Assembly (NCBI GenBank): GCA_944391115.1
Contig: CALXSJ010000017.1
Span: forward strand, 1 to 64,000
Direction of reading: 5' to 3'
DNA from: an uncultured Victivallales bacterium
GTDB taxonomy: Bacteria; Verrucomicrobiota; Lentisphaeria; Victivallales; UBA1829
Length of the DNA stretch: 64,000 nucleotides
Shown: piece by piece, positions 1 through 64,000 of the stretch
Layout of the letters: each line of letters begins with the position of its first letter
Numbering within the stretch: position 1 is the stretch's first letter
The notes under the pieces: model-generated
The model's database searches: none
What the model was told of the DNA's origin: nothing
What the model saw: the letters and a program-made list of their open reading frames with translations, nothing else
Position numbers and translations under genes: made by a program

Positions 1-74
1 GGTCCAGCTGCGTAAGCTGGTCGCCGGAGGCGAAATCCCCAATACCGCGCATGCTTGCATCGCGGTAATTTATT
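1..74. repeat. Dispersed structured repeat, copy A (cut by window edge)
   Basis: These 74 bases are identical to 44887-44960, the right half of copy C of the repeat family. The visible part holds the CCAGCT/AGCTGG hairpin (here missing its first C), the shared core GGAGGCGAAATCCCC, and the terminal hairpin built from CCGCG-ATGC and GCATCGCGG. The left half lies outside the window. The identity to a copy 44.9 kb away contrasts with the strong divergence of copies B and D, so A and C are recent relatives. Confidence 0.85.
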
Positions 75-198
75 TGAAAATGCGCTCGGCGGAGCTATAT
101 TTCCGCATGGAAGGGAAAGTGATCTGGAATATGGCGGTGTTTCCATTCGGCGGAGTGCGGATCGGCAGATAAAATGTGAACAGGGAGGCATCTGCGTG

Positions 199-525
199 AT
201 GTATTATCTTCTTTTCTTTACTCTTGTGATCCTTTACGTTCTTGTCATTCCGATCGGACTCTGTTTTCTGCGGGAGCACCATCCGGCATGGTTTCGTCGA
301 AGTAAAATCCTGCTGTGGATTGCCGGTCTTGCCTTGTTTTCGTGGTGCGGGGCTGTCGGGGCCATTCTGATTCCCTCTTACTGCGGTCTTTTCGTTCCCC
401 GCGGTCCGGAACTGGTCTTCGCGCTTTTTTTCGGATGGTCCTATCTCTGGTTCGCCGCCGTTCCGGTGTTTGCCATCTATGGGGTTCTTCTGCTGATGCG
501 CCGGCTGTTCCGGCATATTGAATAG
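199..525 (+). CDS. Small integral membrane protein of unknown function
   Basis: This encodes 108 residues. The start is the ATG at 199 because an AGGGAGG ribosome binding site lies at 182-188; an earlier in-frame start at 55 lies inside the repeat and has no such site. The protein has about three hydrophobic segments, roughly residues 3-22, 37-57 and 76-100, separated by short basic loops (HHPAWFRRSK, RRLFRHIE). It has no recognisable catalytic motif and I do not recognise the family. It stands alone between the repeat and a minus-strand AraC gene. Confidence 0.6.
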   Translation: MYYLLFFTLVILYVLVIPIGLCFLREHHPAWFRRSKILLWIAGLALFSWCGAVGAILIPSYCGLFVPRGPELVFALFFGWSYLWFAAVPVFAIYGVLLLMRRLFRHIE

Positions 526-658
526 AGCGTTGTCTGATCCGGCGTGTCGCGGCGGAACTCCGGCTGCACGGGTGAGGAAACCCTTTTTCTGCCAGAATAT
601 GTTCTCAAGCTCCTGCGCAGACAGCCTCTGATACGAAAAACGCTCTTCTTGCGGGCTG

Positions 659-1531
659 TCACAATCCCGGGGATTTCCCCTCAAAAAGAGGGCTTTGCCT
701 TTCGAGGCGGAATTTTCCCGGGGTGGTAAGGAATCTCTTCCGGAAAATCCGGTAAAAGTGTGCAGTGCTGGAAAAGGCGCATTTCCCGGCGATTTCCCCG
801 GGAGTCAGATCCGTTTCGAGAAGCAGCCGGCAGGCGTTGTCCAGGCGCTTCCGGAGTTTGTATTCCGCCGGAGAGATGCTGAAATCTTTTTTCCATTCCC
901 GGTAGAAAGTCCGTTCGCTGTATCCGAAATGCCGGAGAAGCGCCGCAAGGGGTTCCGCAGTCTCCGGCAGAGCGGCGGCGACGGAGTGAAGTTTCAGACG
1001 GGAATTCCGTCCGGATGCCGCCCCCGTGTCAGACTCTCTTCTTCCACAGAGAATCTCCGTAAAAAGACGGATGGCCAGCTGGTCCAGGCGGTCGGCGGTT
1101 CCCGGGACCTCCAGATTGGTCAGTTCCCTCCGGATTTCCGCAATGATCTGTTCCGGCAGACGGGAGAAAAAAAATCCGGGTTCGGCAAGCAGTTCCGGTC
1201 CCAGAAAATCCATCAGAGCCGGAACACATTCTTCGGGATAATGGAAAAACAGCTCGTCGTGATACGACGCCTGGAGCGAATGCATCACAGTGCCCGGGGA
1301 TATGAAACTGAAATGCGGCATCCTGCATGGCTCGGTTTTCTGCATTTTTCCGTTCACCATGGTTGTCGAACGCCCCTCCGCATTGCCGGAAAGGCAGATG
1401 AAGCATCCGCGAATCACCGTGTTCCGGTGTTCGTAGATATGATGGGGCATCCATCCGATGGAATCCAGACGGTAAGGATAGCGGAATAAACGCCTTTTTC
1501 CAGAAAGCTGATAGACTTGAGGAATCTCCAT
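659..1531 (-). CDS. AraC-family transcriptional regulator
   Basis: A 290-residue AraC/XylS regulator. Residues about 1-150 form a cupin-like sensor arm (YRLDSIGWMPHHIYEHR near the start). The last ~100 residues hold two helix-turn-helix units (FGYSERTFYREWKKDFSISP and CAFSSTAHFYRIFRKRFLTTP). The start at 1531 is supported by GAAGGAGA just upstream; a longer in-frame extension to 1648 would run through the promoter region and lacks a site. The gene is divergent from the glycosidase at 1723 across 191 bases that hold a promoter and a dyad, so it most likely controls that gene and the transporter behind it. Confidence 0.85.
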   Translation of the reverse strand: MEIPQVYQLSGKRRLFRYPYRLDSIGWMPHHIYEHRNTVIRGCFICLSGNAEGRSTTMVNGKMQKTEPCRMPHFSFISPGTVMHSLQASYHDELFFHYPEECVPALMDFLGPELLAEPGFFFSRLPEQIIAEIRRELTNLEVPGTADRLDQLAIRLFTEILCGRRESDTGAASGRNSRLKLHSVAAALPETAEPLAALLRHFGYSERTFYREWKKDFSISPAEYKLRKRLDNACRLLLETDLTPGEIAGKCAFSSTAHFYRIFRKRFLTTPGKFRLERQSPLFEGKSPGL

Positions 1532-1595
1532 GCATGTCTCCTTCCCCTCTTCCCGTTTCTGGCGGGAAAACGAAATCAAATGGCAGAATCTGCAA

Positions 1596-1644
1596 TTGCC
1601 GGACTGCCGTTTGCATGTATAATATATGACATACAGGATGCAAA
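1596..1644 (+). promoter_or_regulatory. Promoter and dyad operator of the GH39-like gene
   Basis: TTGCCG (1596-1601) and TATAAT (1618-1623) are separated by 16 bases, a good sigma-70 layout. An inverted repeat TTTGCAT (1610-1616) / ATGCAAA (1638-1644), with inner arms GTAT/ATAC, covers the -10 box. Its place between the divergent AraC gene and the glycosidase suggests a regulator site, but AraC proteins more often use direct repeats. Confidence 0.6.
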
Positions 1645-1722
1645 ACAAGGATTTTCCGTATCAAAAAGCAAAACAAAGCGTTACCGGCGGAACGCGGGAA
1701 CAAGACAAGGAAGAAGGAACCC

Positions 1723-3090
1723 ATGAAGGAAAAGCTCGCAGCCCATGTGGATTTCAACAGGATCACGGGAAAACTCAATCCGAAACAGCACGGGTGCAAC
1801 ATGGCGCCCGGCCTTTCCAATCGCGGCAATATGAATCTGGATGCAGAAATCCGGGCGCTTCATTTTCACTCCTCCAGAACCCATGACTGGAGTCTCTGGA
1901 ATCCGGGACAGAGAATCATCGACACCCATTTCGTGTTTCCTCTCATGAAAGAGGATCCCGCCGATCCGTCCAATTATTATTTCAAGGCCTCGGACGCAGT
2001 CATCCGGAACTGCCGGAACACGGGAATGAGTATTTTCTACCGTCTCGGCACCAGCATTGAACACTCCGGCGGGGAAAGTGAAGAGGAACATTACAATACC
2101 ATCGTCCCGGAAGATTTCGAAAAATACGCCGAAGTGCTTGCCGGGATCATCCGGCACTATACACGGGGATGGGCAGACGGCTGTCACAGCGACATGGAAT
2201 ACTGGGAGATCTGGAACGAACCCGATCTCGGCTGCCGGATGTGGACGGGGAGCATTGAGGAATTCATCCGTTTTTTTGTCATTGTGCTGAAACGTCTGAA
2301 ATCGGAATTCCCGGAACTGAAAATCGGAGGGCCCGGACTCTGCGGACTGAAAGAGGAGTTCTTCCGGAACATGCTTGCCGCATGCCGGGAAGCCGGGACG
2401 GCGCCTGATTTCATTTCCTGGCACTGCTACACTTCAAATGTCGAACAGCTTGCCGCCCAGCCGGCCCGCGGGCGTGAAATGCTGGACTCCCTCGGATTCA
2501 CCGGAACGGAAACCTGCATTAATGAATGGCATTACGGACCGCTCTCCTGGGAGAGTGTCCAGCGGCCCGCCACCGCCGAGATTTTCCAGACTGCGGTCAT
2601 GGGACCTGCCGGTCTGCACGGCATTGACTCCGGCGTATTCAATCTTTCCGTTCTCGCGGCATGGCAGAACACGCCGCTTGACAGCGGATTTTATTACGGC
2701 GCGGGAATCGACAGCAACTGGGGATTCCGCGATCCCCTCCGTTCCTGGACGAAAAATTATTATTCCATGAAAATGTTTGGAGAAATCATTGCAAACTACA
2801 CGGACAAGGTCTGTTCCGGAAGTATGCCTGAAGCCGGAACGGTGCGGACGCTGGGCGCACTTTCAGAAGACGGACGCGGAGGCGCGCTGCTTGTCGCGGA
2901 CTATCGCGGCATCGAAACGATGCTGAATGTCCGGATAAAGGGCATGGATGACGCAAAATTCATCAGCGCGCGGATCCTGGATGACACTCATGACGGCGCT
3001 CCGATTCCCGTTTTCATGAACAACGGGATTCTCACGCTGGCGAAAAACCGCCCGGGATCCGCTGCTTTTCTCGTCTGCTTTCAGCGGTGA
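1723..3090 (+). CDS. GH39-like glycoside hydrolase (clan GH-A), cytoplasmic
   Basis: A 455-residue TIM-barrel glycosidase. The acid/base motif WEIWNEP places the catalytic Glu at residue 166. A second Glu, in CINEWHYG at residue 268, fits the nucleophile of a retaining clan GH-A enzyme. The motif FISWHCYTS between them is also typical of GH39 beta-xylosidase/iduronidase relatives. There is no signal peptide, so it acts inside the cell on imported oligosaccharide. AAGGAAGAAGGA precedes the ATG. A transporter follows 49 bases downstream and a paralogue lies at 4382-5797 on the other strand. The substrate cannot be read from the sequence; other GH-A families remain possible. Confidence 0.7.
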   Translation: MKEKLAAHVDFNRITGKLNPKQHGCNMAPGLSNRGNMNLDAEIRALHFHSSRTHDWSLWNPGQRIIDTHFVFPLMKEDPADPSNYYFKASDAVIRNCRNTGMSIFYRLGTSIEHSGGESEEEHYNTIVPEDFEKYAEVLAGIIRHYTRGWADGCHSDMEYWEIWNEPDLGCRMWTGSIEEFIRFFVIVLKRLKSEFPELKIGGPGLCGLKEEFFRNMLAACREAGTAPDFISWHCYTSNVEQLAAQPARGREMLDSLGFTGTETCINEWHYGPLSWESVQRPATAEIFQTAVMGPAGLHGIDSGVFNLSVLAAWQNTPLDSGFYYGAGIDSNWGFRDPLRSWTKNYYSMKMFGEIIANYTDKVCSGSMPEAGTVRTLGALSEDGRGGALLVADYRGIETMLNVRIKGMDDAKFISARILDDTHDGAPIPVFMNNGILTLAKNRPGSAAFLVCFQR

Positions 3091-3139
3091 CGGAAAGCGG
3101 GGGAAGGTGCAAGCGGAAAATGAAAGGGGATGATGGCGC

Positions 3140-4096
3140 ATGGTGTTCGGGATTACGGCTCTTGTCGTGACAGGGGCAAGCTGGTGTCTGGTCGGAATCA
3201 TCCTGGGCCGTGCGCCCGGAGACGGACTTGACACTGGAATCATTCAGCTGTTTGGCGCCTGTGTCTCCATTGCCGCCGGCATTGCGATTGCCCTCTCTTT
3301 TCTTCCTCCGGGCTCCTTGCCCGCAGCAGGCGTTCTGCTTCCGTGCTGCATGATTTACTTTGCCGCGGGAATTTTCAATTATTCCGGACTGCAGGCTATG
3401 GCGGAAGGCATGCGCACCGGACCGAACGGGAGTGTCTGGGGAATCATGCAGTCCGCGATGGTTTTTCCGTTTCTTGCGGGAATTCTATTTTTCGGTGTCG
3501 CTCTGACTCTGCCGCGCGCGCTGGGGATCCTTGCATTGCTCGGGGCTCTCCCGCTTTTCAGCATGGCAGGAAACCAGCGGACTCAGGACCGGACGGGGAA
3601 AAAGCCGTACGACGGGCGGTGGCGTTTCTGGGCGTTCCTGGCGTTTTCGCTGATTGCAGTTCAGCAGATTCTTGCCACCTTGCCGTCTTACCATCCGGAA
3701 GCCCGGGAAGTTTCTCCGCTTTTCCGGGCCGCATCAAGTTCCGCAGGTACGCTGGCTGGTGCTTTCCTTCAGATCGCGTTCCAGAGGGGAAGATCGTATT
3801 CAGGCTTTTTCAAAAAAATCAGAGGATCCCTCTCCCGCCCGAGACTCTGGGTTTACGTGTTTTCCATGCAGTTTTTCAGTTTGATTTTTGCTTACACACT
3901 GTTATATCCCGGCCTGGACGCCATGGGAAAAGCCGGAGCTGGGGCCGTGAGTTATCCGCTGATGGTGGGAAGCTGCATTGTCTCATTCTCCCTGTATTCC
4001 GCGCTGAGACTGAAGGAAAGGATTTTCCCCGCACAGCTGGCTGCGCTTGTCCTATGTCTGGGCGGACTGGCAGGACTCTGCTTTCCGGCTCCGTGA
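3140..4096 (+). CDS. DMT-superfamily (RhaT/EamA-like) transporter
   Basis: A 318-residue protein with about ten hydrophobic segments and almost no soluble domain, as in the drug/metabolite transporter superfamily. The stretch GSVWGIMQSAMVFPF in the fourth segment resembles sugar-type members (RhaT/glucose uptake) more than amino-acid exporters. It follows the GH39-like gene by 49 bases on the same strand and probably shares its message, which suggests it brings in the sugar or glycoside that enzyme uses. AAAGGGG precedes the start. The substrate is inferred from context only. Confidence 0.65.
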   Translation: MVFGITALVVTGASWCLVGIILGRAPGDGLDTGIIQLFGACVSIAAGIAIALSFLPPGSLPAAGVLLPCCMIYFAAGIFNYSGLQAMAEGMRTGPNGSVWGIMQSAMVFPFLAGILFFGVALTLPRALGILALLGALPLFSMAGNQRTQDRTGKKPYDGRWRFWAFLAFSLIAVQQILATLPSYHPEAREVSPLFRAASSSAGTLAGAFLQIAFQRGRSYSGFFKKIRGSLSRPRLWVYVFSMQFFSLIFAYTLLYPGLDAMGKAGAGAVSYPLMVGSCIVSFSLYSALRLKERIFPAQLAALVLCLGGLAGLCFPAP

Positions 4097-4381
4097 ACTT
4101 GAACGAAGCAACCGGATGTTTTCGTTTTTTCCATTTCCCAAACAGAAATGGCGATTCACTCAATAGGGCTGCCCTTTCCCGTTTGCGTCACAACGCCGTT
4201 TTTGTCTTTTCCGCTCCATTGTTCTGTCGTTTCTGGCGTTTCCGGTGAAAGCGCGGGGCAGGGGGATGCCGGACAAGTGCGCGGCATTGCGCAATCTCAT
4301 TGTATTTTCTTTTCTCTTTCGGAGCAATTCCCCGGTTTGTTTCCGGCGTAAGATCCTGATGGCCGGATATTTTCCGGTGGA

Positions 4382-5797
4382 TCATATGGTGCGCTTTTCC
4401 GGATCAGCCAGTCCGGCAGAATTCCCATTTTGCGGAGACGCTGTGTTCTCATTTGTCGCCCGATCTGCCGGAAGGAGCGCTTCCCGCGTCAGCGGGATCC
4501 GTAAAAGCAGAACACTTTTTTTCGGAAGATGCAGAAGGTTTCCGCGCCGGAGCGTCCGCCGCGCCGTGCCGGGATGAGCCTCGTCAAGCAGGATGATTTC
4601 AGCATTCCGCAGCGGGCAGTCGGTTTCCAATCTCAATTTCCGTTCCTGTTGTGCGCAGTTTACCATCAGTACGGCGCCCCGGCCGGCATTCGCTGCTGCC
4701 AGAGCAAAAAATTTCCGGGGGTGTTTTCCGGAAAGGGCAATCCGGGTGCCGAGGCGGTAAAGTTCGCCGAACATGCGGAAGACATGATAGGTCGGAGTGA
4801 CATTCTCGCTCGGGAAGTAGAAGAGTCCGCAGTAGGTTCGTGTCGGTTCCGCGTCGTAATACATCGCCTTGTCGACGGGCGAGTCCTGCAGGCGGCAGAG
4901 GGATTCCGCGACAAAAAGCGCCCCCGGCATCTCCTTCATGGAGACGTAAACCGCTTTCCCCTTGCATGCGGGATTGATGAAATTCCATTCTCCGAAAATG
5001 TTTTCCGTCCGGGAGAAGCCGGCGTCCCGGAGTTTTTCCGCGACGTATTTCGCGTGGGCGCTTATTTCGGCGGCGTTCGAAGTGTAGAGATGCCAGGAGA
5101 AAAAATCCAGCGGTGCATTTTCCTTGCGGACACGGAGGAGGAAGGCGTCGAACCAGCGCGGAAAGGCCTGGAAATAACTGCTTGTGTTTTTCCTTGTGAC
5201 GGAATAGAAGCCGCATGATCCGTATCCGCCGATTTTCAGGGAGGGGAATGTTTTCTTCAGATGTTTTGCCGTCGTGACATAGAGCTGGAAGTACTGTTCC
5301 ATCGTGCCGGACCACATCTGAGGAATTTCCGGTTCGTTCCAGATCTCCCAGTATTCGATTCCGTAATGGAATCCTTTCGCCCAGCCTTCATTGTAATGGC
5401 GGATGACGCCTTCGCAGATTCTTGCCCATTTTTTGAAATCCGCAGGCGGCGCGGTCCGGTATGTCTTGATTATATTGAGATTTTCGATGGTAATGCCAAG
5501 GCGGTAGAAAATCCGGCAGCCGGAGTTGACCAGATTCCGCAGATAAACATCGGTAAAGGCGAAGTCGTAGGAAGCCGGATCGTCCGGATCGGCGTCAAAA
5601 TCGCGGAAGATGTTCGGAATGTCGATCAGGATATTGCGTCCGTAGGCGCCGCCGGAGTCATGCGTGCGGACAAACGGGATTCCTGCCTCCTCGAATTCCG
5701 GAATTTTTTCCTCGCTCAGGCGGACGGGGCAGTTGTTCACACCGTGAACCGGTTTGATTCTTTCCATGGAGTGCCGGAAATCAACTGTCAGTTTCAT
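4382..5797 (-). CDS. GH39-like glycoside hydrolase, paralogue
   Basis: A 471-residue protein that reads as a paralogue of the enzyme at 1723. It has YWEIWNEP with the catalytic Glu at residue 155, FFSWHLYTS, and ENIFGEWNF with the probable nucleophile at residue 270. Both enzymes also share IFYRLG and IRHY-x2-GW. It has no signal peptide. The start is preceded by AGGAAAGGAAAAA. It is convergent with the transporter gene, with 285 bases between that hold nothing I recognise. The two enzymes flanking one transporter probably attack related substrates. Confidence 0.7.
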   Translation of the reverse strand: MKLTVDFRHSMERIKPVHGVNNCPVRLSEEKIPEFEEAGIPFVRTHDSGGAYGRNILIDIPNIFRDFDADPDDPASYDFAFTDVYLRNLVNSGCRIFYRLGITIENLNIIKTYRTAPPADFKKWARICEGVIRHYNEGWAKGFHYGIEYWEIWNEPEIPQMWSGTMEQYFQLYVTTAKHLKKTFPSLKIGGYGSCGFYSVTRKNTSSYFQAFPRWFDAFLLRVRKENAPLDFFSWHLYTSNAAEISAHAKYVAEKLRDAGFSRTENIFGEWNFINPACKGKAVYVSMKEMPGALFVAESLCRLQDSPVDKAMYYDAEPTRTYCGLFYFPSENVTPTYHVFRMFGELYRLGTRIALSGKHPRKFFALAAANAGRGAVLMVNCAQQERKLRLETDCPLRNAEIILLDEAHPGTARRTLRRGNLLHLPKKSVLLLRIPLTREALLPADRATNENTASPQNGNSAGLADPEKRTI

Positions 5798-5975
5798 CGG
5801 GAGTTTTTCCTTTCCTGTTGGAAAACCGGATGCCGTCGGCGTCAGATCTTCTCCGCACTGTTTCCGTGTGAAGAGCAGTCCGGCTTTTTTTTATGACAAG
5901 CTGGCTTTTCGGGGGGGGAAAAAAACCATACACGGGATAATACGGCATTCCCGCTGGAGGAATCCGTCCCGGAGC

Positions 5976-7916
5976 TCAGCGCTGCGCATAGTTGCGGACG
6001 CGGTTCTTCGAAACGCTGCTCTGCGATTTGCGGAGGGATGCTTTGCGCCGTGCGCGTTCGGCGCGCTCTCTTGCTTCCTGCGCCCAGAGACGGCGTTTTT
6101 CCTCCATGACCTTTGCTTTCGCCGCCTTGAATTTCGCGTCATAGACCGCAAGATCCATATCGGGCGGCGTCCGCATGAATTTCAGCGTCCGCTCGGCGAT
6201 GCTTTTGAAGTAGGGGCCCGAAACGGCGCCGCCGTAGTAGGCTCCGTGCGGTTCGTCGGCGGTCACGAGCAGGACGAAGCGCGGCTTGTCCGCCGGGACG
6301 AATCCGATGAAGGATGCCGTGAATTTCTTATGGGAATATTCGCCGTTGATGAACTTCTGGGCGGTTCCGGTTTTTCCCGCGACGTGATAGCCGCGGATCG
6401 CCGCGATCGTGGCGGTTCCGCCGGGTTCCGTGACGCTTTTCATCATTTCGATGATCTCATGATGCGTGTCCTTGCTGCGGTAGACGGAGGGAAGGCGCGT
6501 CACCGGAAGTTTTTCCACTTTTCCGGTTTCGGGATTTTCAATCCTGTCGACGAGGCGCAGATTCACGGGATGACCGCCGTTGGCGAGCATGCAGTAGCTC
6601 CGGACGATCTGGAGAGGGGAGGCGGCAATGCCCTGTCCGATCGGAAAGCGCGTGATGGAAAGCTTGTCCCAGCGTTTGAGCGGGCGGAAGATTCCGGCGG
6701 TTTCCGGTTTCAGGGGCACACCGGTTCTTTTCCCGTATCCGAATGCGCGCAGCGTGCTGTCCAGATTGCGTTCTCCCATCATCAGCGCAATCTTGGCCGT
6801 GCCGATGTTGCTGGAATGCTGGATGATTTCGGAAACGGTGAGGATCCCCATCGGATGCGAATCCCGGAGCAGTTTTCCGCCATAGAACCATCTGCCCCGC
6901 TCGCAGTCGAATTTTGTTTCAGGGGAGACGACGCCGAGATCCAGGGCGCCCGCAACGGCAATCGGCTTCATGATCGAACCCGGTTCGAAGATGTCTTCGG
7001 CGATCCGGTTCCGCCATGCCTGGGGATTCATGTTTTCCCGGTCATTGGGATTGAAGGTCGGACGCTGGGCGACGGCGAGAATGTCTCCCGTATAAGGATC
7101 GGCCATGATCGCATATGCCGCGCTTGGCTTGTTGACTTCCATCAGCTTGTCAAGCTCCTCCTCCAGGATCGCCTGGAGCGGTTCCCGGATTGTCAGATAG
7201 AGATTCAACCCGTCGTGGGCCTCTTCCCGTGAAATGTTGCCGAAGGCGAGCGGGAGCCCGTCGCGGCTGCGCTCGAATTTGGTTTTTCCTTTGCCGGATG
7301 TCATGTTCCGGTCGTAGAATTTTTCAAGTCCGATCACGGCGACGATTTTGTCCCGGTCGAGGTTCGTGAAGCCGAGGATATTGGCAAGAAGCTCGTTTTT
7401 CGGGTAGCTCCGCTTGGAAGAGCTGCGGAAGTAGATGCCCTTGATGCCCGCCTTCCGGATTTTCAGCTTGAGGCGTTCGAATTCGTCAAAGTCAATCACG
7501 CTTTTAATGACGGCGTAGCGTTTCGCGACAGTTTTGGTTTTCCCGTCTTTCCCGCGGATGGTGATTGTGCGGGTCGTCAGGTTCCTGTAGACTTCGTTCT
7601 CATCCAGCGAAAGCTCCCTTGCGAGAAATTCCGCCGCCTTGCGGCACTGCGCATCGGATCCTGTCTCCGTCGGATCGACGAAGATGTTTCCGCACGGCAC
7701 GTTGCCGACCAGAAGATTGCCGGAATAATCGAAAATTTCCCCCCGGTGCCCCTGGCTTGTTCTGACTGTCGTATAACGGTTTTTCGCCTTCGCGTAGAGT
7801 TCCTCGTGGCGGAGAATCTGGACAGTGTACAAATGCCAGGCCAGATACGCGAAAACAAGGAGAAAAACGATCCATGCCGCCTTCATCCGGATTCCGATGT
7901 AACTGAGCTGTGTCAT
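5976..7916 (-). CDS. ftsI: Division-specific peptidoglycan transpeptidase (penicillin-binding protein, FtsI type)
   Basis: A 646-residue class B penicillin-binding protein that cross-links septal peptidoglycan. One membrane anchor lies at residues ~12-32. A dimerisation domain (from HRGEIFDYSGNLL) follows, then the transpeptidase with SxxK as SIMK (Ser314, Lys317), SxN as SSN in IIQHSSNIG, and KTG as VAGKTGTAQK. A basic, Ala/Arg-rich tail of about 50 residues follows the catalytic domain. It is the last gene of a four-gene cluster after mraZ, rsmH and an ftsL-like gene. The usual murE/murF/mraY genes do not follow; a GH39-like gene does. Confidence 0.92.
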   Translation of the reverse strand: MTQLSYIGIRMKAAWIVFLLVFAYLAWHLYTVQILRHEELYAKAKNRYTTVRTSQGHRGEIFDYSGNLLVGNVPCGNIFVDPTETGSDAQCRKAAEFLARELSLDENEVYRNLTTRTITIRGKDGKTKTVAKRYAVIKSVIDFDEFERLKLKIRKAGIKGIYFRSSSKRSYPKNELLANILGFTNLDRDKIVAVIGLEKFYDRNMTSGKGKTKFERSRDGLPLAFGNISREEAHDGLNLYLTIREPLQAILEEELDKLMEVNKPSAAYAIMADPYTGDILAVAQRPTFNPNDRENMNPQAWRNRIAEDIFEPGSIMKPIAVAGALDLGVVSPETKFDCERGRWFYGGKLLRDSHPMGILTVSEIIQHSSNIGTAKIALMMGERNLDSTLRAFGYGKRTGVPLKPETAGIFRPLKRWDKLSITRFPIGQGIAASPLQIVRSYCMLANGGHPVNLRLVDRIENPETGKVEKLPVTRLPSVYRSKDTHHEIIEMMKSVTEPGGTATIAAIRGYHVAGKTGTAQKFINGEYSHKKFTASFIGFVPADKPRFVLLVTADEPHGAYYGGAVSGPYFKSIAERTLKFMRTPPDMDLAVYDAKFKAAKAKVMEEKRRLWAQEARERAERARRKASLRKSQSSVSKNRVRNYAQR

Positions 7917-7948
7917 ATTGTATCCCGTCCCTGCCGGAGTTCAATGTT

Positions 7949-8398
7949 TCAGCGGACTGAGGCGAGCGCCGTGTGCCGTTCCGCATATTTTCCGTTTGAC
8001 GATGCCACATGGCGTTTCACCGCCCGCTTTTCCGGCAGGTCAATGATCCGCAGATAGGAAATCTGGCGGTAGTCCGCTTCCCGCAATCCCAGGTTGTACT
8101 GCTTGATTTTTGCACTGATGTACGGATACGCCGTGAGCTCTTCGCGTTTGTTGCGCAGATTTGCCGTAATCAGATTGATTTTCCGGATTCGCATCTGGAT
8201 TTTTGCGGCTTCCTTGTTCAGACTTTCGATTTTCGCATTGTAGCGGACCCGGCAGGTTACCGCCGCGAAAATGAATGCGCACATCAGGATGATTTTGACG
8301 GCAAAGGCGAAGAACCAGGGTTTTGCTCCGTCTCTGCGCTGTCTTGGAACTGCGCTTGCAGCGCTTTCCTCCTTCAGCGATCTGGTGTAGGTATTCAT
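7949..8398 (-). CDS. FtsL-like division protein
   Basis: A 149-residue protein with a basic cytoplasmic tail, a single membrane segment (about residues 32-52, WFFAFAVKIILMCAFIFAAV) and a periplasmic helix rich in K/E/R/L with coiled-coil spacing. Sequence identity to FtsL is always low, so the call rests on this topology and on its exact place between rsmH and ftsI. The start at 8398 has AGGAGG upstream; a longer open frame to 8506 overlaps rsmH and lacks a site. The gap to ftsI is 32 bases. Confidence 0.65.
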   Translation of the reverse strand: MNTYTRSLKEESAASAVPRQRRDGAKPWFFAFAVKIILMCAFIFAAVTCRVRYNAKIESLNKEAAKIQMRIRKINLITANLRNKREELTAYPYISAKIKQYNLGLREADYRQISYLRIIDLPEKRAVKRHVASSNGKYAERHTALASVR

Positions 8399-8432
8399 AA
8401 AAAGGCTTCCTCCTTTATCGTTATAATCTGCT

Positions 8433-9407
8433 TCAGAGTGTTTCTTCCGTTTTTTCCGCCGCTCGCAATTTCGCGCATGCCGCCCGGGGATTATCACGGC
8501 GTTCATCGGCTTCCGCCGTAACCGGTTTTCTGGTCAGGATTTTCAGTTTCGGCTTCCAGTTGCAGATGCAGACCGGGCAGCCGGGCGGGCATTTGCAGAG
8601 CGCCGCCATGTCCTGGAAAAACTGTTTGACGATCCGGTCCTCCAGAGAATGGAAGCTGATGACGGCGAGGCGGCCTTTGGGTTTCAGAAGCGCGAGTGCA
8701 TCCTCCAGGCCTTTCCGCAACTGGCCGAGTTCATCGTTGACCTCGATCCTGAGCGCCTGAAAACAAAGTGTCGGAGGCGGTGGCGCGTTTTTCCGGACGG
8801 CGCGGCGCAGAACACGGTCGCAGAGGCGGGCAAAACTGCCGGTGGTTTCAAACGGCGCGACTCCGCGTTCTTCAACGACGGCGCGGGCTAGACGGTTTGC
8901 CTCCCTGAGTTCGCCGTATTCCCGGAAGATCCGCGCCAGCTCCTGTTCCGGATAGGTGTTCAGCACACGGCTTGCCGTGAGCGGAGAACGTCTGTCCATG
9001 CGCATGTCCAGAGGCCCCTCGTGACGGAAGGAGAATCCGCGTTCCGGATCGTCGATCTGCGGAGAGGAGACGCCGAGGTCCAGAAGAATCATATCCACGC
9101 CGTCGTTCCATCCGGCGGTCTGTGCCGCACTGCGGATGGAGGCGAAATCGGTCTGCACGAGACGAACCCGCCCGGCCGCGAACGCCAGGACTTTTTCCGC
9201 TCTCGCAAGTGCGTCCGCGTCGCGGTCGATTCCGAGAAGTTCCGCCTGCGGAAGCTTCCGCAGGAGCAGCGCGCTGTGGCCGCCGCAGCCGAGCGTGCCG
9301 TCGATGATGCGGCATGCTCCCTGCCTGGTTCCGGTCAGCAGTTCGACGGTCTGCTGCGGCAGAACCGGAATGTGTCCGTAATCGGCTTTTTGATCCTGCG
9401 TCTTCAC
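8433..9407 (-). CDS. rsmH: 16S rRNA (cytosine-1402-N4)-methyltransferase RsmH
   Basis: A 324-residue SAM-dependent methyltransferase, formerly MraW. It starts with HIPVLPQQTVELL, followed by the SAM-binding motif DGTLGCGGHS. The family signature DLGVSSPQIDDPERGFSF-x-HEGPLDMRMD and RLAVISFHSLEDRIVK are both present, as expected for a ~310-residue RsmH. Its ATG overlaps the mraZ stop by four bases (ATGA), so translation of the two is coupled. It ends 34 bases before the ftsL-like start. Confidence 0.96.
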   Translation of the reverse strand: MKTQDQKADYGHIPVLPQQTVELLTGTRQGACRIIDGTLGCGGHSALLLRKLPQAELLGIDRDADALARAEKVLAFAAGRVRLVQTDFASIRSAAQTAGWNDGVDMILLDLGVSSPQIDDPERGFSFRHEGPLDMRMDRRSPLTASRVLNTYPEQELARIFREYGELREANRLARAVVEERGVAPFETTGSFARLCDRVLRRAVRKNAPPPPTLCFQALRIEVNDELGQLRKGLEDALALLKPKGRLAVISFHSLEDRIVKQFFQDMAALCKCPPGCPVCICNWKPKLKILTRKPVTAEADERRDNPRAACAKLRAAEKTEETL

Positions 9408-9901
9408 TGCTGCGTGATTCCTTTCAAAACTCCGGCGAGACTTTCCGGCGTGTCGTTGATTCTCTGCATTACATCGAAAAATCCGTCATTTCCGCCGGAT
9501 TCGATATTTTCCCAGGTTTCCGGCGAAACGATCTGGATCAGCCACAGCGAGCCGACCAGAACGGCCTTGTCCGTCAGGCCCGCATGCTCCATGAGCTTGG
9601 CATTGATCTGGATTCTGCCCTGTTTGTCGCAGGTGCATTTCATCGCGCGCGAAGCAAGGATCATCAGGTCGCGCATTGCCTTTGCATCCGCAAGGGACAT
9701 TTTTTTGGCTTTCGCAAGAATCTCATCCTGAAAGGTGGCCAGCGGAATTGCCTGAATGACGCGATTTTTCGCGGGCAGGAGCACGAACTGAGTTTCTCCG
9801 TCCTTCCGTCTCCAGTCCGAAGGGATGGCGAATCTGCGCTGCGAGTCAATCGCATGCGTGAAATTTTCCAGAAAGCAGAACTCTTCTCCCGAATTCGCCA
9901 T
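9404..9901 (-). CDS. mraZ: Transcriptional regulator MraZ
   Basis: A 165-residue protein with two SpoVT/AbrB-like halves. The first is around HAIDSQRRFAIPSDWR, the second around CTCDKQGRIQINAKLMEHAGL, which matches the MraZ signature D-x-(K/Q)-G-R. MraZ binds repeats in front of its own gene and represses the division cluster; such repeats are visible at 9928-9951. It is slightly longer than the usual ~145-150 residues. The start is preceded by AAAGGGG at 9907-9913. Confidence 0.93.
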   Translation of the reverse strand: MANSGEEFCFLENFTHAIDSQRRFAIPSDWRRKDGETQFVLLPAKNRVIQAIPLATFQDEILAKAKKMSLADAKAMRDLMILASRAMKCTCDKQGRIQINAKLMEHAGLTDKAVLVGSLWLIQIVSPETWENIESGGNDGFFDVMQRINDTPESLAGVLKGITQQ

Positions 9902-9906
9902 ATTTG

Positions 9907-9951
9907 CCCCTTTATAACAACTATCTTCCCCTAATTTCCCCTATCTACCCC
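9907..9951 (-). promoter_or_regulatory. MraZ-type operator (three GGGG boxes at 10-bp spacing) and mraZ ribosome binding site
   Basis: Read on the minus strand, GGGG occurs at 9951-9948, 9941-9938 and 9931-9928, each preceded by TTA or ATA, giving the repeat TAGGGG-N4 at exactly one helical turn. A fourth GGGG at 9910-9907 is the ribosome binding site. Short G-rich boxes at 10-bp spacing are the known target layout of MraZ in other bacteria. A weak TTGCAG...TAAGTT pair lies just upstream as a possible promoter. Confidence 0.75.
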
Positions 9952-10435
9952 TAACTTACCTCTTGAAACCCTTTCTGCAAGTCTTTTTTTCAAAAAAAAT
10001 AAAAAAAAATGGAAAAATTGCGGCTTTTTCTTTAAATAAGAATCAAAGGATGGTAAAAATGATTTTTCCACAGAAAAAAAGGCGTGGCGGATTTTGAAAA
10101 GGGATGCCGATTCCCGGTTTCCAGAGCATTGCCGCCGGAGGGGTGAAGTGATCTCCGCAGGAAAACGCTGCATCTTTTTCAGTTGGCGTATTCTGCTTAT
10201 GCGGAGCAAGTTGCTATGATTTGGACGGTCCGGGGCAGAGTGGATTCATGCATTTCCGGCATTTTCACCATGTGTCGTTCCGTTTTTCTGCATGGAGAGC
10301 ACAAAATTACCATAGTTCGCACAGAAATCCCATACTTTCATGAAAAAGAAGCTTTCATTTCATTTTTTCAACTTTATATTTTTTCATAGGAAAGCGGATT
10401 ATTTCACTCGTCAACCAAATCAAGAGGAAAACAGA
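9952..10435. other. Gene-free stretch between mraZ and the GH4 gene
   Basis: This divergent spacer holds long A/T tracts (9986-10030) and otherwise no gene, RNA or terminator that I can identify. It must contain the promoters for both directions; I see no convincing pair for the GH4 gene. Short open frames here have no ribosome binding site and are low-complexity. Confidence 0.5.
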
Positions 10436-11791
10436 ATGGCAAAAATCACCTTCATGGGAGCGGGCAGCACGGTATTTGCAAAAAACGTGCTTGGCGACTG
10501 CATGTGCAGAGAGGCTCTGAAAGATTCCCACATCGCGCTTTACGACATCAGCAGGGAGCGGCTTGTCGAATCGGAAAAGATGCTCACGACGCTCAACAGG
10601 AATATCAATGGCGGACGCGCGAAGATCACGACGCATCTCGGTGCCGCCAACCGGAAGAAGGCCCTCAAGGGGGCGGATTTCGTGGTAAATGCCATTCAGG
10701 TCGGCGGTTATGAGCCCTCCACGGTGATCGATTTTGAAATTCCGAAGAAATACGGACTGCGCCAGACGATTGCGGACACGCTCGGCATCGGCGGCATTTT
10801 CCGCGCTCTCCGCACCATTCCGGTGATGCTGGACTTTGCCCGGGACATGGAGGAAGTCTGCCCGAACGCCTGGTTCCTCAACTATACCAATCCGATGGCG
10901 ATGCTGACCGGCGCGATGCTCCGCGGCACATCCATCCGGACGGTCGGGCTCTGCCATTCGGTTCAGGGCTGCGTGCAGTCTCTCCTGTCGTCGCTCAATC
11001 TTTATGACGAGAAGAAGGACGGTCCCTTTGAACAGCTCAACTACCGTTCGAAGATCGCCGGCATCAATCATATGGGCTGGCTGCTCGAGCTTACGAAGGA
11101 CGGGAAGGACGTTTATCCGGAGATGCGCAGGCTCGGACTGAAAACCGTCAAAAAATACCGCGGCGGCAAGGAAAAGCACGGAAATCTGATCCGTCTTGAA
11201 ATGATGAACCGTTTCGGGTATTATGTCACGGAATCCAGCGAGCACAACGCCGAATACGCTCCCTACTGGATCAAGGCCGCCTATCCGGAGCTCATCGACG
11301 AATACTTCATTCCGCTGGACGAGTATCCGCGCCGCTGCATCCATCAGATTGAAAACTGGAAGAAACAGTACAAGGAAATCTGCGGCAATCCGAAGCTGGA
11401 TCACAAGCTGTCCCGCGAATACGGTTCCGGCATCATGAACGCGATCGTGACGAACACGCCGTACCAGATCGGCGGAAACGTCATGAATCACGGACTTATC
11501 ACCAATCTCCCGGACAACGCGGTGGTCGAGGTTCCCTGTCTGGTCGACGCCGGCGGCGTGCAGGGCACCTATGTCGGCGCTCTCCCCCCGCAGTGCGCCG
11601 CGATGAACATGACCAATATCAATGTGCAGCTTCTGACCATCGAAGCGGCGCTTACGCTGAAACGCGAGCATATCTATCATGCCGCGATGCTGGATCCGCA
11701 TACCAGTGCGGAGCTGAATATCGATGATATCGTCGCCATGTGCGACGATCTGATCGAAGCCCACGGCGACATGCTTCCGAAATATCATTGA
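10436..11791 (+). CDS. Alpha-galactosidase, GH4 family (NAD- and metal-dependent)
   Basis: A 451-residue GH4 enzyme. It has the Rossmann start KITFMGAGSTVFAKN for NAD, NPMAM and LCHSVQG around the metal site (the Cys of LCHS and a His nearby bind Mn), and GINHMGWLLEL. This pattern is that of MelA-type alpha-galactosidases, which work by an oxidation-elimination-addition route on cytoplasmic melibiose or raffinose-type sugars. The start at 10436 is supported by AGAGGAAAACAG; an extension to 10340 would encode a Phe-rich tail and lacks a site. A strong terminator follows. No transporter is adjacent. Confidence 0.9.
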   Translation: MAKITFMGAGSTVFAKNVLGDCMCREALKDSHIALYDISRERLVESEKMLTTLNRNINGGRAKITTHLGAANRKKALKGADFVVNAIQVGGYEPSTVIDFEIPKKYGLRQTIADTLGIGGIFRALRTIPVMLDFARDMEEVCPNAWFLNYTNPMAMLTGAMLRGTSIRTVGLCHSVQGCVQSLLSSLNLYDEKKDGPFEQLNYRSKIAGINHMGWLLELTKDGKDVYPEMRRLGLKTVKKYRGGKEKHGNLIRLEMMNRFGYYVTESSEHNAEYAPYWIKAAYPELIDEYFIPLDEYPRRCIHQIENWKKQYKEICGNPKLDHKLSREYGSGIMNAIVTNTPYQIGGNVMNHGLITNLPDNAVVEVPCLVDAGGVQGTYVGALPPQCAAMNMTNINVQLLTIEAALTLKREHIYHAAMLDPHTSAELNIDDIVAMCDDLIEAHGDMLPKYH

Positions 11792-11829
11792 GTTCGCTGC
11801 CGCTCCCGGCGCTTTTCCGCCGGAAAACG

Positions 11830-11867
11830 CCGGCCCCGCGCATGTTTTCTGCTCCGGGGCCGGTTTT
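11830..11867. terminator. Bidirectional intrinsic terminator between the GH4 and DUF4838 genes
   Basis: CCGGCCCCG (11830-11838) pairs with CGGGGCCGG (11855-11863) over a 16-base loop and is followed by TTTTC on the plus strand. On the minus strand the hairpin is followed by CGTTTTCC. It sits between two convergent genes, so it can serve both. Confidence 0.85.
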
Positions 11868-11907
11868 CATGTACCTGTCTTGCTTCAGCGGCGGGGATTT
11901 TTTTCCG

Positions 11908-14214
11908 TTATTCCTTCAGGAGCATTTCGGGAAACGCCGCCGGCATGTGCGGTCCGGCTCCGGCATGGGAACTTGTTTCGGCATTCTGTCCGTCGACGCG
12001 GTGGCGGACCGGAAGAATCCGGCACTTGTTGTTTACCGTGATCCGAAGTCCGAGCTTGTCCAGAGGGATCCGCATGACGGCCTCCCAGGAGTCCTTGTTC
12101 CGTCTCGTCGCATAGTCCCATGCCACAGTCCAGCGGTGATTGTAGCCTTCCGCCTCATATTTTGCGCCGGAGGGGCTTCCCGCAAAGTGATGGTAGGTTT
12201 TTGCATCCGCCGTCTTCAGGAAAAGTTCCACGCGGTCGCCCGGCGGCAGACGGCCCGGATAAGGGGCTTTCTGCAGATCCAGATGCTTCATGTCGGGTTC
12301 CGCACAGCGGAATCTGACGTAAAGATTCCGGCGGTCGTGAAGGAAAAACACGCTGGTTTGCACGGCGGCGTTTTTGCCCCTGGTGCCGGTGATTTTGAAG
12401 TTTTCGATGCGCGATGCAGAGTTCCAGACCGGCGCATCGAAATCCATGGCGGTTTTCCCGGCGTCTGCGGCAAGGGGAATTTCGAAGATTGCGGGCTTGC
12501 TCCGTGCGGCGCTCCGCATCAGGAACTCAAAGCGTTCGCGATGATTCCGCACAAGCTGTTTTACGGTGTCCCGCCCGGCGAGTTTTTCCGCGGCGGCCAG
12601 TTTTTCCCGGAGCGTTTTTTCCATCCCCGGACGGCGGATGTAGAGTTCCGCGCATTCGACGGCGTTGTCATTGTACATGGAAATCCTTCTGTCCGCGTGC
12701 CATGCTTTGTGAATGGCTTCGTAATATTCCCGCATGGGGGAGGCGGCCGGGCCGTAGACCCGTTTCAGATATTCGTTCCGCAGTTCGCTCGGGTTCCGCG
12801 AGGAGTCCAGCATCAGGCGGCTCAGCACCCAGTATTCCATGGCGGAGACATCCCAGGCTCCGGCCAGTTTGTCCTGTTCCGGGGGCGTTCTCCGCACATC
12901 CGGATAGGTTTCCGTCGAAAGGAAGTGGTGGATGCCGAGTTTGTTCCAGATCCGCAGATTTTCCGCCGCCGCATCCGCGACCGGGCGGGGAAAGTCGCTT
13001 GCGTCGCCCCAGTATTCGTAAATTCCCACCCGGGCGCCGGATTTCGCCCAGTCGCGGCTTCGGACGTTCCATTTTTCGTTGCCTTTTCCGTCGATGGGGA
13101 TTTTGTCGTTTTTCGGGTAGGGGCAGTAGATCACGGTAAGTTTCGGATGGGGTTTCACCCGCGGGGGGACGGCGGCGTAAAGATAGCCGAGCGTTTCCGC
13201 TTCCAGATGCGGATATTTCTTCAGCATGGCTTCCACGACGGCGTTCAGATAGAGAAAATACTGGGTGGAGCGGAAGGCGTCGTCATCGGGCGTGAGCTGT
13301 GAGCCGTCCGCAAGAGGAATCGGTTTGCGGCATTCCGGACAGTTGCAGAGACTCCAGGTGTCGCCGAAGCCGAAATGGATTTTCCGGATTTCCGGCGTGA
13401 GGTCCCGTTCCAGTGCGGCAAGCATCTCCCGGACCAGCGCTTCGCGTCCCTCCCGGTCCGTATAGCAGAGCTGGGGGCCGTAATGCTCGTATTTTTTCCG
13501 TTTCCCCTCCTGCCAGGCATAGTAGCCGGGATGTTCCGCGAAGTATTTTTCATTCGGGAGAAAACGGCCCAGTTCGTAGGTCAGGACCCCGGAGAAAAAC
13601 AGGTCCAGCGTGGAGCGGATATGATATTTGTGGTAGAACATTCCGCGCGAGTTGGAATAGTTGCGCCGCGCCCAGAGACTGGTCGGCGGGTCGAAGTGGG
13701 CATGCACCAGACCGAACTCGCGATAATTCCAGGAGGGGCGTCCCCGGAAATCCGTTTCCCGGAACGTCAGATCGGGGTCCGGCGTGAACAGGGCTTCTCC
13801 GTCCATGACCGGGCGCGGGAAGATGAGATCCGTATTCCGGTCGAACAGGAGAAACACGGCGTTTATGACGCCGCCGTCCTTCGGACCGGAAAGAAACAGT
13901 TTTTTCCCGTTCCGGCGGACAACCCAGCCGTCGGATTCCCCGATGAAGCGGAAATCATCCTCCGGCGCGTAAAATTCCTTTCCGAGAAAAATCTTGTGAT
14001 TGTTCTGTTTTGTCGGCGCGTGAAAGACGGCTGGCTCCGCTCCGGAGATGCGCCCGATCCATTTCTGAAGCTCCCGCGCGGCGAAGAGAAGTTCCTCCGA
14101 AGGCTCTTCCGGAACAATGATTTCCGAGACGCTTTTCCCTTGCGAGGAAACCTGAAACGCCGCGCATGCGGAAGAAACGGCGCATGCCAGAAGCAGTGCA
14201 AGTGTTTTTTTCAT
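11908..14214 (-). CDS. Exported DUF4838 protein with C-terminal CBM9-like domain
   Basis: A 768-residue protein. A signal peptide covers residues 1-20 (MKKTLALLLACAVSSACA). Residues ~25-130 form a GH20/GH67-N-like accessory domain (IIVPEEPSEELLFAARELQKW). The DUF4838 barrel runs to about residue 560 and includes FGFGDTWSLCNCPEC. The rest is a CBM9-like beta domain (DRRNLYVRFRC, DSWEAVMRIPLDKLG). DUF4838 proteins are thought to act on glucuronic-acid or hexosamine-containing glycans, but the activity is not established. Its ATG overlaps the upstream stop (ATGA). It is a paralogue of the gene at 15011. Confidence 0.8.
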   Translation of the reverse strand: MKKTLALLLACAVSSACAAFQVSSQGKSVSEIIVPEEPSEELLFAARELQKWIGRISGAEPAVFHAPTKQNNHKIFLGKEFYAPEDDFRFIGESDGWVVRRNGKKLFLSGPKDGGVINAVFLLFDRNTDLIFPRPVMDGEALFTPDPDLTFRETDFRGRPSWNYREFGLVHAHFDPPTSLWARRNYSNSRGMFYHKYHIRSTLDLFFSGVLTYELGRFLPNEKYFAEHPGYYAWQEGKRKKYEHYGPQLCYTDREGREALVREMLAALERDLTPEIRKIHFGFGDTWSLCNCPECRKPIPLADGSQLTPDDDAFRSTQYFLYLNAVVEAMLKKYPHLEAETLGYLYAAVPPRVKPHPKLTVIYCPYPKNDKIPIDGKGNEKWNVRSRDWAKSGARVGIYEYWGDASDFPRPVADAAAENLRIWNKLGIHHFLSTETYPDVRRTPPEQDKLAGAWDVSAMEYWVLSRLMLDSSRNPSELRNEYLKRVYGPAASPMREYYEAIHKAWHADRRISMYNDNAVECAELYIRRPGMEKTLREKLAAAEKLAGRDTVKQLVRNHRERFEFLMRSAARSKPAIFEIPLAADAGKTAMDFDAPVWNSASRIENFKITGTRGKNAAVQTSVFFLHDRRNLYVRFRCAEPDMKHLDLQKAPYPGRLPPGDRVELFLKTADAKTYHHFAGSPSGAKYEAEGYNHRWTVAWDYATRRNKDSWEAVMRIPLDKLGLRITVNNKCRILPVRHRVDGQNAETSSHAGAGPHMPAAFPEMLLKE

Positions 14215-14981
14215 CGGGCCTCTCCCCGCTTTTTCTCTTCGGTCAGATAAAACGCGGCGAACTTCCCGTCCAGAAGCAGACATTCCAGAAATGCCGCGGA
14301 CGGCGGCGCGGTGAACTGTTTGGAGGCGGGGAAATCATTTTTCCAGTTTGAGTAGAACGTAAACGACTGTTTCCAGTAATTGCGCTGATTGTCGAGCACG
14401 TTTCCAGTCTTGTCCAGAAAGCGGATGTAAACGCCGATGTTCTTTTTCGGAACTCCGGGGCCTTCCCTGCGCAGCGAGACGCGGTATGTCCTCCCGGGCG
14501 TGACGGGAACCGGATCGGTCAGCGTCATTCCATAACGGGAGTCGGAAACTTCCAGATAATTGCCGTCGGCACCCTTCCGGATCACGGACTGTGTGGTGCG
14601 GGCGTATCCGGAATAGTTGTCGCTCCCGAGCCTGAATTCCGGATTGAGGTTCAGATATTTCGAGTCGCCGACGGCTTCAAAGCGGACGTTTTCGACCTTG
14701 TCTTTCGTCCGGAGTGTCGCCTTCTTTGCGAAATGCGGGGTGTAGAACTCGCGGACATACGTATTTTTCTCCGTGCCGCGGTACCGCTCCCCTCTGGAAT
14801 TGAGAATTCCGCCGAGGGGGATGTTGCCGTCCGCATCCGTGAAGCGGATCTGCCATTCCGGAGGCGCGGGCGCCGTGAGAACGACCCGGTATTTTGCTGC
14901 AGGAAGGACTTCCGCGTTGAAATCCGCCGCGTTCAGAAGCGTTCCCGGCAGAAGGAATGCAAGGAAAAAGATTTTTTTCAT
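14211..14981 (-). CDS. Exported protein, probable carbohydrate-binding partner of the DUF4838 protein
   Basis: A 256-residue protein with a signal peptide (MKKIFFLAFLLPGTLLNAAD). The body is beta-rich. It shares the motif LNLNPEFRLG-x3-YSGY and the phrase VPVTPGRTYRVSL with the C-terminal half of the protein at 17415, both of which look like a CBM4/9-type jelly roll. I chose the Met at 14981, with GGAG nine bases upstream, over one five codons earlier. It sits between two DUF4838 genes and its stop overlaps the next start. Function is inferred from fold and context only. Confidence 0.55.
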   Translation of the reverse strand: MKKIFFLAFLLPGTLLNAADFNAEVLPAAKYRVVLTAPAPPEWQIRFTDADGNIPLGGILNSRGERYRGTEKNTYVREFYTPHFAKKATLRTKDKVENVRFEAVGDSKYLNLNPEFRLGSDNYSGYARTTQSVIRKGADGNYLEVSDSRYGMTLTDPVPVTPGRTYRVSLRREGPGVPKKNIGVYIRFLDKTGNVLDNQRNYWKQSFTFYSNWKNDFPASKQFTAPPSAAFLECLLLDGKFAAFYLTEEKKRGEAR

Positions 14982-15010
14982 GACGACATACTCCATGGTT
15001 TTCCGAATGG

Positions 15011-17395
15011 TTATTGCATTTCTAGGTAGAGATTCTGGAAGCCGCTCATCTGATGCACCTGTCCGCCGTTCCAGCTTCCGAAGGGTCCGCAGAACATGCC
15101 GCTGATCCTGTTGCCGGTATTGACGTTGATGCCGAGTTCCAGGAGCGGCACCGTGAAGATCGCTTCAAACGCCGTGGCCGTCTTGCGGACTTTCGCACGG
15201 AAGCCGCAGTCGAACTTCGCATTGTATCCCTCCGCGTCATACAGGGCGCCGTGATTGTTGCAGGCGAACTGGAAATATCTGCTGCGGTCCGGCGGCGCAA
15301 GGAAGAATTCCAGCGTCATCCGCGTGTTCACGCCGTTTTTCCAGACCTGATCGCGCGGGTAGTTCCGGTCCGGGCTGCATTCCAGTTCCGGAAGCTGAAG
15401 CCGGCCTTTCTCCGCCTTCAGCGGCAGACGCTGGGACCATTTGACGTAAAGATTCAGGCGGTCATGCAGCAGCGTGATGACCGCGTCCTTGTCGGCGGGA
15501 AGTTTTTCCTCGGCTTTCCCGTAGGGACGCAGTCCGTCGATTACGCCTCCCTTTTTCCAGAGCGGAGAGTCGAAATCCTCTCCCGCCTTTGCCGCTTCGG
15601 ACAGGCAGGGCACGTTCAGCGTCAGAGTTTCCGGAATGGTGGCCGCGACTTCCACGAGATGTTCGAAGCGCGCACGCAGGTGATGCAGGAGTTTTGCGCT
15701 GGCGGGATGACGCACTTTCTCCGCCGCGGATTCGAGCGCCGCTCGCATGGCCTTCTCATTGCCTTTTTTCAGGATATAATAGGCGGCGGAGTTGTAGGCG
15801 ATGTCGTTCCAGTAGGCGGGGAAGGCGTCGCTGTACCAGGCCCGGTGCAGGATTGCGTAGAAGCGTTCCACATCCGGAGCGGCTTCCCGGTAGGCGCGGT
15901 GGAAGTATTTCCTCCGGAGTGCGCGGACGTCCTGTGACGGATCCCACATCAGACGTCCGATGCACCAGTATTCCACGCCGGAGACATCCCATGCACCGGC
16001 CATCAGGTCGTCCCTGACTTTCGGCAGACGGTAGTCCGGATAGGTTTCCAGAGAAAGATAGCTGTTGATGTTCAAGCTGTTCCAGAAGCGCATGTCCTGC
16101 ATCGCCGTATCCGCGATCGGGCGCGGAAAGTCGCTGGAGTCTCCGTAATATTCATAGATTCCGATGTTTCTGCCCGCCTTCGCCCATTCCCTGCTGCGTT
16201 TCTCCCATACCGCGTTCCCGGGAGCCGTGACGGGAATCTTGTCGTTTTTCACATAAGGGCAGAAGATCACGGTCAGGCGCGGATGCAGCTTCACTTTCGG
16301 CGGAACCGCGGCATAGAGATAGGCAAGGGTTGAAATTTTCAGATTCGGATAGGCTTTGGAAACGGCATCCGTGATCCGGTTCAGGTAACGGTAATACTGG
16401 GTTGAGCGGAAGGCGTCGTCGCCCGGACGCAGAAGCATACCGTCTTCACAGCGGATCGGTTTCATGCATTCGGGACAGAGACAGAGATCCCAGGTGTCTC
16501 CGAATCCGAAGTGAACTTCCGAGATTTCCGGCGTCATGTCGTGTTTCAGGGCTTTCAATGTTTCCCGTATGAGGGTTTCAACGCCTTCCCCGCTGGTGTA
16601 GCAGACCTGGACTCCGTAATGTTTGTAAGGATGGCGTTTCCCCTCCTTCCAGCCGAAAAATTCGGGGTGACGCTCAAAACGTCCCTCTGCGGCGAGAAGC
16701 GTGCCGTATTCATAGGTGACGGAGGAGGAGAAAAAGCTCTCCAGCGAGGAGAGAATGTGATACTTGTTGAAGAACATGCCGCGGTAATTGGCGAAATTCC
16801 GCATGCTCCATTCGTGGCTCCAGGGATCGAAATGATGCCGCACGAGCGCAAAATGGCGTTCCTTCCAGCCGGGCACGATGCGGAAGTCCGTCTCGTGGAA
16901 GAGAAGATCGGGTTGTTTTGAAAAGACAGTCCCGCATTCCCGGTCCGGACGGGCGAAAATGAGGTCCGTGTTCCGGTCAAGCAGTTCATAAACCCCGTTC
17001 AGGACGCCGCGGTCCTGTGCGCCGAACACATACAGCTTGCTGCCCTCCCTCCGGACCGCAGTCCCGTCGCTTCCGGACATTGCCGCCAGATCCTCCCGGT
17101 ATTTCCCGGCGAACTCCCGGCCCAGAAAGATTTTTGTGTTCGGTGTTTTCGTCGGAGCATGATAAATTGCAAGCTCCGCGCCGCTGATGGCGGCAATCCA
17201 TTTCCGGAGTTCGCGCGCCGCGGTCGCGACGGGAGGGGAGGGGAGCTCCGGAACAATGATTTCCGCCATGCTTTTCCCGTTCCGCGCAATCTGCGCACCG
17301 GGATGATCCGTCTGCCGTGTCTGTCCGCCGCAGACGCATCCGGCAAGCGCCCCGCAGAGCAGGAGCGCGGAGATTCCTTTTCCTGAAAACCGCAT
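15011..17395 (-). CDS. DUF4838 lipoprotein with C-terminal CBM9-like domain
   Basis: A 794-residue paralogue of the protein at 11908. The leader ends in the lipobox LAGC (MRFSGKGISALLLCGALAGC), so this one is predicted to be lipid-anchored while its paralogue is not. The N-terminal accessory domain contains IIVPELPSPPVATAARELRKW. The central DUF4838 barrel has FGFGDTWDLCLCPECMKPI, and the C-terminal beta domain has DRLNLYVKWSQ and FEAIFTVPLLELG. It lies 20 bases after the 331-residue gene and 30 bases before the next one, in a five-gene minus-strand operon led by a pseudopilin. Confidence 0.8.
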   Translation of the reverse strand: MRFSGKGISALLLCGALAGCVCGGQTRQTDHPGAQIARNGKSMAEIIVPELPSPPVATAARELRKWIAAISGAELAIYHAPTKTPNTKIFLGREFAGKYREDLAAMSGSDGTAVRREGSKLYVFGAQDRGVLNGVYELLDRNTDLIFARPDRECGTVFSKQPDLLFHETDFRIVPGWKERHFALVRHHFDPWSHEWSMRNFANYRGMFFNKYHILSSLESFFSSSVTYEYGTLLAAEGRFERHPEFFGWKEGKRHPYKHYGVQVCYTSGEGVETLIRETLKALKHDMTPEISEVHFGFGDTWDLCLCPECMKPIRCEDGMLLRPGDDAFRSTQYYRYLNRITDAVSKAYPNLKISTLAYLYAAVPPKVKLHPRLTVIFCPYVKNDKIPVTAPGNAVWEKRSREWAKAGRNIGIYEYYGDSSDFPRPIADTAMQDMRFWNSLNINSYLSLETYPDYRLPKVRDDLMAGAWDVSGVEYWCIGRLMWDPSQDVRALRRKYFHRAYREAAPDVERFYAILHRAWYSDAFPAYWNDIAYNSAAYYILKKGNEKAMRAALESAAEKVRHPASAKLLHHLRARFEHLVEVAATIPETLTLNVPCLSEAAKAGEDFDSPLWKKGGVIDGLRPYGKAEEKLPADKDAVITLLHDRLNLYVKWSQRLPLKAEKGRLQLPELECSPDRNYPRDQVWKNGVNTRMTLEFFLAPPDRSRYFQFACNNHGALYDAEGYNAKFDCGFRAKVRKTATAFEAIFTVPLLELGINVNTGNRISGMFCGPFGSWNGGQVHQMSGFQNLYLEMQ

Positions 17396-17414
17396 CCTGA
17401 AAACCGCCTTTTCG

Positions 17415-18410
17415 TTATTGATCCATTTTGATGACTTCCTGCGTCACCCGGATGGATTCGAAGGCGACGTCCTTTCCTCCGAAGACCAGCGTCCGCAGAT
17501 ACGCCGCGTTGTCCGGCGCAATGAAATTGCCCTTTCCGGATCCGTCCGCCTTTTTGACAAGGACCGTGCCGCCGCAGTTTTTGAGCTGTTTCATCTCTTT
17601 GTCGAAGAACACAACCTGGATCCGCGCCCCCTGAAGCGGATTCGGCGCAAGTTTCGCATCAATCACGTAATTCTTTCCCCCCTCGACAGGAACGGGATCG
17701 CCGCTGGCCCAGCTCGCGACCTTCAGACTGTATCCTTTCCTGTCCGGACGCTCCGTCATGCGGATGTTGATTCCGTATCCCGCCTGTCCGAATCCGGAAT
17801 GGTCGTATTTTCCCAGCTTGAATTCCGGATTGATGTTGAGTGCGTCCTCCGTGAAGGTTTCCAGTTTCAGGTCGTCAATGAAAACCTTGTTTTCCGGAGA
17901 CGGATTCTCAAAGCGGATTTTCATCTGCGTCGCTCCCGGAGCGGGATAAAAGACATCGCTGCAGACCCGGAACTGATTGGAGAGGATCACCTTGTGGTAG
18001 GGAAACAGAATATGCGGGTTGCAGTATTTCGCCGTCTCGGAGGAAAATGTCAATCCCCATCCCGGCAGTTTCAACCCTTTGGATCCCCGGTTGACGTCAT
18101 AGAATGCGTTTTCCAGCTGGGGATTCTCCTCCAGGCAGTCGGGACCGACGGAGCGGGCGCGGAAGGTCAGGCGGTATTTTGTTTTCCTGTCCACCTTCAC
18201 GGCTTTGAAGATGGCCGTGGATTTCGGACCGAGTTCCAGAAGGCGGCCGGTCTCCCCTTCCGGAGCCTTTACCAGAGCCGCGCCGCGTGACATTCCTTCC
18301 ATGGAGGGGGCCAGTTTCTCCGGACCGTCAAAATTTTCATTTAAAATCGTTTCCGCGCAGAGAGGCGACACCGCAATGGCGAGGCATCCGATCATCATTT
18401 CCAGTTTCAT
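17415..18410 (-). CDS. Exported two-domain carbohydrate-binding-like protein
   Basis: A 331-residue protein with a short signal peptide (MKLEMMIGCLAIAVSPLCAE). Two beta-rich halves follow. The first opens with ILNENFDGPEKL and resembles a CBM4/9-type jelly roll. The second carries LNINPEFKLGKYDHSGFG and PVPVEGGKNYVIDAKL, which match the 256-residue protein at 14211. No catalytic motif is visible. It is the second gene of the operon, 105 bases after the pseudopilin and 19 before the DUF4838 lipoprotein, which suggests a binding partner for the enzymes. Confidence 0.55.
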   Translation of the reverse strand: MKLEMMIGCLAIAVSPLCAETILNENFDGPEKLAPSMEGMSRGAALVKAPEGETGRLLELGPKSTAIFKAVKVDRKTKYRLTFRARSVGPDCLEENPQLENAFYDVNRGSKGLKLPGWGLTFSSETAKYCNPHILFPYHKVILSNQFRVCSDVFYPAPGATQMKIRFENPSPENKVFIDDLKLETFTEDALNINPEFKLGKYDHSGFGQAGYGINIRMTERPDRKGYSLKVASWASGDPVPVEGGKNYVIDAKLAPNPLQGARIQVVFFDKEMKQLKNCGGTVLVKKADGSGKGNFIAPDNAAYLRTLVFGGKDVAFESIRVTQEVIKMDQ

Positions 18411-18515
18411 TTCATGACTCCTTATGCTTTTTTCAACAATGATAAAAGATTCGCGAATGGGGATGGAGAGGAACCGCTTTCCGTCCGGTGACTGACGGAC
18501 GGCATGCGTTTTTCT

Positions 18516-19328
18516 TCAGTTGTTGTCAAATCCCGAATGTGTGTTCCTCCACCAGCGCGTATATTCCCTGTTCTGATACCGCAGCGACTCCTCGTAGACT
18601 TCCCTGCTTTTCAGGTTGATGACAGAATTGTCCGACAGAAGGGCGTTCACGCTGAGCTGATGCCTTCCGAAAAAAAGATCGGAATTGTTCGGCGTCTCCA
18701 CGCCGGTGAGCGGAGGAATGGCGAACAGACCTCCCAGACCGGGAAGGGAAATGCCGGCGGTCTGCGGCTGTTTTGTCGTCTCCGTGCAGATATAATTCGG
18801 ATGTGTCTCATTCCGGAGGGAATCCATGCTGATGAAAAGGGACGAGTGCTGCGGAAGGCGCATTGCCTTTCTTGAAAAGGTCGCGCTTCGCATGATTGCC
18901 GCGTTGCATCCGTAGGCGCCGCCGTACATCGGACATACGGTCGTACTGGTTCCGACGCGCGGCGGATTCGGGGTGTTCGGACATACCAGCGGCGTGGTGC
19001 GCTTGTAATAAGTTTCGTTTTTCAGTCCGAGATACTGTGCGATTTTCTGATACCATGCCTCTCCAGTGGTTCCCAGATTTGTCGGATAATAGTCCTTGTT
19101 GTCGTTCAGATACATTCCGAACGCCATTCCCTGCTGGCGCAGACGGCCGACGCAGTCGATTCTTTTGGCCGTTTCCCTGGCGCGTCCCAGCGCCGGGAGG
19201 AGCATGGCTGCCAGAATCGCGATGATCGCAATCACTACAAGAAGCTCGATCAATGTGAATCTTCGCATGCATCCGGCAGACATCTTCCGGGAATCATCAT
19301 ACGTCCCCGTGCGTGTATAGACCGTCAT
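18516..19328 (-). CDS. Lone pseudopilin (prepilin-type N-terminal methylation domain)
   Basis: A 270-residue protein with the prepilin leader [16 protein letters not shown] and the conserved Glu at position 5 after the predicted cleavage. A globular domain of the planctomycete/Lentisphaera type follows ([15 protein letters not shown] near the end). The Met at 19328 is used because AGGAGG lies six bases upstream; the usual Met before RRFTLIE is 20 codons later. It leads an operon of exported glycan-related genes behind a good promoter. No other type II secretion or type IV pilus gene is nearby. Confidence 0.85.
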
Positions 19329-19359
19329 CTGTTTTCCTCCTGCGTGTCAGATTTTTTTT

Positions 19360-19414
19360 GCTACATCGTAGTAGCTTTTTCTTTTTATTATAACCGGAAT
19401 TGAAGAAAATGCAA
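19360..19414 (-). promoter_or_regulatory. Promoter and downstream dyad of the pseudopilin operon
   Basis: On the minus strand TTGCAT (19414-19409) and TATAAT (19392-19387) are 16 bases apart. Just downstream, 19375-19360 reads GCTACTACGATGTAGC, an inverted repeat with arms GCTAC/GTAGC and a CG-containing centre. The dyad lies in the 5' leader, where a bound repressor would block transcription. An AraC gene lies 290 bases upstream on the same strand. Confidence 0.65.
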
Positions 19415-19705
19415 TACCGGGAAAGAATTTTTCCGTGATTTTTTTGCCATGTTCGCTCAGGAAAGAGAATGCGGGTATTGCCGAGTCCGTGAAAACGAAA
19501 GCGTGCTTCAGGGGCGGACAGTTTCAGAGTGCCATCCTTGCCTGCGCTTCGGCATAGTCTCCTTTCCGGAGCGGAGCGCATTTGGGAAGGGGTGCAGGAG
19601 TTGTCCTGGAAAATTCCCGTTCCGGGAGGATTTGCCGGAGGAAGTCTGCGGATGCACCCGGTTTTCCTCCCCGGCAAAACGGATCCTGAAAGCCGGAGAG
19701 ACCGT
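19415..19705. other. Gene-free stretch between the AraC gene and the pseudopilin promoter
   Basis: About 290 bases without a supported gene. Short open frames on both strands lack ribosome binding sites. I see no terminator with a T-run for the AraC gene and no repeat. Confidence 0.45.
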
Positions 19706-20473
19706 CTATTGCGTGCGGCGCATGCGCCGCCTGGTCTCTTCCGGAGAGCGGGAATTGTACTTTTTATAGAGACGCGCGAAATAATTGGGATTTTCAAATC
19801 CGCTCAGCGCCGCGGCTTCGGAAATGGAGTAGTATTCATTCCGGAGAAGGTTTTCCGCGTGGGAAAGCCGCAGCGAAATCAAATATCTTTTGGGAGAGAC
19901 TCCGCATGCGGAAAGAAAGAGTTTCCGCAGGCGGCTTTCGCTCAGGCCCGCATGCCGCGCCGCTTCCGCCACCGTGACGGGAGAACGGAATTTCTGTCCG
20001 AAAAAATGGATTGTCTTTCTGACCGCCGGAGGCATTTCCGTATGGATTCCGCGCGATTCCTCGAAGCGTGAGAGCCGCACCAGAAGCGTATACAGGATTC
20101 CTTCCGCTCCCAGGTGGTCTCCGCGAAGCGTCATGGAGAGAAGCGCAAAAAAGAGTCTGGACACCCAGGGATCCCGCGTCAGGTTCCATTTCCGGAAAGA
20201 TGTCTCAAAGAGTTCCCCGGAATGGCTGAAGACGCAGTAAATGTTGCGTTCCCCTTCGGAATTGATCTGGTTGTGCGACACGCCTCTCGGGATGTACAGG
20301 ACATCTCCGCGATGGAGTGTTTCGTTTCCGACGGGAGTCTCCACCCGGCAGGAGCCTTCGAGCTGGAACAGAAGCTCAGGCGCATGGTGCGTGTGAAACG
20401 CCACTTTCCTTGCGCCTCTGTGATTGCCGGCATAGAAAAAGATGCATGGAAACTCCCGGTCCGCATGATTCAT
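19706..20473 (-). CDS. AraC-family transcriptional regulator
   Basis: A 255-residue regulator. The N-terminal cupin domain shows the metal-site-like order AFHTHHAPELLFQLEG ... GDVLYIPRGVSHN, typical of AraC proteins sensing a sugar. The C-terminal HTH pair is AARHAGLSESRLRKLF and AAALSGFENPNYFARLYKKY. GGGAGGTGA precedes the start. It lies upstream of the pseudopilin/DUF4838 operon on the same strand and is divergent from the nucleoside hydrolase gene, so it could control either or both. Confidence 0.87.
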   Translation of the reverse strand: MNHADREFPCIFFYAGNHRGARKVAFHTHHAPELLFQLEGSCRVETPVGNETLHRGDVLYIPRGVSHNQINSEGERNIYCVFSHSGELFETSFRKWNLTRDPWVSRLFFALLSMTLRGDHLGAEGILYTLLVRLSRFEESRGIHTEMPPAVRKTIHFFGQKFRSPVTVAEAARHAGLSESRLRKLFLSACGVSPKRYLISLRLSHAENLLRNEYYSISEAAALSGFENPNYFARLYKKYNSRSPEETRRRMRRTQ

Positions 20474-20589
20474 TCACGCTCACCTCCCTTCCGGAACAAT
20501 CTAACACCGCATTTCTGCGCAGGCAAGCGCCAAAGGAGGGAAAGGAGCGATTTGTGCTATTCTTTGGTCGTTTTATTCTTCCCGCGGCA

Positions 20590-20617
20590 TTGTTTCCGCG
20601 GCAGAAATGCGTATAAT
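20590..20617 (+). promoter_or_regulatory. Promoter of the nucleoside hydrolase operon with direct repeats
   Basis: TTGTTT (20590-20595) and TATAAT (20612-20617) are 16 bases apart. CCGCGGCA occurs twice at 14-base spacing, at 20582-20589 and 20596-20603, bracketing the -35 box. Direct repeats next to the -35 are the usual layout of AraC-type activator sites, and an AraC gene is divergent here. Confidence 0.6.
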
Positions 20618-20657
20618 CTTTTTTCAGAAGTTCCCGTTTGCAACAGAGGAGCGAAAC

Positions 20658-21545
20658 ATGGATTTCATTCGCGATATATGGCTTGACACGGACATCGGTA
20701 CGGATATTGACGACTCATGGGCACTTGCGTTTCTGCTGCGGTCTCCGGAGCTGCTCCTTCACGGCATCTCCACCGTGACCGGCGATACGCGCTACCGCGC
20801 CCGGATTGCGGAACGTCTGCTGCGCGCGGAGAAAATTTCTCTTCCCGTCCGGCCCGGCGAATCGGCTCCGGACGATGAACATATCATGCTGTCCCTTGCC
20901 GAAGGTGATTCCCCCGCCGGGTCGCGGAGACGCTTCACGGACACCGCCGCTCCGGAAAGCATCGCCGCCGCGCTTGGAACCATGAAAAACAATCCCGCCG
21001 TAATCGCCATCGGCCCGATGACCAATCTGGCAGGAACGCTTGCTCGTTTTCCCGGCTGCGAATGTTCCTGCGACCTGATTGCCATGGCGGGAGCCGTTCA
21101 GGACGCGTCCGCGCAGCCTCCGGAATACAATATTCGGATTGACATTGGGGCCGCCGGGAGAGTCATGGCCGGAAAGTGGAAAAGCATCACCCTGCTGCCG
21201 TTTGAACTTTGCAGGCAAATCACGCTTCCGGGTTCCTTCCAGGAGATTCTGGAAGCTTCCGGAGATCCCCTCTGCATGGAGCTTGCCCGTCAGAACGCAC
21301 TCTGGAGCGAGCGTGTCAGAGGGGGCGGAAAGCATCCGTTCACCTCTCCTCTCTTTGATACGGCGCCGGTGGCGTTTGCATATGACGAATCGTTTTTCCT
21401 GGTTCGGGAAACAAGTGTCAGGGTGACTCCCGACGGCAGGACGCCGGAAGATGCGGACGGCTGGAAAATCCGCCTGGCATACGGATGGCGTGATCTGCGC
21501 GGATTTCTGGAACTGCTGAAATCCCGTCTTGTCCCGACCGGATAA
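20658..21545 (+). CDS. Nucleoside hydrolase (inosine-uridine preferring type)
   Basis: A 295-residue protein that opens with DIWLDTDIGTDIDDSWAL, matching the DxDxxxDD calcium/ribose-binding signature of nucleoside N-ribohydrolases. The later AIGPMTNLAGTLARFPG and YNIRIDIGAA also fit the family, and the length is normal (~310). It hydrolyses ribonucleosides to base and ribose. There is no signal peptide. AGAGGAGCG precedes the start. Its place before exported LamG proteins and a pseudopilin is unusual for a purine/pyrimidine salvage gene; some family members cleave other glycosidic bonds. Confidence 0.85.
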   Translation: MDFIRDIWLDTDIGTDIDDSWALAFLLRSPELLLHGISTVTGDTRYRARIAERLLRAEKISLPVRPGESAPDDEHIMLSLAEGDSPAGSRRRFTDTAAPESIAAALGTMKNNPAVIAIGPMTNLAGTLARFPGCECSCDLIAMAGAVQDASAQPPEYNIRIDIGAAGRVMAGKWKSITLLPFELCRQITLPGSFQEILEASGDPLCMELARQNALWSERVRGGGKHPFTSPLFDTAPVAFAYDESFFLVRETSVRVTPDGRTPEDADGWKIRLAYGWRDLRGFLELLKSRLVPTG

Positions 21546-21718
21546 CGGAGGAGGCGTTTCGGGACCTTTGCCATGAGCGTTCCCGTTCCGGCGGGCACCG
21601 GGCGGACCCCCCGGTTCCGGTTTCGGATTGCGCAGGAGTTTTTCTGCGGAATCCCGGGAATGCCGATAAGAATCAACACGGATGGAGACATCCGAACCCA
21701 AAGAAAAGGTGAAATGCC

Positions 21719-22630
21719 ATGATGAAAAAAACACTGCTCCTGCTTGCTGCTTCGCTTTCGTGCGTTCTGCACGGCGCGGACGCTCCTCTCAAACCGGTGT
21801 TTGAAAGCGATTTTGAAGGTGGAGGGGGAAACGCGGTTTCCGACCGCGCCGCTGCTCCGCTTGCGGGGGAACTCCGCCCCGGAGCGGTAAAAACGGGGTC
21901 CCCGTTCGGAACCGCGATCCGTCTGGAGGGAAGGATCAACAACGGTGCACGTTATCCCGCCTCTTCCAAGCTGAATTTGAAAAGCGAATTCACGGTCTCC
22001 GTCTGGTTCCGGCTGGATGCTCTTCCGACTGCCGGCGCCAAGGGGGCGGCGCGCTCCTATACGCTTCTTTCCCTTGGCAATGAAAACTGGCGTTCGTGCA
22101 TTGATGCCGCCGGCAGGATCAGCGTGCAGAACACCGCTCCCGGCAAAGAGTTTTTCATCTGGAATTCCGGACCGGGGGCCGTAAGCGCCGGCAAGTGGTG
22201 TCATGCGGCATACACGTATTCCGTCTCAAAGGGGGAATACGCCCTCTTTGTCGACGGGGTTCTGAAATCCGTCCGGAAAACGAGTGTGGATAAGAAGAAG
22301 ATTCCTCCTGTTCCGATTGAGAATTTCTCACCGCTTCTGATCGGATCCATGCCGGATTATTTTCCGATGAAAGGGGAAATCGCCGGTGTGAGGATTTATG
22401 ACAGGGCGCTTTCGCCGCAGGAACTTGACGGTGCGGAACGGGACCGGATGCGGAAACTGCTTTCGTTCCTTGCTTCCGATGCGGAGAAGTCCGGAGAAAA
22501 GTCTCTTGCCGGGCTTCTCCGGAAAAATGCCGCAGATCCGTCTCTTTCCCTGAAATCTCTTCAGGAACTTCAGAAAGAGCATCAGAGCCGGTGCGGCGGG
22601 AAAAAGGGGACAGCTCCCGGGAAGGCGTGA
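21719..22630 (+). CDS. Exported LamG-domain (concanavalin A-like) protein
   Basis: A 303-residue protein. Signal peptide residues 1-20 (MMKKTLLLLAASLSCVLHGA). Residues ~22-235 are one LamG/ConA-like jelly roll with FTVSVWFRLDALP, KWCHAAYTYSVSKGEYALF and GEIAGVRIYDRALSPQEL. A short charged helical tail follows. It is closely similar to the N-terminal domain of the protein at 23392 (both have ARSYTL-F/L-S, SVDKKK and the block NYFPMKG / DYFPMKG). It probably binds a polysaccharide at the cell surface or in the periplasm. A pseudopilin gene follows after 67 bases. Confidence 0.75.
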   Translation: MMKKTLLLLAASLSCVLHGADAPLKPVFESDFEGGGGNAVSDRAAAPLAGELRPGAVKTGSPFGTAIRLEGRINNGARYPASSKLNLKSEFTVSVWFRLDALPTAGAKGAARSYTLLSLGNENWRSCIDAAGRISVQNTAPGKEFFIWNSGPGAVSAGKWCHAAYTYSVSKGEYALFVDGVLKSVRKTSVDKKKIPPVPIENFSPLLIGSMPDYFPMKGEIAGVRIYDRALSPQELDGAERDRMRKLLSFLASDAEKSGEKSLAGLLRKNAADPSLSLKSLQELQKEHQSRCGGKKGTAPGKA

Positions 22631-22697
22631 GTCCGGCTGCCGGGAGACGGCCGCCGCGGAGTCATAAGGAACGGGAAATTATGAAACGGAGAGTGGA

Positions 22698-23369
22698 ATG
22701 AACGGGAACATGCGGAACGGTTTTACTCTTGTCGAGCTCCTGGTCGTGATTGCGATCATCGCGATTCTGGCGTCGCTTCTGCTTCCCGCTCTCGGGAAAG
22801 CCCGGGAGGCGGCAAAAGGGATCAAATGCATCGGCAATCTGAAGCAGATCGGCATTACGGTTCACGGGTATTCCGATGATTATGCCGGCTGGAATGTCGG
22901 GAACTGGTGCGTCTACTCCGCCGCAAATCCCTGGCCGGCGTTTCTCGGAAAGGAGACCGGGTATTTTGCCGTGGACAAGCTCGGCGCCATCAAGGGGATC
23001 GGAAAGTGTCCCTCGATCGCCCGCGTCCACTCCTACGGATGCAGCTATGTCATCAACAACAATCTGTATAACGGGAACTGTGATTCCGGGAATCCCTACC
23101 AGATTACTCCGGCTGGCACTTTCCCGAGACTGTTCAGACCCGATTCCGTGAAACGTGCTTCCGCTCTGGCATGGTTCGCCGATTCCGAACAGTATGGAGG
23201 CGACGGCGCCTATTTTCTCCAGCCGCACAACGGTTCCGCCGGGATCCTGTATGTGGATCTCCATGCCGGACAGACGAAGGAGGGGAGGGAGATCGGCATG
23301 GGAGCGCAGATCGGCATGAATCAGCTCCTCCACTGGAGCTATGCAAGCAAGCCTCCGTTTAAACTTTAA
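22698..23369 (+). CDS. Lone pseudopilin (prepilin-type N-terminal methylation domain)
   Basis: A 223-residue protein with the leader [16 protein letters not shown] preceded by only eight residues. The globular part ends with [16 protein letters not shown], the H-x9-D element seen in planctomycete and Lentisphaera pseudopilins. Four or more Cys residues suggest disulfides. AACGGAGAG precedes the start. It is sandwiched between two genes that share a LamG domain, 22 bases before the start of the second, so it is surely co-transcribed with them. Confidence 0.87.
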
Positions 23370-23391
23370 AACCATCAAGCCAGGACAGACG

Positions 23392-26055
23392 ATGCATAAA
23401 ATCTTCTTTTCCCCGTTTCTGTGTTTATTTCTTGTGACGGCGGCGCTTTGCGGCGCGGAAATTCCTTCTCCGGTCTTCGAAACGACCTTTGAAAGCCCGG
23501 ACGGGAAAAAAGTGATCGACAATATTGCCCCGCCGGCTGACGGCGTCCTGCGGGAAGGCGCCGTGCTGGAGGATTCTCCCGCCGGGAAAGTTCTGAAGGT
23601 CGGCGGCAGGATCAACAACGGCGCGCTGTTCCCCGCCGCGGACAAGCTGAATCTGGCGGAGGAATATACCGTTTCCGGATGGTTTTTTCTTCCGAAGCTC
23701 CCGGAGCGCAATGCGAAAGGTGCGGCCCGCAGCTACACCCTTTTTTCGCGCGGCAGCGAGAACTGGCGCGCATGCGTGAACGCCGACGGGATGCTGATGG
23801 TCCAGACAACTTCTCCGGAACGGGAATATTACATCTCCAATTCAGGAAGGAACCGGATTCCGGAAGAACGCTGGTTCCATGTCGCCGCCACCTATTCCGT
23901 ATCCGGCGGAGTTTACGAACTTTTCATCAACGGTGTCCGTTACAGTTCCAGGAAAAGCAGCGTGGATAAGAAAAAACAGCCACCCGTCGCAATTCCCGTT
24001 CCATCGACTCTGCTTCTCGGCAGTCTGCCGAACTACTTCCCCATGAAGGGGCTGATCGGAAGGACGCGCGTCTATGCGAAGGCGCTCGGCAGTGCGGAAA
24101 TCACGGCTTCGGAACAGGATTATGCGCGGAAGCTGCTTTCCGGACTCCGGGAGACGATCCGCCGCGAGATCGGAGAAAGCGCGGACGGAAAACAGCTTCT
24201 TGAGAAGGTCTCGCAGCTGGAAAAAAAGCCTTTGATCGCTCTGGATGCGCTGGACGCAGTGCAGGCGGAATGCAATCGCCGCAGGAAAGTCGCGGTTCTG
24301 GAACGGAGCGGAGCGGCAAACCGCTATTTTGCATACAGTGCGGTCGATCCGGAGTCGCAGGAGCTCCTTTATCACGATTCCGATCTCCCGAAGGAAGGAT
24401 TGAACGGAAAAATTCTTGTCGCAATGGCGCGGAACGAGTTTGAATCCGCCTCTTTCGTCATCAAGCCGGTTCGCGATGTCGCCGGTTTTCTGCCTGTGCT
24501 GGAGCCGCTGAAAAGCGGAAGCGGCGAAGTGCTTTCTCCGGATATCGCGGACATCCGTCTTCTGAAGCTGCTGATCGGCGCAGGCAAACAATGGATTCCC
24601 GGAGTGCTGCTCCATGACGACGGAATGGTGAAGACGGATCCGGAGAAAATGGAAATGTTCCTCCGCCTGAGTTTTCCCTCCGGCGTGAAATATTACAAGA
24701 CGGATCACAACCGGAAACACACTCTTGCGGATCTCATGATTGACAAACTGCCTCTCTATGACAGCGGAAAACTCCTTCCGCTTGCCCTGAAGAAAGGGAT
24801 GAACCGGCAGTTTTTCATCACATTCAAGACAACGCCGGACATGAAGCCCGGACTGTACACATCAAGAGTCCGTCTCATGTCCGAAGGCCGTGAAATCGGT
24901 TCGATCCCGCTGAAGCTGCGGATCCTGCCCTTCGAACTGCCGGAACCGGCGACCAATTACGATTTGTCGCGCGAATATACGACCGCCGTCTATTATTTTG
25001 ACCGTCTTCAGAACGGAACGCGCTTTTCCCGCGGCGGCTCGCTGTGCATTTACGACCGGAACGCCGAACAGGTCGGAAACGAATTGAAAAATCTTCGCGA
25101 GCACGGGATCCGGCGTCCCGAAATGATTATGAACAACAATTTCCCGCGATGGCACGTCTGGGGACCGAAGCCCTATGGCGAATACAAGTTCCCCGGCGGA
25201 AGCGAAAGAGCGGATGAAATGATGCGGGAACGCATCCGGCTTCTGAAGGAGGCCGGCTTCTCCCTCCGTCCCCTTTATCTGCATACCGGGGGGAATCTCG
25301 GGTTCCGCCATCTCTACAGCCGCAGGGAACACAAGGAGATCCTCCGGGATTTCATCCGCCGCGGCAATGCGTTCTTCCAGAAGGAGCTTGGTCATACGGA
25401 CATCTATCACTACGGCATTGACGAGGCGGACGGCGATGTCCTGAAGTCCGAGTTCGAAGTCTGGGAGGACATGCGGGAAATGGGCGTGAAAATCTTTACG
25501 ACCATCAAAAAGGCGAATGTGCCGCTGGTCGCCGGAAAGCTGGATGTCGCCGTGGCGGTTCACCGTCCCGACAAGGAGAGCGCGGCCATGATGCACCGGA
25601 ACGGAGGCCGGCTCTGGGTGTATGCCACGCCGTTCTATGCCACGCTGGACAAGCCTTTTCTTCATCGGAAGGCCTATGGCTTTGACGCTTATTTCGCCGA
25701 TTACGACGGCGTTTACAACTACAGCTACAACCACTGGTCCCCGGAACTGGGCATGCCGTGGGACAAGGCGGAATCCCTCGTTTATGTGATGCCCACGGCG
25801 GACGGCGTGCTTGACAGTCCCGGCTGGGAGGGCTTCCGGGAAGGAATCGACGATGTCCGCTACGCCACGAAACTGCGCATGGAAATTGAAAGAAATCTCT
25901 CCTCTTCTGACACGGTGCGGCGCAGGGCGGCGGAGCGTGCAAAAAAATATCTTGCGGAAATCAATACGTTCTCTCCCGGTTTCGATCCGGGATGGACCCG
26001 GATGAAAATGATCGACATGATAATCCAACTTACCGAAGCTGTACTGGAGAAATGA
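23392..26055 (+). CDS. Exported LamG-DUF4091 protein, probable glycoside hydrolase
   Basis: An 887-residue protein. Signal peptide at residues 1-22 (MHKIFFSPFLCLFLVTAALC). A LamG domain follows at ~25-250, then a helical linker. A large barrel-like region of about 520 residues ends in the DUF4091 signature (TADGVLDSPGWEGFREGIDDVRYA). YHYGIDEADGD in the barrel contains acidic residues at a position where DUF4091 relatives have their likely catalytic site. The substrate is unknown. I chose Met at 23392 because it opens the signal peptide; the longer frame overlaps the pseudopilin. The next gene overlaps its stop by ATGA. Confidence 0.75.
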   Translation: MHKIFFSPFLCLFLVTAALCGAEIPSPVFETTFESPDGKKVIDNIAPPADGVLREGAVLEDSPAGKVLKVGGRINNGALFPAADKLNLAEEYTVSGWFFLPKLPERNAKGAARSYTLFSRGSENWRACVNADGMLMVQTTSPEREYYISNSGRNRIPEERWFHVAATYSVSGGVYELFINGVRYSSRKSSVDKKKQPPVAIPVPSTLLLGSLPNYFPMKGLIGRTRVYAKALGSAEITASEQDYARKLLSGLRETIRREIGESADGKQLLEKVSQLEKKPLIALDALDAVQAECNRRRKVAVLERSGAANRYFAYSAVDPESQELLYHDSDLPKEGLNGKILVAMARNEFESASFVIKPVRDVAGFLPVLEPLKSGSGEVLSPDIADIRLLKLLIGAGKQWIPGVLLHDDGMVKTDPEKMEMFLRLSFPSGVKYYKTDHNRKHTLADLMIDKLPLYDSGKLLPLALKKGMNRQFFITFKTTPDMKPGLYTSRVRLMSEGREIGSIPLKLRILPFELPEPATNYDLSREYTTAVYYFDRLQNGTRFSRGGSLCIYDRNAEQVGNELKNLREHGIRRPEMIMNNNFPRWHVWGPKPYGEYKFPGGSERADEMMRERIRLLKEAGFSLRPLYLHTGGNLGFRHLYSRREHKEILRDFIRRGNAFFQKELGHTDIYHYGIDEADGDVLKSEFEVWEDMREMGVKIFTTIKKANVPLVAGKLDVAVAVHRPDKESAAMMHRNGGRLWVYATPFYATLDKPFLHRKAYGFDAYFADYDGVYNYSYNHWSPELGMPWDKAESLVYVMPTADGVLDSPGWEGFREGIDDVRYATKLRMEIERNLSSSDTVRRRAAERAKKYLAEINTFSPGFDPGWTRMKMIDMIIQLTEAVLEK

Positions 26056-26996
26056 TGATGAAATTATCTGCGGCGCTTGCATTCGCATTTGTTCTTCTCT
26101 CCCTCGGAGGAGAAGAAATCAGAATCCATGAAACTTCCTGGTCCGATCGGACTCCCGTGCTGGACGGACGGATTGAAAACGATCCTGCATGGGGAAAAAT
26201 TCCCTGGGACCCGGGCGGTTTCTTCCTCCACAGGAAAAAACTCTCTCCGTCCAACGGTACGAAATTCAAATCCCTGTACACCGCCGACGCTCTTTATTTC
26301 GCAATTCAGTGCAGCGAAAAAGAGATGGATAAAATGCTTCCGGTTTTCAATTTCGGCGAATTCTGGAAGTATGATGTGCTGGAATTCTTCTTTCAGACCG
26401 GACGGAACGAGCTGATTCATCTTGCCGTCAATCCGGACGGCATGAGCAGTGATCAGATTCCCGGTTCGGTCGCCACACGGACGGATTTTCAGATCGGCTG
26501 GAACTGCGCGGCGTCCCGCGGAAAAGACGCATGGTATGCGGAAGTGTGCATCCCGTTTTTCCTGCTGGGAAAGGCGCCGGGAAAACAGGCCCTGGAACTG
26601 CCTTTCAACCTCTGCCGCTATTCCACTCCTGCGAAGGAATACAGCACCTGGTCGTTCCAGACCGGTCCGTTCAACAATACGGCATGTTTCGGACGTCTCC
26701 GCTGCCTTCCGCCGCCTCCGGAAAAAGTGGCGGAAGTGACGGAAAGTCTTTCCCGCCCCCACTGGAGTTCCCTGATCCGGCGCTACAGGGACATGAAAGG
26801 CGATCCCGCCTGGAGAAGTGTCCTGAAGAAGTTTCCGGCGGAAACCGCGGTTCTTGAGAAGATTTATGCGAATCCGCCCGACCATTCCCGGAAAGCGGCC
26901 CTGTTCGGCGAAATACTGCGGCGGATTGAGAATTCGGTCCGCGAGGCGGATGCCCGCGACAGAATCCGCATTCGGAAACTGCTGTTTGACGAATGA
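26052..26996 (+). CDS. Exported CBM9-like carbohydrate-binding protein
   Basis: A 314-residue protein beginning MMMKLSAALAFAFVLLSLGG, a signal peptide. ETSWSDRTPVLDGRIENDPAWGKIPW and KDAWYAEVCIPFFLLG are the opening and closing strands of a CBM9-like/DOMON beta domain (residues ~25-215). The last ~90 residues are helical and charged. The start codon overlaps the stop of the preceding gene (ATGA at 26052-26055); three tandem ATGs are possible starts and the GGAG at 26046 best suits the third. It ends the plus-strand operon. Confidence 0.7.
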   Translation: MMMKLSAALAFAFVLLSLGGEEIRIHETSWSDRTPVLDGRIENDPAWGKIPWDPGGFFLHRKKLSPSNGTKFKSLYTADALYFAIQCSEKEMDKMLPVFNFGEFWKYDVLEFFFQTGRNELIHLAVNPDGMSSDQIPGSVATRTDFQIGWNCAASRGKDAWYAEVCIPFFLLGKAPGKQALELPFNLCRYSTPAKEYSTWSFQTGPFNNTACFGRLRCLPPPPEKVAEVTESLSRPHWSSLIRRYRDMKGDPAWRSVLKKFPAETAVLEKIYANPPDHSRKAALFGEILRRIENSVREADARDRIRIRKLLFDE

Positions 26997-27286
26997 AAAT
27001 GTTCCCTTCCGGATCCCGCTCCGCGTTTTCATCCTGACGGCACAAGGCGGAGCCCCCTTTTGCTCCGGGCGGCGCATGCTGGAATTTTGCCGGAGCCGCC
27101 CGTCACGGGAATGGTTTTTCTTCTTCAGGCGCTGCAGACGCCATGGCGTCCCGTTTCCGTCCTGTTCCGTTTCCGTGATTTCATCTGCCGGGAAATCCGC
27201 CTGAATCCGAAGGTGTAAATATGCGGCAGAGAAAAAAAAGAGTTTTCATTATGCTTTCGCCCTTTTATGAAAAAAATGGATCGACA
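26997..27286. other. Convergent spacer before repeat copy B
   Basis: About 290 bases between the CBM9-like gene and the repeat. It has several short GC-rich inverted repeats (for example GGAGC...GCTCC near 27050) but none followed by a T-run, so I do not call a terminator. No gene is supported. Confidence 0.4.
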
Positions 27287-27435
27287 GTGCGATGCTCCGC
27301 ATCGGAAAATGCTTCGCGCTCTCCAGCGAGTTCTGTTTCGCTCCTGCCGCACAAGCGGGTTTCCGGAGGCGGAATCCCCGATGCGAGCGTGTGCTCTGCG
27401 CCGGGGGTGTGCATTTTGCCGGCATATTATTTTTG
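27287..27435. repeat. Dispersed structured repeat, copy B
   Basis: A diverged copy of the family. It keeps GCGATGC...GCATCG at the left end, then AAAATGCTTCGCGC, CTCCTGCCGC, the core CCGGAGGCGGAATCCCC, GCGTGTGCTCTGCGCCGGGGG and a tail TATTATTTTT. It is most like copy D over its whole length. The last bases overlap the stop codon (TAA, 27429-27427) of the convergent DUF4838 gene. Confidence 0.75.
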
Positions 27436-30378
27436 AAGCGGCGTAATCATGAAATCGTCCACATCAATCGTCCCCGCCGCCGCCGTAAACGAGGGGATGA
27501 TGTATCTTGCTGAATCTTCCGCCTTATACTCGAATTCAAAATTTTCCCATTGATCGGAATCAAGTTTCACCTTGCCGAGAGTCCGGGATTTGTACCATTT
27601 TGTGATGCTCTTGTCCATTTTCGCATATTGCGATGCAAACAGCCACAAGGTTCCTTTCCCTTTTGCCCTGATCCGGATTTTTACGTGCCGCACCGCTTCT
27701 TTGTAATACTGGTAAATGATTCCGCCGCCGGATGTCCGAACATACCAGTTGTTCTCCGTTCCGGGATGCTTCTTCATTTCAAGCGACATGTTTTTCCCGC
27801 TGAAGCCGGGGCGTTTGGAAAAATGCCAGTCTTTCGGTGCAAGTCCGCCTGCAACGGTCCATTCCTTCAATTCTTTCACGCCGGATGCCCTGACCGTTTC
27901 ATTAAATCCCGCATTCGGGAAGTTCCTTGTGTCAAGAACCTTGCCATGCACGGATATTTTACGTTCGCCGGCAAGGTTGATGTTTTGAAAGAGCGAGACA
28001 AATTTTGACTGTCTTTTTCTGCACAAACTCATTGGAATGTCCGTTCCGTCCGTAAGCAGGCGTCTTCGTTCAAAATTCATCTTCCAAACCTGTCCGTCAA
28101 AGCATTTCATGCCGAGAGCGGATGTGGGAATGCGTCCTTCCAGAATCCAGCGGTCCTTGAGAATTTTTGTCTTGAATTCACTTTTTGCATCGAATTTCAA
28201 GTCTCCCTGTCTGCCGGGAACCATCGCCCAGTCAAAACATGCGCCGACGGCGTTGTAGACAATCTGATAATAGGCCTCATTCATATCCGGATAATTCAAA
28301 AAGATCTCCAAGGTATTGTCGCGCCAGACTTCATCGTCGTTTCCGGTAATGCGGGAGACCATTTTCTCCGGGTGCGGTTCCATCGCTTCCACCGCAATGT
28401 AAAGATAGTCCGGTTCATAGACGATCCGGACAAATGTCTGCTGATCCGCCGGGACCTGTTTTCCGGTCCGCTGATTGTAGAATCCGGAAACGATATCGGC
28501 ATTTTTCCAATCCGGTTCGTCAATATTTCCGTCAATGACGATTTTCCCTTTTCTCCGGTAGGACGTGATCTCCCGGAAATTGTCCACATAGTCCTTGTAT
28601 GCCGGAACCCATGTGCTTTCAAAAAACATCCTGTCCATTTTGACATGCCTGAGGGCTCTCGGATCGGGATCTTCCGCCGCGTTTTTTTCCGCCTCGGAGA
28701 AAAGCCGCATGATCCGGTTGTACGCCCCGGGTTGTTGCAGCATCCGCCCCAGCGGACTTCCGTGTCCATATCCGGCGCATCCGGGAGTATCGCTGAAAGT
28801 CTGAATCAGCAGCGCCCGCAGTTCCTTCATTCCGCCTTTCCAGGCTTTTCCGTAATAGAGACGGTTTATCTTTTCATACTGCGCGTCAAAATCGAATGTG
28901 CTGTCCCACTGGGCGTTGGCAATCAGATAAACGCTCTGCCAGATGGCCGTCCACTGATGAAAAGTCATTTTATTCGGATAGCGCTTAAGAAGAACGGGAA
29001 AGGTGATATTGGGCGGCCATATCTCCGGGATCATTTCGCAGTTGATCTTTTTATAGAATTCAAGACGATTCCTGACAGATTTCTCAATGGGAAGATAATT
29101 GCATCCGCAGGTGCTGATCTGTTCCCATGAGTTCATGGGAAGCCCGAGGGCATGCCACTGCATGTATTTTTTCAGATAATCCGGATTGGAATAACATTCG
29201 GGATCCGTCATGTCATGACGCCAGCATGTTCCGTTGAAGGTAAGTTGTATTCTGCCTTGTTGCGGCAGAAGTTTTTTGTTCCGGGGAAGATTCTGGAAAT
29301 TCTGATAGGGACATCCCATAATCAGAATATCAGGATGCTTCTTGAAAATATCTTTTGTAAGTGCTTGAAATAACGTCCAATACCGATGTGTCACCCAGTT
29401 GTTGGCCTTGTCTTCCGGAGAATCCAGTCTTCTGCAGTTCTCACATTCGCACCATGTGGTTCCGTCATTGTTGAAGAAGAAATATATCCCGTCCGGATAT
29501 ATCTTCTCTTCAACGGCTTTTTCTAAATTTTTCTTCATGATGCGGATGACGTCCGGATTGGACGTGCATGGCTGCTTGTCGCTGAAAACAAGTGTCGCAT
29601 GCTTGAGATTAGTCCTTTTTCCATTAATCAGGGGAAAATATTCAGGGTGCTCCTGATAAAGAACATCCAGCCTGGCATTGATCCTGTTCCAGTCCGATGG
29701 CTCGTCCACAAGCAACTTGGAAAAACAGTGATAGCCCTCCATCACTTTGGCGCCAAGCTCCCGGTATTCCTTCTGTCTGTCAAGAATCTCCTTGCTTACG
29801 GGAATGTTCATATTGTTGCGCACCATCCAGAGTCTTCCTCCGCGCGTCAATGTCATGCCGTTGCCGGTACGCAGAACGCGGAAAGGATTGTGAATGCTGT
29901 TCTGCAAGGGAACGGAGATGGTTGTTTTCTTCGTATAATACTGCCCGTCGTCATCAGGCAGGAGCCAGACGATTCCTCCGTATTTTTTGAGAATCTCATA
30001 GACCCCGTAAAGAGCTCCGACAGCGCTGTTATGTTCAATCACCAGTTCCTTTTCGGTGACTTTCAGGCGGAATCCGTCGTTTTTGAGAGCTTTGTCCGCT
30101 GTCGCTGCAAAAGAGACGGGATAGAGTCTTCCGCTTTTTTCCGGGAGGATCTGCGGGCCTTTCCCGTCGGCGATCATGCCCAGGAATCTTGAAAATTCCT
30201 CCGCGGCGAATTTCTGGCTTTCAGTGGCTTTTGCCGGAACGATGATCTCGCAGAGCGCCTTGGATTCATCCATAAGTTTTACTTCCGCGCCGCAGAGTCT
30301 GCCGACTGCTGAAAGAAGGATTGAAAAAAAAGTCATCATCATTGTCTGTGTCATGGTATAAGTTTTCACTTTTATCAT
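27427..30378 (-). CDS. Large exported DUF4838 protein with CBM9-like and C-terminal beta domains
   Basis: A 983-residue protein. A signal peptide occupies the first ~30 residues (MTFFSILLSAVGRLCGAE). It has an accessory domain (CEIIVPAKATESQKFAAEEF), then a DUF4838 barrel with NNDGTTWCECENC. A CBM9-like domain follows (KIVIDGNIDEPDWKNADIV, WILEGRIPTSALGMK), and then a final ~140-residue beta domain ending DVDDFMITPLQK, which resembles a CBM4-like fold. The start at 30378 has AGGAGACGGG upstream. It is divergent from an AraC gene across 158 AT-rich bases. The base composition is more AT-rich than that of its two paralogues. Confidence 0.8.
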   Translation of the reverse strand: MIKVKTYTMTQTMMMTFFSILLSAVGRLCGAEVKLMDESKALCEIIVPAKATESQKFAAEEFSRFLGMIADGKGPQILPEKSGRLYPVSFAATADKALKNDGFRLKVTEKELVIEHNSAVGALYGVYEILKKYGGIVWLLPDDDGQYYTKKTTISVPLQNSIHNPFRVLRTGNGMTLTRGGRLWMVRNNMNIPVSKEILDRQKEYRELGAKVMEGYHCFSKLLVDEPSDWNRINARLDVLYQEHPEYFPLINGKRTNLKHATLVFSDKQPCTSNPDVIRIMKKNLEKAVEEKIYPDGIYFFFNNDGTTWCECENCRRLDSPEDKANNWVTHRYWTLFQALTKDIFKKHPDILIMGCPYQNFQNLPRNKKLLPQQGRIQLTFNGTCWRHDMTDPECYSNPDYLKKYMQWHALGLPMNSWEQISTCGCNYLPIEKSVRNRLEFYKKINCEMIPEIWPPNITFPVLLKRYPNKMTFHQWTAIWQSVYLIANAQWDSTFDFDAQYEKINRLYYGKAWKGGMKELRALLIQTFSDTPGCAGYGHGSPLGRMLQQPGAYNRIMRLFSEAEKNAAEDPDPRALRHVKMDRMFFESTWVPAYKDYVDNFREITSYRRKGKIVIDGNIDEPDWKNADIVSGFYNQRTGKQVPADQQTFVRIVYEPDYLYIAVEAMEPHPEKMVSRITGNDDEVWRDNTLEIFLNYPDMNEAYYQIVYNAVGACFDWAMVPGRQGDLKFDAKSEFKTKILKDRWILEGRIPTSALGMKCFDGQVWKMNFERRRLLTDGTDIPMSLCRKRQSKFVSLFQNINLAGERKISVHGKVLDTRNFPNAGFNETVRASGVKELKEWTVAGGLAPKDWHFSKRPGFSGKNMSLEMKKHPGTENNWYVRTSGGGIIYQYYKEAVRHVKIRIRAKGKGTLWLFASQYAKMDKSITKWYKSRTLGKVKLDSDQWENFEFEYKAEDSARYIIPSFTAAAGTIDVDDFMITPLQK

Positions 30379-30485
30379 TTCCCGTCTCCTGTTTGAGTCC
30401 ATGGGGCATTCCGGACAAGATCCATTTTCCCATCTTTTCAGTTTATAAAATAATCCCCTGTCATTCTGAAGACAAGAAGTTGTTA

Positions 30486-30513
30486 TTGCATTATTATCAG
30501 TATATTTTATATT
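30486..30513 (+). promoter_or_regulatory. Promoter of the AraC gene at 30537
   Basis: TTGCAT (30486-30491) and TATATT (30508-30513) are 16 bases apart in a very AT-rich stretch, 24 bases before the start codon. Confidence 0.55.
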
Positions 30514-30536
30514 ATCATTCACAAGGAGAAAACCTC

Positions 30537-31469
30537 ATGGCAAATATAAAAAAATCGGCAAATCCATATGAAAGGCGATATTCAACGTCGGATTACATCG
30601 ATCAGGTGTCGTATATAGACAAAGGATTCCGTTCCGAGATCAACACTTCCGTCCTGCAGCTTTACGGCTGCTGCGAACTTCAGGCGTATCCCAGCGGAGG
30701 AAAACAGAAATATCCATCTCCGAAAAATCCATTCCTGTGTTTTTACTGGATCGTTTCGTATCTGGAAAAAGGAATGGGACACCTTGAGGTTAACAACGAA
30801 CGCAAGGCGGTTCAAAAGGGCGACATTGTCATAGCCCGTCCCGGAATAAATCTGAAAATAATTCCGGATCTGGGCAAGCCCCTTAAACAGATCGTTTTAT
30901 TTGTCATCGCTTCTCCTGTCATGGAGTGTATCTGCTGCTCCGATGCCCGGCAGGCGTATCAAATCTGCCGTCTGGATGATTACACCATGTTTCATGAATC
31001 GCTCCGAAAGCTGCTTGACACTGTGAAAAATTCGACGGGGAATCCCCGAAAAGCATTATCCGTTCTGACATATGCGATACTTTGCGAAATAGAAAAAGAC
31101 AACCGGAAACCCAAACGGCTGGATCAGTTCAATCAGATCTTTTATTCTATCCGCCAGGCTCCTCAATATTATAAAAGGGTGTCGGATATCTGCCGGGAAT
31201 TTGGCATTTCCAGACAGCAGGCGTTTTCCATGTTTCAGGACAGGCTCGGGGTCTCTCCCATGCGGCATGTCATTTCAGAACGTCTGGACAAAAGCCGCTG
31301 GTATCTGATTCACCAGAATACGCCTGTGGCGGCGATTGCCGAGTTCTGCGGTTATTCCTCCGTCCCGTTTTTTTCCCGGGAGTTCAAAAAAAAATATGGC
31401 ATTTCTCCCATGGCCTACCGGAAAAAATACTCGCTGCTGTCCGGGAGGAAAACGGGTGAAAAAACTTGA
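30537..31469 (+). CDS. AraC-family transcriptional regulator
   Basis: A 310-residue regulator. The N-terminal ~170 residues form a cupin-like sensor (GHLEVNNERKAVQKGDIVIARPG). The C-terminal HTH pair is ICREFGISRQQAFSMFQDRLGVSP and IAEFCGYSSVPFFSREFKKKYG. AAGGAGAAAA precedes the ATG. A 72-codon in-frame extension upstream crosses the promoter and is rejected. It is divergent from the large DUF4838 gene and convergent with a pseudopilin gene, and is the likely regulator of both. Confidence 0.88.
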   Translation: MANIKKSANPYERRYSTSDYIDQVSYIDKGFRSEINTSVLQLYGCCELQAYPSGGKQKYPSPKNPFLCFYWIVSYLEKGMGHLEVNNERKAVQKGDIVIARPGINLKIIPDLGKPLKQIVLFVIASPVMECICCSDARQAYQICRLDDYTMFHESLRKLLDTVKNSTGNPRKALSVLTYAILCEIEKDNRKPKRLDQFNQIFYSIRQAPQYYKRVSDICREFGISRQQAFSMFQDRLGVSPMRHVISERLDKSRWYLIHQNTPVAAIAEFCGYSSVPFFSREFKKKYGISPMAYRKKYSLLSGRKTGEKT

Positions 31470-31711
31470 AACGTCGGAGTTGCGCATGAAAATTCCACTT
31501 CGGCACGGGAATTTCAGGCTTGGATGGATTCCGCATGAGAGCGCTTCCCGGATCTGCTTCCTCGGTTCAGCGGCAGGGGTGCATTTGAATCAATGCGGGA
31601 ATTTGATGCCGTCGGTCAATAACGGCTGCTTCCCGAATCTCTCAGTCAAGCGTCTTCCCTTGGAATTTTCCATTGCGCGACATGCGGGAAATCCCTTCCG
31701 CTCAACTGAAA

Positions 31712-32455
31712 TCATTTTGTAAAAGGTTCTCTTTTGAGATATTGCGTGTTGTTGGCTAATCCAAACTTTTTTGTGGAAAAATCCAATTGGCCTGGCGCAA
31801 AAATGTTTTTCCCGTAGGATTGTCCGTGTCCGTCTGTCAGTCCGGCATTGAAACTGTAGTTGGGATGGGGAGCCCATTGACTTTCGTTGCTGTATGCCAC
31901 AGAATCCAACACCCAGGCGACAGAGGAGGGATACTTTATGGTTGTCAGCTTGAACAAATTGCGGTTGTCGGTTTTATCGCGCAGGATACCGGTGGGGCCG
32001 CCCCCCGGTTGATAAGTGATGTTGTCTGCGTTGATTCCTTCATTGATTGTATAGCTTACAAAAAGATTTCCATCATTGTCTTTCTTTTCCGGACACATGA
32101 GGAGGTTGTTTGTAAACTTCAGGAATTGATTCCATGGAAGATATCCGAGTCCCAGGGGATAACCTGGCGTTTGTTTCCCCAGCCGCCCGATCCATGATTG
32201 TTGCGCCGTATATTCTGTCTTCATGACCCATGCCCAGCCGAAAGCCCAGTCACGATAGTCGCCTGCATAATTGTGCAGGCCGCCTAACACGATCTGGCGG
32301 ATATTGGAAACACATTGCACCTTCTGCGCCGACCTGCGCGCCTTGTTCAGCGCGGGCAGCAGCATGGCGGAAAGGATGGCGATGATTGCAACCACGACGA
32401 GAAGCTCTATCAATGTAAACGGATTCCGATTTTGATGATCTCTCCACTTGTTCAT
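31712..32455 (-). CDS. Lone pseudopilin (prepilin-type N-terminal methylation domain)
   Basis: A 247-residue protein with the leader [16 protein letters not shown] about 13 residues from the start. The globular domain has two Trp-rich stretches ([10 protein letters not shown]) and an H-x9-like end ([19 protein letters not shown]). The start at 32455 is set by AAGGAG six bases upstream; a Met seven codons earlier has no site. It is convergent with the AraC gene, with 242 bases of unassigned sequence between them. It is the third pseudopilin of the window and the only one not in an obvious operon. Confidence 0.85.
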
Positions 32456-33177
32456 ATACTCTCCTTTCCCTGTCATTTTGAGATGTGTTCAAGCTTTTTC
32501 GATTCCGTTCAACAATAGTATTTTATTTTATGAAAACAAGAATTTTAATTTGCATTTTAGTCATTATTTTTTGCCTTATTGTTCTTTTGAGATTTGCGCG
32601 TTCATAACTTGAGCGATTCGCTTATGCCGCCGATGTTTTCCTGACGTCTGCCGCAGCATTGCCCTTGTCTTGTTGCTGGAACCTCCCGTGGAAACTTTCA
32701 TGCGGCGTCACCGTTTATGTTCCCGCAACGGAAGCCCCCGGAATTCCGCTCTCATGCCGAACTGTGACACTTACAATTTTCTGTTGCTGATCCGATTGGA
32801 CTTTGTATGCAGCCGTCACCTGCTGAAGAGATGCGTCTTATGCCTGTGATCTATTCTTAGCAGTGGCCCGAACATTTTGCAAGGCATCCTTCATCATAGG
32901 AACATCAGGCAGATTCTGGAAAATTTGTTTGATCCTCGATCAGCATGCACTGCTATTGCGAGTATTCCAACAGGGACTCTGCTGCAAATGCAATATGCCC
33001 GGGGTTCCTCGGTGGGAATGTGACAGTAACAGGAGATCGGCAGTTCGCTCCAGAGTTTGAATTCGGAAATGGGATCCGTATTTTCGCGGGGACAGGAAAT
33101 AGGCCTGCTCAGATCCAATTCCGCGCTGAAATATGGAAAAGCGGACCTGAAGACCGATTGATGGAAAATTTTCGGAG
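32456..33177. other. 722-base stretch without a supported gene
   Basis: The first ~100 bases are AT-rich and should contain the promoter of the pseudopilin gene. The rest has normal composition and several short open frames on both strands, the longest about 70 codons. None has a ribosome binding site or recognisable domain. It may be a degraded gene; I cannot name its origin. Confidence 0.4.
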
Positions 33178-33253
33178 TGGTGGCGGCTACCGGGTTCGAA
33201 CCAGTGACCTGTGGATTATGATTCCATCGCTCTACCGACTGAGCTAAGCCGCC
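33178..33253 (-). tRNA. tRNA-Met (CAT)
   Basis: A 76-base cloverleaf on the minus strand. The acceptor GGCGGCT pairs with AGCCGCC, discriminator A, and the CCA end is encoded (33180-33178). The D arm is GCTC...GAGC, the anticodon loop ATCATAA with anticodon CAT, and the T arm ACTGG-TTCGAAC-CCGGT. The 27-43 pair at the top of the anticodon stem is an A-C mismatch. The acceptor is fully paired, so this is an elongator tRNA-Met (or an Ile2 tRNA with modified C34), not an initiator. Confidence 0.93.
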
Positions 33254-33369
33254 ATGTCAGACGTTGTCCGAATGACGGGGGTTACTATATTGCATGTTTT
33301 CCAGATTTCAAGTCTGTTTTTTCCTTTTTTCAGGGAAAAAAGCTTTTCATCCGGCATGGCGGCCGGAAT

Positions 33370-33657
33370 TTATGGATTTTCTCCGTTGAGGGCTTTCCCC
33401 AGCTTGACCGCGAGTCCGCGGTAGACGGCTATGATACGGATGAACGCCAGTTTTTCCGCGAGAGTCAGGACAATATAGACGACGCCGACTGCCATCGTGA
33501 CGAAGTTGTTCCTGACGATGAAGGCCGCAAGAACAAAAAGAACCAGAAACAGAACGGAGACCGCAATCGCCGACTGTTTCATTCTTCCGGCCAGCGCAAG
33601 ATCCCCGCTGCGGCGAAGGGCGCGTTCCTCCTGCGGCGTGAATGCAATTTTTTCCAT
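33370..33657 (-). CDS. Small two-segment membrane protein of unknown function
   Basis: A 95-residue protein. A charged cytoplasmic start (MEKIAFTPQEERALRRSGDL) is followed by two hydrophobic segments at residues ~30-50 and ~53-75. It starts seven bases after the queD stop and ends the pdxA-queD operon. There is no strong ribosome binding site, so it may rely on coupling to queD. I do not recognise the family. Confidence 0.55.
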   Translation of the reverse strand: MEKIAFTPQEERALRRSGDLALAGRMKQSAIAVSVLFLVLFVLAAFIVRNNFVTMAVGVVYIVLTLAEKLAFIRIIAVYRGLAVKLGKALNGENP

Positions 33658-33664
33658 GGGTGTC

Positions 33665-34033
33665 TTATTCAAAATAGGTCGCTCCCGAGTTCGCCGATTC
33701 GCAAACTCTGACTTTGGAAACACGGACGGTTTCCGTATTGATTTTCGCACTCAGGGTCTGATAGATGAACATGGCGAGATTTTCACTGGTCGGATTTTTT
33801 GTCCTGAACGCCTCGTGTTCGTTCAGATATTTATGGTCGAGTCCGGCGAGAATGGCGTCCAGTTCCTTTTTGAGCACTTTGAAATCCAGCGCGATTCCGA
33901 TTTCATCCAGCTGCGCCGAACGGATGAAAACCTCCACCGTCCAGTTGTGTCCGTGGAGATTGGAGCAGTCTCCGTTGTAGCCTTTCAGCTGATGCGCCGC
34001 GGAGAATTCCCGGCGGATGTCCAGTTCAAACAT
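33665..34033 (-). CDS. queD: 6-carboxy-5,6,7,8-tetrahydropterin synthase (QueD family)
   Basis: A 122-residue protein of the PTPS/QueD family, second step of queuosine/7-deazaguanine synthesis. The zinc ligands fit His14, His27 and His29 (FSAAHQLKGY, NLHGHNW), with Cys23 as the catalytic Cys. DHKYLNEHEAF and PTSENLAMFIY are further family blocks. It lies 42 bases after pdxA. No other queuosine gene is in the window. The bacterial context favours QueD over true pyruvoyl-tetrahydropterin synthase. Confidence 0.9.
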   Translation of the reverse strand: MFELDIRREFSAAHQLKGYNGDCSNLHGHNWTVEVFIRSAQLDEIGIALDFKVLKKELDAILAGLDHKYLNEHEAFRTKNPTSENLAMFIYQTLSAKINTETVRVSKVRVCESANSGATYFE

Positions 34034-34075
34034 GATGAGCCTCGCAGAATTTTGGTTGCAAACGCTATTTGGGAA

Positions 34076-35056
34076 TTATGATTTCACCCCGGACAGGCTC
34101 AGGCGCGCCTTCGCCCGTTTGAGCGCGATCCGGAATGCCGCGCTCAGACTTCCCGTGTCCGCCACGCCTTTTCCGGCAATCTCGAATGCCGTGCCGTGAT
34201 CGACGCTTGTCCGGATCACCGGCAGTCCGAGCGTGGAATTCACGCCGCGGTCAAATGCAAGCATTTTGAACGGGATATGTCCCTGATCGTGATACATCGA
34301 AACAATCCCGTCGAAACGTGCCAGGGTGCTTTTGATGAACAGCGTGTCAGGAGGGAAGGGCCCTTCCGCGTCGATACCCTCCGCGCGCAGCTGCGCAACG
34401 GCCGGTTTCGTGACCAGCTCATCCTCGGTCCCCATGTTGCCGTTTTCACCGGCATGCGGATTGATTGCGGCGATGCCGATTTCCGGACTGGCGATTCCTT
34501 CCGCCCGGATGGCGCCGCAGAGCAGGCGGGCTGTTTCAACAATCCGTTCCTGCGTGGCGAATTTTGTGACATCCTTCAGCGGGATATGGGTTGTCACAAA
34601 TGCCACGCGCAGAGAATCAGCGGACTGCATCATGGCGAAATCGGCCGTTCCGCAGAGTTCCGCAATCAGTTCGGTGTGGCCGGTGAAGGGAATGCCCGCC
34701 AGATTGACTGCCGCCTTGTTGACCGGAGCCGTGACAATGGCGTCCAGTCTGCCGGAGAGCGCGTCGAGGGTTGCAGCGCGGACGGCTTCATAAGCCTCCC
34801 TGCCGCAGAGCGGCGAGAGCGTCCCGAACGAGAACGCGTCCGCTTTCATGGAACCCGTTGCGCTGACCTTCCACGGGAGCGAATGTCCGGGGAGAAAGCG
34901 CTTTGCCGCGTCCTCGAAAACCTCCGGACAGCCGTACAGAACAAGTTCCGCCTCATCCTGAAATTCCGGATGTTCTGCAAGCATGTGCACAATGATTTCA
35001 GGGCCGATCCCTGCGGGATCCCCCATGGTCAGCGCGATTGACGGTTTCCGTTTCAT
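34076..35056 (-). CDS. pdxA: 4-hydroxythreonine-4-phosphate dehydrogenase PdxA
   Basis: A 326-residue enzyme of the DXP-dependent pyridoxal phosphate pathway. The start IALTMGDPAGIGPEI, the internal PVNKAAVNLAGIPFTGHTE with a metal-binding His, NPHAGENGNMGTED and YHDQGHIPFK are the known PdxA blocks. The length is normal. It sits in a minus-strand operon between a small unknown gene and queD. Related PdxA2-type enzymes act on other phosphorylated sugars acids, but the blocks here fit the biosynthetic enzyme. Confidence 0.93.
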   Translation of the reverse strand: MKRKPSIALTMGDPAGIGPEIIVHMLAEHPEFQDEAELVLYGCPEVFEDAAKRFLPGHSLPWKVSATGSMKADAFSFGTLSPLCGREAYEAVRAATLDALSGRLDAIVTAPVNKAAVNLAGIPFTGHTELIAELCGTADFAMMQSADSLRVAFVTTHIPLKDVTKFATQERIVETARLLCGAIRAEGIASPEIGIAAINPHAGENGNMGTEDELVTKPAVAQLRAEGIDAEGPFPPDTLFIKSTLARFDGIVSMYHDQGHIPFKMLAFDRGVNSTLGLPVIRTSVDHGTAFEIAGKGVADTGSLSAAFRIALKRAKARLSLSGVKS

Positions 35057-35138
35057 GGCGGTTCAAGCAGAACACCCGGCCGTCGTCCGGGAAATCGCGG
35101 ACGGCGCTCCGGGTGCTGTCAGCATGCTCTTTGTTCTG

Positions 35139-35363
35139 TTATTTGTTCTTGAGAGCGATGTACTGGGCCTTTTTCTCTTCCAGAAGCAGGCCGACCTTGT
35201 CCGTGTCAATCGGGAAATAATTCTTTTCCTTCAGATAATCGAGGAAGTCAAGCCAGTCCTGATGATTCCAGGAGGCGTTGTGTTTTTTCACAAAGTTCAT
35301 CGGAATCGGAGACTTTGTGAGTTTCTTGAGGTTGCTTTCAGGCTTGGAAAGTGCTTTTGCCAT
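35139..35363 (-). CDS. Small basic protein of unknown function
   Basis: A 74-residue, Lys-rich protein (MAKALSKPESNLKKLTKSP) with a predicted helical body (WNHQDWLDFLDYLKEKNYF, VGLLLEEKKAQYIALKN). The start at 35363 is supported by AAAGGGG nine bases upstream; the frame extends 29 codons further without a site. It precedes pdxA by 82 bases. I do not recognise it. Confidence 0.6.
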   Translation of the reverse strand: MAKALSKPESNLKKLTKSPIPMNFVKKHNASWNHQDWLDFLDYLKEKNYFPIDTDKVGLLLEEKKAQYIALKNK

Positions 35364-35527
35364 TTTCTTTACCCCTTTCGTATTTAAGTTGTTGAACAAC
35401 AGGAGACTTTCTTGTGAAGAACTTGAATTTTCCGCTTGTGACATTGCCATTCAAAGTCCCCTGCGCGTATAATTTACATCCTTTTTCATTTTTTGCAAAT
35501 CCGTCTCTTTTTTTTTATGAAAAATAC

Positions 35528-35556
35528 TTGCGGATTCTCCTGTTTCATGCTAAAAT
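35528..35556 (+). promoter_or_regulatory. Promoter of aroE
   Basis: TTGCGG (35528-35533) and TAAAAT (35551-35556) with a 17-base spacer lie 47 bases before the aroE start. No operator-like dyad is visible in it. Confidence 0.6.
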
Positions 35557-35603
35557 GAAAGGGTCGAGTCAACCTTTTAACGAATCGATTGGACGGATGC
35601 AGC

Positions 35604-36446
35604 ATGCAGAAAAAACTATACGCCGTGATCGGGTGCCCGGTCTCCCATTCGCTTTCTCCCGTGATGCACAACGCCGCTTTGCGGGCGCTCGGTCTTTCCG
35701 CCGAATACATCGCCGTTCTGGTTCAGCGCGGGGAACTGGAGGCTTTTGCCCGTGAAGCCGGGAAGAAGCTTGCCGGATTCAATATCACCGTTCCGCATAA
35801 GAACGCGATTCTTCCTTTTCTGGACGAGATTTCCCATGACGCCGCTCTTGCCGGAAGCGTCAATACCGTTACTGTCGCAGACGGCCGTCTTTCCGGAACC
35901 AGCACCGACGGGTACGGGCTGGAAGCCGCGCTCGGAGAATCTTTCTCTTATGAGATCCCGGGCAATTCCGTGACATTCATCGGCTGCGGCGGCGTGGTCA
36001 AGGCGCTTGCCTTTCATTTCGCCCTGCGCGGAATCCGGAAGATCCGGCTTCTGAACCGGACGCCGGAAACGGCGCAGATCCTGGCGGATCATCTGCGCAG
36101 GGAATTTCCCTCCCTCGACGTCCTGGCGGCTCCGCTTGCCGACGAGAAGCGGATCGAAGCGTTTCTGAACGATTCGCGCCTTGCCGTGCAGTGCACCAGT
36201 CTCGGTCTGAAAGAGGACGATCCCGCTCCGATCCGCCCGGAACTCCTGCCGCGCGGCATCTTCTTTTATGACACCATCTACAAGCGCACGAAACTTTATG
36301 AGCATGCCGTGAAATGCGGCATTCCCGCGGCAAGCGGTCTCACCATGCTTCTGCACCAGGGGGCCAAGTCGTTTTCGATCTGGACCGGACTGGAGGCTCC
36401 GCTCGAAGTCATGCGCAAGGCGCTTTTTGACGCGGCGGAAATCTGA
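35604..36446 (+). CDS. aroE: Shikimate dehydrogenase AroE
   Basis: A 280-residue enzyme that reduces 3-dehydroshikimate with NADPH. The shikimate-binding start GCPVSHSLSPVMHNAA, the catalytic Lys/Asp region FNITVPHKNAILPFLDEIS, the Rossmann motif in FIGCGGVVKALA, the NADP-binding NRT, and the C-terminal SGLTMLLHQGAKSF are all typical. Length is normal. The ATG at 35604 is the likely start, though a TTG five codons earlier is in frame and the upstream site (GGACGGA) is weak. It is transcribed alone. Confidence 0.93.
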   Translation: MQKKLYAVIGCPVSHSLSPVMHNAALRALGLSAEYIAVLVQRGELEAFAREAGKKLAGFNITVPHKNAILPFLDEISHDAALAGSVNTVTVADGRLSGTSTDGYGLEAALGESFSYEIPGNSVTFIGCGGVVKALAFHFALRGIRKIRLLNRTPETAQILADHLRREFPSLDVLAAPLADEKRIEAFLNDSRLAVQCTSLGLKEDDPAPIRPELLPRGIFFYDTIYKRTKLYEHAVKCGIPAASGLTMLLHQGAKSFSIWTGLEAPLEVMRKALFDAAEI

Positions 36447-36503
36447 AACCCGTCTCCCGGCGCTTCTTTCCGCCCCGCGGCGGCGCTTTTCCGGGTTTCC
36501 GGA

Positions 36504-36532
36504 TTGCAAAACACCGGATTCCGGTGTATAGT
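36504..36532 (+). promoter_or_regulatory. Promoter of glgP with a palindromic operator in the spacer
   Basis: TTGCAA (36504-36509), a 17-base spacer and TATAGT (36527-36532). The spacer contains the palindrome CACCGGA-T-TCCGGTG (36512-36526), perfect over seven base pairs, lying exactly between the two boxes. A protein bound there would block or remodel the promoter. Confidence 0.7.
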
Positions 36533-36575
36533 ATGGGCTTAATCTTTCAAGAATCATTCACATGAGGAGAACGCC

Positions 36576-39077
36576 ATGCCTTCCATGAAAGACACGATTA
36601 AGGAATCCTTTCTCAAACATCTGATGCTTTCCCTTGCGAAAAGTCCGGAACGGGCAAGCAATCTTGACCGCTATCAGGCGCTTGCGCTGAGCATCCGCGA
36701 TCTGATGGTTGAACGCTGGATCGCCACGAAAGACACCTACGAGGTCAGACAGCCGCGCACGGTCTACTATATTTCACTGGAATTTCTCATGGGCCGCACG
36801 CTCGGCAATGCGATGATCAATCTCGGGGTTTACGATGCCGCCGTCGAGGCGCTCAAGGAGCTCGGGCTCAAGCTTGAACTTCTGCGTGACGAGGAGGTCG
36901 ATGCCGGACTCGGAAACGGCGGTCTCGGACGGCTTGCCGCCTGCTTCCTCGATTCCATGGCCACGATGGAGCTTCCCGCTGGCGGATACGGCATCCGCTA
37001 CGATTACGGAATTTTCCGCCAGATCATTCAGAACGGCTATCAGGTCGAGGAGCCTGACAACTGGCTCAGCCGCGGCAATCCCTGGGAGATCCGCCGCCCG
37101 GAGCTGGCGCGCTCCATTCAGTTCGGCGGACGGGTCGAGCCTTATCCGAACGCGAGGAACAAGGACCGCCGGCGCTGGGTCGACACGCAGGAGGTTCTGG
37201 CGATGCCCTATGACACGCCGATTCCCGGCTACGGCACGAACACCGTGAACACGCTGCGTCTCTGGTCCGCCGAGTCCCAGTACGGATTCAACCTTTCCAA
37301 ATTCAACCAGGGCGATTACATCAGCGCGAATCTCGAGGGGGCGATGTCCCAGAACATTACGCGCGTGCTCTATCCGAACGACAACAACTACGAAGGCAAG
37401 GAACTCCGGCTCAAACAGCAGTATTTTCTGGTTTCCGCCTCGCTGCAGGACATCATGGGGCGTCTGCATCTGAACGGCGTCGACATTCATGAATTTGCAA
37501 AATATGCGACAATCCAGCTGAACGACACGCACCCCGCCCTGGCGATCCCCGAACTCATGCGTCTTCTGATCGACATTGAAAACTTCGACTGGGATGAGGC
37601 ATGGCGCATCTGCTCGGAAACATTCAACTACACGAATCACACGCTCATGAGCGAAGCGCTCGAAAAATGGCCGGTTGATCTTCTCGGCAGACTTCTGCCG
37701 CGCCATCTTGAGATCATCTACGAGATCAATTTCCGCTTTCTGCGCCAGGTGTCCACACGTTACATCGGAGACAACGACCGTCTTGCCCGGATGTCCCTCA
37801 TTCAGGAAAAGCCGGAAAAAATGGTCCGGATGGCATACATGTGCGTCGCCGCCAGCAAAAAGGTCAACGGGGTCGCCGCGCTTCACACGGAACTGCTCAA
37901 GCACGGCCTGTTCAAGGATTTCAACGATTTCTTCCCGGACAAGTTCGTGAACGTTACGAACGGGATTACGCCGCGCCGCTGGCTGAAGAAGGCGAACAAG
38001 CCGCTGGCCGCTCTCATCACGTCGCGCATCGGCGACGGCTGGGTGAAAAATCTCGGCGAACTCAAACAGCTGGAAGCGTTCGCCGGCGATTCCGGCTTCC
38101 TGGCGGAACTCGCAGCCGTGAAACGCGCCAACAAGGAGCTCCTTGCCGCATATCTGCAGAACGTCTGCGGCGTGAAGGTGAATATCGACTCGATCTTTGA
38201 CGTTCAGGTCAAGCGCCTTCATGAATACAAGCGTCAGCTCCTGAATGCGCTTCACGCGGTCTCGCTCTATCTGGCGATCAAGGACAATCCAGACCAGGAC
38301 ATTGTGCCGCGCACGATTCTTTTCGGTGCGAAGGCCGCTCCGGGATATTACATGGCGAAGCTCATCATCAAGTTCATCAACGCCGTTGGCGAGGTCATCA
38401 ACAGCGATCCCGAGGTCGCGGACCGCCTCAAAGTCATTTTCATGCCGAACTACCGTGTCTCCCTGGCTGAGAAAATCATTCCCGCAGCCGATCTTTCCGA
38501 GCAGATTTCCCTTGCCGGAACGGAGGCGTCCGGCACGAGCAACATGAAGTTCGCTCTCAACGGGGCGCTGACGATCGGAACGATGGACGGCGCGAATGTC
38601 GAAATTCACGACGCGGTCGGCGCGGACAACATTTTCATCTTCGGCATGAATGTGGACGAGGTCCGGAATCTCCGCAATTCCGGCTACAACCCCTACGACT
38701 ACATCAACCGGAGCGAAAAACTGCGCCGGGTGATCGGACTGATCGAGTCGGACTTCTTCTCGCCCGGCGAACACGGAATCTTCAAGCCGATTCTGGATTC
38801 CTTCCATTACGACACCTATATGACCGCCGCGGACTTTGAATCCTACTGCGAAGTGCAGAAATCCGTATCCGAGCTCTACCGCAATCCCGGAGAGTGGAAT
38901 CGCCGCTGCCTGCTCAACATCGCCAACATGGGCATGTTCTCCAGCGACCGCTCCATTCAGGACTACGCGACGAAAATCTGGCATGTCAAACCCGTCAAGG
39001 TGGAAATGGAGGAGCCCGCCGCGGCGGGAAGCTGTCCCTGTGAAACTCCGCGCCGCAGCAAGGCGAAAAGGAAATGA
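36576..39077 (+). CDS. glgP: Glycogen/maltodextrin phosphorylase
   Basis: An 833-residue GT35 phosphorylase that releases glucose-1-phosphate from alpha-1,4-glucans. The active-site blocks are EVDAGLGNGGLGRLAACFLD, QLNDTHPALAIPELMR, NVTNGITPRRWL, KRLHEYKRQLLNALH and the PLP-lysine region EASGTSNMKFALNGALTIG. Length and block order match bacterial GlgP. ATGAGGAGAACGCC sets the start. It is followed with a four-base overlap or close spacing by a nucleoside deoxyribosyltransferase-like gene. The last ~20 residues are a Pro/Ala-rich basic tail. Confidence 0.95.
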   Translation: MPSMKDTIKESFLKHLMLSLAKSPERASNLDRYQALALSIRDLMVERWIATKDTYEVRQPRTVYYISLEFLMGRTLGNAMINLGVYDAAVEALKELGLKLELLRDEEVDAGLGNGGLGRLAACFLDSMATMELPAGGYGIRYDYGIFRQIIQNGYQVEEPDNWLSRGNPWEIRRPELARSIQFGGRVEPYPNARNKDRRRWVDTQEVLAMPYDTPIPGYGTNTVNTLRLWSAESQYGFNLSKFNQGDYISANLEGAMSQNITRVLYPNDNNYEGKELRLKQQYFLVSASLQDIMGRLHLNGVDIHEFAKYATIQLNDTHPALAIPELMRLLIDIENFDWDEAWRICSETFNYTNHTLMSEALEKWPVDLLGRLLPRHLEIIYEINFRFLRQVSTRYIGDNDRLARMSLIQEKPEKMVRMAYMCVAASKKVNGVAALHTELLKHGLFKDFNDFFPDKFVNVTNGITPRRWLKKANKPLAALITSRIGDGWVKNLGELKQLEAFAGDSGFLAELAAVKRANKELLAAYLQNVCGVKVNIDSIFDVQVKRLHEYKRQLLNALHAVSLYLAIKDNPDQDIVPRTILFGAKAAPGYYMAKLIIKFINAVGEVINSDPEVADRLKVIFMPNYRVSLAEKIIPAADLSEQISLAGTEASGTSNMKFALNGALTIGTMDGANVEIHDAVGADNIFIFGMNVDEVRNLRNSGYNPYDYINRSEKLRRVIGLIESDFFSPGEHGIFKPILDSFHYDTYMTAADFESYCEVQKSVSELYRNPGEWNRRCLLNIANMGMFSSDRSIQDYATKIWHVKPVKVEMEEPAAAGSCPCETPRRSKAKRK

Positions 39078-39085
39078 GGGCCGCC

Positions 39086-39511
39086 ATGGAAAACCGGAGA
39101 AAAACCATTTATCTGAGCGGACCGATCATGGACGAGTTCCACGGGGCCGCGCGCGCATGGCGCGAGGAGGCGAAGAAACTGCTTTCCCCGGACTTCCGCC
39201 TGCTGGACCCGATGCGCCGTCAGTTTGTGGACCGGCAGGTGGACAGCGCCAACGAGATCGTCGAATTCGATCTGCAGGACGTCCGCGACGCGGATATCAT
39301 TCTGGTCAACTACAACAAGCCTTCCATCGGAACCTCCATGGAAGTGTTTTATGCCGCCTACTGCAAAGGGAAGTTCGTGGTTGCCTTTTCCCCGTTCTCC
39401 TTTGAGAACTGCAGTCCGTGGATTGTGAAGTTCTCGACGAAAATCCTGCCGTCCCTAGAGGACGCGTGCAGTTACATCAAAAACAACTTCGGCCCCTGCT
39501 GCGGGGATTGA
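39086..39511 (+). CDS. Nucleoside 2-deoxyribosyltransferase-like protein
   Basis: A 141-residue protein whose start TIYLSGPIMD, followed by WREEAKKLL, EFDLQDVRDADIILVNY and GTSMEVFYAAY, follows the nucleoside 2-deoxyribosyltransferase/RCL fold. In that family the Asp-x-Asp and the Glu near GTSMEV take part in catalysis. An ATG at 39074 overlaps the glgP stop (ATGA); I prefer the one at 39086 because GAGG lies seven bases before it. The exact substrate (deoxyribosyl transfer or 5'-monophosphate hydrolysis) is not evident. Confidence 0.75.
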   Translation: MENRRKTIYLSGPIMDEFHGAARAWREEAKKLLSPDFRLLDPMRRQFVDRQVDSANEIVEFDLQDVRDADIILVNYNKPSIGTSMEVFYAAYCKGKFVVAFSPFSFENCSPWIVKFSTKILPSLEDACSYIKNNFGPCCGD

Positions 39512-39529
39512 AAGGGAGAGGGTTCCATC

Positions 39530-39883
39530 ATGAAACTGACCGATGAAATTGTCAAGGCGCTCCAGGGATGCATTGAGGAGGGGTTTGAATCGGTTTCCGA
39601 TTTTGCGAAATTCGCAAATGTCAGCGGAAACACGATTTCAAAGTATCTCCGCCGGGAAACGGACTCCATCAAGGAGGATACATGGAAAAAAATCCATCCG
39701 CTGATCAAAAACTACCTGCCGAAGAAGAAAAGCGACACCCACAAGAAGCCGCTGGAGCTTACCTCCGACGAGAAGATCCTGCTCGACGCATTCGCCGACC
39801 TTGCGCCCGATGTTCAGCGTCAGAAACTTATGGAGATCATTGACCTCGCCAAGAAATTCAACCGGAAGAAAGCCGGAAAATAA
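39530..39883 (+). CDS. Small helix-turn-helix protein
   Basis: A 117-residue protein. Residues ~20-50 (SVSDFAKFANVSGNTISKYL) form a classic XRE-like helix-turn-helix, with the turn at NVSG. The C-terminal half is helical (LLDAFADLAPDVQRQKLMEII) and Lys-rich. GGGAGAGGG precedes the start. It is 18 bases behind the previous gene and convergent with a lytic transglycosylase gene. Probably a DNA-binding regulator; its target is unknown. Confidence 0.65.
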   Translation: MKLTDEIVKALQGCIEEGFESVSDFAKFANVSGNTISKYLRRETDSIKEDTWKKIHPLIKNYLPKKKSDTHKKPLELTSDEKILLDAFADLAPDVQRQKLMEIIDLAKKFNRKKAGK

Positions 39884-39908
39884 TCCGTCGTTCCGGGCGG
39901 AAGGGGCT

Positions 39909-40562
39909 TCACAGTGCGGACGCATCCGGGGGTGCGGGCTGCGGGATGGGCCTCTGTCCCGCATCGGACGAGGCGGCGACAGCAGCGGCGAACTGCACCG
40001 TGTATGCCAGATATTTGTCGCGGATGGCTCTGACATAATGCGAAGAGGCGGAACGCGAGATGGCCAGTTCCCGGTTTCCTCCGTACCGCCTGATCCAGCG
40101 GCGCACCCGGCCCGGCCCCGCATTGTATTCTCCCAAGGCGAGGAGAAGCGCATGGGAACTCCGGCTCCATTTCCGGAAGGCACGGGCGAAGTACCAGGTT
40201 CCGATTTCAATGTTGACATAAGGATCGAACACGTCGGCGCGGCGCGGTGTTTTCACGCCTCTTGCCCTGGCCCAGTCGCGGACGACATCCATCTTGACCT
40301 GCATGAGTCCGATTTCACCGTCCTTTCCCTGCGCCAGAGGACGGAAGCGGCTTTCATGCCATACCATGGCTTTGATCAGAAGAGGATCGACATTGTGGCG
40401 CGCGGCAGTTGCGCCGATGATCGCGTCAAAGCGGTTTTCCACTGGTTCTTCCGCGGATGCGGAAGCGCAGGCACACGTCAGCGCCAGCACGGCAGTGATG
40501 CGCAGAATTCCGCGCAGGCACATGCGTGCAGCGGCGCCGCCGGACAGATCCGACAGTCCCAT
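39909..40562 (-). CDS. Lytic murein transglycosylase (SLT domain)
   Basis: A 217-residue protein with an N-terminal hydrophobic export signal (about residues 15-35, ending in CASASA). A goose-type SLT domain follows: AARHNVDPLLIKAMVWHESRF with the catalytic Glu in HESRF, then GEIGLMQVK and ALGEYNAGPGRVRRW. It cleaves the MurNAc-GlcNAc bond in peptidoglycan. The start at 40562 has GAAAGGA upstream. The Pro-rich tail after the domain is short and probably disordered. Confidence 0.88.
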   Translation of the reverse strand: MGLSDLSGGAAARMCLRGILRITAVLALTCACASASAEEPVENRFDAIIGATAARHNVDPLLIKAMVWHESRFRPLAQGKDGEIGLMQVKMDVVRDWARARGVKTPRRADVFDPYVNIEIGTWYFARAFRKWSRSSHALLLALGEYNAGPGRVRRWIRRYGGNRELAISRSASSHYVRAIRDKYLAYTVQFAAAVAASSDAGQRPIPQPAPPDASAL

Positions 40563-40677
40563 TTTTTTTCCTTTCTTTCCTTGTTCCTTTCGGAAGATGC
40601 CTTTGCACACGTTCCTGTGAGCGCCCCGTGTCCGGCGGCTCCGCGTGCAATGCCAGGTCATGACACGGAATTTTTCT

Positions 40678-41216
40678 TTAAATTAACACGGATGCGGAAA
40701 AAAACAAGAAAAGGCGCGGAAAAAAGATGTTGAAATGCTGGAGCCGGAATATGAATGTCCCGGATGTCCTGCATGCGCCGGTGTCTCTCCGGAGGGCAGG
40801 GGGGTATCCCGCCGGGGCATGCCGGTCTCCCGGATCGGCGCAAAGGAGGAGCGGAGCGAGGTGCGCCCCGGCGGAAGTGCCGAACACGGCGATTTTTCAA
40901 GGACCGCTTCAGTTTTTTCAGACAGGTGATGAAGCGGTCGTGGGATTCACGAATGTCCCGCAGCTGGTCGAATGCCGTCCCGCCTTGCTCGTCCGCGAAA
41001 CGGACCGGGCCGGCGGGCGGTAGTCCGTGGAGGCGCAGAGATAACCGAGTCCGCAGCAATGTTCCATGATGGCATGATAAGCGGTTCTCGAGCCTGCGCA
41101 CCAGCCTCCGCCGTGAACGAAAAAGAGTGCGGTGTTGCGGCTCGCTGCTTCCGGTTGAATACGCGTCCGGGCCGCAAGGGGGAGTCCAGATGGAAAAAGC
41201 GGAATTCATGTTTCAT
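40678..41216 (-). pseudogene. Decayed alpha/beta hydrolase (acetyl-esterase type)
   Basis: The pieces of one esterase are spread over different reading frames of the minus strand. The start lies at 41216. The oxyanion-hole phrase FFVHGGGWCAGS is near 41120. ADEQGGTAFDQLRDIRESHDRF is near 40970 in another frame. The nucleophile elbow VFGTSAGAHLAPLLL is near 40880 in the frame of the second piece. At least three frameshifts are needed and the C-terminal His region is missing. It starts 14 bases after the MFS gene stop, so it was once the second gene of that operon. Confidence 0.75.
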
Positions 41217-41229
41217 GGCGGATTCCCCT

Positions 41230-42492
41230 TCAGGGCGTCGAGGATGCGCAGTTGATTCCGTTTGTTTCCCGCAGCCGGAATGCGTTTCCGGCCACGATGC
41301 ACGAGAGCAGGAAGAGGAGTCCGAAAAGGGCCAGATATGAGTTCCTCCCGTAGATTTGAGTCCCGTTGCAGAGCAGCGGCGGGAAGAGATCCATCAGAAG
41401 TCCGGCTGCGGTGCCGAGCAGAGCAACCATGATGTAGTTTCCGAAGTTGAGGAAGCTCACGGAAACTCCGGTCACGTTCGGCGTGTTGGTCTCCCGCAGC
41501 AGGGAGATTGTGACCGGCGTGATGTTTGCCGTAACGGTCAGAATGCAGAAGACGAGGGCGAGCCACGGCGTCCTGAAATCGAAGACGATGGCAAGAAGCA
41601 ATATAAAAAATGAGGCTGTACATCCGATTCCCGCCGTCCGGACAAAGATTCTGCGGCGGTTTCCGAAAACCGTGCTGAGAGCGCCGGAGGCGAAACTTGA
41701 AAGCGCGGAAAGAACTCCAAGCAGGGAGAGCATCCACGCGGCGCCGGTTTCCTCCATTGTACAGAAATCCTCCAGGAATTTTTTCCCGATGACCGTCTGG
41801 ATCAGATAATACAGTCCGAAGTTGCATCCGGAGAACAGGAAGATGTTCCGGTTGTGGCGGCGTTTGAGCAGTTCGAGAAACGGCGTGAAGCTGAACGGCA
41901 CGCTCTGAATGCGCGGCATTTTCAGCGTGAGCTTGATCCCTGCGAAAATCAGATAGGCGAGAATGGTTGCCGCCGCCGTGATCGCCAGCATCATGCGCCA
42001 GCCGATGATTTGCACGCCGGCAATGAACGGGGCGTTCGCCACGATTCCTCCCGCGTAGCCGATCAGGATCAGAAGCCCGAGCATGACCGTGAATTTCCGG
42101 TTGAATGTGCGGGCGATCTCTTTGACGAGGCTCAGATAAATCGTGCTGGCGCCGAGGCCGGTTGCCGCTCTGCTGAAGTAAAGCATGTAAAGGGTGTCCG
42201 AAAAGGGGAATGCTGCAGAGCCCGCACAGAACAGGAGTGCGCCGCCTGCAATTACGCGGCAGCCGCCGAAGCGGTCGACGAGCAGTCCGATGACGAGCTG
42301 ATTCAGCGCATAGACATACATGAATGCCGCGCCGAGGTTTGTAATGCCGGAGGCGGAAACCTGGAGGCTTCTTTGCAGTTCATCGAAAATCGATCCGGGA
42401 ACGGCGACTCTCTGCACGTTGGCGAAAAAGTAAAGGAATGATCCGCAGAGCAGAAGGAGCCACAGGCGGAACTTCCTGTGTACGACCGGCAT
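41230..42492 (-). CDS. MFS transporter
   Basis: A 420-residue major facilitator protein with about 12 membrane segments. The loop-2 signature appears as GLLVDRFGGCRVIAGG, and a similar RFG-x-NRRR-like loop between segments 8 and 9 is SGALSTVFGNRRR. The start at 42492 has CAGGA upstream; a TTG two codons earlier is also possible. The adjacent broken esterase suggests the pair once imported and cleaved an acylated compound. Substrate not identifiable. Confidence 0.8.
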   Translation of the reverse strand: MPVVHRKFRLWLLLLCGSFLYFFANVQRVAVPGSIFDELQRSLQVSASGITNLGAAFMYVYALNQLVIGLLVDRFGGCRVIAGGALLFCAGSAAFPFSDTLYMLYFSRAATGLGASTIYLSLVKEIARTFNRKFTVMLGLLILIGYAGGIVANAPFIAGVQIIGWRMMLAITAAATILAYLIFAGIKLTLKMPRIQSVPFSFTPFLELLKRRHNRNIFLFSGCNFGLYYLIQTVIGKKFLEDFCTMEETGAAWMLSLLGVLSALSSFASGALSTVFGNRRRIFVRTAGIGCTASFFILLLAIVFDFRTPWLALVFCILTVTANITPVTISLLRETNTPNVTGVSVSFLNFGNYIMVALLGTAAGLLMDLFPPLLCNGTQIYGRNSYLALFGLLFLLSCIVAGNAFRLRETNGINCASSTP

Positions 42493-42701
42493 GTTCAATT
42501 TCCTGTTCAGACCTCCTGTTTGCGGCGGCAGTCTTCCCTCCGCCGGCAGAGCGGCGGCGGATTCCTTTCCGTGCGTTTGCGCATACTGTAATGCCGTCTT
42601 CCGGGAGATTCAAGGCGTGATTTCGCTTTCTTTGCAATTTGTAAACAGGACGCGGCGATGTATATTGTCCGGACGTAATTTCAACCCCGGGAGACGACGC
42701 A

Positions 42702-43253
42702 ATGTGGTTTGCTTTGAAAATCGTGATTTATCTGCTGGCTGCGGGCGGGATTCTCGCCTGGTGCGCCGCGTCGTGGAGGAAAAGCCGGAGAACCGTGGAA
42801 AGATACCTGCGCTCGCTTCCCGCGTCCGAAGTGCAGGAACTTGCCGACCGTGCCGGCAACACGTATGAGCAGAACGCCTTTCTCTCCCGGAAATTCGGAA
42901 CGCCCTGCACTTCCGCCGTGTTTTATCCGGATCATCCGGACGGTCTTTCCGCGTGTTTCCGACGTTTGAGCGCGGTGCTGGATGAACCGGTTCCGCAGGA
43001 TGTGATCTCCCATGTCGCCACGGTTTACCGCGCAATGGAGAACGACACGCTCGTCGCCTATACGCTGGCCGTGCGTTTTCAGGGAAAGGAGACGGTTCTT
43101 GTCGTGTCTGTGAGGGCGCGCCGGGAGAGTCTTTCCGGGACCTATCTTCTGGATCCCGGGAGCGGTGAACTCTCCGCCGATGACTGGGTCCGGAATCCGG
43201 TTGTCGCCTTTTCCGGCCCGGTTCCCGAACTGATTGCGGGGATCCGCGCTTGA
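42702..43253 (+). CDS. Membrane-anchored protein of unknown function
   Basis: A 183-residue protein with one N-terminal membrane segment (residues ~5-23, LKIVIYLLAAGGILAWCAA) and a soluble alpha/beta-looking domain (ERYLRSLPASEVQELADRAGN, FLSRKFGTPCTSAVFY). GGGAGACG precedes the start. It lies 63 bases before an alpha/beta hydrolase gene on the same strand. No known motif. Confidence 0.55.
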   Translation: MWFALKIVIYLLAAGGILAWCAASWRKSRRTVERYLRSLPASEVQELADRAGNTYEQNAFLSRKFGTPCTSAVFYPDHPDGLSACFRRLSAVLDEPVPQDVISHVATVYRAMENDTLVAYTLAVRFQGKETVLVVSVRARRESLSGTYLLDPGSGELSADDWVRNPVVAFSGPVPELIAGIRA

Positions 43254-43316
43254 AAAAATCCGCGGAGCTGTCATATTATTCCGGAGTGAAAAACATCCGA
43301 ATGGAAAGGAATGGCG

Positions 43317-44090
43317 ATGTCACAGGATTTTGTCACGGATTTTCCCGGCGTGCGCAGCGACTGGAACGGTTATGCGCGCTATGATTTCAAACTCGACGGC
43401 GTGGACTGCATTCTTGTCAAACCGAATGTGCCGGAAGCGTCCGGCCGTCCCTGGTATCACCGGGCGCGTTTTTTCGGCGCCTTTCCGTTTGCCGATCTCG
43501 CGCTGCTCGAACGCGGCTGGAGCGTGACCCATACGGATGTCACGGAACTTTACGGCTCCCCGGAGGCGGTCCGCCGCCTGAACCGCTTTTACGATTTCAT
43601 GATCTCCCGGGGGTATCATCGCGGCGCCGTGATCGCCGGTTACAGCCGGGGCGGCCTGATTACCTACAACTGGGCGGCGAAATATCCGGAAAAGGTGGCG
43701 TGCCTGTATCTAGACAATGCGGTCTGCGACTTTAAAAGCTGGCCCGGCGGCATGGGGAAGGTCCGCCGTTACGAGGAGGAGTGGAAACGCTGCATGAAAG
43801 CCTACGGATTTGCCGATGAGCAGGAGGCCCTGGCTTACAAAGGCAATCCGCTGGATCATCTGGATGTGATCGCGAAAGCGCGAATCCCGGTGCTCCATGT
43901 GACGGCGATGAAAGACACCGTCGTGACCGCGGAGGAAAACGGCGAGATCGCGGTGAAACGCCTGAAGGAACTCGGCGGCATTGTCGAGGTGATCCGCAAG
44001 CCTTCCGCCGATCATCATCCGCACTGTCTGGAGAATCCGCAGCCGATCGTCGACTTCGTGGAGCGTTACTGGAACCGCTGCGGATCATGA
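43317..44090 (+). CDS. Alpha/beta hydrolase
   Basis: A 257-residue hydrolase. The nucleophile elbow is GYSRGG, the likely acid is the Asp in HVTAMKDTVV, and the His is in SADHHPHCLE. The oxyanion side and the WSVTHTDVTELYGSPEAV region resemble uncharacterised sialate-esterase-like or lysophospholipase-like family members. There is no signal peptide. The ATG at 43317 has AAAGGA six bases upstream; the one at 43311 is too close to it. Substrate unknown. Confidence 0.75.
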   Translation: MSQDFVTDFPGVRSDWNGYARYDFKLDGVDCILVKPNVPEASGRPWYHRARFFGAFPFADLALLERGWSVTHTDVTELYGSPEAVRRLNRFYDFMISRGYHRGAVIAGYSRGGLITYNWAAKYPEKVACLYLDNAVCDFKSWPGGMGKVRRYEEEWKRCMKAYGFADEQEALAYKGNPLDHLDVIAKARIPVLHVTAMKDTVVTAEENGEIAVKRLKELGGIVEVIRKPSADHHPHCLENPQPIVDFVERYWNRCGS

Positions 44091-44124
44091 CTCCGTCCGC
44101 GCCGGCGGTTTTCCACTTTGTTTT

Positions 44125-44772
44125 TCAGAGAAACATCCGGGCGCATGCAAGGACCGCGCCCGTGATGACGGGAATGGTGAAGTTGTCGTCGAGCCGCAGC
44201 TGTTTTTCGAACAGTTCCGCCGCCGCTGCGGGAAAGATTCCGATCGCGCCGGCAAGATAAAATACGGGCGGCATGCCGGAGATCAGAAGAAACAGCGCGC
44301 ACCCCGCATAGCCTGCGATCAGAAACGCAATCACGCCTTCCAGGGATTTCCCGTTGATGATCCGCGTGCGTCCGAACCTGCGGCCGACCAGCGCCGCCGC
44401 CGTATCCCCGAGCAGCATGACCGCCATGCCGCATGCCGCGATTTCACGGGGGAACAGCGCCAGCGTGAGACAGGCGGAGGCGAACACATAAGGTCCTCCG
44501 CTGATGATCCACTGTCCCTTTCGCGGAGCATTCCGCAGCATGCCGCCGAAAAAACGGTCGTAGAGCCGGACCAGCCATGGCATTCCCGACGCATAGGCAT
44601 GCTCCACCAGCAGGTTCAGCAGGAACAGAATCCCGAATGCGAGGCAGAGCGGGAGGCGCGGCAGAAAACACATCGCCGCCGGCATCCAGAGCGAGCTTAA
44701 ATGGACCAGCTTGCGGCGGAATTCATCCTTGTATGGAATGGGGGGGGCATTTTCGGTTTTCACAGCGGACAT
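44125..44772 (-). CDS. SEC59/DGK1/VTE5-type CTP-dependent lipid kinase or cytidylyltransferase
   Basis: A 215-residue membrane protein with about six hydrophobic segments. RRKLVHLSSLWMPA near the start and LLGDTAAALVGRRFGR...GKSLEGVIAFLIAGY are the hallmarks of the family that includes dolichol kinase, phytol kinase and CTP-dependent diacylglycerol kinase, related to CdsA. PVITGAVLA ends it. It phosphorylates or activates a lipid alcohol with CTP, exact substrate unknown. The start at 44772 has a GGGAG further upstream; an alternative at 44808 has none. Repeat copy C lies directly in front of it. Confidence 0.75.
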   Translation of the reverse strand: MSAVKTENAPPIPYKDEFRRKLVHLSSLWMPAAMCFLPRLPLCLAFGILFLLNLLVEHAYASGMPWLVRLYDRFFGGMLRNAPRKGQWIISGGPYVFASACLTLALFPREIAACGMAVMLLGDTAAALVGRRFGRTRIINGKSLEGVIAFLIAGYAGCALFLLISGMPPVFYLAGAIGIFPAAAAELFEKQLRLDDNFTIPVITGAVLACARMFL

Positions 44773-44824
44773 CCTGTTTTCATCTCCCGGCTGCAGCGTG
44801 TGTTTCATTTCAAAAAAATTTAGG

Positions 44825-44960
44825 TTGATACCGCGATGCTCTGCATCGCCAAAAATTGCTTCGTGCAGGACTCTCAGTCCTGCCGCGGTCCAGCTGCGTA
44901 AGCTGGTCGCCGGAGGCGAAATCCCCAATACCGCGCATGCTTGCATCGCGGTAATTTATT
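44825..44960. repeat. Dispersed structured repeat, copy C (complete)
   Basis: The most regular copy. Its outer ends are inverted repeats: ACCGCGATGC (44830-44839) and GCATCGCGGT (44943-44952). Inside are hairpins CGATGC-TCT-GCATCG, CAGGACTCTCAGTCCTG, CCAGCT-GCGTA-AGCTGG, and a terminal one CCGCGCATGC-TT-GCATCGCGG with one bulged C. The core CCGGAGGCGAAATCCCC is single-stranded in this model. It lies between rph and the lipid kinase-like gene. Confidence 0.88.
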
Positions 44961-44994
44961 GTCGCGGGGGGGCAGGCGCCCGGGATATTGCGTT

Positions 44995-45789
44995 TCATCG
45001 CAGAGCCTTGTCCAGAACGCTGCCGAGATTGCCGAAGGTTTTCGGGGAAGGTTTCGGGAGCGCCTCGTCGCCGACCGCCCTGCGCTGTTCTTCGAAGAGT
45101 CTGTCCAGTCCGCGTTTCGCCAGATTGAGCATCGTATCGAGTTCCGCCCGTGCGAAGGGTTTCTCCTCGGCCGTGCCCTGCACCTCGACGATCCGTCCGG
45201 ATTCGGTCATTACGACATTCATGTCCACGTCGGCGGAAGAGTCTTCCTCATAGCAGAGATCGAGCAGGCATTCCCCGTTTTTCATGCCGACGCTGACCGC
45301 CGCGACATTCTCGCGCATCGGAAAGGTCTGAATCAGTCTGCGTTCCATCAGATTCCGGAAGGCGAGCTGGAGCGCGACCGAGGCTCCGGTAATGGAAGCG
45401 CAGCGCGTTCCCCCGTTCGCGTCGATCACGTCGCAGTCGATGTAGATGGTGTTTGCCCCGAGCGCGACCAGGTCGATCACCGACCGGAAGCTGCGTCCGA
45501 TCAGACGCTGGATCTCCATGGTCCGCCCGCTCTGTTTGCCTTTGGAGGCTTCACGCTGGTTGCGCTGGTGCGTGGAGGAGGGCAGCAGTCCGTATTCGCA
45601 TGTCACCCAGCCGCCGGGAACTCCCTGCGCCCGCATCCACGGGGGAACGCCCGGTTCGAACGAGACGGCGCAGATCACTTTGGTCCCTCCGATGTCGATC
45701 AGCGCCGAACCGGCCGGATGCGCCAGATAGTTCGGGATGATTTTCACTTTGCGGAGCTGGTCGTTCGTGCGGGAATCGGATCGTTTCAT
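44995..45789 (-). CDS. rph: Ribonuclease PH
   Basis: A 264-residue 3'-5' phosphorolytic exoribonuclease that trims tRNA 3' ends. RSDSRTNDQLRKVKI, GGWVTCEYGLLPSSTHQRN, GRTMEIQRLIGRSFRSV, TIYIDCDVIDANGGTR and YEEDSSADVDMNVVM are the family blocks. Length is slightly more than the usual ~240. GAGGAAATGCC precedes the ATG at 45789. It follows the SRP RNA gene on the same strand, and repeat copy C follows it. Confidence 0.95.
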   Translation of the reverse strand: MKRSDSRTNDQLRKVKIIPNYLAHPAGSALIDIGGTKVICAVSFEPGVPPWMRAQGVPGGWVTCEYGLLPSSTHQRNQREASKGKQSGRTMEIQRLIGRSFRSVIDLVALGANTIYIDCDVIDANGGTRCASITGASVALQLAFRNLMERRLIQTFPMRENVAAVSVGMKNGECLLDLCYEEDSSADVDMNVVMTESGRIVEVQGTAEEKPFARAELDTMLNLAKRGLDRLFEEQRRAVGDEALPKPSPKTFGNLGSVLDKALR

Positions 45790-45841
45790 GGCATTTCCTC
45801 TTGTTGCGGATCGCAATTTCATGATTCTGGAAAAAGAAAGA

Positions 45842-45952
45842 GCCGCCGACCATAGAATTTCTACAGTACCCGGTCTCCACGTTTATGGCTGCTTGGTTCC
45901 CCATCTGACCAGGTTCACGCAATTCCGATACATAGAGTCCACCGTCGGCGGC
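45842..45952 (-). ncRNA. ffs: Signal recognition particle RNA (4.5S type)
   Basis: On the minus strand the ends GCCGCCGAC (45952) and GTCGGCGGC (45842) close a long hairpin of ~111 bases. The apex reads GAACCTGGTCAGATGGGGAA followed by CCAAGCAGCC, which is the domain IV of SRP RNA: the symmetric loop (CAGA/AGCA), GGAA tetraloop and the AGCAGCC strand that binds Ffh. The three pairs closing the tetraloop are TGG/CCA instead of the common TCC/GGA, a compensated change. A T-rich stretch (TCTTTCTTTTTC) follows as terminator. It lies between accD and rph. Confidence 0.9.
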
Positions 45953-45969
45953 AAAAAAATCAAAAACTG

Positions 45970-46911
45970 TTATTTTGCTGTCTCTTTTCTGCGAGACCCC
46001 TTACTATTAGCACATAAAGTGAAATATTCAAGGAGCAAAGCGATTTCCGCGCGCAAATTTCTGCGGTCGATGATCCGGTCGATCAGACCTTTTTTCAGGA
46101 GAAACTCGGAGGTCTGGAACCCTTCGGGCAGATTCGCCTGTGTCGTGTCCTTGATGACGCGCGGGCCGGCGAACCCGATCAGGGCGTCCGGCTCCGCGAC
46201 AATCAGATCGCCGAGCGAGGCGAAACTCGCCGTCACGCCCGCCGTGGTCGGATGCGTCATGATGACGATGTAGGGGAGGAGGGCTTCCTGATGGCGTTCA
46301 AGCGCGGCGCTGGTCTTGGCCATCTGCATCAGGCTTATCATGCCTTCATACATTCGGGCGCCGCCGCTGGCGGTCACGATCACGAGCGGCAGCTTCTTTG
46401 CCGTGGCATACTCGATGAGGCGGGTGATTTTTTCCCCGACGACCGCGCCCATGCTCGCGCCGAGAAAGCGGAAATCCATGACGCCGAGGGCGTAGTGAAT
46501 CCCGTTGAGTTTTGCATGCCCGCAGACAACGGCATCGGTCAGGCCGGTTTTCTTTTTGCTGGCCGCTAGCTTGTCCGTATAGGAGGCGACTCCCTCGAAT
46601 TTCAGCGTGTCAACCGATTCGATATCCGCGTCGATTTCCTTGAACGTTCCCTCATCCGTAAGCAGCGCGATTCTCTGCTGCGCCGTCATGGGATAGTGAT
46701 AGGAGCAGCGCGGGCAGATGTTCAGATTTTCCTCCCGGGTTTTCGTGAAGATGATTTCCTCGCACTTTTTGCATTTCTCCCAGAGCCCTTCGGGGATTTC
46801 CTTCTTTTTGAGCGGGTCGTCGGTCAGTCCGGTGTGATGCGGCGGCGGAGGCGGCGCCGCGTGCGTTCCGCTTATCGTCGAATACTTCGATTTCCTGAAC
46901 AGTGCTGCCAT
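45970..46911 (-). CDS. accD: Acetyl-CoA carboxylase carboxyltransferase beta subunit
   Basis: A 313-residue subunit of the carboxyltransferase that makes malonyl-CoA. A zinc ribbon with two CxxC pairs (CKKCEE, CPRCSYHY) comes first, then the crotonase-like domain with YALGVMDFRFLGASMGAVVGEK, TASGGARMYEGMISLMQM and FAGPRVIKDT. Both the length and the block order are standard. The first ~30 residues contain a Pro/His-rich stretch. It starts seven bases after the comF stop. No accA is in the window. Confidence 0.95.
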   Translation of the reverse strand: MAALFRKSKYSTISGTHAAPPPPPHHTGLTDDPLKKKEIPEGLWEKCKKCEEIIFTKTREENLNICPRCSYHYPMTAQQRIALLTDEGTFKEIDADIESVDTLKFEGVASYTDKLAASKKKTGLTDAVVCGHAKLNGIHYALGVMDFRFLGASMGAVVGEKITRLIEYATAKKLPLVIVTASGGARMYEGMISLMQMAKTSAALERHQEALLPYIVIMTHPTTAGVTASFASLGDLIVAEPDALIGFAGPRVIKDTTQANLPEGFQTSEFLLKKGLIDRIIDRRNLRAEIALLLEYFTLCANSKGSRRKETAK

Positions 46912-46918
46912 GATTGTT

Positions 46919-47650
46919 TCAATCCCTTTGTCTTCTTGCCAATACGAGAACGTCAACTTCCGCAGCGCCGGAGGCGAGGAGGGTTTCCGCCGCCGCCGAC
47001 AGTGTGGAACCGGTTGTCATTACGTCGTCGACGAGTAATATACACCGGTTCCTGCAATTAGTCGAGTCGATTATTGAAAAAGCTTGATGTAAATTTTGAA
47101 TTCTCTGCTTCCGGTCGAGCCGTGCCTGCTGTTTCGTCCATTTCGTCCGCCGCAGAAGATTCCTGACGGGAATGCCGGTTGCGTGTCCGATTTCATGGCA
47201 GAGCAGCGCAGCCTGATTGTAGCCGCGCTGGAGATGACGGAACCAGTGAAGCGGCGTCGGGACGATCAGGTCCGGGCGGATCCGGGCCTGTTCCAGGGTG
47301 CCTGCGGCAAGCCTTCCCAGCGGGCGCGCCAGTTCCGGCATGTTCCGGTATTTGTACTGATAGATCACCTCTTTTGCCATGCCGTCCATTTTGAACAGTG
47401 CGGCGGCGCGTTTCCAGGGAAACTTTTTCTCCGCGTGCAGACAGTCCGGACAGACTTCTAGAATTCCGTAGAGCTCGCCGCCGCAGCCGGGGCAGACCGG
47501 ATTCCGGATGAACGGAAGACGCGCCAGACAGTTTTTGCAGAACATGTTCGGGGTCCCGTCAGCGGGCGCGCCGCCGCAGAGCGGACAGTTCAGCGGCACG
47601 TAGAAGCCCAGTGTTTTCAGAAATCCCGGAATTGCCTTTTTGAACAACAT
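46919..47650 (-). CDS. comF: ComF-family phosphoribosyltransferase-like protein
   Basis: A 243-residue protein. An N-terminal zinc-binding cluster (NCPLCGG, CKNCL, CPGCGG, CPDCLH) is followed by a PRT-fold domain with PTPLHWFRHLQRGYNQA, RRTKWTKQQARLDRKQR and the PRPP motif ILLVDDVMTTGSTL. ComF acts in DNA uptake in competent bacteria, but many non-competent genomes keep it. I chose Met 47650 (GGCAGGA upstream) because the alternative at 47680 lies within the divergent dapL promoter. Confidence 0.87.
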   Translation of the reverse strand: MLFKKAIPGFLKTLGFYVPLNCPLCGGAPADGTPNMFCKNCLARLPFIRNPVCPGCGGELYGILEVCPDCLHAEKKFPWKRAAALFKMDGMAKEVIYQYKYRNMPELARPLGRLAAGTLEQARIRPDLIVPTPLHWFRHLQRGYNQAALLCHEIGHATGIPVRNLLRRTKWTKQQARLDRKQRIQNLHQAFSIIDSTNCRNRCILLVDDVMTTGSTLSAAAETLLASGAAEVDVLVLARRQRD

Positions 47651-47666
47651 TCCTGCCTGTCCGCGT

Positions 47667-47695
47667 TTGAATTTTTGCATTTCAACGGCTATATT
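47667..47695 (+). promoter_or_regulatory. Promoter of dapL
   Basis: TTGAAT (47667-47672), a 17-base spacer and TATATT (47690-47695), ending 44 bases before the dapL start, which has AAGGAGGAAA in front of it. Confidence 0.7.
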
Positions 47696-47739
47696 GCATG
47701 CGCATTTTATTAATGAACCACCATAAGGAGGAAATTGCA

Positions 47740-48978
47740 ATGGCGGAAAGCTTTCTTCAGAACAATTTTGCCGGAAGAATCGGCGGAAACATGTTCGGCA
47801 AGGACACGAAAATCTACAAATTCGAAAAAATCAAGCGCGCAAAACGCGAGGCCATGGCGAAAAACCCGGGCGTTGAGATCATTGACATGGGTGTCGGAGA
47901 ACCCGACGACATGGCGTTTCCTTCCGTCGTGAGCAAGCTCTGCGAGGAAGCCGCGAAATGGGAGAACCGCACCTATGCGGACAACGGCATCGCCGAATTC
48001 CGGGAGGCCGCGGCGCGCTACATGAAGGCGCTCTACGGCGTGGATCTCGATCCGGAGCGTGAAATCTGCCATGCGATCGGAAGCAAATCCGCGCTCACGC
48101 TTCTGCCCGCCTGCTTCATCAACCCCGGCGACATCACGCTGATTACGATTCCCGGCTATCCCGTGCTCGGGACATGGACCGAATACCTTGGCGGAAGCGT
48201 GGTCAAGCTGCCGCTGCTTGAGGAGAACGGTTTTCTGCCCGATCTCGACGCCGTCACGGAGGAGCAGCGCAGACGCGCGAAGCTTCTTTATCTGAACTAT
48301 CCGAACAACCCGACCGGCGCGTCGGCCTCTTACGAGTTCTTCGAGAAGGTTGTGAAGTTCGCGAAGGAAAATGAGATCCTCGTCGTCAGCGATGCCGCTT
48401 ACGCGCCGCTGAACTTTGCCGGAAAACCCCTGAGCATCTTCGCCGTTCCCGGCGCGAAGGAGGTCGCCGTCGAACTGCACAGCATGTCCAAGGGATTCAA
48501 CATGACCGGCTGGCGCCTGAGCTGGGTCTGCGGAAACGAACTTGCCGTCAAAGCGTTCGCCAACGTCAAGGACAATGCCGACAGCGGGCAGTTCATGGCG
48601 ATTCAGAAAGCCGCGATCGCCGCACTGGACGACCAGGCGAACATCACGCCGATGATCAGCGAAAAATACCGCCGCCGTCTGACCAGCATGGTCAACACCC
48701 TCAAAGGGCTCGGGTTCAACGCGAAAGTGCCCGCCGGCTCCTTCTATCTGTATGTCAAGGCGCCGAAGGCGGCCTCCGACGGAACCGTCTTTGCCACGGG
48801 CGAGGATTTCAGCCAGTGGCTCATCCGGAACAAGCTCATCAGCTCCGTGCCGTGGGATGATGCCGGGAACTATGTCCGCTTCAGCGCAACATTTGTCGCG
48901 CGCGGCGGGCGCGAGGCCGAGGAGAAGGTGCTTGCCGAGTTCGCGCGCCGTCTCTCCGACGCGAAATTCACGTTCTGA
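47740..48978 (+). CDS. dapL: LL-diaminopimelate aminotransferase
   Basis: A 412-residue class I PLP aminotransferase that converts tetrahydrodipicolinate directly to LL-diaminopimelate, bypassing the DapC/D/E steps. DMGVGEPDDMAFP, YADNGIAEFREAAARYM, NYPNNPTGA and the PLP-Lys block SKGFNMTGWRLSW match DapL. The enzyme is typical of Chlamydiae, Verrucomicrobia, Lentisphaerae, some clostridia and plants. The start at 47740 has AAGGAGG upstream. A different substrate within the same family cannot be fully excluded. Confidence 0.88.
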   Translation: MAESFLQNNFAGRIGGNMFGKDTKIYKFEKIKRAKREAMAKNPGVEIIDMGVGEPDDMAFPSVVSKLCEEAAKWENRTYADNGIAEFREAAARYMKALYGVDLDPEREICHAIGSKSALTLLPACFINPGDITLITIPGYPVLGTWTEYLGGSVVKLPLLEENGFLPDLDAVTEEQRRRAKLLYLNYPNNPTGASASYEFFEKVVKFAKENEILVVSDAAYAPLNFAGKPLSIFAVPGAKEVAVELHSMSKGFNMTGWRLSWVCGNELAVKAFANVKDNADSGQFMAIQKAAIAALDDQANITPMISEKYRRRLTSMVNTLKGLGFNAKVPAGSFYLYVKAPKAASDGTVFATGEDFSQWLIRNKLISSVPWDDAGNYVRFSATFVARGGREAEEKVLAEFARRLSDAKFTF

Positions 48979-49014
48979 GTCAACCTCTTTTTCCCCGGAA
49001 TCGAGGAAAAGATT

Positions 49015-50529
49015 ATGAAAAACAGCGAAAACAGCATGGAAAACGGCGCATCCGCCGGTCCCGGACTGCCGGCGATTGCGATTGTCGGCCGCCCGAACGT
49101 AGGCAAATCGTCGCTTTTCAACGCGATTCTGCGCAGACGCCAGGCGATTGTGCATTTCGACAGCGGCGTGACGCGCGACCGCATTTCCGCCTCCGGCGTG
49201 TTTGAGGGACGCCGTTTCAATCTGATCGACACCGGAGGACTCGCCATGTTCTCCGGGGAAAAGCGCAAGGTCGGCTTCTGGGACCAGTCCATTGAGGCGC
49301 AGGTCGAGGCTGCAATCGACTCCGCCGTGACGATTCTGTTCGTCGTGGATGTTCTTGCCGGCGTGAATCCGCTGGATCAGGAGATCGCCCGCCGTCTCCG
49401 CGCTTCCGCGAAAAAGGTGATTTTGGTGGCCAACAAGGCGGACAATCAGAAAGCGGAGCATCTCGCCGACGAGTTTCATGAACTGGGCTTTGAGAAGATT
49501 CACACGGTCTCCTGTCTGCACCGGATCGGGATCGATTCGCTGATGCGCGACGCGCTCGCCGGGATCGCCGCGAATCCGGAAGACGCGGGGGAGGGGAACA
49601 GCGGGGGAGCCCGTCCGCTCCGGATTGCCGTGCTGGGCCGTCCGAACGTCGGGAAATCCTCGCTGGTGAACCGCCTCCTGAATGAGGAACGCGTGATTGT
49701 CAGCGAGGTCGCCGGCACGACGCGCGATGCGATCGACATCCCCTTTTCGCTCCGGTGCGGGGATGAAACCGTGAACGCCGTCCTCGTGGATACCGCCGGA
49801 CTCCGGAAAAAATCCAAAATCGACGAGGCCGTCGAACGCTACAGCATGATGCGTGCGGAGGAGGCTCTGGAGAATGCCGATATTGTCCTTTTCGTGATCG
49901 AGGCCACCACGCTGGTCTCCACATCGCAGGACAAGACGATCGCGCGCATGATTCAGGATTCCGGGAAGGGCTGCATCATTGTCGCGAACAAGTCGGACGC
50001 CTGCACCGGGCTCAAGCGCAGGGAGCTGATCGACGACCTGCGGGCGTCGCTTCCGAAGATGCTTTATGCGCCGCTGGTGCTGCTCTCCGCGAAAAACGGT
50101 CACAATCTTTCCGGACTCTTCGAGGCGATCGCCGAGCTGCGCGCACAGATGTCCGTGAAGGTCTCCACCGCGATGCTCAACCGGGTGCTTTCCGATGCGC
50201 AGGAGCGCAATCTTCCGCCGCTTTCCGGCGGCCGTCCGTTCCGGGTGTATTACGGCACCATGACCGGCAGCTGTCCGCCGCGCTTCTCTCTCTTTGTCAA
50301 CGATCCGGCGCTCTGCGCGGAAAACTACAGGACATATCTGGAGAACTGTCTGCGCCGCGCGTTCCCGTTTCCCGGATTTCCGATCCGCATCTCGCTGCGG
50401 GCGCGCCGCCGTGAGGACTTGAACGACATCCTTGCACGGAAGAAGATGTTCCAGCGGAAACGAGAAGCGGAACGGAAGAGGAGCTTCAAGCCGCCGCGGG
50501 AGGAACGTGACGAGGATTTCGAGGATTGA
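49015..50529 (+). CDS. der: Ribosome-associated GTPase Der (EngA)
   Basis: A 504-residue protein with two tandem GTPase domains, unique to Der. G1 motifs are GRPNVGKSSLFN (about residue 26) and GRPNVGKSSLVN (about residue 208). G3 motifs are DTGG and DTAG, and G4 motifs are NKAD and NKSD. A KH-like domain follows (FRVYYGTMTGSCPPRFSLF) and a long basic tail rich in K/R/E. It acts in 50S subunit assembly. GAGGAAAAG precedes the start, 36 bases after dapL. Confidence 0.96.
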   Translation: MKNSENSMENGASAGPGLPAIAIVGRPNVGKSSLFNAILRRRQAIVHFDSGVTRDRISASGVFEGRRFNLIDTGGLAMFSGEKRKVGFWDQSIEAQVEAAIDSAVTILFVVDVLAGVNPLDQEIARRLRASAKKVILVANKADNQKAEHLADEFHELGFEKIHTVSCLHRIGIDSLMRDALAGIAANPEDAGEGNSGGARPLRIAVLGRPNVGKSSLVNRLLNEERVIVSEVAGTTRDAIDIPFSLRCGDETVNAVLVDTAGLRKKSKIDEAVERYSMMRAEEALENADIVLFVIEATTLVSTSQDKTIARMIQDSGKGCIIVANKSDACTGLKRRELIDDLRASLPKMLYAPLVLLSAKNGHNLSGLFEAIAELRAQMSVKVSTAMLNRVLSDAQERNLPPLSGGRPFRVYYGTMTGSCPPRFSLFVNDPALCAENYRTYLENCLRRAFPFPGFPIRISLRARRREDLNDILARKKMFQRKREAERKRSFKPPREERDEDFED

Positions 50530-50582
50530 CCCCGTTTCATCGGGAAAAACATCCGGGGAAATTCAACCGCATCATGCAAAGA

Positions 50583-50618
50583 AAAAGCCCTGTTCCGGTG
50601 TTTCGGAACAGGGCTTTT
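50583..50618. terminator. Bidirectional intrinsic terminator between der and the redox operon
   Basis: AAAAGCCCTGTTCCG (50583-50597) pairs perfectly with CGGAACAGGGCTTTT (50604-50618). T-runs occur on both strands, so it serves der (plus) and the convergent minus-strand operon. Confidence 0.92.
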
Positions 50619-50664
50619 CCTTTGCGGATGCCGGAACAATGCCGGGACATCCGGCGCAGGGAGG

Positions 50665-52695
50665 TTAATCCTTCTTCTTCCAGTCAAGCGCTCCGACCGG
50701 GCATGCCTCGATGCAGGCGCCGCAATCGGTGCAGTAGGACTGGAGTCCCTGATCGAAGGCGGTTCCGACCTGCGTGTTGAATCCGCGCTTCATCGCGGCG
50801 AGCAGATTCCTGTTGACGATCTCCGAACAGGTCTTCACGCAGATGCCGCAGCGGATGCATTTCTTGCGGTCGTGAATGATGTAGGGATGGCGCGTATCGA
50901 CCGCGGCAAGCGGCTTGGAGCCCGGGAACATATCGGGCGCGGCGCAGTACTGCTCCGAGAACTTCTTGAGTCTGCACTCGCCTTTCGCCGTGCAGCTGCA
51001 CTCGATGCAGCGTTCGCCTTCCTTCTCGATCTTTTCCGCCGGAATCGTCGGGAAGAGCTCTTCAAAGGTGGTTCTGCGCTTTTCCATCGGAATGTAGTCG
51101 GGTTTGACCCGGTCCGCATCGGAGACTTCACGCAGAAAAACGAGATCGCTCTTTTCCAGCGAGCTCCAGTGGCCGCGCGAGACGTTGAAGATGGCGGGAA
51201 TCTCGTATGTTCTTCCCTCCATCGCCGCGGCGGCGGCGTCCGCCGCATTATGACCGGCCGCGACCGCCTCGACGACCGTCTTCGGCCCCGTCACGCAGTC
51301 GCCCGCGGCGAATACCGCGCCTTCCGCGCAGCGGATGTCCTTGCCGATCGCGATGTTGCCGCGCTTGTCCCTGTTCACTTCCTCCGGCGCGACCGTGCGC
51401 TGGCCGATGGCGGCGATCACGGTGTCGCAGACAATGTCGAAGTCGGAACCCGGAACGGGCACGGGCGAGCGTCTGCCGGACGCGTCAGGGGCGCCGAGCT
51501 CCATTTTCTGACAGGCGAGCGCAAGTTTCCCGTCGGCGTTTTTCCGGAGCGCGAGCGGAGCGGTCAGAAACTCGAATTTCACGCCTTCCTCCATCGCTTC
51601 CAGCACTTCCAGCTGTTCGGCGGGCATTTCCTTCTGGGTCCTGCGGTAGACGACCGTCACATCTCCGCCGAGGCGCAGGGCGGTTCTTGCGCAGTCCATC
51701 GCGGTGTTGCCGCCGCCGACCACCACGGTTCTGCCCGGGTTCGCGCAGTTCTTCCAGTTCGCCGAGGCGATTCCCTCAAGCCATTTGATGCCCTGCTGCG
51801 CGAGTTCCTCCCCGTCAATCCGCATCGAACTGGACGCCCAGGAGCCGACGGTCACGATCACAGCCTGATACTCTTTCCTGAGCGATTCAATCGTGAAATC
51901 CTTTCCGAGCTCCTTGCCGGTTTCGATTTCGATGCCCATTTTCGCGAAGTGCGCAAGTTCCTTTCGCAGGGTCGCCTTCGGGAGACGGAATTCGGGAATG
52001 CCGTAGCGGAGCATGCCGCCGGCTTCTGGCATCCGCTCGAAGATCCTGGAGGCGTAGCCGAGCCGCCGCAGATAATAGGCGGCGGAAAGTCCGGCCGGGC
52101 CCGCGCCGACGATTGCGACCTTCTGTTCCTTGAGAGGAGGGAGCTCCTCCATGTAGTCTTCATAGTGGAGATCGGCGGCAAGACGCTTGAAGTCGTTGAT
52201 CGATACGGGTTTGGATGTCACGTTCTTCCGGCAGTCCTTCTCGCAGAAGCGCGGGCAGACGCGGCCGATCGACATCGGGAGCGGAATGCGCTGCTTGATG
52301 ATCTCAAGGGCTTTTTTAAAGTCGCCCTGGCGTCCGGCGCGGACATATTCCTCCACGCTGGCGTGCGCGGGACAGGCGAGCGTGCAGGGGGCCTCGCAGT
52401 CGCCGGTGTGCTCGGAGAGCAGCAGCCCGAGCGCGGTTCTGCGCATTTCCCGGACCTCCTCGGAAGAGGCGTCCACGTCCTGTCCTTCGCTCGGACAGGC
52501 GGAGCAGGAGGGCAGGAAACGTCCGGTTTTCCTGTCCTTGACGACGCAGACGAAGCATGCGGTCGTGCGCGAGACCTTGCCGTTGAAGCAGAGGGTCGGA
52601 ATCTCAATGCCGTTTTTCGTTGCGACGGAGAGAATCGTTTCTCCGGGCGCGGCAGTCACCGCTTTTCCGTCGAGAATGAAATTGATGTCAGCCAT
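50665..52695 (-). CDS. NfnB/GltD-like flavoprotein subunit with N-terminal 2Fe-2S and C-terminal 2x[4Fe-4S]
   Basis: A 676-residue fusion. Residues ~1-75 form a NuoG/HydA-like 2Fe-2S domain (TLCFNGKVSRTTACFVC, SCSACP). Then come a Cys-rich GltD-N domain (CEAPCTLACPAHASVEEY, VCPRFCEKDC), FAD and NAD(P) Rossmann folds (VAIVGAGPAGLSAAYYLRR and VVVGGGNTAMDCART), and finally two ferredoxin clusters (CIRCGICVKTC, CTDCGACIEACP). It would take NAD(P)H electrons to 4Fe-4S clusters. It starts 21 bases after the HydB-like gene. The fold order fits an StnC/NfnB-type bifurcating subunit; glutamate synthase small subunit is less likely without gltB. Confidence 0.82.
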   Translation of the reverse strand: MADINFILDGKAVTAAPGETILSVATKNGIEIPTLCFNGKVSRTTACFVCVVKDRKTGRFLPSCSACPSEGQDVDASSEEVREMRRTALGLLLSEHTGDCEAPCTLACPAHASVEEYVRAGRQGDFKKALEIIKQRIPLPMSIGRVCPRFCEKDCRKNVTSKPVSINDFKRLAADLHYEDYMEELPPLKEQKVAIVGAGPAGLSAAYYLRRLGYASRIFERMPEAGGMLRYGIPEFRLPKATLRKELAHFAKMGIEIETGKELGKDFTIESLRKEYQAVIVTVGSWASSSMRIDGEELAQQGIKWLEGIASANWKNCANPGRTVVVGGGNTAMDCARTALRLGGDVTVVYRRTQKEMPAEQLEVLEAMEEGVKFEFLTAPLALRKNADGKLALACQKMELGAPDASGRRSPVPVPGSDFDIVCDTVIAAIGQRTVAPEEVNRDKRGNIAIGKDIRCAEGAVFAAGDCVTGPKTVVEAVAAGHNAADAAAAAMEGRTYEIPAIFNVSRGHWSSLEKSDLVFLREVSDADRVKPDYIPMEKRRTTFEELFPTIPAEKIEKEGERCIECSCTAKGECRLKKFSEQYCAAPDMFPGSKPLAAVDTRHPYIIHDRKKCIRCGICVKTCSEIVNRNLLAAMKRGFNTQVGTAFDQGLQSYCTDCGACIEACPVGALDWKKKD

Positions 52696-52716
52696 TTTGT
52701 CGATACACTCCATCGG

Positions 52717-54456
52717 TTATTTGCTGAGGTTGGAAGAGAAGCCGTCGCCCTTTTTCACGCGGGAAATGGCTTTTTTCGGACAGACTTCCATACAGGTGTT
52801 GCAGCGGGTGCATTTTGCGTTGTCCACTTTGAAGTCGTCCCCGATCGCCTGCACCGGACAGGTCTTGATGCAGAGACGGCACTTGACGCATTTTTCCGGA
52901 TCGAGCCGGACGTCGGAAAGCGCGGCGCACTGGAAGGTCGGGCAGTAACCGTCCTTCACATGCGCTTCGTATTCGTTGCGGAAGTAGCGGATCGTTGAAA
53001 GCGCCGGATTCGGCGCGGTCTGGCCGAGCGCGCAGAGCGAACCCTTCCGGATCTTGTTGCCGATGTCCTCGAGGAAATCGATGTCCTCGGGTTTTCCTTT
53101 TCCGGCGGTGATGTTTTCAAGCGTTTCGAACATGCGGGTCGTTCCGACACGGCAGAAGGTGCATTTTCCGCAGGATTCGCGGTGCGTGAAGTCGAGGAAG
53201 TAACGCGCGGTCTCGACCATGCAGCGGTTGTTGCCGATGACGATCAGTCCGCCGGAGCCCATGATCGCGCCGAGCTCCTTGAGAGAGTCGTAGTCGACCT
53301 TGACGTCGAACTTGTCGGCGGGAATGCAGCCGCCGGAGGGGCCGCCGGTCTGGACCGCCTTGACGCTGCCCGGCTCCGCGCCGCCGATCTTGTAGACGAT
53401 GTCGGCAAGGGTGATGCCCATGGGGACTTCCGTGAGTCCGGGATATTTCAGGTCGCCCGCGAGCGCGAAGATTTTCGTTCCCTTGCTCCGCTCCGATCCG
53501 AGCGCGGCGAACGCGTCGGGATCGGCGATCACCACGGGAACGTTGGCGAAGGTTTCGACGTTGTTGATCGCGGTCGGATACGTGTTCCAGCCGCTGTCGG
53601 TTGGGAAGGGCGGACGGAAGCGGGGCTGTCCGCGCTTGCCTTCGAGCGAGGCGATCATCGCGGTCTCCTCGCCGCAGACGAACGCGCCCGCGCCTTCCTT
53701 GATCTGGATGTCAAGCGGTTTTTCACGTCCGGGGAGGCGGTCGTAGCCCTGTTTCTTGAGTTCGGCGATTGCGATGTTCAGGTGCTTGATCGCAAGCGGA
53801 TATTCCGCGCGGCAGTAGATGAAGATCCGCGTCGCGCCGGTGGCGTAGGCGCCGATCAGCATTCCCTCCATGACCTGGAACGGGACGCACTCCATCATCG
53901 AACGGTCCATGAACGCGCCGGGATCGCCTTCGTCCGCGTTCATGATGAGAATTTTCTCATCGGCCTTTTTCGCGGCGAGGAACGACCATTTGTTGCCGGT
54001 CGGGAATCCGGCGCCGCCGCGTCCGCGCAGTCCGGAACGTTTCATGGCTTCGATCACGCCCTCGGGCTTGAGTTCAAAGGCTTTTTTCAGGGAGGAGAAG
54101 CCGCCGTTCGCCTTGTATTCCTCGATGTCCTTGGGATCGATGCGGCCGGAAAAACGTGTCACGTTGAGCTTTTCCAGCGCGGCGCGTTCGGCGGGCACCT
54201 GGAAGCGGCCCGTTTCGGTGAGTTCGAGAATGGCGTTTACGCTTTTTTCGTCGCCCTTGACGGAGGAGTAGAAAATGGAACTCCCGTCGTTCAGCTCGAC
54301 TTCCACCATGGGTTCGGCGTAGCAGTGACCGATGCATCCGACCTCGACGACCGGAATGTTGCCGGAAAGACGCTGGAAGGCGTCGAGAACTTCCGCCGCT
54401 CCGGCGGCGAGTCCGCAGGACGCGGTGCCGACTTTGATTCTCTTGATATCAGGCAT
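52717..54456 (-). CDS. HydB/NuoF-like NADH-binding subunit
   Basis: A 579-residue protein. Residues ~1-90 are a thioredoxin-like 2Fe-2S domain (GTASCGLAAGAAEVLD, VGCIGHCYAEP). The FMN/NADH domain (RSGLRGRGGAGFPTGNKW, MNADEGDPGAFMDR, GAGAFVCGEETAMIASLEG) is next, then the 4Fe-4S NuoF site (ESCGKCTFCRVGT ... CALGQ), then two C-terminal ferredoxin clusters (CVKCRLCIKTCP, CTRCNTCMEVCP). That layout is the HydB type of bifurcating complexes rather than plain respiratory NuoF. It starts seven bases after the NuoE-like stop. Confidence 0.9.
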   Translation of the reverse strand: MPDIKRIKVGTASCGLAAGAAEVLDAFQRLSGNIPVVEVGCIGHCYAEPMVEVELNDGSSIFYSSVKGDEKSVNAILELTETGRFQVPAERAALEKLNVTRFSGRIDPKDIEEYKANGGFSSLKKAFELKPEGVIEAMKRSGLRGRGGAGFPTGNKWSFLAAKKADEKILIMNADEGDPGAFMDRSMMECVPFQVMEGMLIGAYATGATRIFIYCRAEYPLAIKHLNIAIAELKKQGYDRLPGREKPLDIQIKEGAGAFVCGEETAMIASLEGKRGQPRFRPPFPTDSGWNTYPTAINNVETFANVPVVIADPDAFAALGSERSKGTKIFALAGDLKYPGLTEVPMGITLADIVYKIGGAEPGSVKAVQTGGPSGGCIPADKFDVKVDYDSLKELGAIMGSGGLIVIGNNRCMVETARYFLDFTHRESCGKCTFCRVGTTRMFETLENITAGKGKPEDIDFLEDIGNKIRKGSLCALGQTAPNPALSTIRYFRNEYEAHVKDGYCPTFQCAALSDVRLDPEKCVKCRLCIKTCPVQAIGDDFKVDNAKCTRCNTCMEVCPKKAISRVKKGDGFSSNLSK

Positions 54457-54463
54457 GGTGCAA

Positions 54464-54922
54464 TCACTCCTCCATCTTTCTGTAGTCGCTCAATATTTTG
54501 AGAAGGCTTTTCCTGTTGAGTTTTCCGTAGACCTTGCCGTTGACGGACATCACGGGGGCGAGACTGCAGCAGCCGAGACAGGCGACGGTCTCAATGGAGA
54601 AGATGCCGTCTTCGGTCGTCTGCCCGTCGGAAATTCCGAGCGCGGAGGAGAGCCAGTCCTGAATCAGGATGGAACCCTTGATATGACAGGCGGTTCCGTC
54701 GCAGACGCAGATCTTGTATTTTCCGGGCTTCGTGCGTTTGAACTGGGCGTAGAATGTCAGGACCCCTTCGATCTCGGCCGCGGCGATGGAAAAGTGTTTG
54801 GATATTGCGCGGATGGCGTCGTCCGAAACGTAGCCTTCGCGCGACTGGACGAGCTGGAGGCCCTTGATGAGGTCTCCCTTCTCAGTGCCGATCTCCGACA
54901 GATAGGAAAATTCGTTACCCAT
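54464..54922 (-). CDS. HydC/NuoE-like 2Fe-2S subunit
   Basis: A 152-residue thioredoxin-like ferredoxin. The four cluster Cys are in CDGTACH and ACLGCCSLAP. The N-terminal helical part (LIKGLQLVQSREGYVSDDAIRAIS, EIEGVLTFYAQF) is standard for NuoE. It is the first gene of the minus-strand operon. GGAGG lies 12 bases before the start, a rather long spacing. Confidence 0.9.
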   Translation of the reverse strand: MGNEFSYLSEIGTEKGDLIKGLQLVQSREGYVSDDAIRAISKHFSIAAAEIEGVLTFYAQFKRTKPGKYKICVCDGTACHIKGSILIQDWLSSALGISDGQTTEDGIFSIETVACLGCCSLAPVMSVNGKVYGKLNRKSLLKILSDYRKMEE

Positions 54923-55129
54923 AATTGAAATACACCTCCACTGTATTTGTGTATAAAAAATCAGATTTTACTATACCATGCTTTCGTCTTAAAATCAATC
55001 TTCCTTCCGGATTTTAGAGGATGTTTTTTCCCGATTGCGGCAGTCCGCGGCGGGAAGCACCCGGGGATGCCGGCGGCGCTTTGCGGAAATCCGTCCGACT
55101 GGAAAAAAGGGAACATTGCTTCCCCGGAA

Positions 55130-55158
55130 TTGACAATCTGGATGATATCGCATATGAT
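55130..55158 (+). promoter_or_regulatory. Near-consensus promoter in front of a decayed regulator gene
   Basis: TTGACA (55130-55135), a 17-base spacer and TATGAT (55153-55158). Imperfect repeats GATGATAT follow around and after the -10 box (55141-55165), which could be an operator. The box quality is high although the gene behind it is broken. Confidence 0.75.
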
Positions 55159-55194
55159 GATATGGGATCAGATAGTATCGGATAAGGGATGAGA

Positions 55195-56235
55195 ATGGAA
55201 TCCTGCGCCCTGAAGAAAGATACGCTTTGCGAGACACTGCGCCGGGAGTTTTTCTCTGGGAAATACAGTTCGGAAACCCGTCTTCCCTGAGAGGTGGACT
55301 TCTGGCGCCTGCTCGGAGTTGGCAAAGTGATGCTGCGTTCCGCGCTGGAGAAGCTGGATGCTGACGGTCTTGTCGCGCGCATCTCCGGGGAAAACACATA
55401 TACAGGCGAAACGCAGATCCAATCTGATTCTGCTTGTGATTACCAGGAAAAGCGGGATCGAACACTCCCAGAATTATATTTTTCCCGGAATCGAGTCCGC
55501 TGCTTCGGCGATGGGATTCCGGACGGAACTGCGCTTTATTGAATATCTGTGCAGCCTTCGCCCCGACAAAGACCTGAAGATTCCGCGCGGAAAAAATCTT
55601 TGCAGTGTTCTCCAGGTTGCCGGCTGCCTTCTTGAAACGGAACCTGAAGTTGTGATTCTGCGTGGACTGTGGGTGCCGGTATCTTGCGGGGAAGGGGGCA
55701 TCGGCGGATCAGAATGGTTTCCCTGCATCCGGATGAAATACGAGGATGGAAATGGAAGGAGTTGCACGGACTGTTCCATGTGCTGAATCTCGAATTTGAT
55801 TCTTTGCTGTTTTATTGCACGGAGTTTGAGCCGGATGCCATCCGCGCTGCGGCGCAGCGGATTCTCTTGTCGAATGCCCTGCCGACGCCTTTTTTCTGTT
55901 ATTCTGAGTTCTATGCGATTGAAATCATGAATTATCAGCAGGCGGGCGGAGTCCGCATTCCCGAGGCCATCGCGCTGATTGGATATTACGGTTATCCCGG
56001 TGCAACGCTGCTGGATCCGCCGCTTTCCACTGTGGACCTCAATTACAGGGAAAGCGGACGGATTGCGGTGGAAATTCTGGCATCTTCGGAGAGCTGGTTT
56101 CATATCCCGGAAGCCGCAGTGCCGCAGGTGATGCTCCCGCATCAGATCGTTGATCGTGAGTCCACACACATTGTGAGAAACAAGTGTGAGTTCCGCCTGC
56201 AATCTTTGAATCATGCAAACAGAGAGACGAAATGA
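55195..56235 (+). pseudogene. Decayed GntR/LacI-type regulator
   Basis: The first frame starts at 55195 and encodes a GntR winged helix (DTLCETLRREFFSGKY...) with a TGA at codon 32 (55288-55290), followed in frame by LLGVGKVMLRSALEKLDADG. At about 55400 the reading passes to another frame (SGIEHSQNYIFPGIESAASA), and near 55670 to a third. That third frame carries LacI-type sensor blocks (PEAIALIGYYGYPG, TVDLNYRESGRIAVEIL, QVMLPHQIVDRESTH). One nonsense codon and at least two frameshifts make it non-functional. The promoter in front is still intact. Confidence 0.85.
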
Positions 56236-56291
56236 TGCGTAAACGGATCATAATATCTGACTTCTAGGCGATTCCCGCAATATCGGAAAGA

Positions 56292-56513
56292 TTGCGCCTG
56301 ATGGTTCCAGAAGCCGTTTCGCGAGTCCGGCTGCTGGTCAGCACCAATCTACCCGTGGCACTCATCGGAGCCCGGGTTCACTTTCATCCCTCGGCCTATT
56401 TTGCCTCATGTTTCAAAACGCGTTTCGGAGTTTCACCGCGGGGTTACCGGGAGAATCATTTGATACTGCATCATTTTCCGGTATCAGGGGGGAATGTTTT
56501 ATTAAAAAAATGA
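56292..56513 (+). pseudogene. Fragment of an AraC-family HTH domain
   Basis: The 73-codon frame contains VSRVRLLVSTNLPVALIGAR and YFASCFKTRFGVSPRGYRE, which is the second helix-turn-helix half of an AraC regulator. The whole sensor domain and first HTH are missing, and no start site is visible. It follows the decayed GntR/LacI gene by 56 bases and is followed immediately by repeat copy D. Confidence 0.75.
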
Positions 56514-56519
56514 GGTGAA

Positions 56520-56676
56520 TAGTGTGATGCTTTGTAATGCAAAAGCAGCTTCTTGCTCTTCAGAGTGTCCTGCCGTGCTCCGGGAGCATAGCTGATCGGC
56601 GGAGGCGAAATTTCCGATCCCGCGCGTGTTCTGTGCCGGGGGGCATTTCCGCCCAAGGGCAGCTTATTTTTACTTT
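56520..56676. repeat. Dispersed structured repeat, copy D
   Basis: A diverged copy with GTGATGC...GCAAAAGCAGCTTCTTGC at the left, TCCTGCCGTGCTCC, the core CGGCGGAGGCGAAATTTCC, GCGTGTTCTGTGCCGGGGGG and a T-rich end (GCAGCTTATTTTTAC). It resembles copy B over the whole length, including the right part that copy C has replaced by its terminal hairpin. It ends 107 bases before tRNA-Arg. Confidence 0.72.
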
Positions 56677-56734
56677 TTCAATAAAAAGCTTGGCCGTGCT
56701 TTTGAAAAAAATGCATTTTTTATTGGAAATCACC

Positions 56735-56762
56735 TTGTTTTTTTCAGTTTCCGGTCTATATT
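56735..56762 (+). promoter_or_regulatory. Promoter of tRNA-Arg
   Basis: TTGTTT (56735-56740), a 16-base spacer and TATATT (56757-56762), 20 bases before the mature tRNA 5' end. Confidence 0.6.
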
Positions 56763-56782
56763 CCCTTCCTTGTGAATTGAAA

Positions 56783-56859
56783 GCACCCGTAGCTCAATTG
56801 GATAGAGCGTCTGGCTACGGACCAGAAGGTTGCAGGTTCAAGTCCTACCGGGTGCACCA
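56783..56859 (+). tRNA. tRNA-Arg (ACG)
   Basis: A 77-base cloverleaf. The acceptor GCACCCG pairs with CGGGTGC, discriminator A, CCA encoded. The anticodon stem TCTGG/CCAGA holds the loop CTACGGA with anticodon ACG. The T arm is GCAGG-TTCAAGT-CCTAC (a standard 5-bp stem). The sequence to its right changes to a different, partly AT-rich composition and mobile-element genes, so its 3' end is a likely integration site. Confidence 0.95.
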
Positions 56860-57430
56860 TTCTATTTTATACCTAAGTTCTTTTTAGCAAGCTACTTGTG
56901 AATGCCGATGTTTGTGAGGCCTTTTTTCTGTGTTTTCCGATTTTTTCCCTTTCTTTTTGAGTGTCAAAACAGCGTGAAGGTCTACCGAACGTCTACCACT
57001 TTTTGAATCTAGCTCCAAGGGGCGATTTTTCAAGGGGAGTTTCCCTTCCGGCATCGGATCACATGGCTCTATCCCTGCGGTTCTTCTGGACTTTCCTGCC
57101 CCTTCGGACGGATTCCGGACGTTTCCCGGACGGCTCTCGGACGGATGAAATCCGATATTTTGAGGCTGCTCGGACGTTTCGGACGGTTCTGTGAAATTTA
57201 TTTAAACACATATATGTGTGCGTGTACGCGCGTGAAAAATATTATGCGCGCACACGCGCGACAGAAATGCCATTCTGAGACAAATTTTCTCCGACTGAAG
57301 TGTGACAGTGAAAGGATTTCTTCCCATTACTGAGTCAATCTGTCTCTATTTTCTGATTTCAAAGATCGTTGATTTTTTCTTAAAATATAATTTAAGTCAT
57401 TTATAATTAACATGAAACAATTTTTTTACT
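56860..57430. other. Gene-poor left edge of the putative integrated element
   Basis: No gene is supported here. It contains a tandem-like GTCTACC pair (56980-57000), a 29-base alternating purine/pyrimidine run with the palindrome CACATATATGTG (57206-57234), and an 8-bp inverted repeat CGCGCGTG/CACGCGCG (57227-57260). AT content then rises toward 57430. The short open frames lack ribosome binding sites. Confidence 0.5.
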
Positions 57431-57459
57431 TTGACTTGCAAAAAGATTGGCATTAAATA
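57431..57459 (+). promoter_or_regulatory. Promoter in front of the element's helicase operon
   Basis: TTGACT (57431-57436) and TAAATA (57454-57459) at 17 bases, in an AT-rich stretch. It would drive the frameshifted small gene at 57546 and the helicase at 57819. Confidence 0.6.
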
Positions 57460-57545
57460 TGCTTATTTTCATTCTTTACAAGTTGCCAGGAGCATTCTCA
57501 TTTCTGGTGACGGTGCTTTCTTGTTTCCTGAAGGGGGAATCACTC

Positions 57546-57807
57546 ATGAGACAAGATTTTGACAATTATTTAGCTAAAAGCGTATTCGAATTGATGCGTG
57601 CGGGAAAATCTTGATTCCTGTGTTAAGAACGAATTTCCCCGAGCCGTCAAAAGGAATATGCATGGAGGCGCAGGTGTCTGTGTTGAGAATTTTCATACCT
57701 CCTTGAGGCAAATCAGCGGAACTGTACTCATTTCCTGTATGCTTGCATGGCAAATAACTGAAGAGCCGTTACGCAAGTTCATGCGTGACGAGATAAATGA
57801 TCAATAG
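57546..57807 (+). pseudogene. Small element gene broken by a 4-bp duplication
   Basis: An ATG at 57546 with AAGGGGG upstream opens MRQDFDNYLAKSVFELMR and then stops after six more codons. At the break the sequence is TGCGTGCG (57595-57602). Removing one TGCG restores a single frame of about 86 codons that continues ENLDSCVKNEFPRAVKRN and ends at the TAG just before the helicase's ribosome binding site. The product is unknown; a Cys-containing helical protein is predicted. It could also be read by two overlapping frames if the duplication is real biology. Confidence 0.55.
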
Positions 57808-57818
57808 GAGTAATTATT

Positions 57819-59234
57819 TTGAATAGTAATCAAACAAGCAATATGGAAGAACTAATTCGTGATTTAGAGAACAGATATGATGGTTACCTTATTTTTTCGA
57901 ATTCAACAGGCGTTTTACAGGCATTGAACGAACAATTCTTTGCAGAATACTATCTGCTGAAGCATTATCTGATATTTGAACCTGCGGAAACAAGATTCTA
58001 TCAGTATGCACCTCAAAGCGGACTTTGGCAGTATGTAAGCGAATCTTGGCTGATTGAGCAAATTACGCAGGAAGTGAGGGATTTTCTGTTATCGCGGGAA
58101 ATCCCCGATCATTTGGCAACCTATCCATTCAACAAAAAGGTGATGCTAGTCTTAAAAGGCAAATGCGAAAAGCGAGGTTTCTTTCAACTGCCTTCAAATG
58201 GTCATCGCGTTCACTGTGCGAATGGCGTTCTGGAATACAATGCACAGAATTCGTCATGGGAAATGCGGCCCTTCTCGCCGGAGGACCGTTCCCGGAATCG
58301 CTCGGAAATCGTCTATGATCCTGCAGCTCAAGCCCCAAAGTTTCTGGAGCAATTACTTCGTCCGGCCATGGATGAGGATGACATCCGTTTACTTCAGCTC
58401 TATGTCGGGCAATGTCTCTTGAAGGAGAATATCTCTCAGAAATTCCTGCTTATCACCGGCACTGCCGGTTCCGGGAAGAGTTCGCTGGTTAATGTCATCG
58501 AACGGCTCATCAACCCTGAGAACTGCACGGAGCTCCGGGCGGAGCATCTGAACGGCCGCTTCGAGAACAGCCGCTTTGTAGGGAAAACGCTGCTGACCGG
58601 AAAAGATGTGAAAGCAGGCTTTCTGGATACCCGTGGAGCATCCATGCTGAAAGCTCTGACAGGGAAAGACACCCTGACAACAGAGTTCAAACATTCCAAC
58701 GAGACCATAGACATTACGGGAAACTTCAACGTCATCATTACGAGCAATTCAACGCTTCATGTCCGGCTGGAAAATGATGCTCCGGCTTGGAAGCGGCGTA
58801 TGCTCTGGATCCAATACAATAATCCGCCGCCGAAACATCCGGTCGAAAATTTCGACCGCCTTTTGATTGAGACAGAAGGCAGCGGCATTTTGAACTGGGC
58901 TCTGGATGGAGCGAAGCAGTTGCTTATGCAGAAGGGTAAAATCCATTTATCACCTGCACAGGAACAGCGAATTGATGAATTGCTGGCGGAAACAGATTCC
59001 CTTCGGCTGTTCGTCAAAGAAGAAGTGAAGAAAATTCCGGGAAGCTCGATTTCAACCCGTGAACTTTGGCAGAAATTCTGCGGTTACTGCGTGAAACATG
59101 AGTACGACGCCATCCCGAAACAACGGTTTCAGCGTATGCTGCCGGATATCATGAGTCAGGTGCATCATGTCACGTTGCGACATGATATCCCAAGACACGG
59201 CACAACGGTCCGTGGTTATCTGAATATCGGATAA
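57819..59234 (+). CDS. SF3 helicase / phage-type primase C-terminal protein
   Basis: A 471-residue D5-like replication protein. The N-terminal third carries a D5_N-like region. Walker A is GTAGSGKSS (about residue 216), Walker B-like residues sit in the GRFENSRFVGKTLLTGKD region, sensor motif in NFNVIITSNSTL, and a helical C-terminus ends in a winged-helix-like part. It probably opens the element's origin. The start is TTG at 57819, because AGGAG lies eight bases upstream; an ATG eight codons later lacks a site. The gene is clearly lower in GC than the chromosome. Confidence 0.85.
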   Translation: MNSNQTSNMEELIRDLENRYDGYLIFSNSTGVLQALNEQFFAEYYLLKHYLIFEPAETRFYQYAPQSGLWQYVSESWLIEQITQEVRDFLLSREIPDHLATYPFNKKVMLVLKGKCEKRGFFQLPSNGHRVHCANGVLEYNAQNSSWEMRPFSPEDRSRNRSEIVYDPAAQAPKFLEQLLRPAMDEDDIRLLQLYVGQCLLKENISQKFLLITGTAGSGKSSLVNVIERLINPENCTELRAEHLNGRFENSRFVGKTLLTGKDVKAGFLDTRGASMLKALTGKDTLTTEFKHSNETIDITGNFNVIITSNSTLHVRLENDAPAWKRRMLWIQYNNPPPKHPVENFDRLLIETEGSGILNWALDGAKQLLMQKGKIHLSPAQEQRIDELLAETDSLRLFVKEEVKKIPGSSISTRELWQKFCGYCVKHEYDAIPKQRFQRMLPDIMSQVHHVTLRHDIPRHGTTVRGYLNIG

Positions 59235-59481
59235 ACGCTACCGAGCATGCGGGTGTGAGTATGGCTTGAGTTTCTGGAGAACTTCGCTTCTCTGCAGAAC
59301 TCTGAGGAGATGTCTCAACAGAATGATGCCAGACCTTTTTGCTTGAATTGTATATGATTTTCATGCTTGTGTTTCATGCAGGTGATTCCCCCTTTCTTTA
59401 CAGGAAACGCAGAAAGTCATATGAAAAAGGATTGAAGCACAAAGCGGAGAGGGCTTCTGCTTTTGCTCCTCACTGCATAGT
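59235..59481. other. Convergent spacer behind the helicase gene
   Basis: About 250 bases with no gene, no clear plus-strand terminator and no repeat that I can identify. Short open frames occur on both strands without ribosome binding sites. Confidence 0.4.
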
Positions 59482-59524
59482 AAAAAAAAAACGGAGGGAA
59501 GGCTTGGACTCCTTCGACCTCCGT
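59482..59524 (-). terminator. Intrinsic terminator of the element's minus-strand operon
   Basis: On the minus strand ACGGAGG (59524-59518), GAAGG, loop, CCTTC and CCTCCGT (59497-59491) form a hairpin with two stacked stems and a small internal loop, followed by nine T. Confidence 0.9.
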
Positions 59525-59700
59525 GATGCCTGTTTCCATCCTGCGCGGGGGCATCACTTCGCGCAGGCGGCGCTCCGGGATTCCCCGATACGGGGGGTCC
59601 CGGAATCTCTCCCTCTTCTGGAAGAGCTGGCGGGACCGGATTTATCTCTGAATGAAAAGTGAGAGTCCTGCACGAAGCTATTTTTTTTGAATAAACTGTC
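59482..59700 (-). ncRNA. Candidate structured RNA with H-type pseudoknot, 3' of the DUF932 gene
   Basis: Read on the minus strand, the ~200 bases after the DUF932 stop hold several perfect helices: GGTCCCG/CGGGACC (59637-59631 with 59602-59596) enclosing CTCTTC-CA-GAAGAG; the competing TCCGGGA/TCCCGGA (59604-59598 with 59580-59574) stacked on CCCCG-TAT-CGGGG; and CCTGCGCG/CGCGCAGG (59567-59560 with 59547-59540) interlocked with GTGATGCC/GGCATCAC (59557-59550 with 59530-59523), an H-type pseudoknot of 8+8 pairs with loops of 2, 2 and 9 bases. The terminator follows directly. No open frame fits. It could be a 3' UTR or an independent RNA. Confidence 0.55.
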
Positions 59701-59702
59701 GA

Positions 59703-60431
59703 TCAATTCCAGAGCTCGGGACGATTGCCGTCCAGACCGAAACAGCGGTTCAAGGCGGTGTAGGAGACATCCACACGCTGCGGCGTATATTTCTTGATCG
59801 TCTCCGTGAACGCGTTCAGGAGACTCCATCGCGTCGGTTCCAGAAACGCCTCGTGAGAGGGGTTCTTGAATTCCCTGTAGACCGGCACAATATCGCTTGA
59901 ATTGATCGCTCCGATCTCCGCTGCCCGGACGATCCGGCTTCTTGCCTCGTCATCGCTCTCCAGATACTTTATCTTCAGCTCCTCGGCAACATCCTCCAGA
60001 ATCAGGAATTCATTTTCGAGCGTCTCCACGGCCCTGTTCACCAGATCGCACAATTCGATCCGGGAGGTATGCCGACGCTTGATGACCGTCGTCCCGCCGA
60101 AGGCCATATTGCTGCACACCCGGACGGAAATCCCGGCTGTCAGTCCCGCCGCAAAGCTTTTGTCGTGACTGTTGCGGATGCCGATGCAGCGGCTCCATTC
60201 CGTGCTCGAACTTTTGTTGATCCGCATCACGCCGAACATCCGCTGACCGTCCCGGGCGAGACCGTACTGCTCCTCAAGAATCGTCCAGTTGTGCGTATGA
60301 ACGACCTCCGTCACAGCCTCGATCACATCGCTGTGCGGAACCGGCTTCCAGCTCGCGGTCGCTTCTGGCGTCGGAACCAGCGCGATCTCATCGCGGCCGA
60401 CGAACTTTCCTTCACACATCATCAATCCCAT
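59703..60431 (-). CDS. DUF932 protein (phage/plasmid-related)
   Basis: A 242-residue protein of the DUF932/TIGR03299 type often found on phages and plasmids, function unknown. Blocks visible are HSDVIEAVTEVVHTHNW, GLARDGQRMFGVMRI, SRCIGIRNSHDKSFAAGLTAG and VCSNMAFGGTTVIKRRHT. It starts only two bases after the nuclease stop with GGAGG six bases upstream, so it is co-expressed with that nuclease. It is the last gene of the operon. Confidence 0.82.
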   Translation of the reverse strand: MGLMMCEGKFVGRDEIALVPTPEATASWKPVPHSDVIEAVTEVVHTHNWTILEEQYGLARDGQRMFGVMRINKSSSTEWSRCIGIRNSHDKSFAAGLTAGISVRVCSNMAFGGTTVIKRRHTSRIELCDLVNRAVETLENEFLILEDVAEELKIKYLESDDEARSRIVRAAEIGAINSSDIVPVYREFKNPSHEAFLEPTRWSLLNAFTETIKKYTPQRVDVSYTALNRCFGLDGNRPELWN

Positions 60432-60433
60432 AA

Positions 60434-61222
60434 CTACCTCCAGTTTTTGCAACGATTTTTATACGGACACTCCGCACAGGCGAAGCTTGTTTCGTTCGGC
60501 AGAAACACGCCCTTGTCCACCGCGTCCTGCACCTGCGCCGCCAGCGACTCGAACCGCTGAAATGCGGTCTCATCGCGGCAGGTGTAGTGCGTTTCGCAGA
60601 CAGGATTCTTTGCTTTGGTAATCACATCGAACCGGAAAAGCGGCGTCGTTCCGTTCAACTTCTCGTAGGCATACGAAAAGATGGTTGCCTGCAAATCGCG
60701 GTCGGCTTTCCCGGCGGGCCAACGGTTTGCGGACGTTTTCCAGTCCACAATGCAGACATCACGCCCGTCCTGAACCAGTAAATCCCATTCGCCGATCAGC
60801 GGCTTATCCAGTCCGGGGACATCGATCTTGAACGCCTGCGCGACGCCCTTGATCGTGTAGTAATCCGACCAGTTCGCCAGCGCGGTATCGAGCATCCGAT
60901 CCGCGAGCACAAGCATCGAATCGAAATTCTCCCCTTCCTTGTAGATCAGGTTCGGCGTTGCTTCTGCTTCGATTTTGAATGCCTCCGCGAATAACTCCAC
61001 GCTCTCCTGATGCGTCAGCGAGCTTCCCATTACGCACTCCCATGCCTGCGCGGTCAATACCGCATGAAACGCTTTGCCGAACGGGAAACAAGCTGAAGTC
61101 CGTTCGATCTCAGCCTGTTCCACGTAACGGAAAAAGTATTGCAGCTGACAGATGTTGAGATAGGTGTTGAGCGCCGAATACGACCAGTGCGGATCCTTCC
61201 AAAGTTCGTCGATGGTTGCCAT
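60434..61222 (-). CDS. PD-(D/E)XK nuclease, Cas4/RecB-like
   Basis: A 262-residue protein with a nuclease core IGEWDLLVQDGRDVCIVDWKTS, in which Asp, and Asp-x-Lys (DWK) are the catalytic set. RDLQATIFSYAYEKLN is the helix with the Gln of the QxxxY motif. Cys25 (NICQLQYFFRY) and three C-terminal Cys (CAECPYKNRC) can bind a 4Fe-4S cluster as in Cas4/AddB. It probably resects DNA ends for recombination of the element. The start overlaps the preceding stop by one base (TGATG). No CRISPR array or cas1/2 is near, so a CRISPR role is unlikely. Confidence 0.85.
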   Translation of the reverse strand: MATIDELWKDPHWSYSALNTYLNICQLQYFFRYVEQAEIERTSACFPFGKAFHAVLTAQAWECVMGSSLTHQESVELFAEAFKIEAEATPNLIYKEGENFDSMLVLADRMLDTALANWSDYYTIKGVAQAFKIDVPGLDKPLIGEWDLLVQDGRDVCIVDWKTSANRWPAGKADRDLQATIFSYAYEKLNGTTPLFRFDVITKAKNPVCETHYTCRDETAFQRFESLAAQVQDAVDKGVFLPNETSFACAECPYKNRCKNWR

Positions 61223-61653
61223 CACGCCGCCCTCCATTCGTTGATCTGATTGGAACACTGCTGACGGGACAGCTGACGCACATCCGGAACCTGGAACCGT
61301 GCCGCGATCTGCTGCGGAGTCACTCCACGCTGCCTCGCGAGATCAAGCAGATACGAGAGCTGTTTCGGACTCGCCGGACTGTCGCTTTGACGATCTCCAG
61401 CTCTCCGGCCCTGCGGAGCATTTTTCACTCCGTTTGAAACCGGATAAGTGTCGTAACTGCGGGGATCATTTCCATGCAGTTCCGCTTCGACCGAATTCCG
61501 CACGAGATCGAACGTCTCATGAATCCGCGCTTGCAGCTGCTCCTGTGTGAGGCCGTCCGGAAGTTCGACCTCGACTGACGCATGATAGCTCTGGCTCGAA
61601 TACTCTTCCCCTGCGGGAACCTTCTTCGAATACGACGCATTGAGTTTCAACAT
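61222..61653 (-). CDS. Element protein with C-terminal small helical domain, function unknown
   Basis: A 143-residue protein. The first ~70 residues (KLNASYSKKVPAGEEYSSQS, VEVELPDGLTQEQLQARIHE) form an alpha/beta fold often encoded beside phage recombination nucleases. The last ~45 (SPKQLSYLLDLARQRGVTPQ) are a helical module that occurs at the end of many phage recombination and single-strand DNA proteins. It begins the nuclease-DUF932 operon. AAGGAGG at seven bases sets the start at 61653. A single-strand-annealing or DNA-end role is inferred from context only. Confidence 0.6.
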   Translation of the reverse strand: MLKLNASYSKKVPAGEEYSSQSYHASVEVELPDGLTQEQLQARIHETFDLVRNSVEAELHGNDPRSYDTYPVSNGVKNAPQGRRAGDRQSDSPASPKQLSYLLDLARQRGVTPQQIAARFQVPDVRQLSRQQCSNQINEWRAA

Positions 61654-61670
61654 AACAACCTCCTTCTTTT

Positions 61671-61717
61671 TCAACAAAAGAAGCCCGACAGAGGAAAACA
61701 TCTCTGCGAGCCTCAAA
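61671..61717 (-). promoter_or_regulatory. Leader hairpin with T-run before the nuclease operon
   Basis: On the minus strand GCTCG-CAGAG, an 8-base loop and CTCTG-TCGGGC form a ten-pair stem with one G-T pair, followed by TTCTTTTG. It lies in the leader, 20-odd bases before the ribosome binding site, so it could attenuate the operon. Confidence 0.45.
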
Positions 61718-61759
61718 AAATCAGAAAGTGGGGAGTTGGGTGAGCAGCCTCCCACACGC

Positions 61760-61814
61760 TATAGGAAACCTAAATATTATAGGATAAAATAGGTATATAA
61801 ATAGGTTTCCTATA
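61760..61814. promoter_or_regulatory. AT-rich dyad around a consensus -10 box (operator or origin)
   Basis: TATAGGAAACCTA (61760-61772) and TAGGTTTCCTATA (61802-61814) form a perfect 13-bp inverted repeat. Between the arms, on the minus strand, lies TATAAT (61781-61776). TATAGG recurs at 61779 and 61811, and ATAGG at 61820, giving an iteron-like pattern. It precedes the 61653 operon. Confidence 0.6.
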
Positions 61815-61898
61815 GGAGAATAGGAGGAACTCCCCGTAGTCCCCACTTTTGCTTTGTTTCATACGTTACTGTTTCAAAACATGATCTGAAAAAACGGA

Positions 61899-61977
61899 AA
61901 AATGCGCCAGCATTTTTCTCGGGGTCAAGGGCCCTCCGGCCCTTGCAGCGGCGAAACGCTGGTCGTGCGAAGCACGA
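61899..61977 (-). terminator. Row of four hairpins behind the sliding-clamp gene
   Basis: Read on the minus strand after the clamp stop: TCGTGC-TTC-GCACGA (61977-61963), CAGCG-TTTCGC-CGCTG (61961-61946), CAAGGGCC-GGAG-GGCCCTTG (61945-61926) and AAAAATGC-TGGC-GCATTTTT (61918-61899). The last, with its A and T flanks, works as an intrinsic terminator in both directions. Confidence 0.7.
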
Positions 61978-61986
61978 AATCTCCCG

Positions 61987-63330
61987 TCAGATCGCCATTT
62001 TGATCCGTTCGATGGCACGTTTGGCGAGAATAAAATCCCGTTCCTTCTGCTTCTGGGTGATCTGGAGTTCTTTGACCTTGCGGGCAAGGATATTCGATTC
62101 ATCCCATGCGATCCGCAGTTTCAGGCGGAAGGATTCGACGGCGGAGTTGAGCTCCTCCATCGGATTGGCTTCATTTTCCTGTTTCAATGCAGTCGTCTGC
62201 ACAGATGGGGACACAACTTTCATTTCCTTGGTTTCCATTTTGGGTTCCTCCGTTTGGGTTTGAATAGGTTTGGGTTCCTGAGCTTTCGGCTGATACAAAG
62301 GCAGCGTGACATAGCGTCCCGTGCCTCCGGTTGCAAGGATCGGATAATGACCATCTCCAGACTCAATTTTCGTATACCCCTCCGACAACATGCGGAGAAG
62401 CATTTTCCGATTGAGCTTAAGGGAGAAATCGCTCCAGTCACCCGTGAAATCAGCGGCAATGCTGGTTTGCATTTCACCTGCGAGAATGTTCAGACACCCC
62501 GGATCCTCGCTCTGATACAACTCCACGGGATTGTGCGGCTCCTGCGCTGGCACATTCCTGAGAAAGACCGCGAGCTGTTCCCCGCGCTCCGGCAGAAACG
62601 ACACCGAGCGAACCAGAGAGTTTGGATGCGGGATGATCTGTCTCCAGTTCGGATAATCTCCCTTCAGACCATACGCCAGCCAGATCCAGTGTTCCGTTTC
62701 CACGCGGCACACTTTCCCTGCGCGGCTGTTCCATGTGAAGAGGCTTCCGCCTTCCTTCGTCCGTGTCTGCAGCAGGGCGATCGGAAGCGGGATCGTGAAA
62801 TCATCCACATTCAGCGGAAGCGGGATATGTAATAGCTCCCTGCCGTTCGTCGCCGTAATCCCTTCGCGGGAAAGATTGATCCCCCGCATGATGGCACGCG
62901 CCTCCTCCCGGTCTACAAGCGGAGCCACCTTTGCCAGGAAAAAGAGGAACTCTTTCGGAAGCTCGCTGTATGCTTCCTGTTCCCCCTTGCAGATGATCGG
63001 CCACTCGACGCTTTGCTCGTGCAAGAGGGTTGTCTCTCCGACGCGCAGAATCCCTTCTCCGTATTCAAGTTCCAGCGTCTTATTCCGGCAGGAGCGAAGC
63101 GCCATCCGGAACTCCTCGAAGGGGACAATGCAGTGGAAAGCTTCTTCCGACGGAGACTCCATCCGGAACGTGATCTGTTCCAATGGCGTGCAGGTGGAAA
63201 AACGGATTTCCTTTTCTGTCGCCTCAATTTTCAAGGACCGGAACTGAGGAAGCGACGCCGTCCGGCTGACCAGTTTTCCGAGCGCAATCAACGCCCGTTC
63301 CAATTCATTTTTGTTGAGTTCAAGTTTCAT
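61987..63330 (-). CDS. DnaN-like DNA polymerase sliding clamp homologue with C-terminal extension
   Basis: A 447-residue protein. The start MKLELNKNELERALIALGKL, followed by SLPQFRSLKIEATEKEIRF, has the look of the first domain of bacterial beta clamps. Residues ~120-370 read as further clamp domains (PLVDREEARAIMRGINLSREGITATNGREL, DYPNWRQIIP). About 75 extra residues at the end are Gln/Glu/Lys-rich and coiled-coil-like (KVKELQITQKQKERDFILAKR), which ordinary DnaN (~370 residues) lacks. The start overlaps the preceding stop (ATGA) and has AAGGAG upstream. It is much diverged from chromosomal DnaN, so clamp function is likely but unproven. Confidence 0.7.
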   Translation of the reverse strand: MKLELNKNELERALIALGKLVSRTASLPQFRSLKIEATEKEIRFSTCTPLEQITFRMESPSEEAFHCIVPFEEFRMALRSCRNKTLELEYGEGILRVGETTLLHEQSVEWPIICKGEQEAYSELPKEFLFFLAKVAPLVDREEARAIMRGINLSREGITATNGRELLHIPLPLNVDDFTIPLPIALLQTRTKEGGSLFTWNSRAGKVCRVETEHWIWLAYGLKGDYPNWRQIIPHPNSLVRSVSFLPERGEQLAVFLRNVPAQEPHNPVELYQSEDPGCLNILAGEMQTSIAADFTGDWSDFSLKLNRKMLLRMLSEGYTKIESGDGHYPILATGGTGRYVTLPLYQPKAQEPKPIQTQTEEPKMETKEMKVVSPSVQTTALKQENEANPMEELNSAVESFRLKLRIAWDESNILARKVKELQITQKQKERDFILAKRAIERIKMAI

Positions 63331-63701
63331 TTTTCAGTGTCTCCTTTTTTGTGACAATTGCTGTATTTTTTGTGAATTTTGCGTGCGATCCATCCCAGGC
63401 CCAGAAACGCGAGGCTCCAGAGGACAAAACGAAGCGGCAGAGTCAGACCGCTTAAGAGCGCGAAGAAGCCTTCGGGGTTCTTTTCTGCGGCTTCACGCAC
63501 GCCATTCTGCACCCCGTCGGCAACCTTGTATGCTCCGACGACAGTGCCGAGTGCAACACCGCCTGCCGCAATCTGTTTCCAGGAGGGCGGACGAATGCGT
63601 TCGATTTTTCGCGGGAGATGCCGGAACAGTCGAGGCGCCATCGGACGAGCCTCACAGACGAAACCCAGCAGAAGCAGAGCAGCCAAAAGGAAGTGTTTCA
63701 T
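63327..63701 (-). CDS. Small exported membrane protein of the element
   Basis: A 124-residue protein. A signal peptide or first membrane segment (MKHFLLAALLLLGFVCEA) is followed by a basic stretch (RLFRHLPRKIERIRPP) and two Gly/Ala- or Leu-rich hydrophobic segments (about residues 45-65 and 85-108). The basic end is cytoplasmic. It overlaps both neighbours by ATGA, so it is coupled to the clamp gene. I do not recognise the family; many phage-like elements carry small membrane proteins here. Confidence 0.55.
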   Translation of the reverse strand: MKHFLLAALLLLGFVCEARPMAPRLFRHLPRKIERIRPPSWKQIAAGGVALGTVVGAYKVADGVQNGVREAAEKNPEGFFALLSGLTLPLRFVLWSLAFLGLGWIARKIHKKYSNCHKKGDTEK

Positions 63702-64000
63702 GGCAAAACGCTCCTTCTGCACGCTTCATGAAAGGCCTGCAAGCTCTGCTCCAACTCCGCCGTGAGAATGGGCGGAAGCTGTGTGCGTGCCCGCTTCAGG
63801 TCGATCAGACTCCATGCCGTCCCTCCGACAGCCATCACAACACCGACGGCATCCCCGAATGGAAAAGGACCGTCCGCCAGAGCTGAGGCCGCGCCAGCGC
63901 CCCATGAGAGGGCCAATTTCCTGACGGCTGCGCCCGCAACTCGGGCGACGGCATGCAGCGTCGTCCTCAGAAAGACGAGCTCAAGTCCCAGTCCGCTGAC
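63698..64000 (-). CDS. Hydrophobic protein of the element (incomplete at window edge)
   Basis: The open frame continues without a stop to the end of the window, so at least 100 codons are present and the start is outside. The visible part has Gly/Ala-rich hydrophobic stretches (GAGAASALADGPFPFGDAVG, VVMAVGGTAWSLI) and a charged C-terminus (KRARTQLPPILTAELEQSLQ). It overlaps the next gene by ATGA. It is probably a membrane protein; no family is recognised. A TTG at 63916 is an internal codon rather than a start, because the frame stays open further up. Confidence 0.5.
   Translation of the reverse strand, partial: VSGLGLELVFLRTTLHAVARVAGAAVRKLALSWGAGAASALADGPFPFGDAVGVVMAVGGTAWSLIDLKRARTQLPPILTAELEQSLQAFHEACRRSVLP

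Follow-up and report, generated by a model that had tools for sequence, protein, structure and literature searches.

We have identified a previously undescribed family of pseudoknotted RNAs in the Victivallales, a poorly studied bacterial order, where it is tied to a recurrent replication module. The RNA joins an H-type pseudoknot to a terminator and in most copies lies directly behind a gene of the DUF932 family. Covariation among homologues makes it almost certain that the pseudoknotted RNA is genuine, under selection and equipped with a terminator of its own. As to its role, we give about an even chance to attenuation in cis, in which the pseudoknot-terminator would damp expression of whichever gene follows DUF932.

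Structure of the window copy

In the window (the whole 64,000-nt stretch of DNA that was analysed), the RNA is encoded on the minus strand, where positions 59567-59482 comprise, in order, S1, AA, S2, CC, S1', L3, S2', the terminator hairpin GGAGGUCGAAGGAGUCCAAGCCUUCCCUCC, a G and ten Us. The 5' arm of S1 (CCUGCGCG, 59560-59567) pairs over 8 bp with its 3' arm (CGCGCAGG, 59547-59540), and the 5' arm of S2 (GUGAUGCC, 59550-59557) pairs over 8 bp with positions 59530-59523 (GGCAUCAC). Loops L1 (AA, 59558-59559), L2 (CC, 59548-59549) and L3 (AUGGAAACA, 59531-59539) measure 2, 2 and 9 nt, and the two interlocked 8-bp helices are exactly as an initial annotation of this DNA had described them. L3 is modelled as spanning the minor groove of S1; its sequence is not conserved in relatives, where it ranges from 5 to 14 nt.

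The last strand of S2 abuts the base of the terminator, with which it shares 0-2 nt across the family. The terminator hairpin itself (GGAGG-UC-GAAGG, loop AGUCCAAG, CCUUC-CCUCC; 59493-59522, minus strand), whose stem an AC/GU pairing can extend, is followed by the U tract at 59482-59491, and the stretch from 59522 to 59482 has the layout of an intrinsic terminator, a GC-rich hairpin and then a U tract. The initial annotation was right to place a terminator directly after the pseudoknot, although the T run at 59491-59482 counts ten rather than nine. Its region of 59482-59700 also took in, as roughly its first 40 nt (59700-59660), what is left of a dispersed repeat; this lies outside the RNA motif, and the structured part begins downstream of it.

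Evidence against chance

That this region is no plain 3' UTR, as had been proposed, was borne out by its folding energy, by a geometry scan and by covariation in both helices. The 219-nt region folds at -87.5 kcal/mol, compared with -65.6 +/- 4.6 kcal/mol for shuffled versions (z = -4.8; as low in 0 of 200), a score that counts nested pairs only and leaves the pseudoknot out. The geometry scanner is blind to sequence and looks for two interlocked helices with short loops and a hairpin directly after them. It was applied to 75 distinct DUF932 3' regions and 150 shuffled regions, and at a score of at least 17 it was positive in 30 of the former versus 2 of the latter; at 18 or above the counts were 28 and 0, and the window copy scored 21. 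The 30 positives are a minimum, because the scanner overlooks members with a 4-bp S2 or with G-U pairs in the terminator, which a covariance model recovers. A search of the 219-nt region against Rfam 15, whose families include STAXI, riboswitches and ribozymes, gave nothing at the gathering threshold and no match of note at E <= 5, and 13 homologous loci gave sub-threshold chance matches only. Rfam matches in the window as a whole were confined to tRNA and SRP.

Covariation and conservation of the pseudoknot

Pairs were counted in three successive alignments of homologues from other genera: the first included the terminator (14 sequences), the second was confined to the pseudoknot (19) and the last reached 28 once variants behind other DUF932 genes had been added. 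Two loci, L165 and L144, were left out of alignment A5; L165 was correctly read by the geometry scan. Among the 28 sequences, standard pairs occupy 93.6% of cells, versus 67% in shuffles and 30-45% when the partners are slid. Compensatory double changes occur at all nine pairs of S1, where a single position may show as many as six pair types. Every sequence pairs throughout S2 (100%), and 2 of its 5 pairs carry such double changes. The conserved core of its 5' arm, GAUGC in the window copy, is GGUGC, GGUAC or GGCGC in relatives, and that of its 3' arm, GCAUC, becomes GCACC, GUACC or GCGCU; the compensatory forms within the alignment are GATGC/GCATC, GGTGC/GCACC and GGTAC/GTACC, and the GGCGC/GCGCT variant of L180, which lies outside the 28 sequences, also pairs. 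G-U pairs are present in the alignment. Both interlocked helices of the H-type pseudoknot carry compensatory change, and the covariation check that the initial annotation had suggested was positive for S1 and S2 alike. The S2 type changes at least four times on the DUF932 tree, and thus does not reflect a single inherited event. Since the shape is kept while the letters change, we regard the element as a real functional RNA, and the U tract that closes most copies lets the unit be read as RNA.

Across the family, S1 has 7-9 bp, L1 ~4 nt, S2 4-8 bp, L2 ~2 nt and L3 5-14 nt. L1 is almost always 4 nt (5 in 2 of 36 rows) and L2 usually 2 nt (3 in three of the 36), counts that vary with how S1 is delimited; L1 of the window copy is 2 or 4 nt, according to whether the outer two pairs of S2 are included. 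The letters of the terminator hairpin are almost invariant in family f1, and distant members have unrelated GC hairpins instead. This rules out the invariant hairpin as the functional core, as those distant members keep the pseudoknot. In relatives with swapped hairpins the U tract is mostly kept; a few copies have a weak one or none.

The upstream region

An accessory hairpin precedes the pseudoknot in the window copy (UCCGGGA...UCCCGGA, 59574-59604, minus strand) and is followed by a conserved GCGCC. Here the initial annotation had seen a switch between two competing 7-bp helices, and both can indeed be drawn in the window copy: GGUCCCG (59637-59631) with CGGGACC (59602-59596), and UCCGGGA (59604-59598) with UCCCGGA (59580-59574). 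The switch is not conserved, however. GGUCCCG/CGGGACC is found in the window copy only and is disrupted in the three nearest homologues, which rules out mutually exclusive helices, whereas UCCGGGA/UCCCGGA persists in all three, in one of them as the compensatory CCUGGA/UCCAGG. By eye and with a simple script, relatives were seen to have a hairpin of different letters at this site, followed by GCGCC, and the block before S1 in family f4 types is usually GGYACGCC.

Distribution of the RNA

Covariance models R1, R2 and R3 were searched over the family, order, class and phylum. The order-wide search with R3 recovered 43 copies; these come from 24 of the 137 genomes searched and fall within two families. 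The phylum-wide searches gave no further member that survived inspection outside Victivallales; the carriers are gut and rumen bacteria. Three weak model matches (L094, L098 and L102) were read as coding sequence and dropped. The genome of the window has three copies (C17, C37 and C14). A DUF932 match lies 23-225 nt upstream on the same strand in 37 of the 43 copies, and a 38th (G005 C131) has a DUF932 C-terminus at the contig end. Four copies are orphans without DUF932 (G028 C1:177951, G025, G003 C254 and G129), and the copy in G121, whose contig stops 100 nt upstream, was not classed for linkage.

Presence and absence of the pseudoknot switch at least ten times on the DUF932 tree, which indicates an exchangeable junction module. 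DUF932 homologues without it mostly have the next gene directly or a plain hairpin, and some belong to other families. Retention of DUF932 without any pairing had been named as evidence against the RNA, and this objection holds in part: many homologues lack the motif, yet compensation maintains the pairing wherever the motif is present. A phage origin was rejected, as the hairpin pattern had 0 matches in IMG/VR and no phage record had a DNA match; DUF932 relatives in IMG/VR (25-39% identity) had no pseudoknot above shuffle level.

At one locus (L110, G016 C102), a single DUF932 gene is followed by two pseudoknot-terminators (675-754 and 854-915) separated by ~100 nt, and then by an ORF resembling a small membrane protein.

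DUF932 and the replication module

The RNA sits on a mobile replication module, in agreement with its earlier assignment to a mobile element. The module order recurs as a sliding-clamp-like protein, a ~150-aa protein, a PD-(D/E)XK exonuclease and DUF932, with the RNA directly behind. On the minus strand of the window, these are a DNA polymerase sliding-clamp-like protein (61987-63330), the conserved ~150-aa 'MLKLNASYSKKVPA' protein (61222-61755), the exonuclease (60434-61258) and DUF932 (59703-60452 as the longest ORF; relatives suggest a start near 60428). Together, 59703-63330 looks like a replication/recombination cassette, and its neighbours in various genomes include P4/D5-type primases, a PIF1-like helicase, DNA polymerase A and a tyrosine integrase. 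Mobility is supported by two 4.84-kb copies of the module in G045 (L193-L196), which are 98% identical at unrelated genomic sites and begin just before the ribosome-binding site of the clamp gene. An AlphaFold2 model of DUF932 (pLDDT 75.9) consists of a beta sheet and a long helix; it had no significant match in the PDB, and we do not claim that DUF932 is an annealing protein.

A tRNA gene (56783-56856, plus strand), a possible integration site, borders the module region and is followed by a convergent D5/P4-type primase-helicase gene (57819-59234).

Proposed attenuation at the operon junction

An SD and ORF start 66-106 nt from S2, shortly past the terminator and on the same strand, in 29 of 40 inspected copies; the other 11, the window's included, have no downstream gene within range, and in the window copy this gene has been lost. 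The downstream genes differ between lineages, encoding glycine-zipper, small membrane, dynamin-like GTPase or unknown proteins where present, and this variety rules out a leader for one particular gene. In the orphan L036, the pseudoknot precedes the same dynamin-like gene with a different gene upstream. The orphan L115 (G028 C1:177951) has on one side a non-DUF932 gene that looks by eye like a methyltransferase gene and on the other a dynamin-like GTPase gene, a family that also follows the DUF932-linked copies L108, L113 and L114.

As read from the sequence, the position, orientation, terminator and subsequent SD and ORF fit attenuation in cis where the replication genes give way to the cargo gene. 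Under cis attenuation, RNA polymerase running past DUF932 would transcribe the pseudoknot first and the terminator next, and most transcripts would presumably end there. The next gene, often for a small membrane or glycine-zipper protein and sometimes for a dynamin-like GTPase, would be kept low, and a trans factor might recognise the pseudoknot and set read-through or stability. Against attenuation stand the varied downstream genes, the 11 of 40 copies without one, the weak or missing U tract in a few and the lack of a conserved antiterminator: complementarity of the terminator's 5' arm to 60 nt of upstream sequence ran no longer than in shuffles at most of the 26 loci compared. With no antiterminator found, conditional control, if any, would have to act through recognition or stability of the pseudoknot.

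The main rival is a constitutive 3'-end cap, in which a pseudoknot stacked on the terminator stem shields the DUF932 operon mRNA from 3'-5' exonucleases and insulates it, without regulation. We consider it possible, though distinctly less probable than attenuation. Of the two neighbours, the upstream DUF932 gene varies less (it adjoins 37 of 43 copies), the structure persists in copies without a downstream gene, and the missing antiterminator suits a cap; but a plain stable hairpin, which is all that many DUF932 homologues have, would seem to suffice, and the conserved letters of S2 together with the GGYACGCC/GCGCC block before S1 suggest recognition. Recognition could take the form of a binding site for a factor that the element encodes. 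The simplest candidate is DUF932, which would gauge its own abundance at the end of its message and switch the element from replication/recombination genes to downstream cargo. We hold this only tentatively and think it unlikely; if true, the DUF932-sensing pseudoknot would make the junction autoregulatory at the RNA level, and the mobile module would belong to a new class.

A trans-acting small RNA, either a discrete transcript or one processed from the DUF932 3' UTR, is improbable. Although a structured unit ending in a terminator would suit one, as would the few orphans (G025, G003 and G129) that have no DUF932 beside them, the near-fixed place behind one gene on one strand would not, and once the invariant hairpin letters are gone in distant members, no conserved unpaired seed is left. 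Slightly less probable again is a structure of single-stranded DNA rather than RNA, serving as a recombination, replication or transfer site, which would explain cargo exchange. It would accord with the mobile replication modules, the often gained and lost junction with varying downstream genes and the two 98%-identical 4.8-kb copies in one genome; however, that block runs across the junction rather than stopping there, the orientation relative to DUF932 is constant, a U tract follows and G-U pairs occur. The initial annotation's suggestion of a ribozyme or ligand-binding RNA is unsupported and very improbable: pseudoknotted transcriptional riboswitches do generally have this layout, a compact pseudoknot immediately followed by terminator and ORF, but there is no Rfam similarity, no conserved alternative pairing against the terminator, no conserved unpaired core of ligand-pocket size and no metabolic or transport genes common to the functionally incoherent downstream sites.

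The junction RNA offers a direct handle on how these elements apportion expression to replication genes and to cargo, and on possible binding partners of DUF932. A pseudoknot fused to a terminator, with no antiterminator, raises the further question of how the former affects the latter when stacked on it.

Comparison with known systems

The leader pseudoknot of T4 gene 32 is a 5' leader that controls translation in the autoregulation of a DNA-replication/recombination protein. The RNA described here is likewise linked to a putative protein of this kind, but it lies behind the gene, and DUF932 has no confident fold match. Type III toxin-antitoxin RNAs (ToxI-like) consist of ~35-nt units repeated in tandem ahead of the gene for a ToxN-fold endoribonuclease. 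They share the order of H-type pseudoknot, terminator and gene with our family, which differs in having one unit and varied downstream genes; among the few downstream proteins tested (Pfam; PADLOC on four), there was no ToxN-fold or toxin-antitoxin match. The preQ1-I and fluoride/crcB riboswitches also place a compact pseudoknot before a terminator and an ORF. Predicted terminators overlap the conserved motif of crcB (Weinberg et al. 2010, PMC2864571). Here, in contrast, the two structures adjoin and have 0-2 nt in common, and neither an antiterminator nor a common downstream pathway was found.

STAXI is a candidate RNA of unknown function that consists mainly of a pseudoknot, occurs in two to three tandem repeats, often with UUCG loops, and lies near ssb, integrase, topoisomerase and antirestriction genes (Weinberg et al. 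2010, PMC2864571). Both are pseudoknot RNAs near genes for DNA-manipulating proteins, but ours has a single unit per locus (G016 C102, with its two, excepted), is fused to a terminator, is tied to DUF932 and has no Rfam match.

A dispersed repeat beside the RNA

A DNA search in 61 relatives showed that the reported region is a composite. Nucleotides ~16-41 of it recur in many places because they lie within a dispersed ~150-bp repeat, of which a shortened copy (59660-59700, minus strand) is situated between DUF932 and the RNA; a fuller copy occupies this place in G001 C13. The window also carries a complete copy at ~44810-44960 (plus strand) and another match at 1-74. The repeat has 53 matches in its own genome (G000), is also found in G001 and G003, and has no Rfam match. 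It consists of hairpin arms with a conserved three-hairpin core (GCAGGACTCTCAGTCCTGC, CCAGCTGCGTAAGCTGG and TCGCCGGAGGCGA) and is sometimes arranged head-to-tail in tandem (C19, C41). Several contigs start or stop inside it, and the repeat therefore seems to break assembly.
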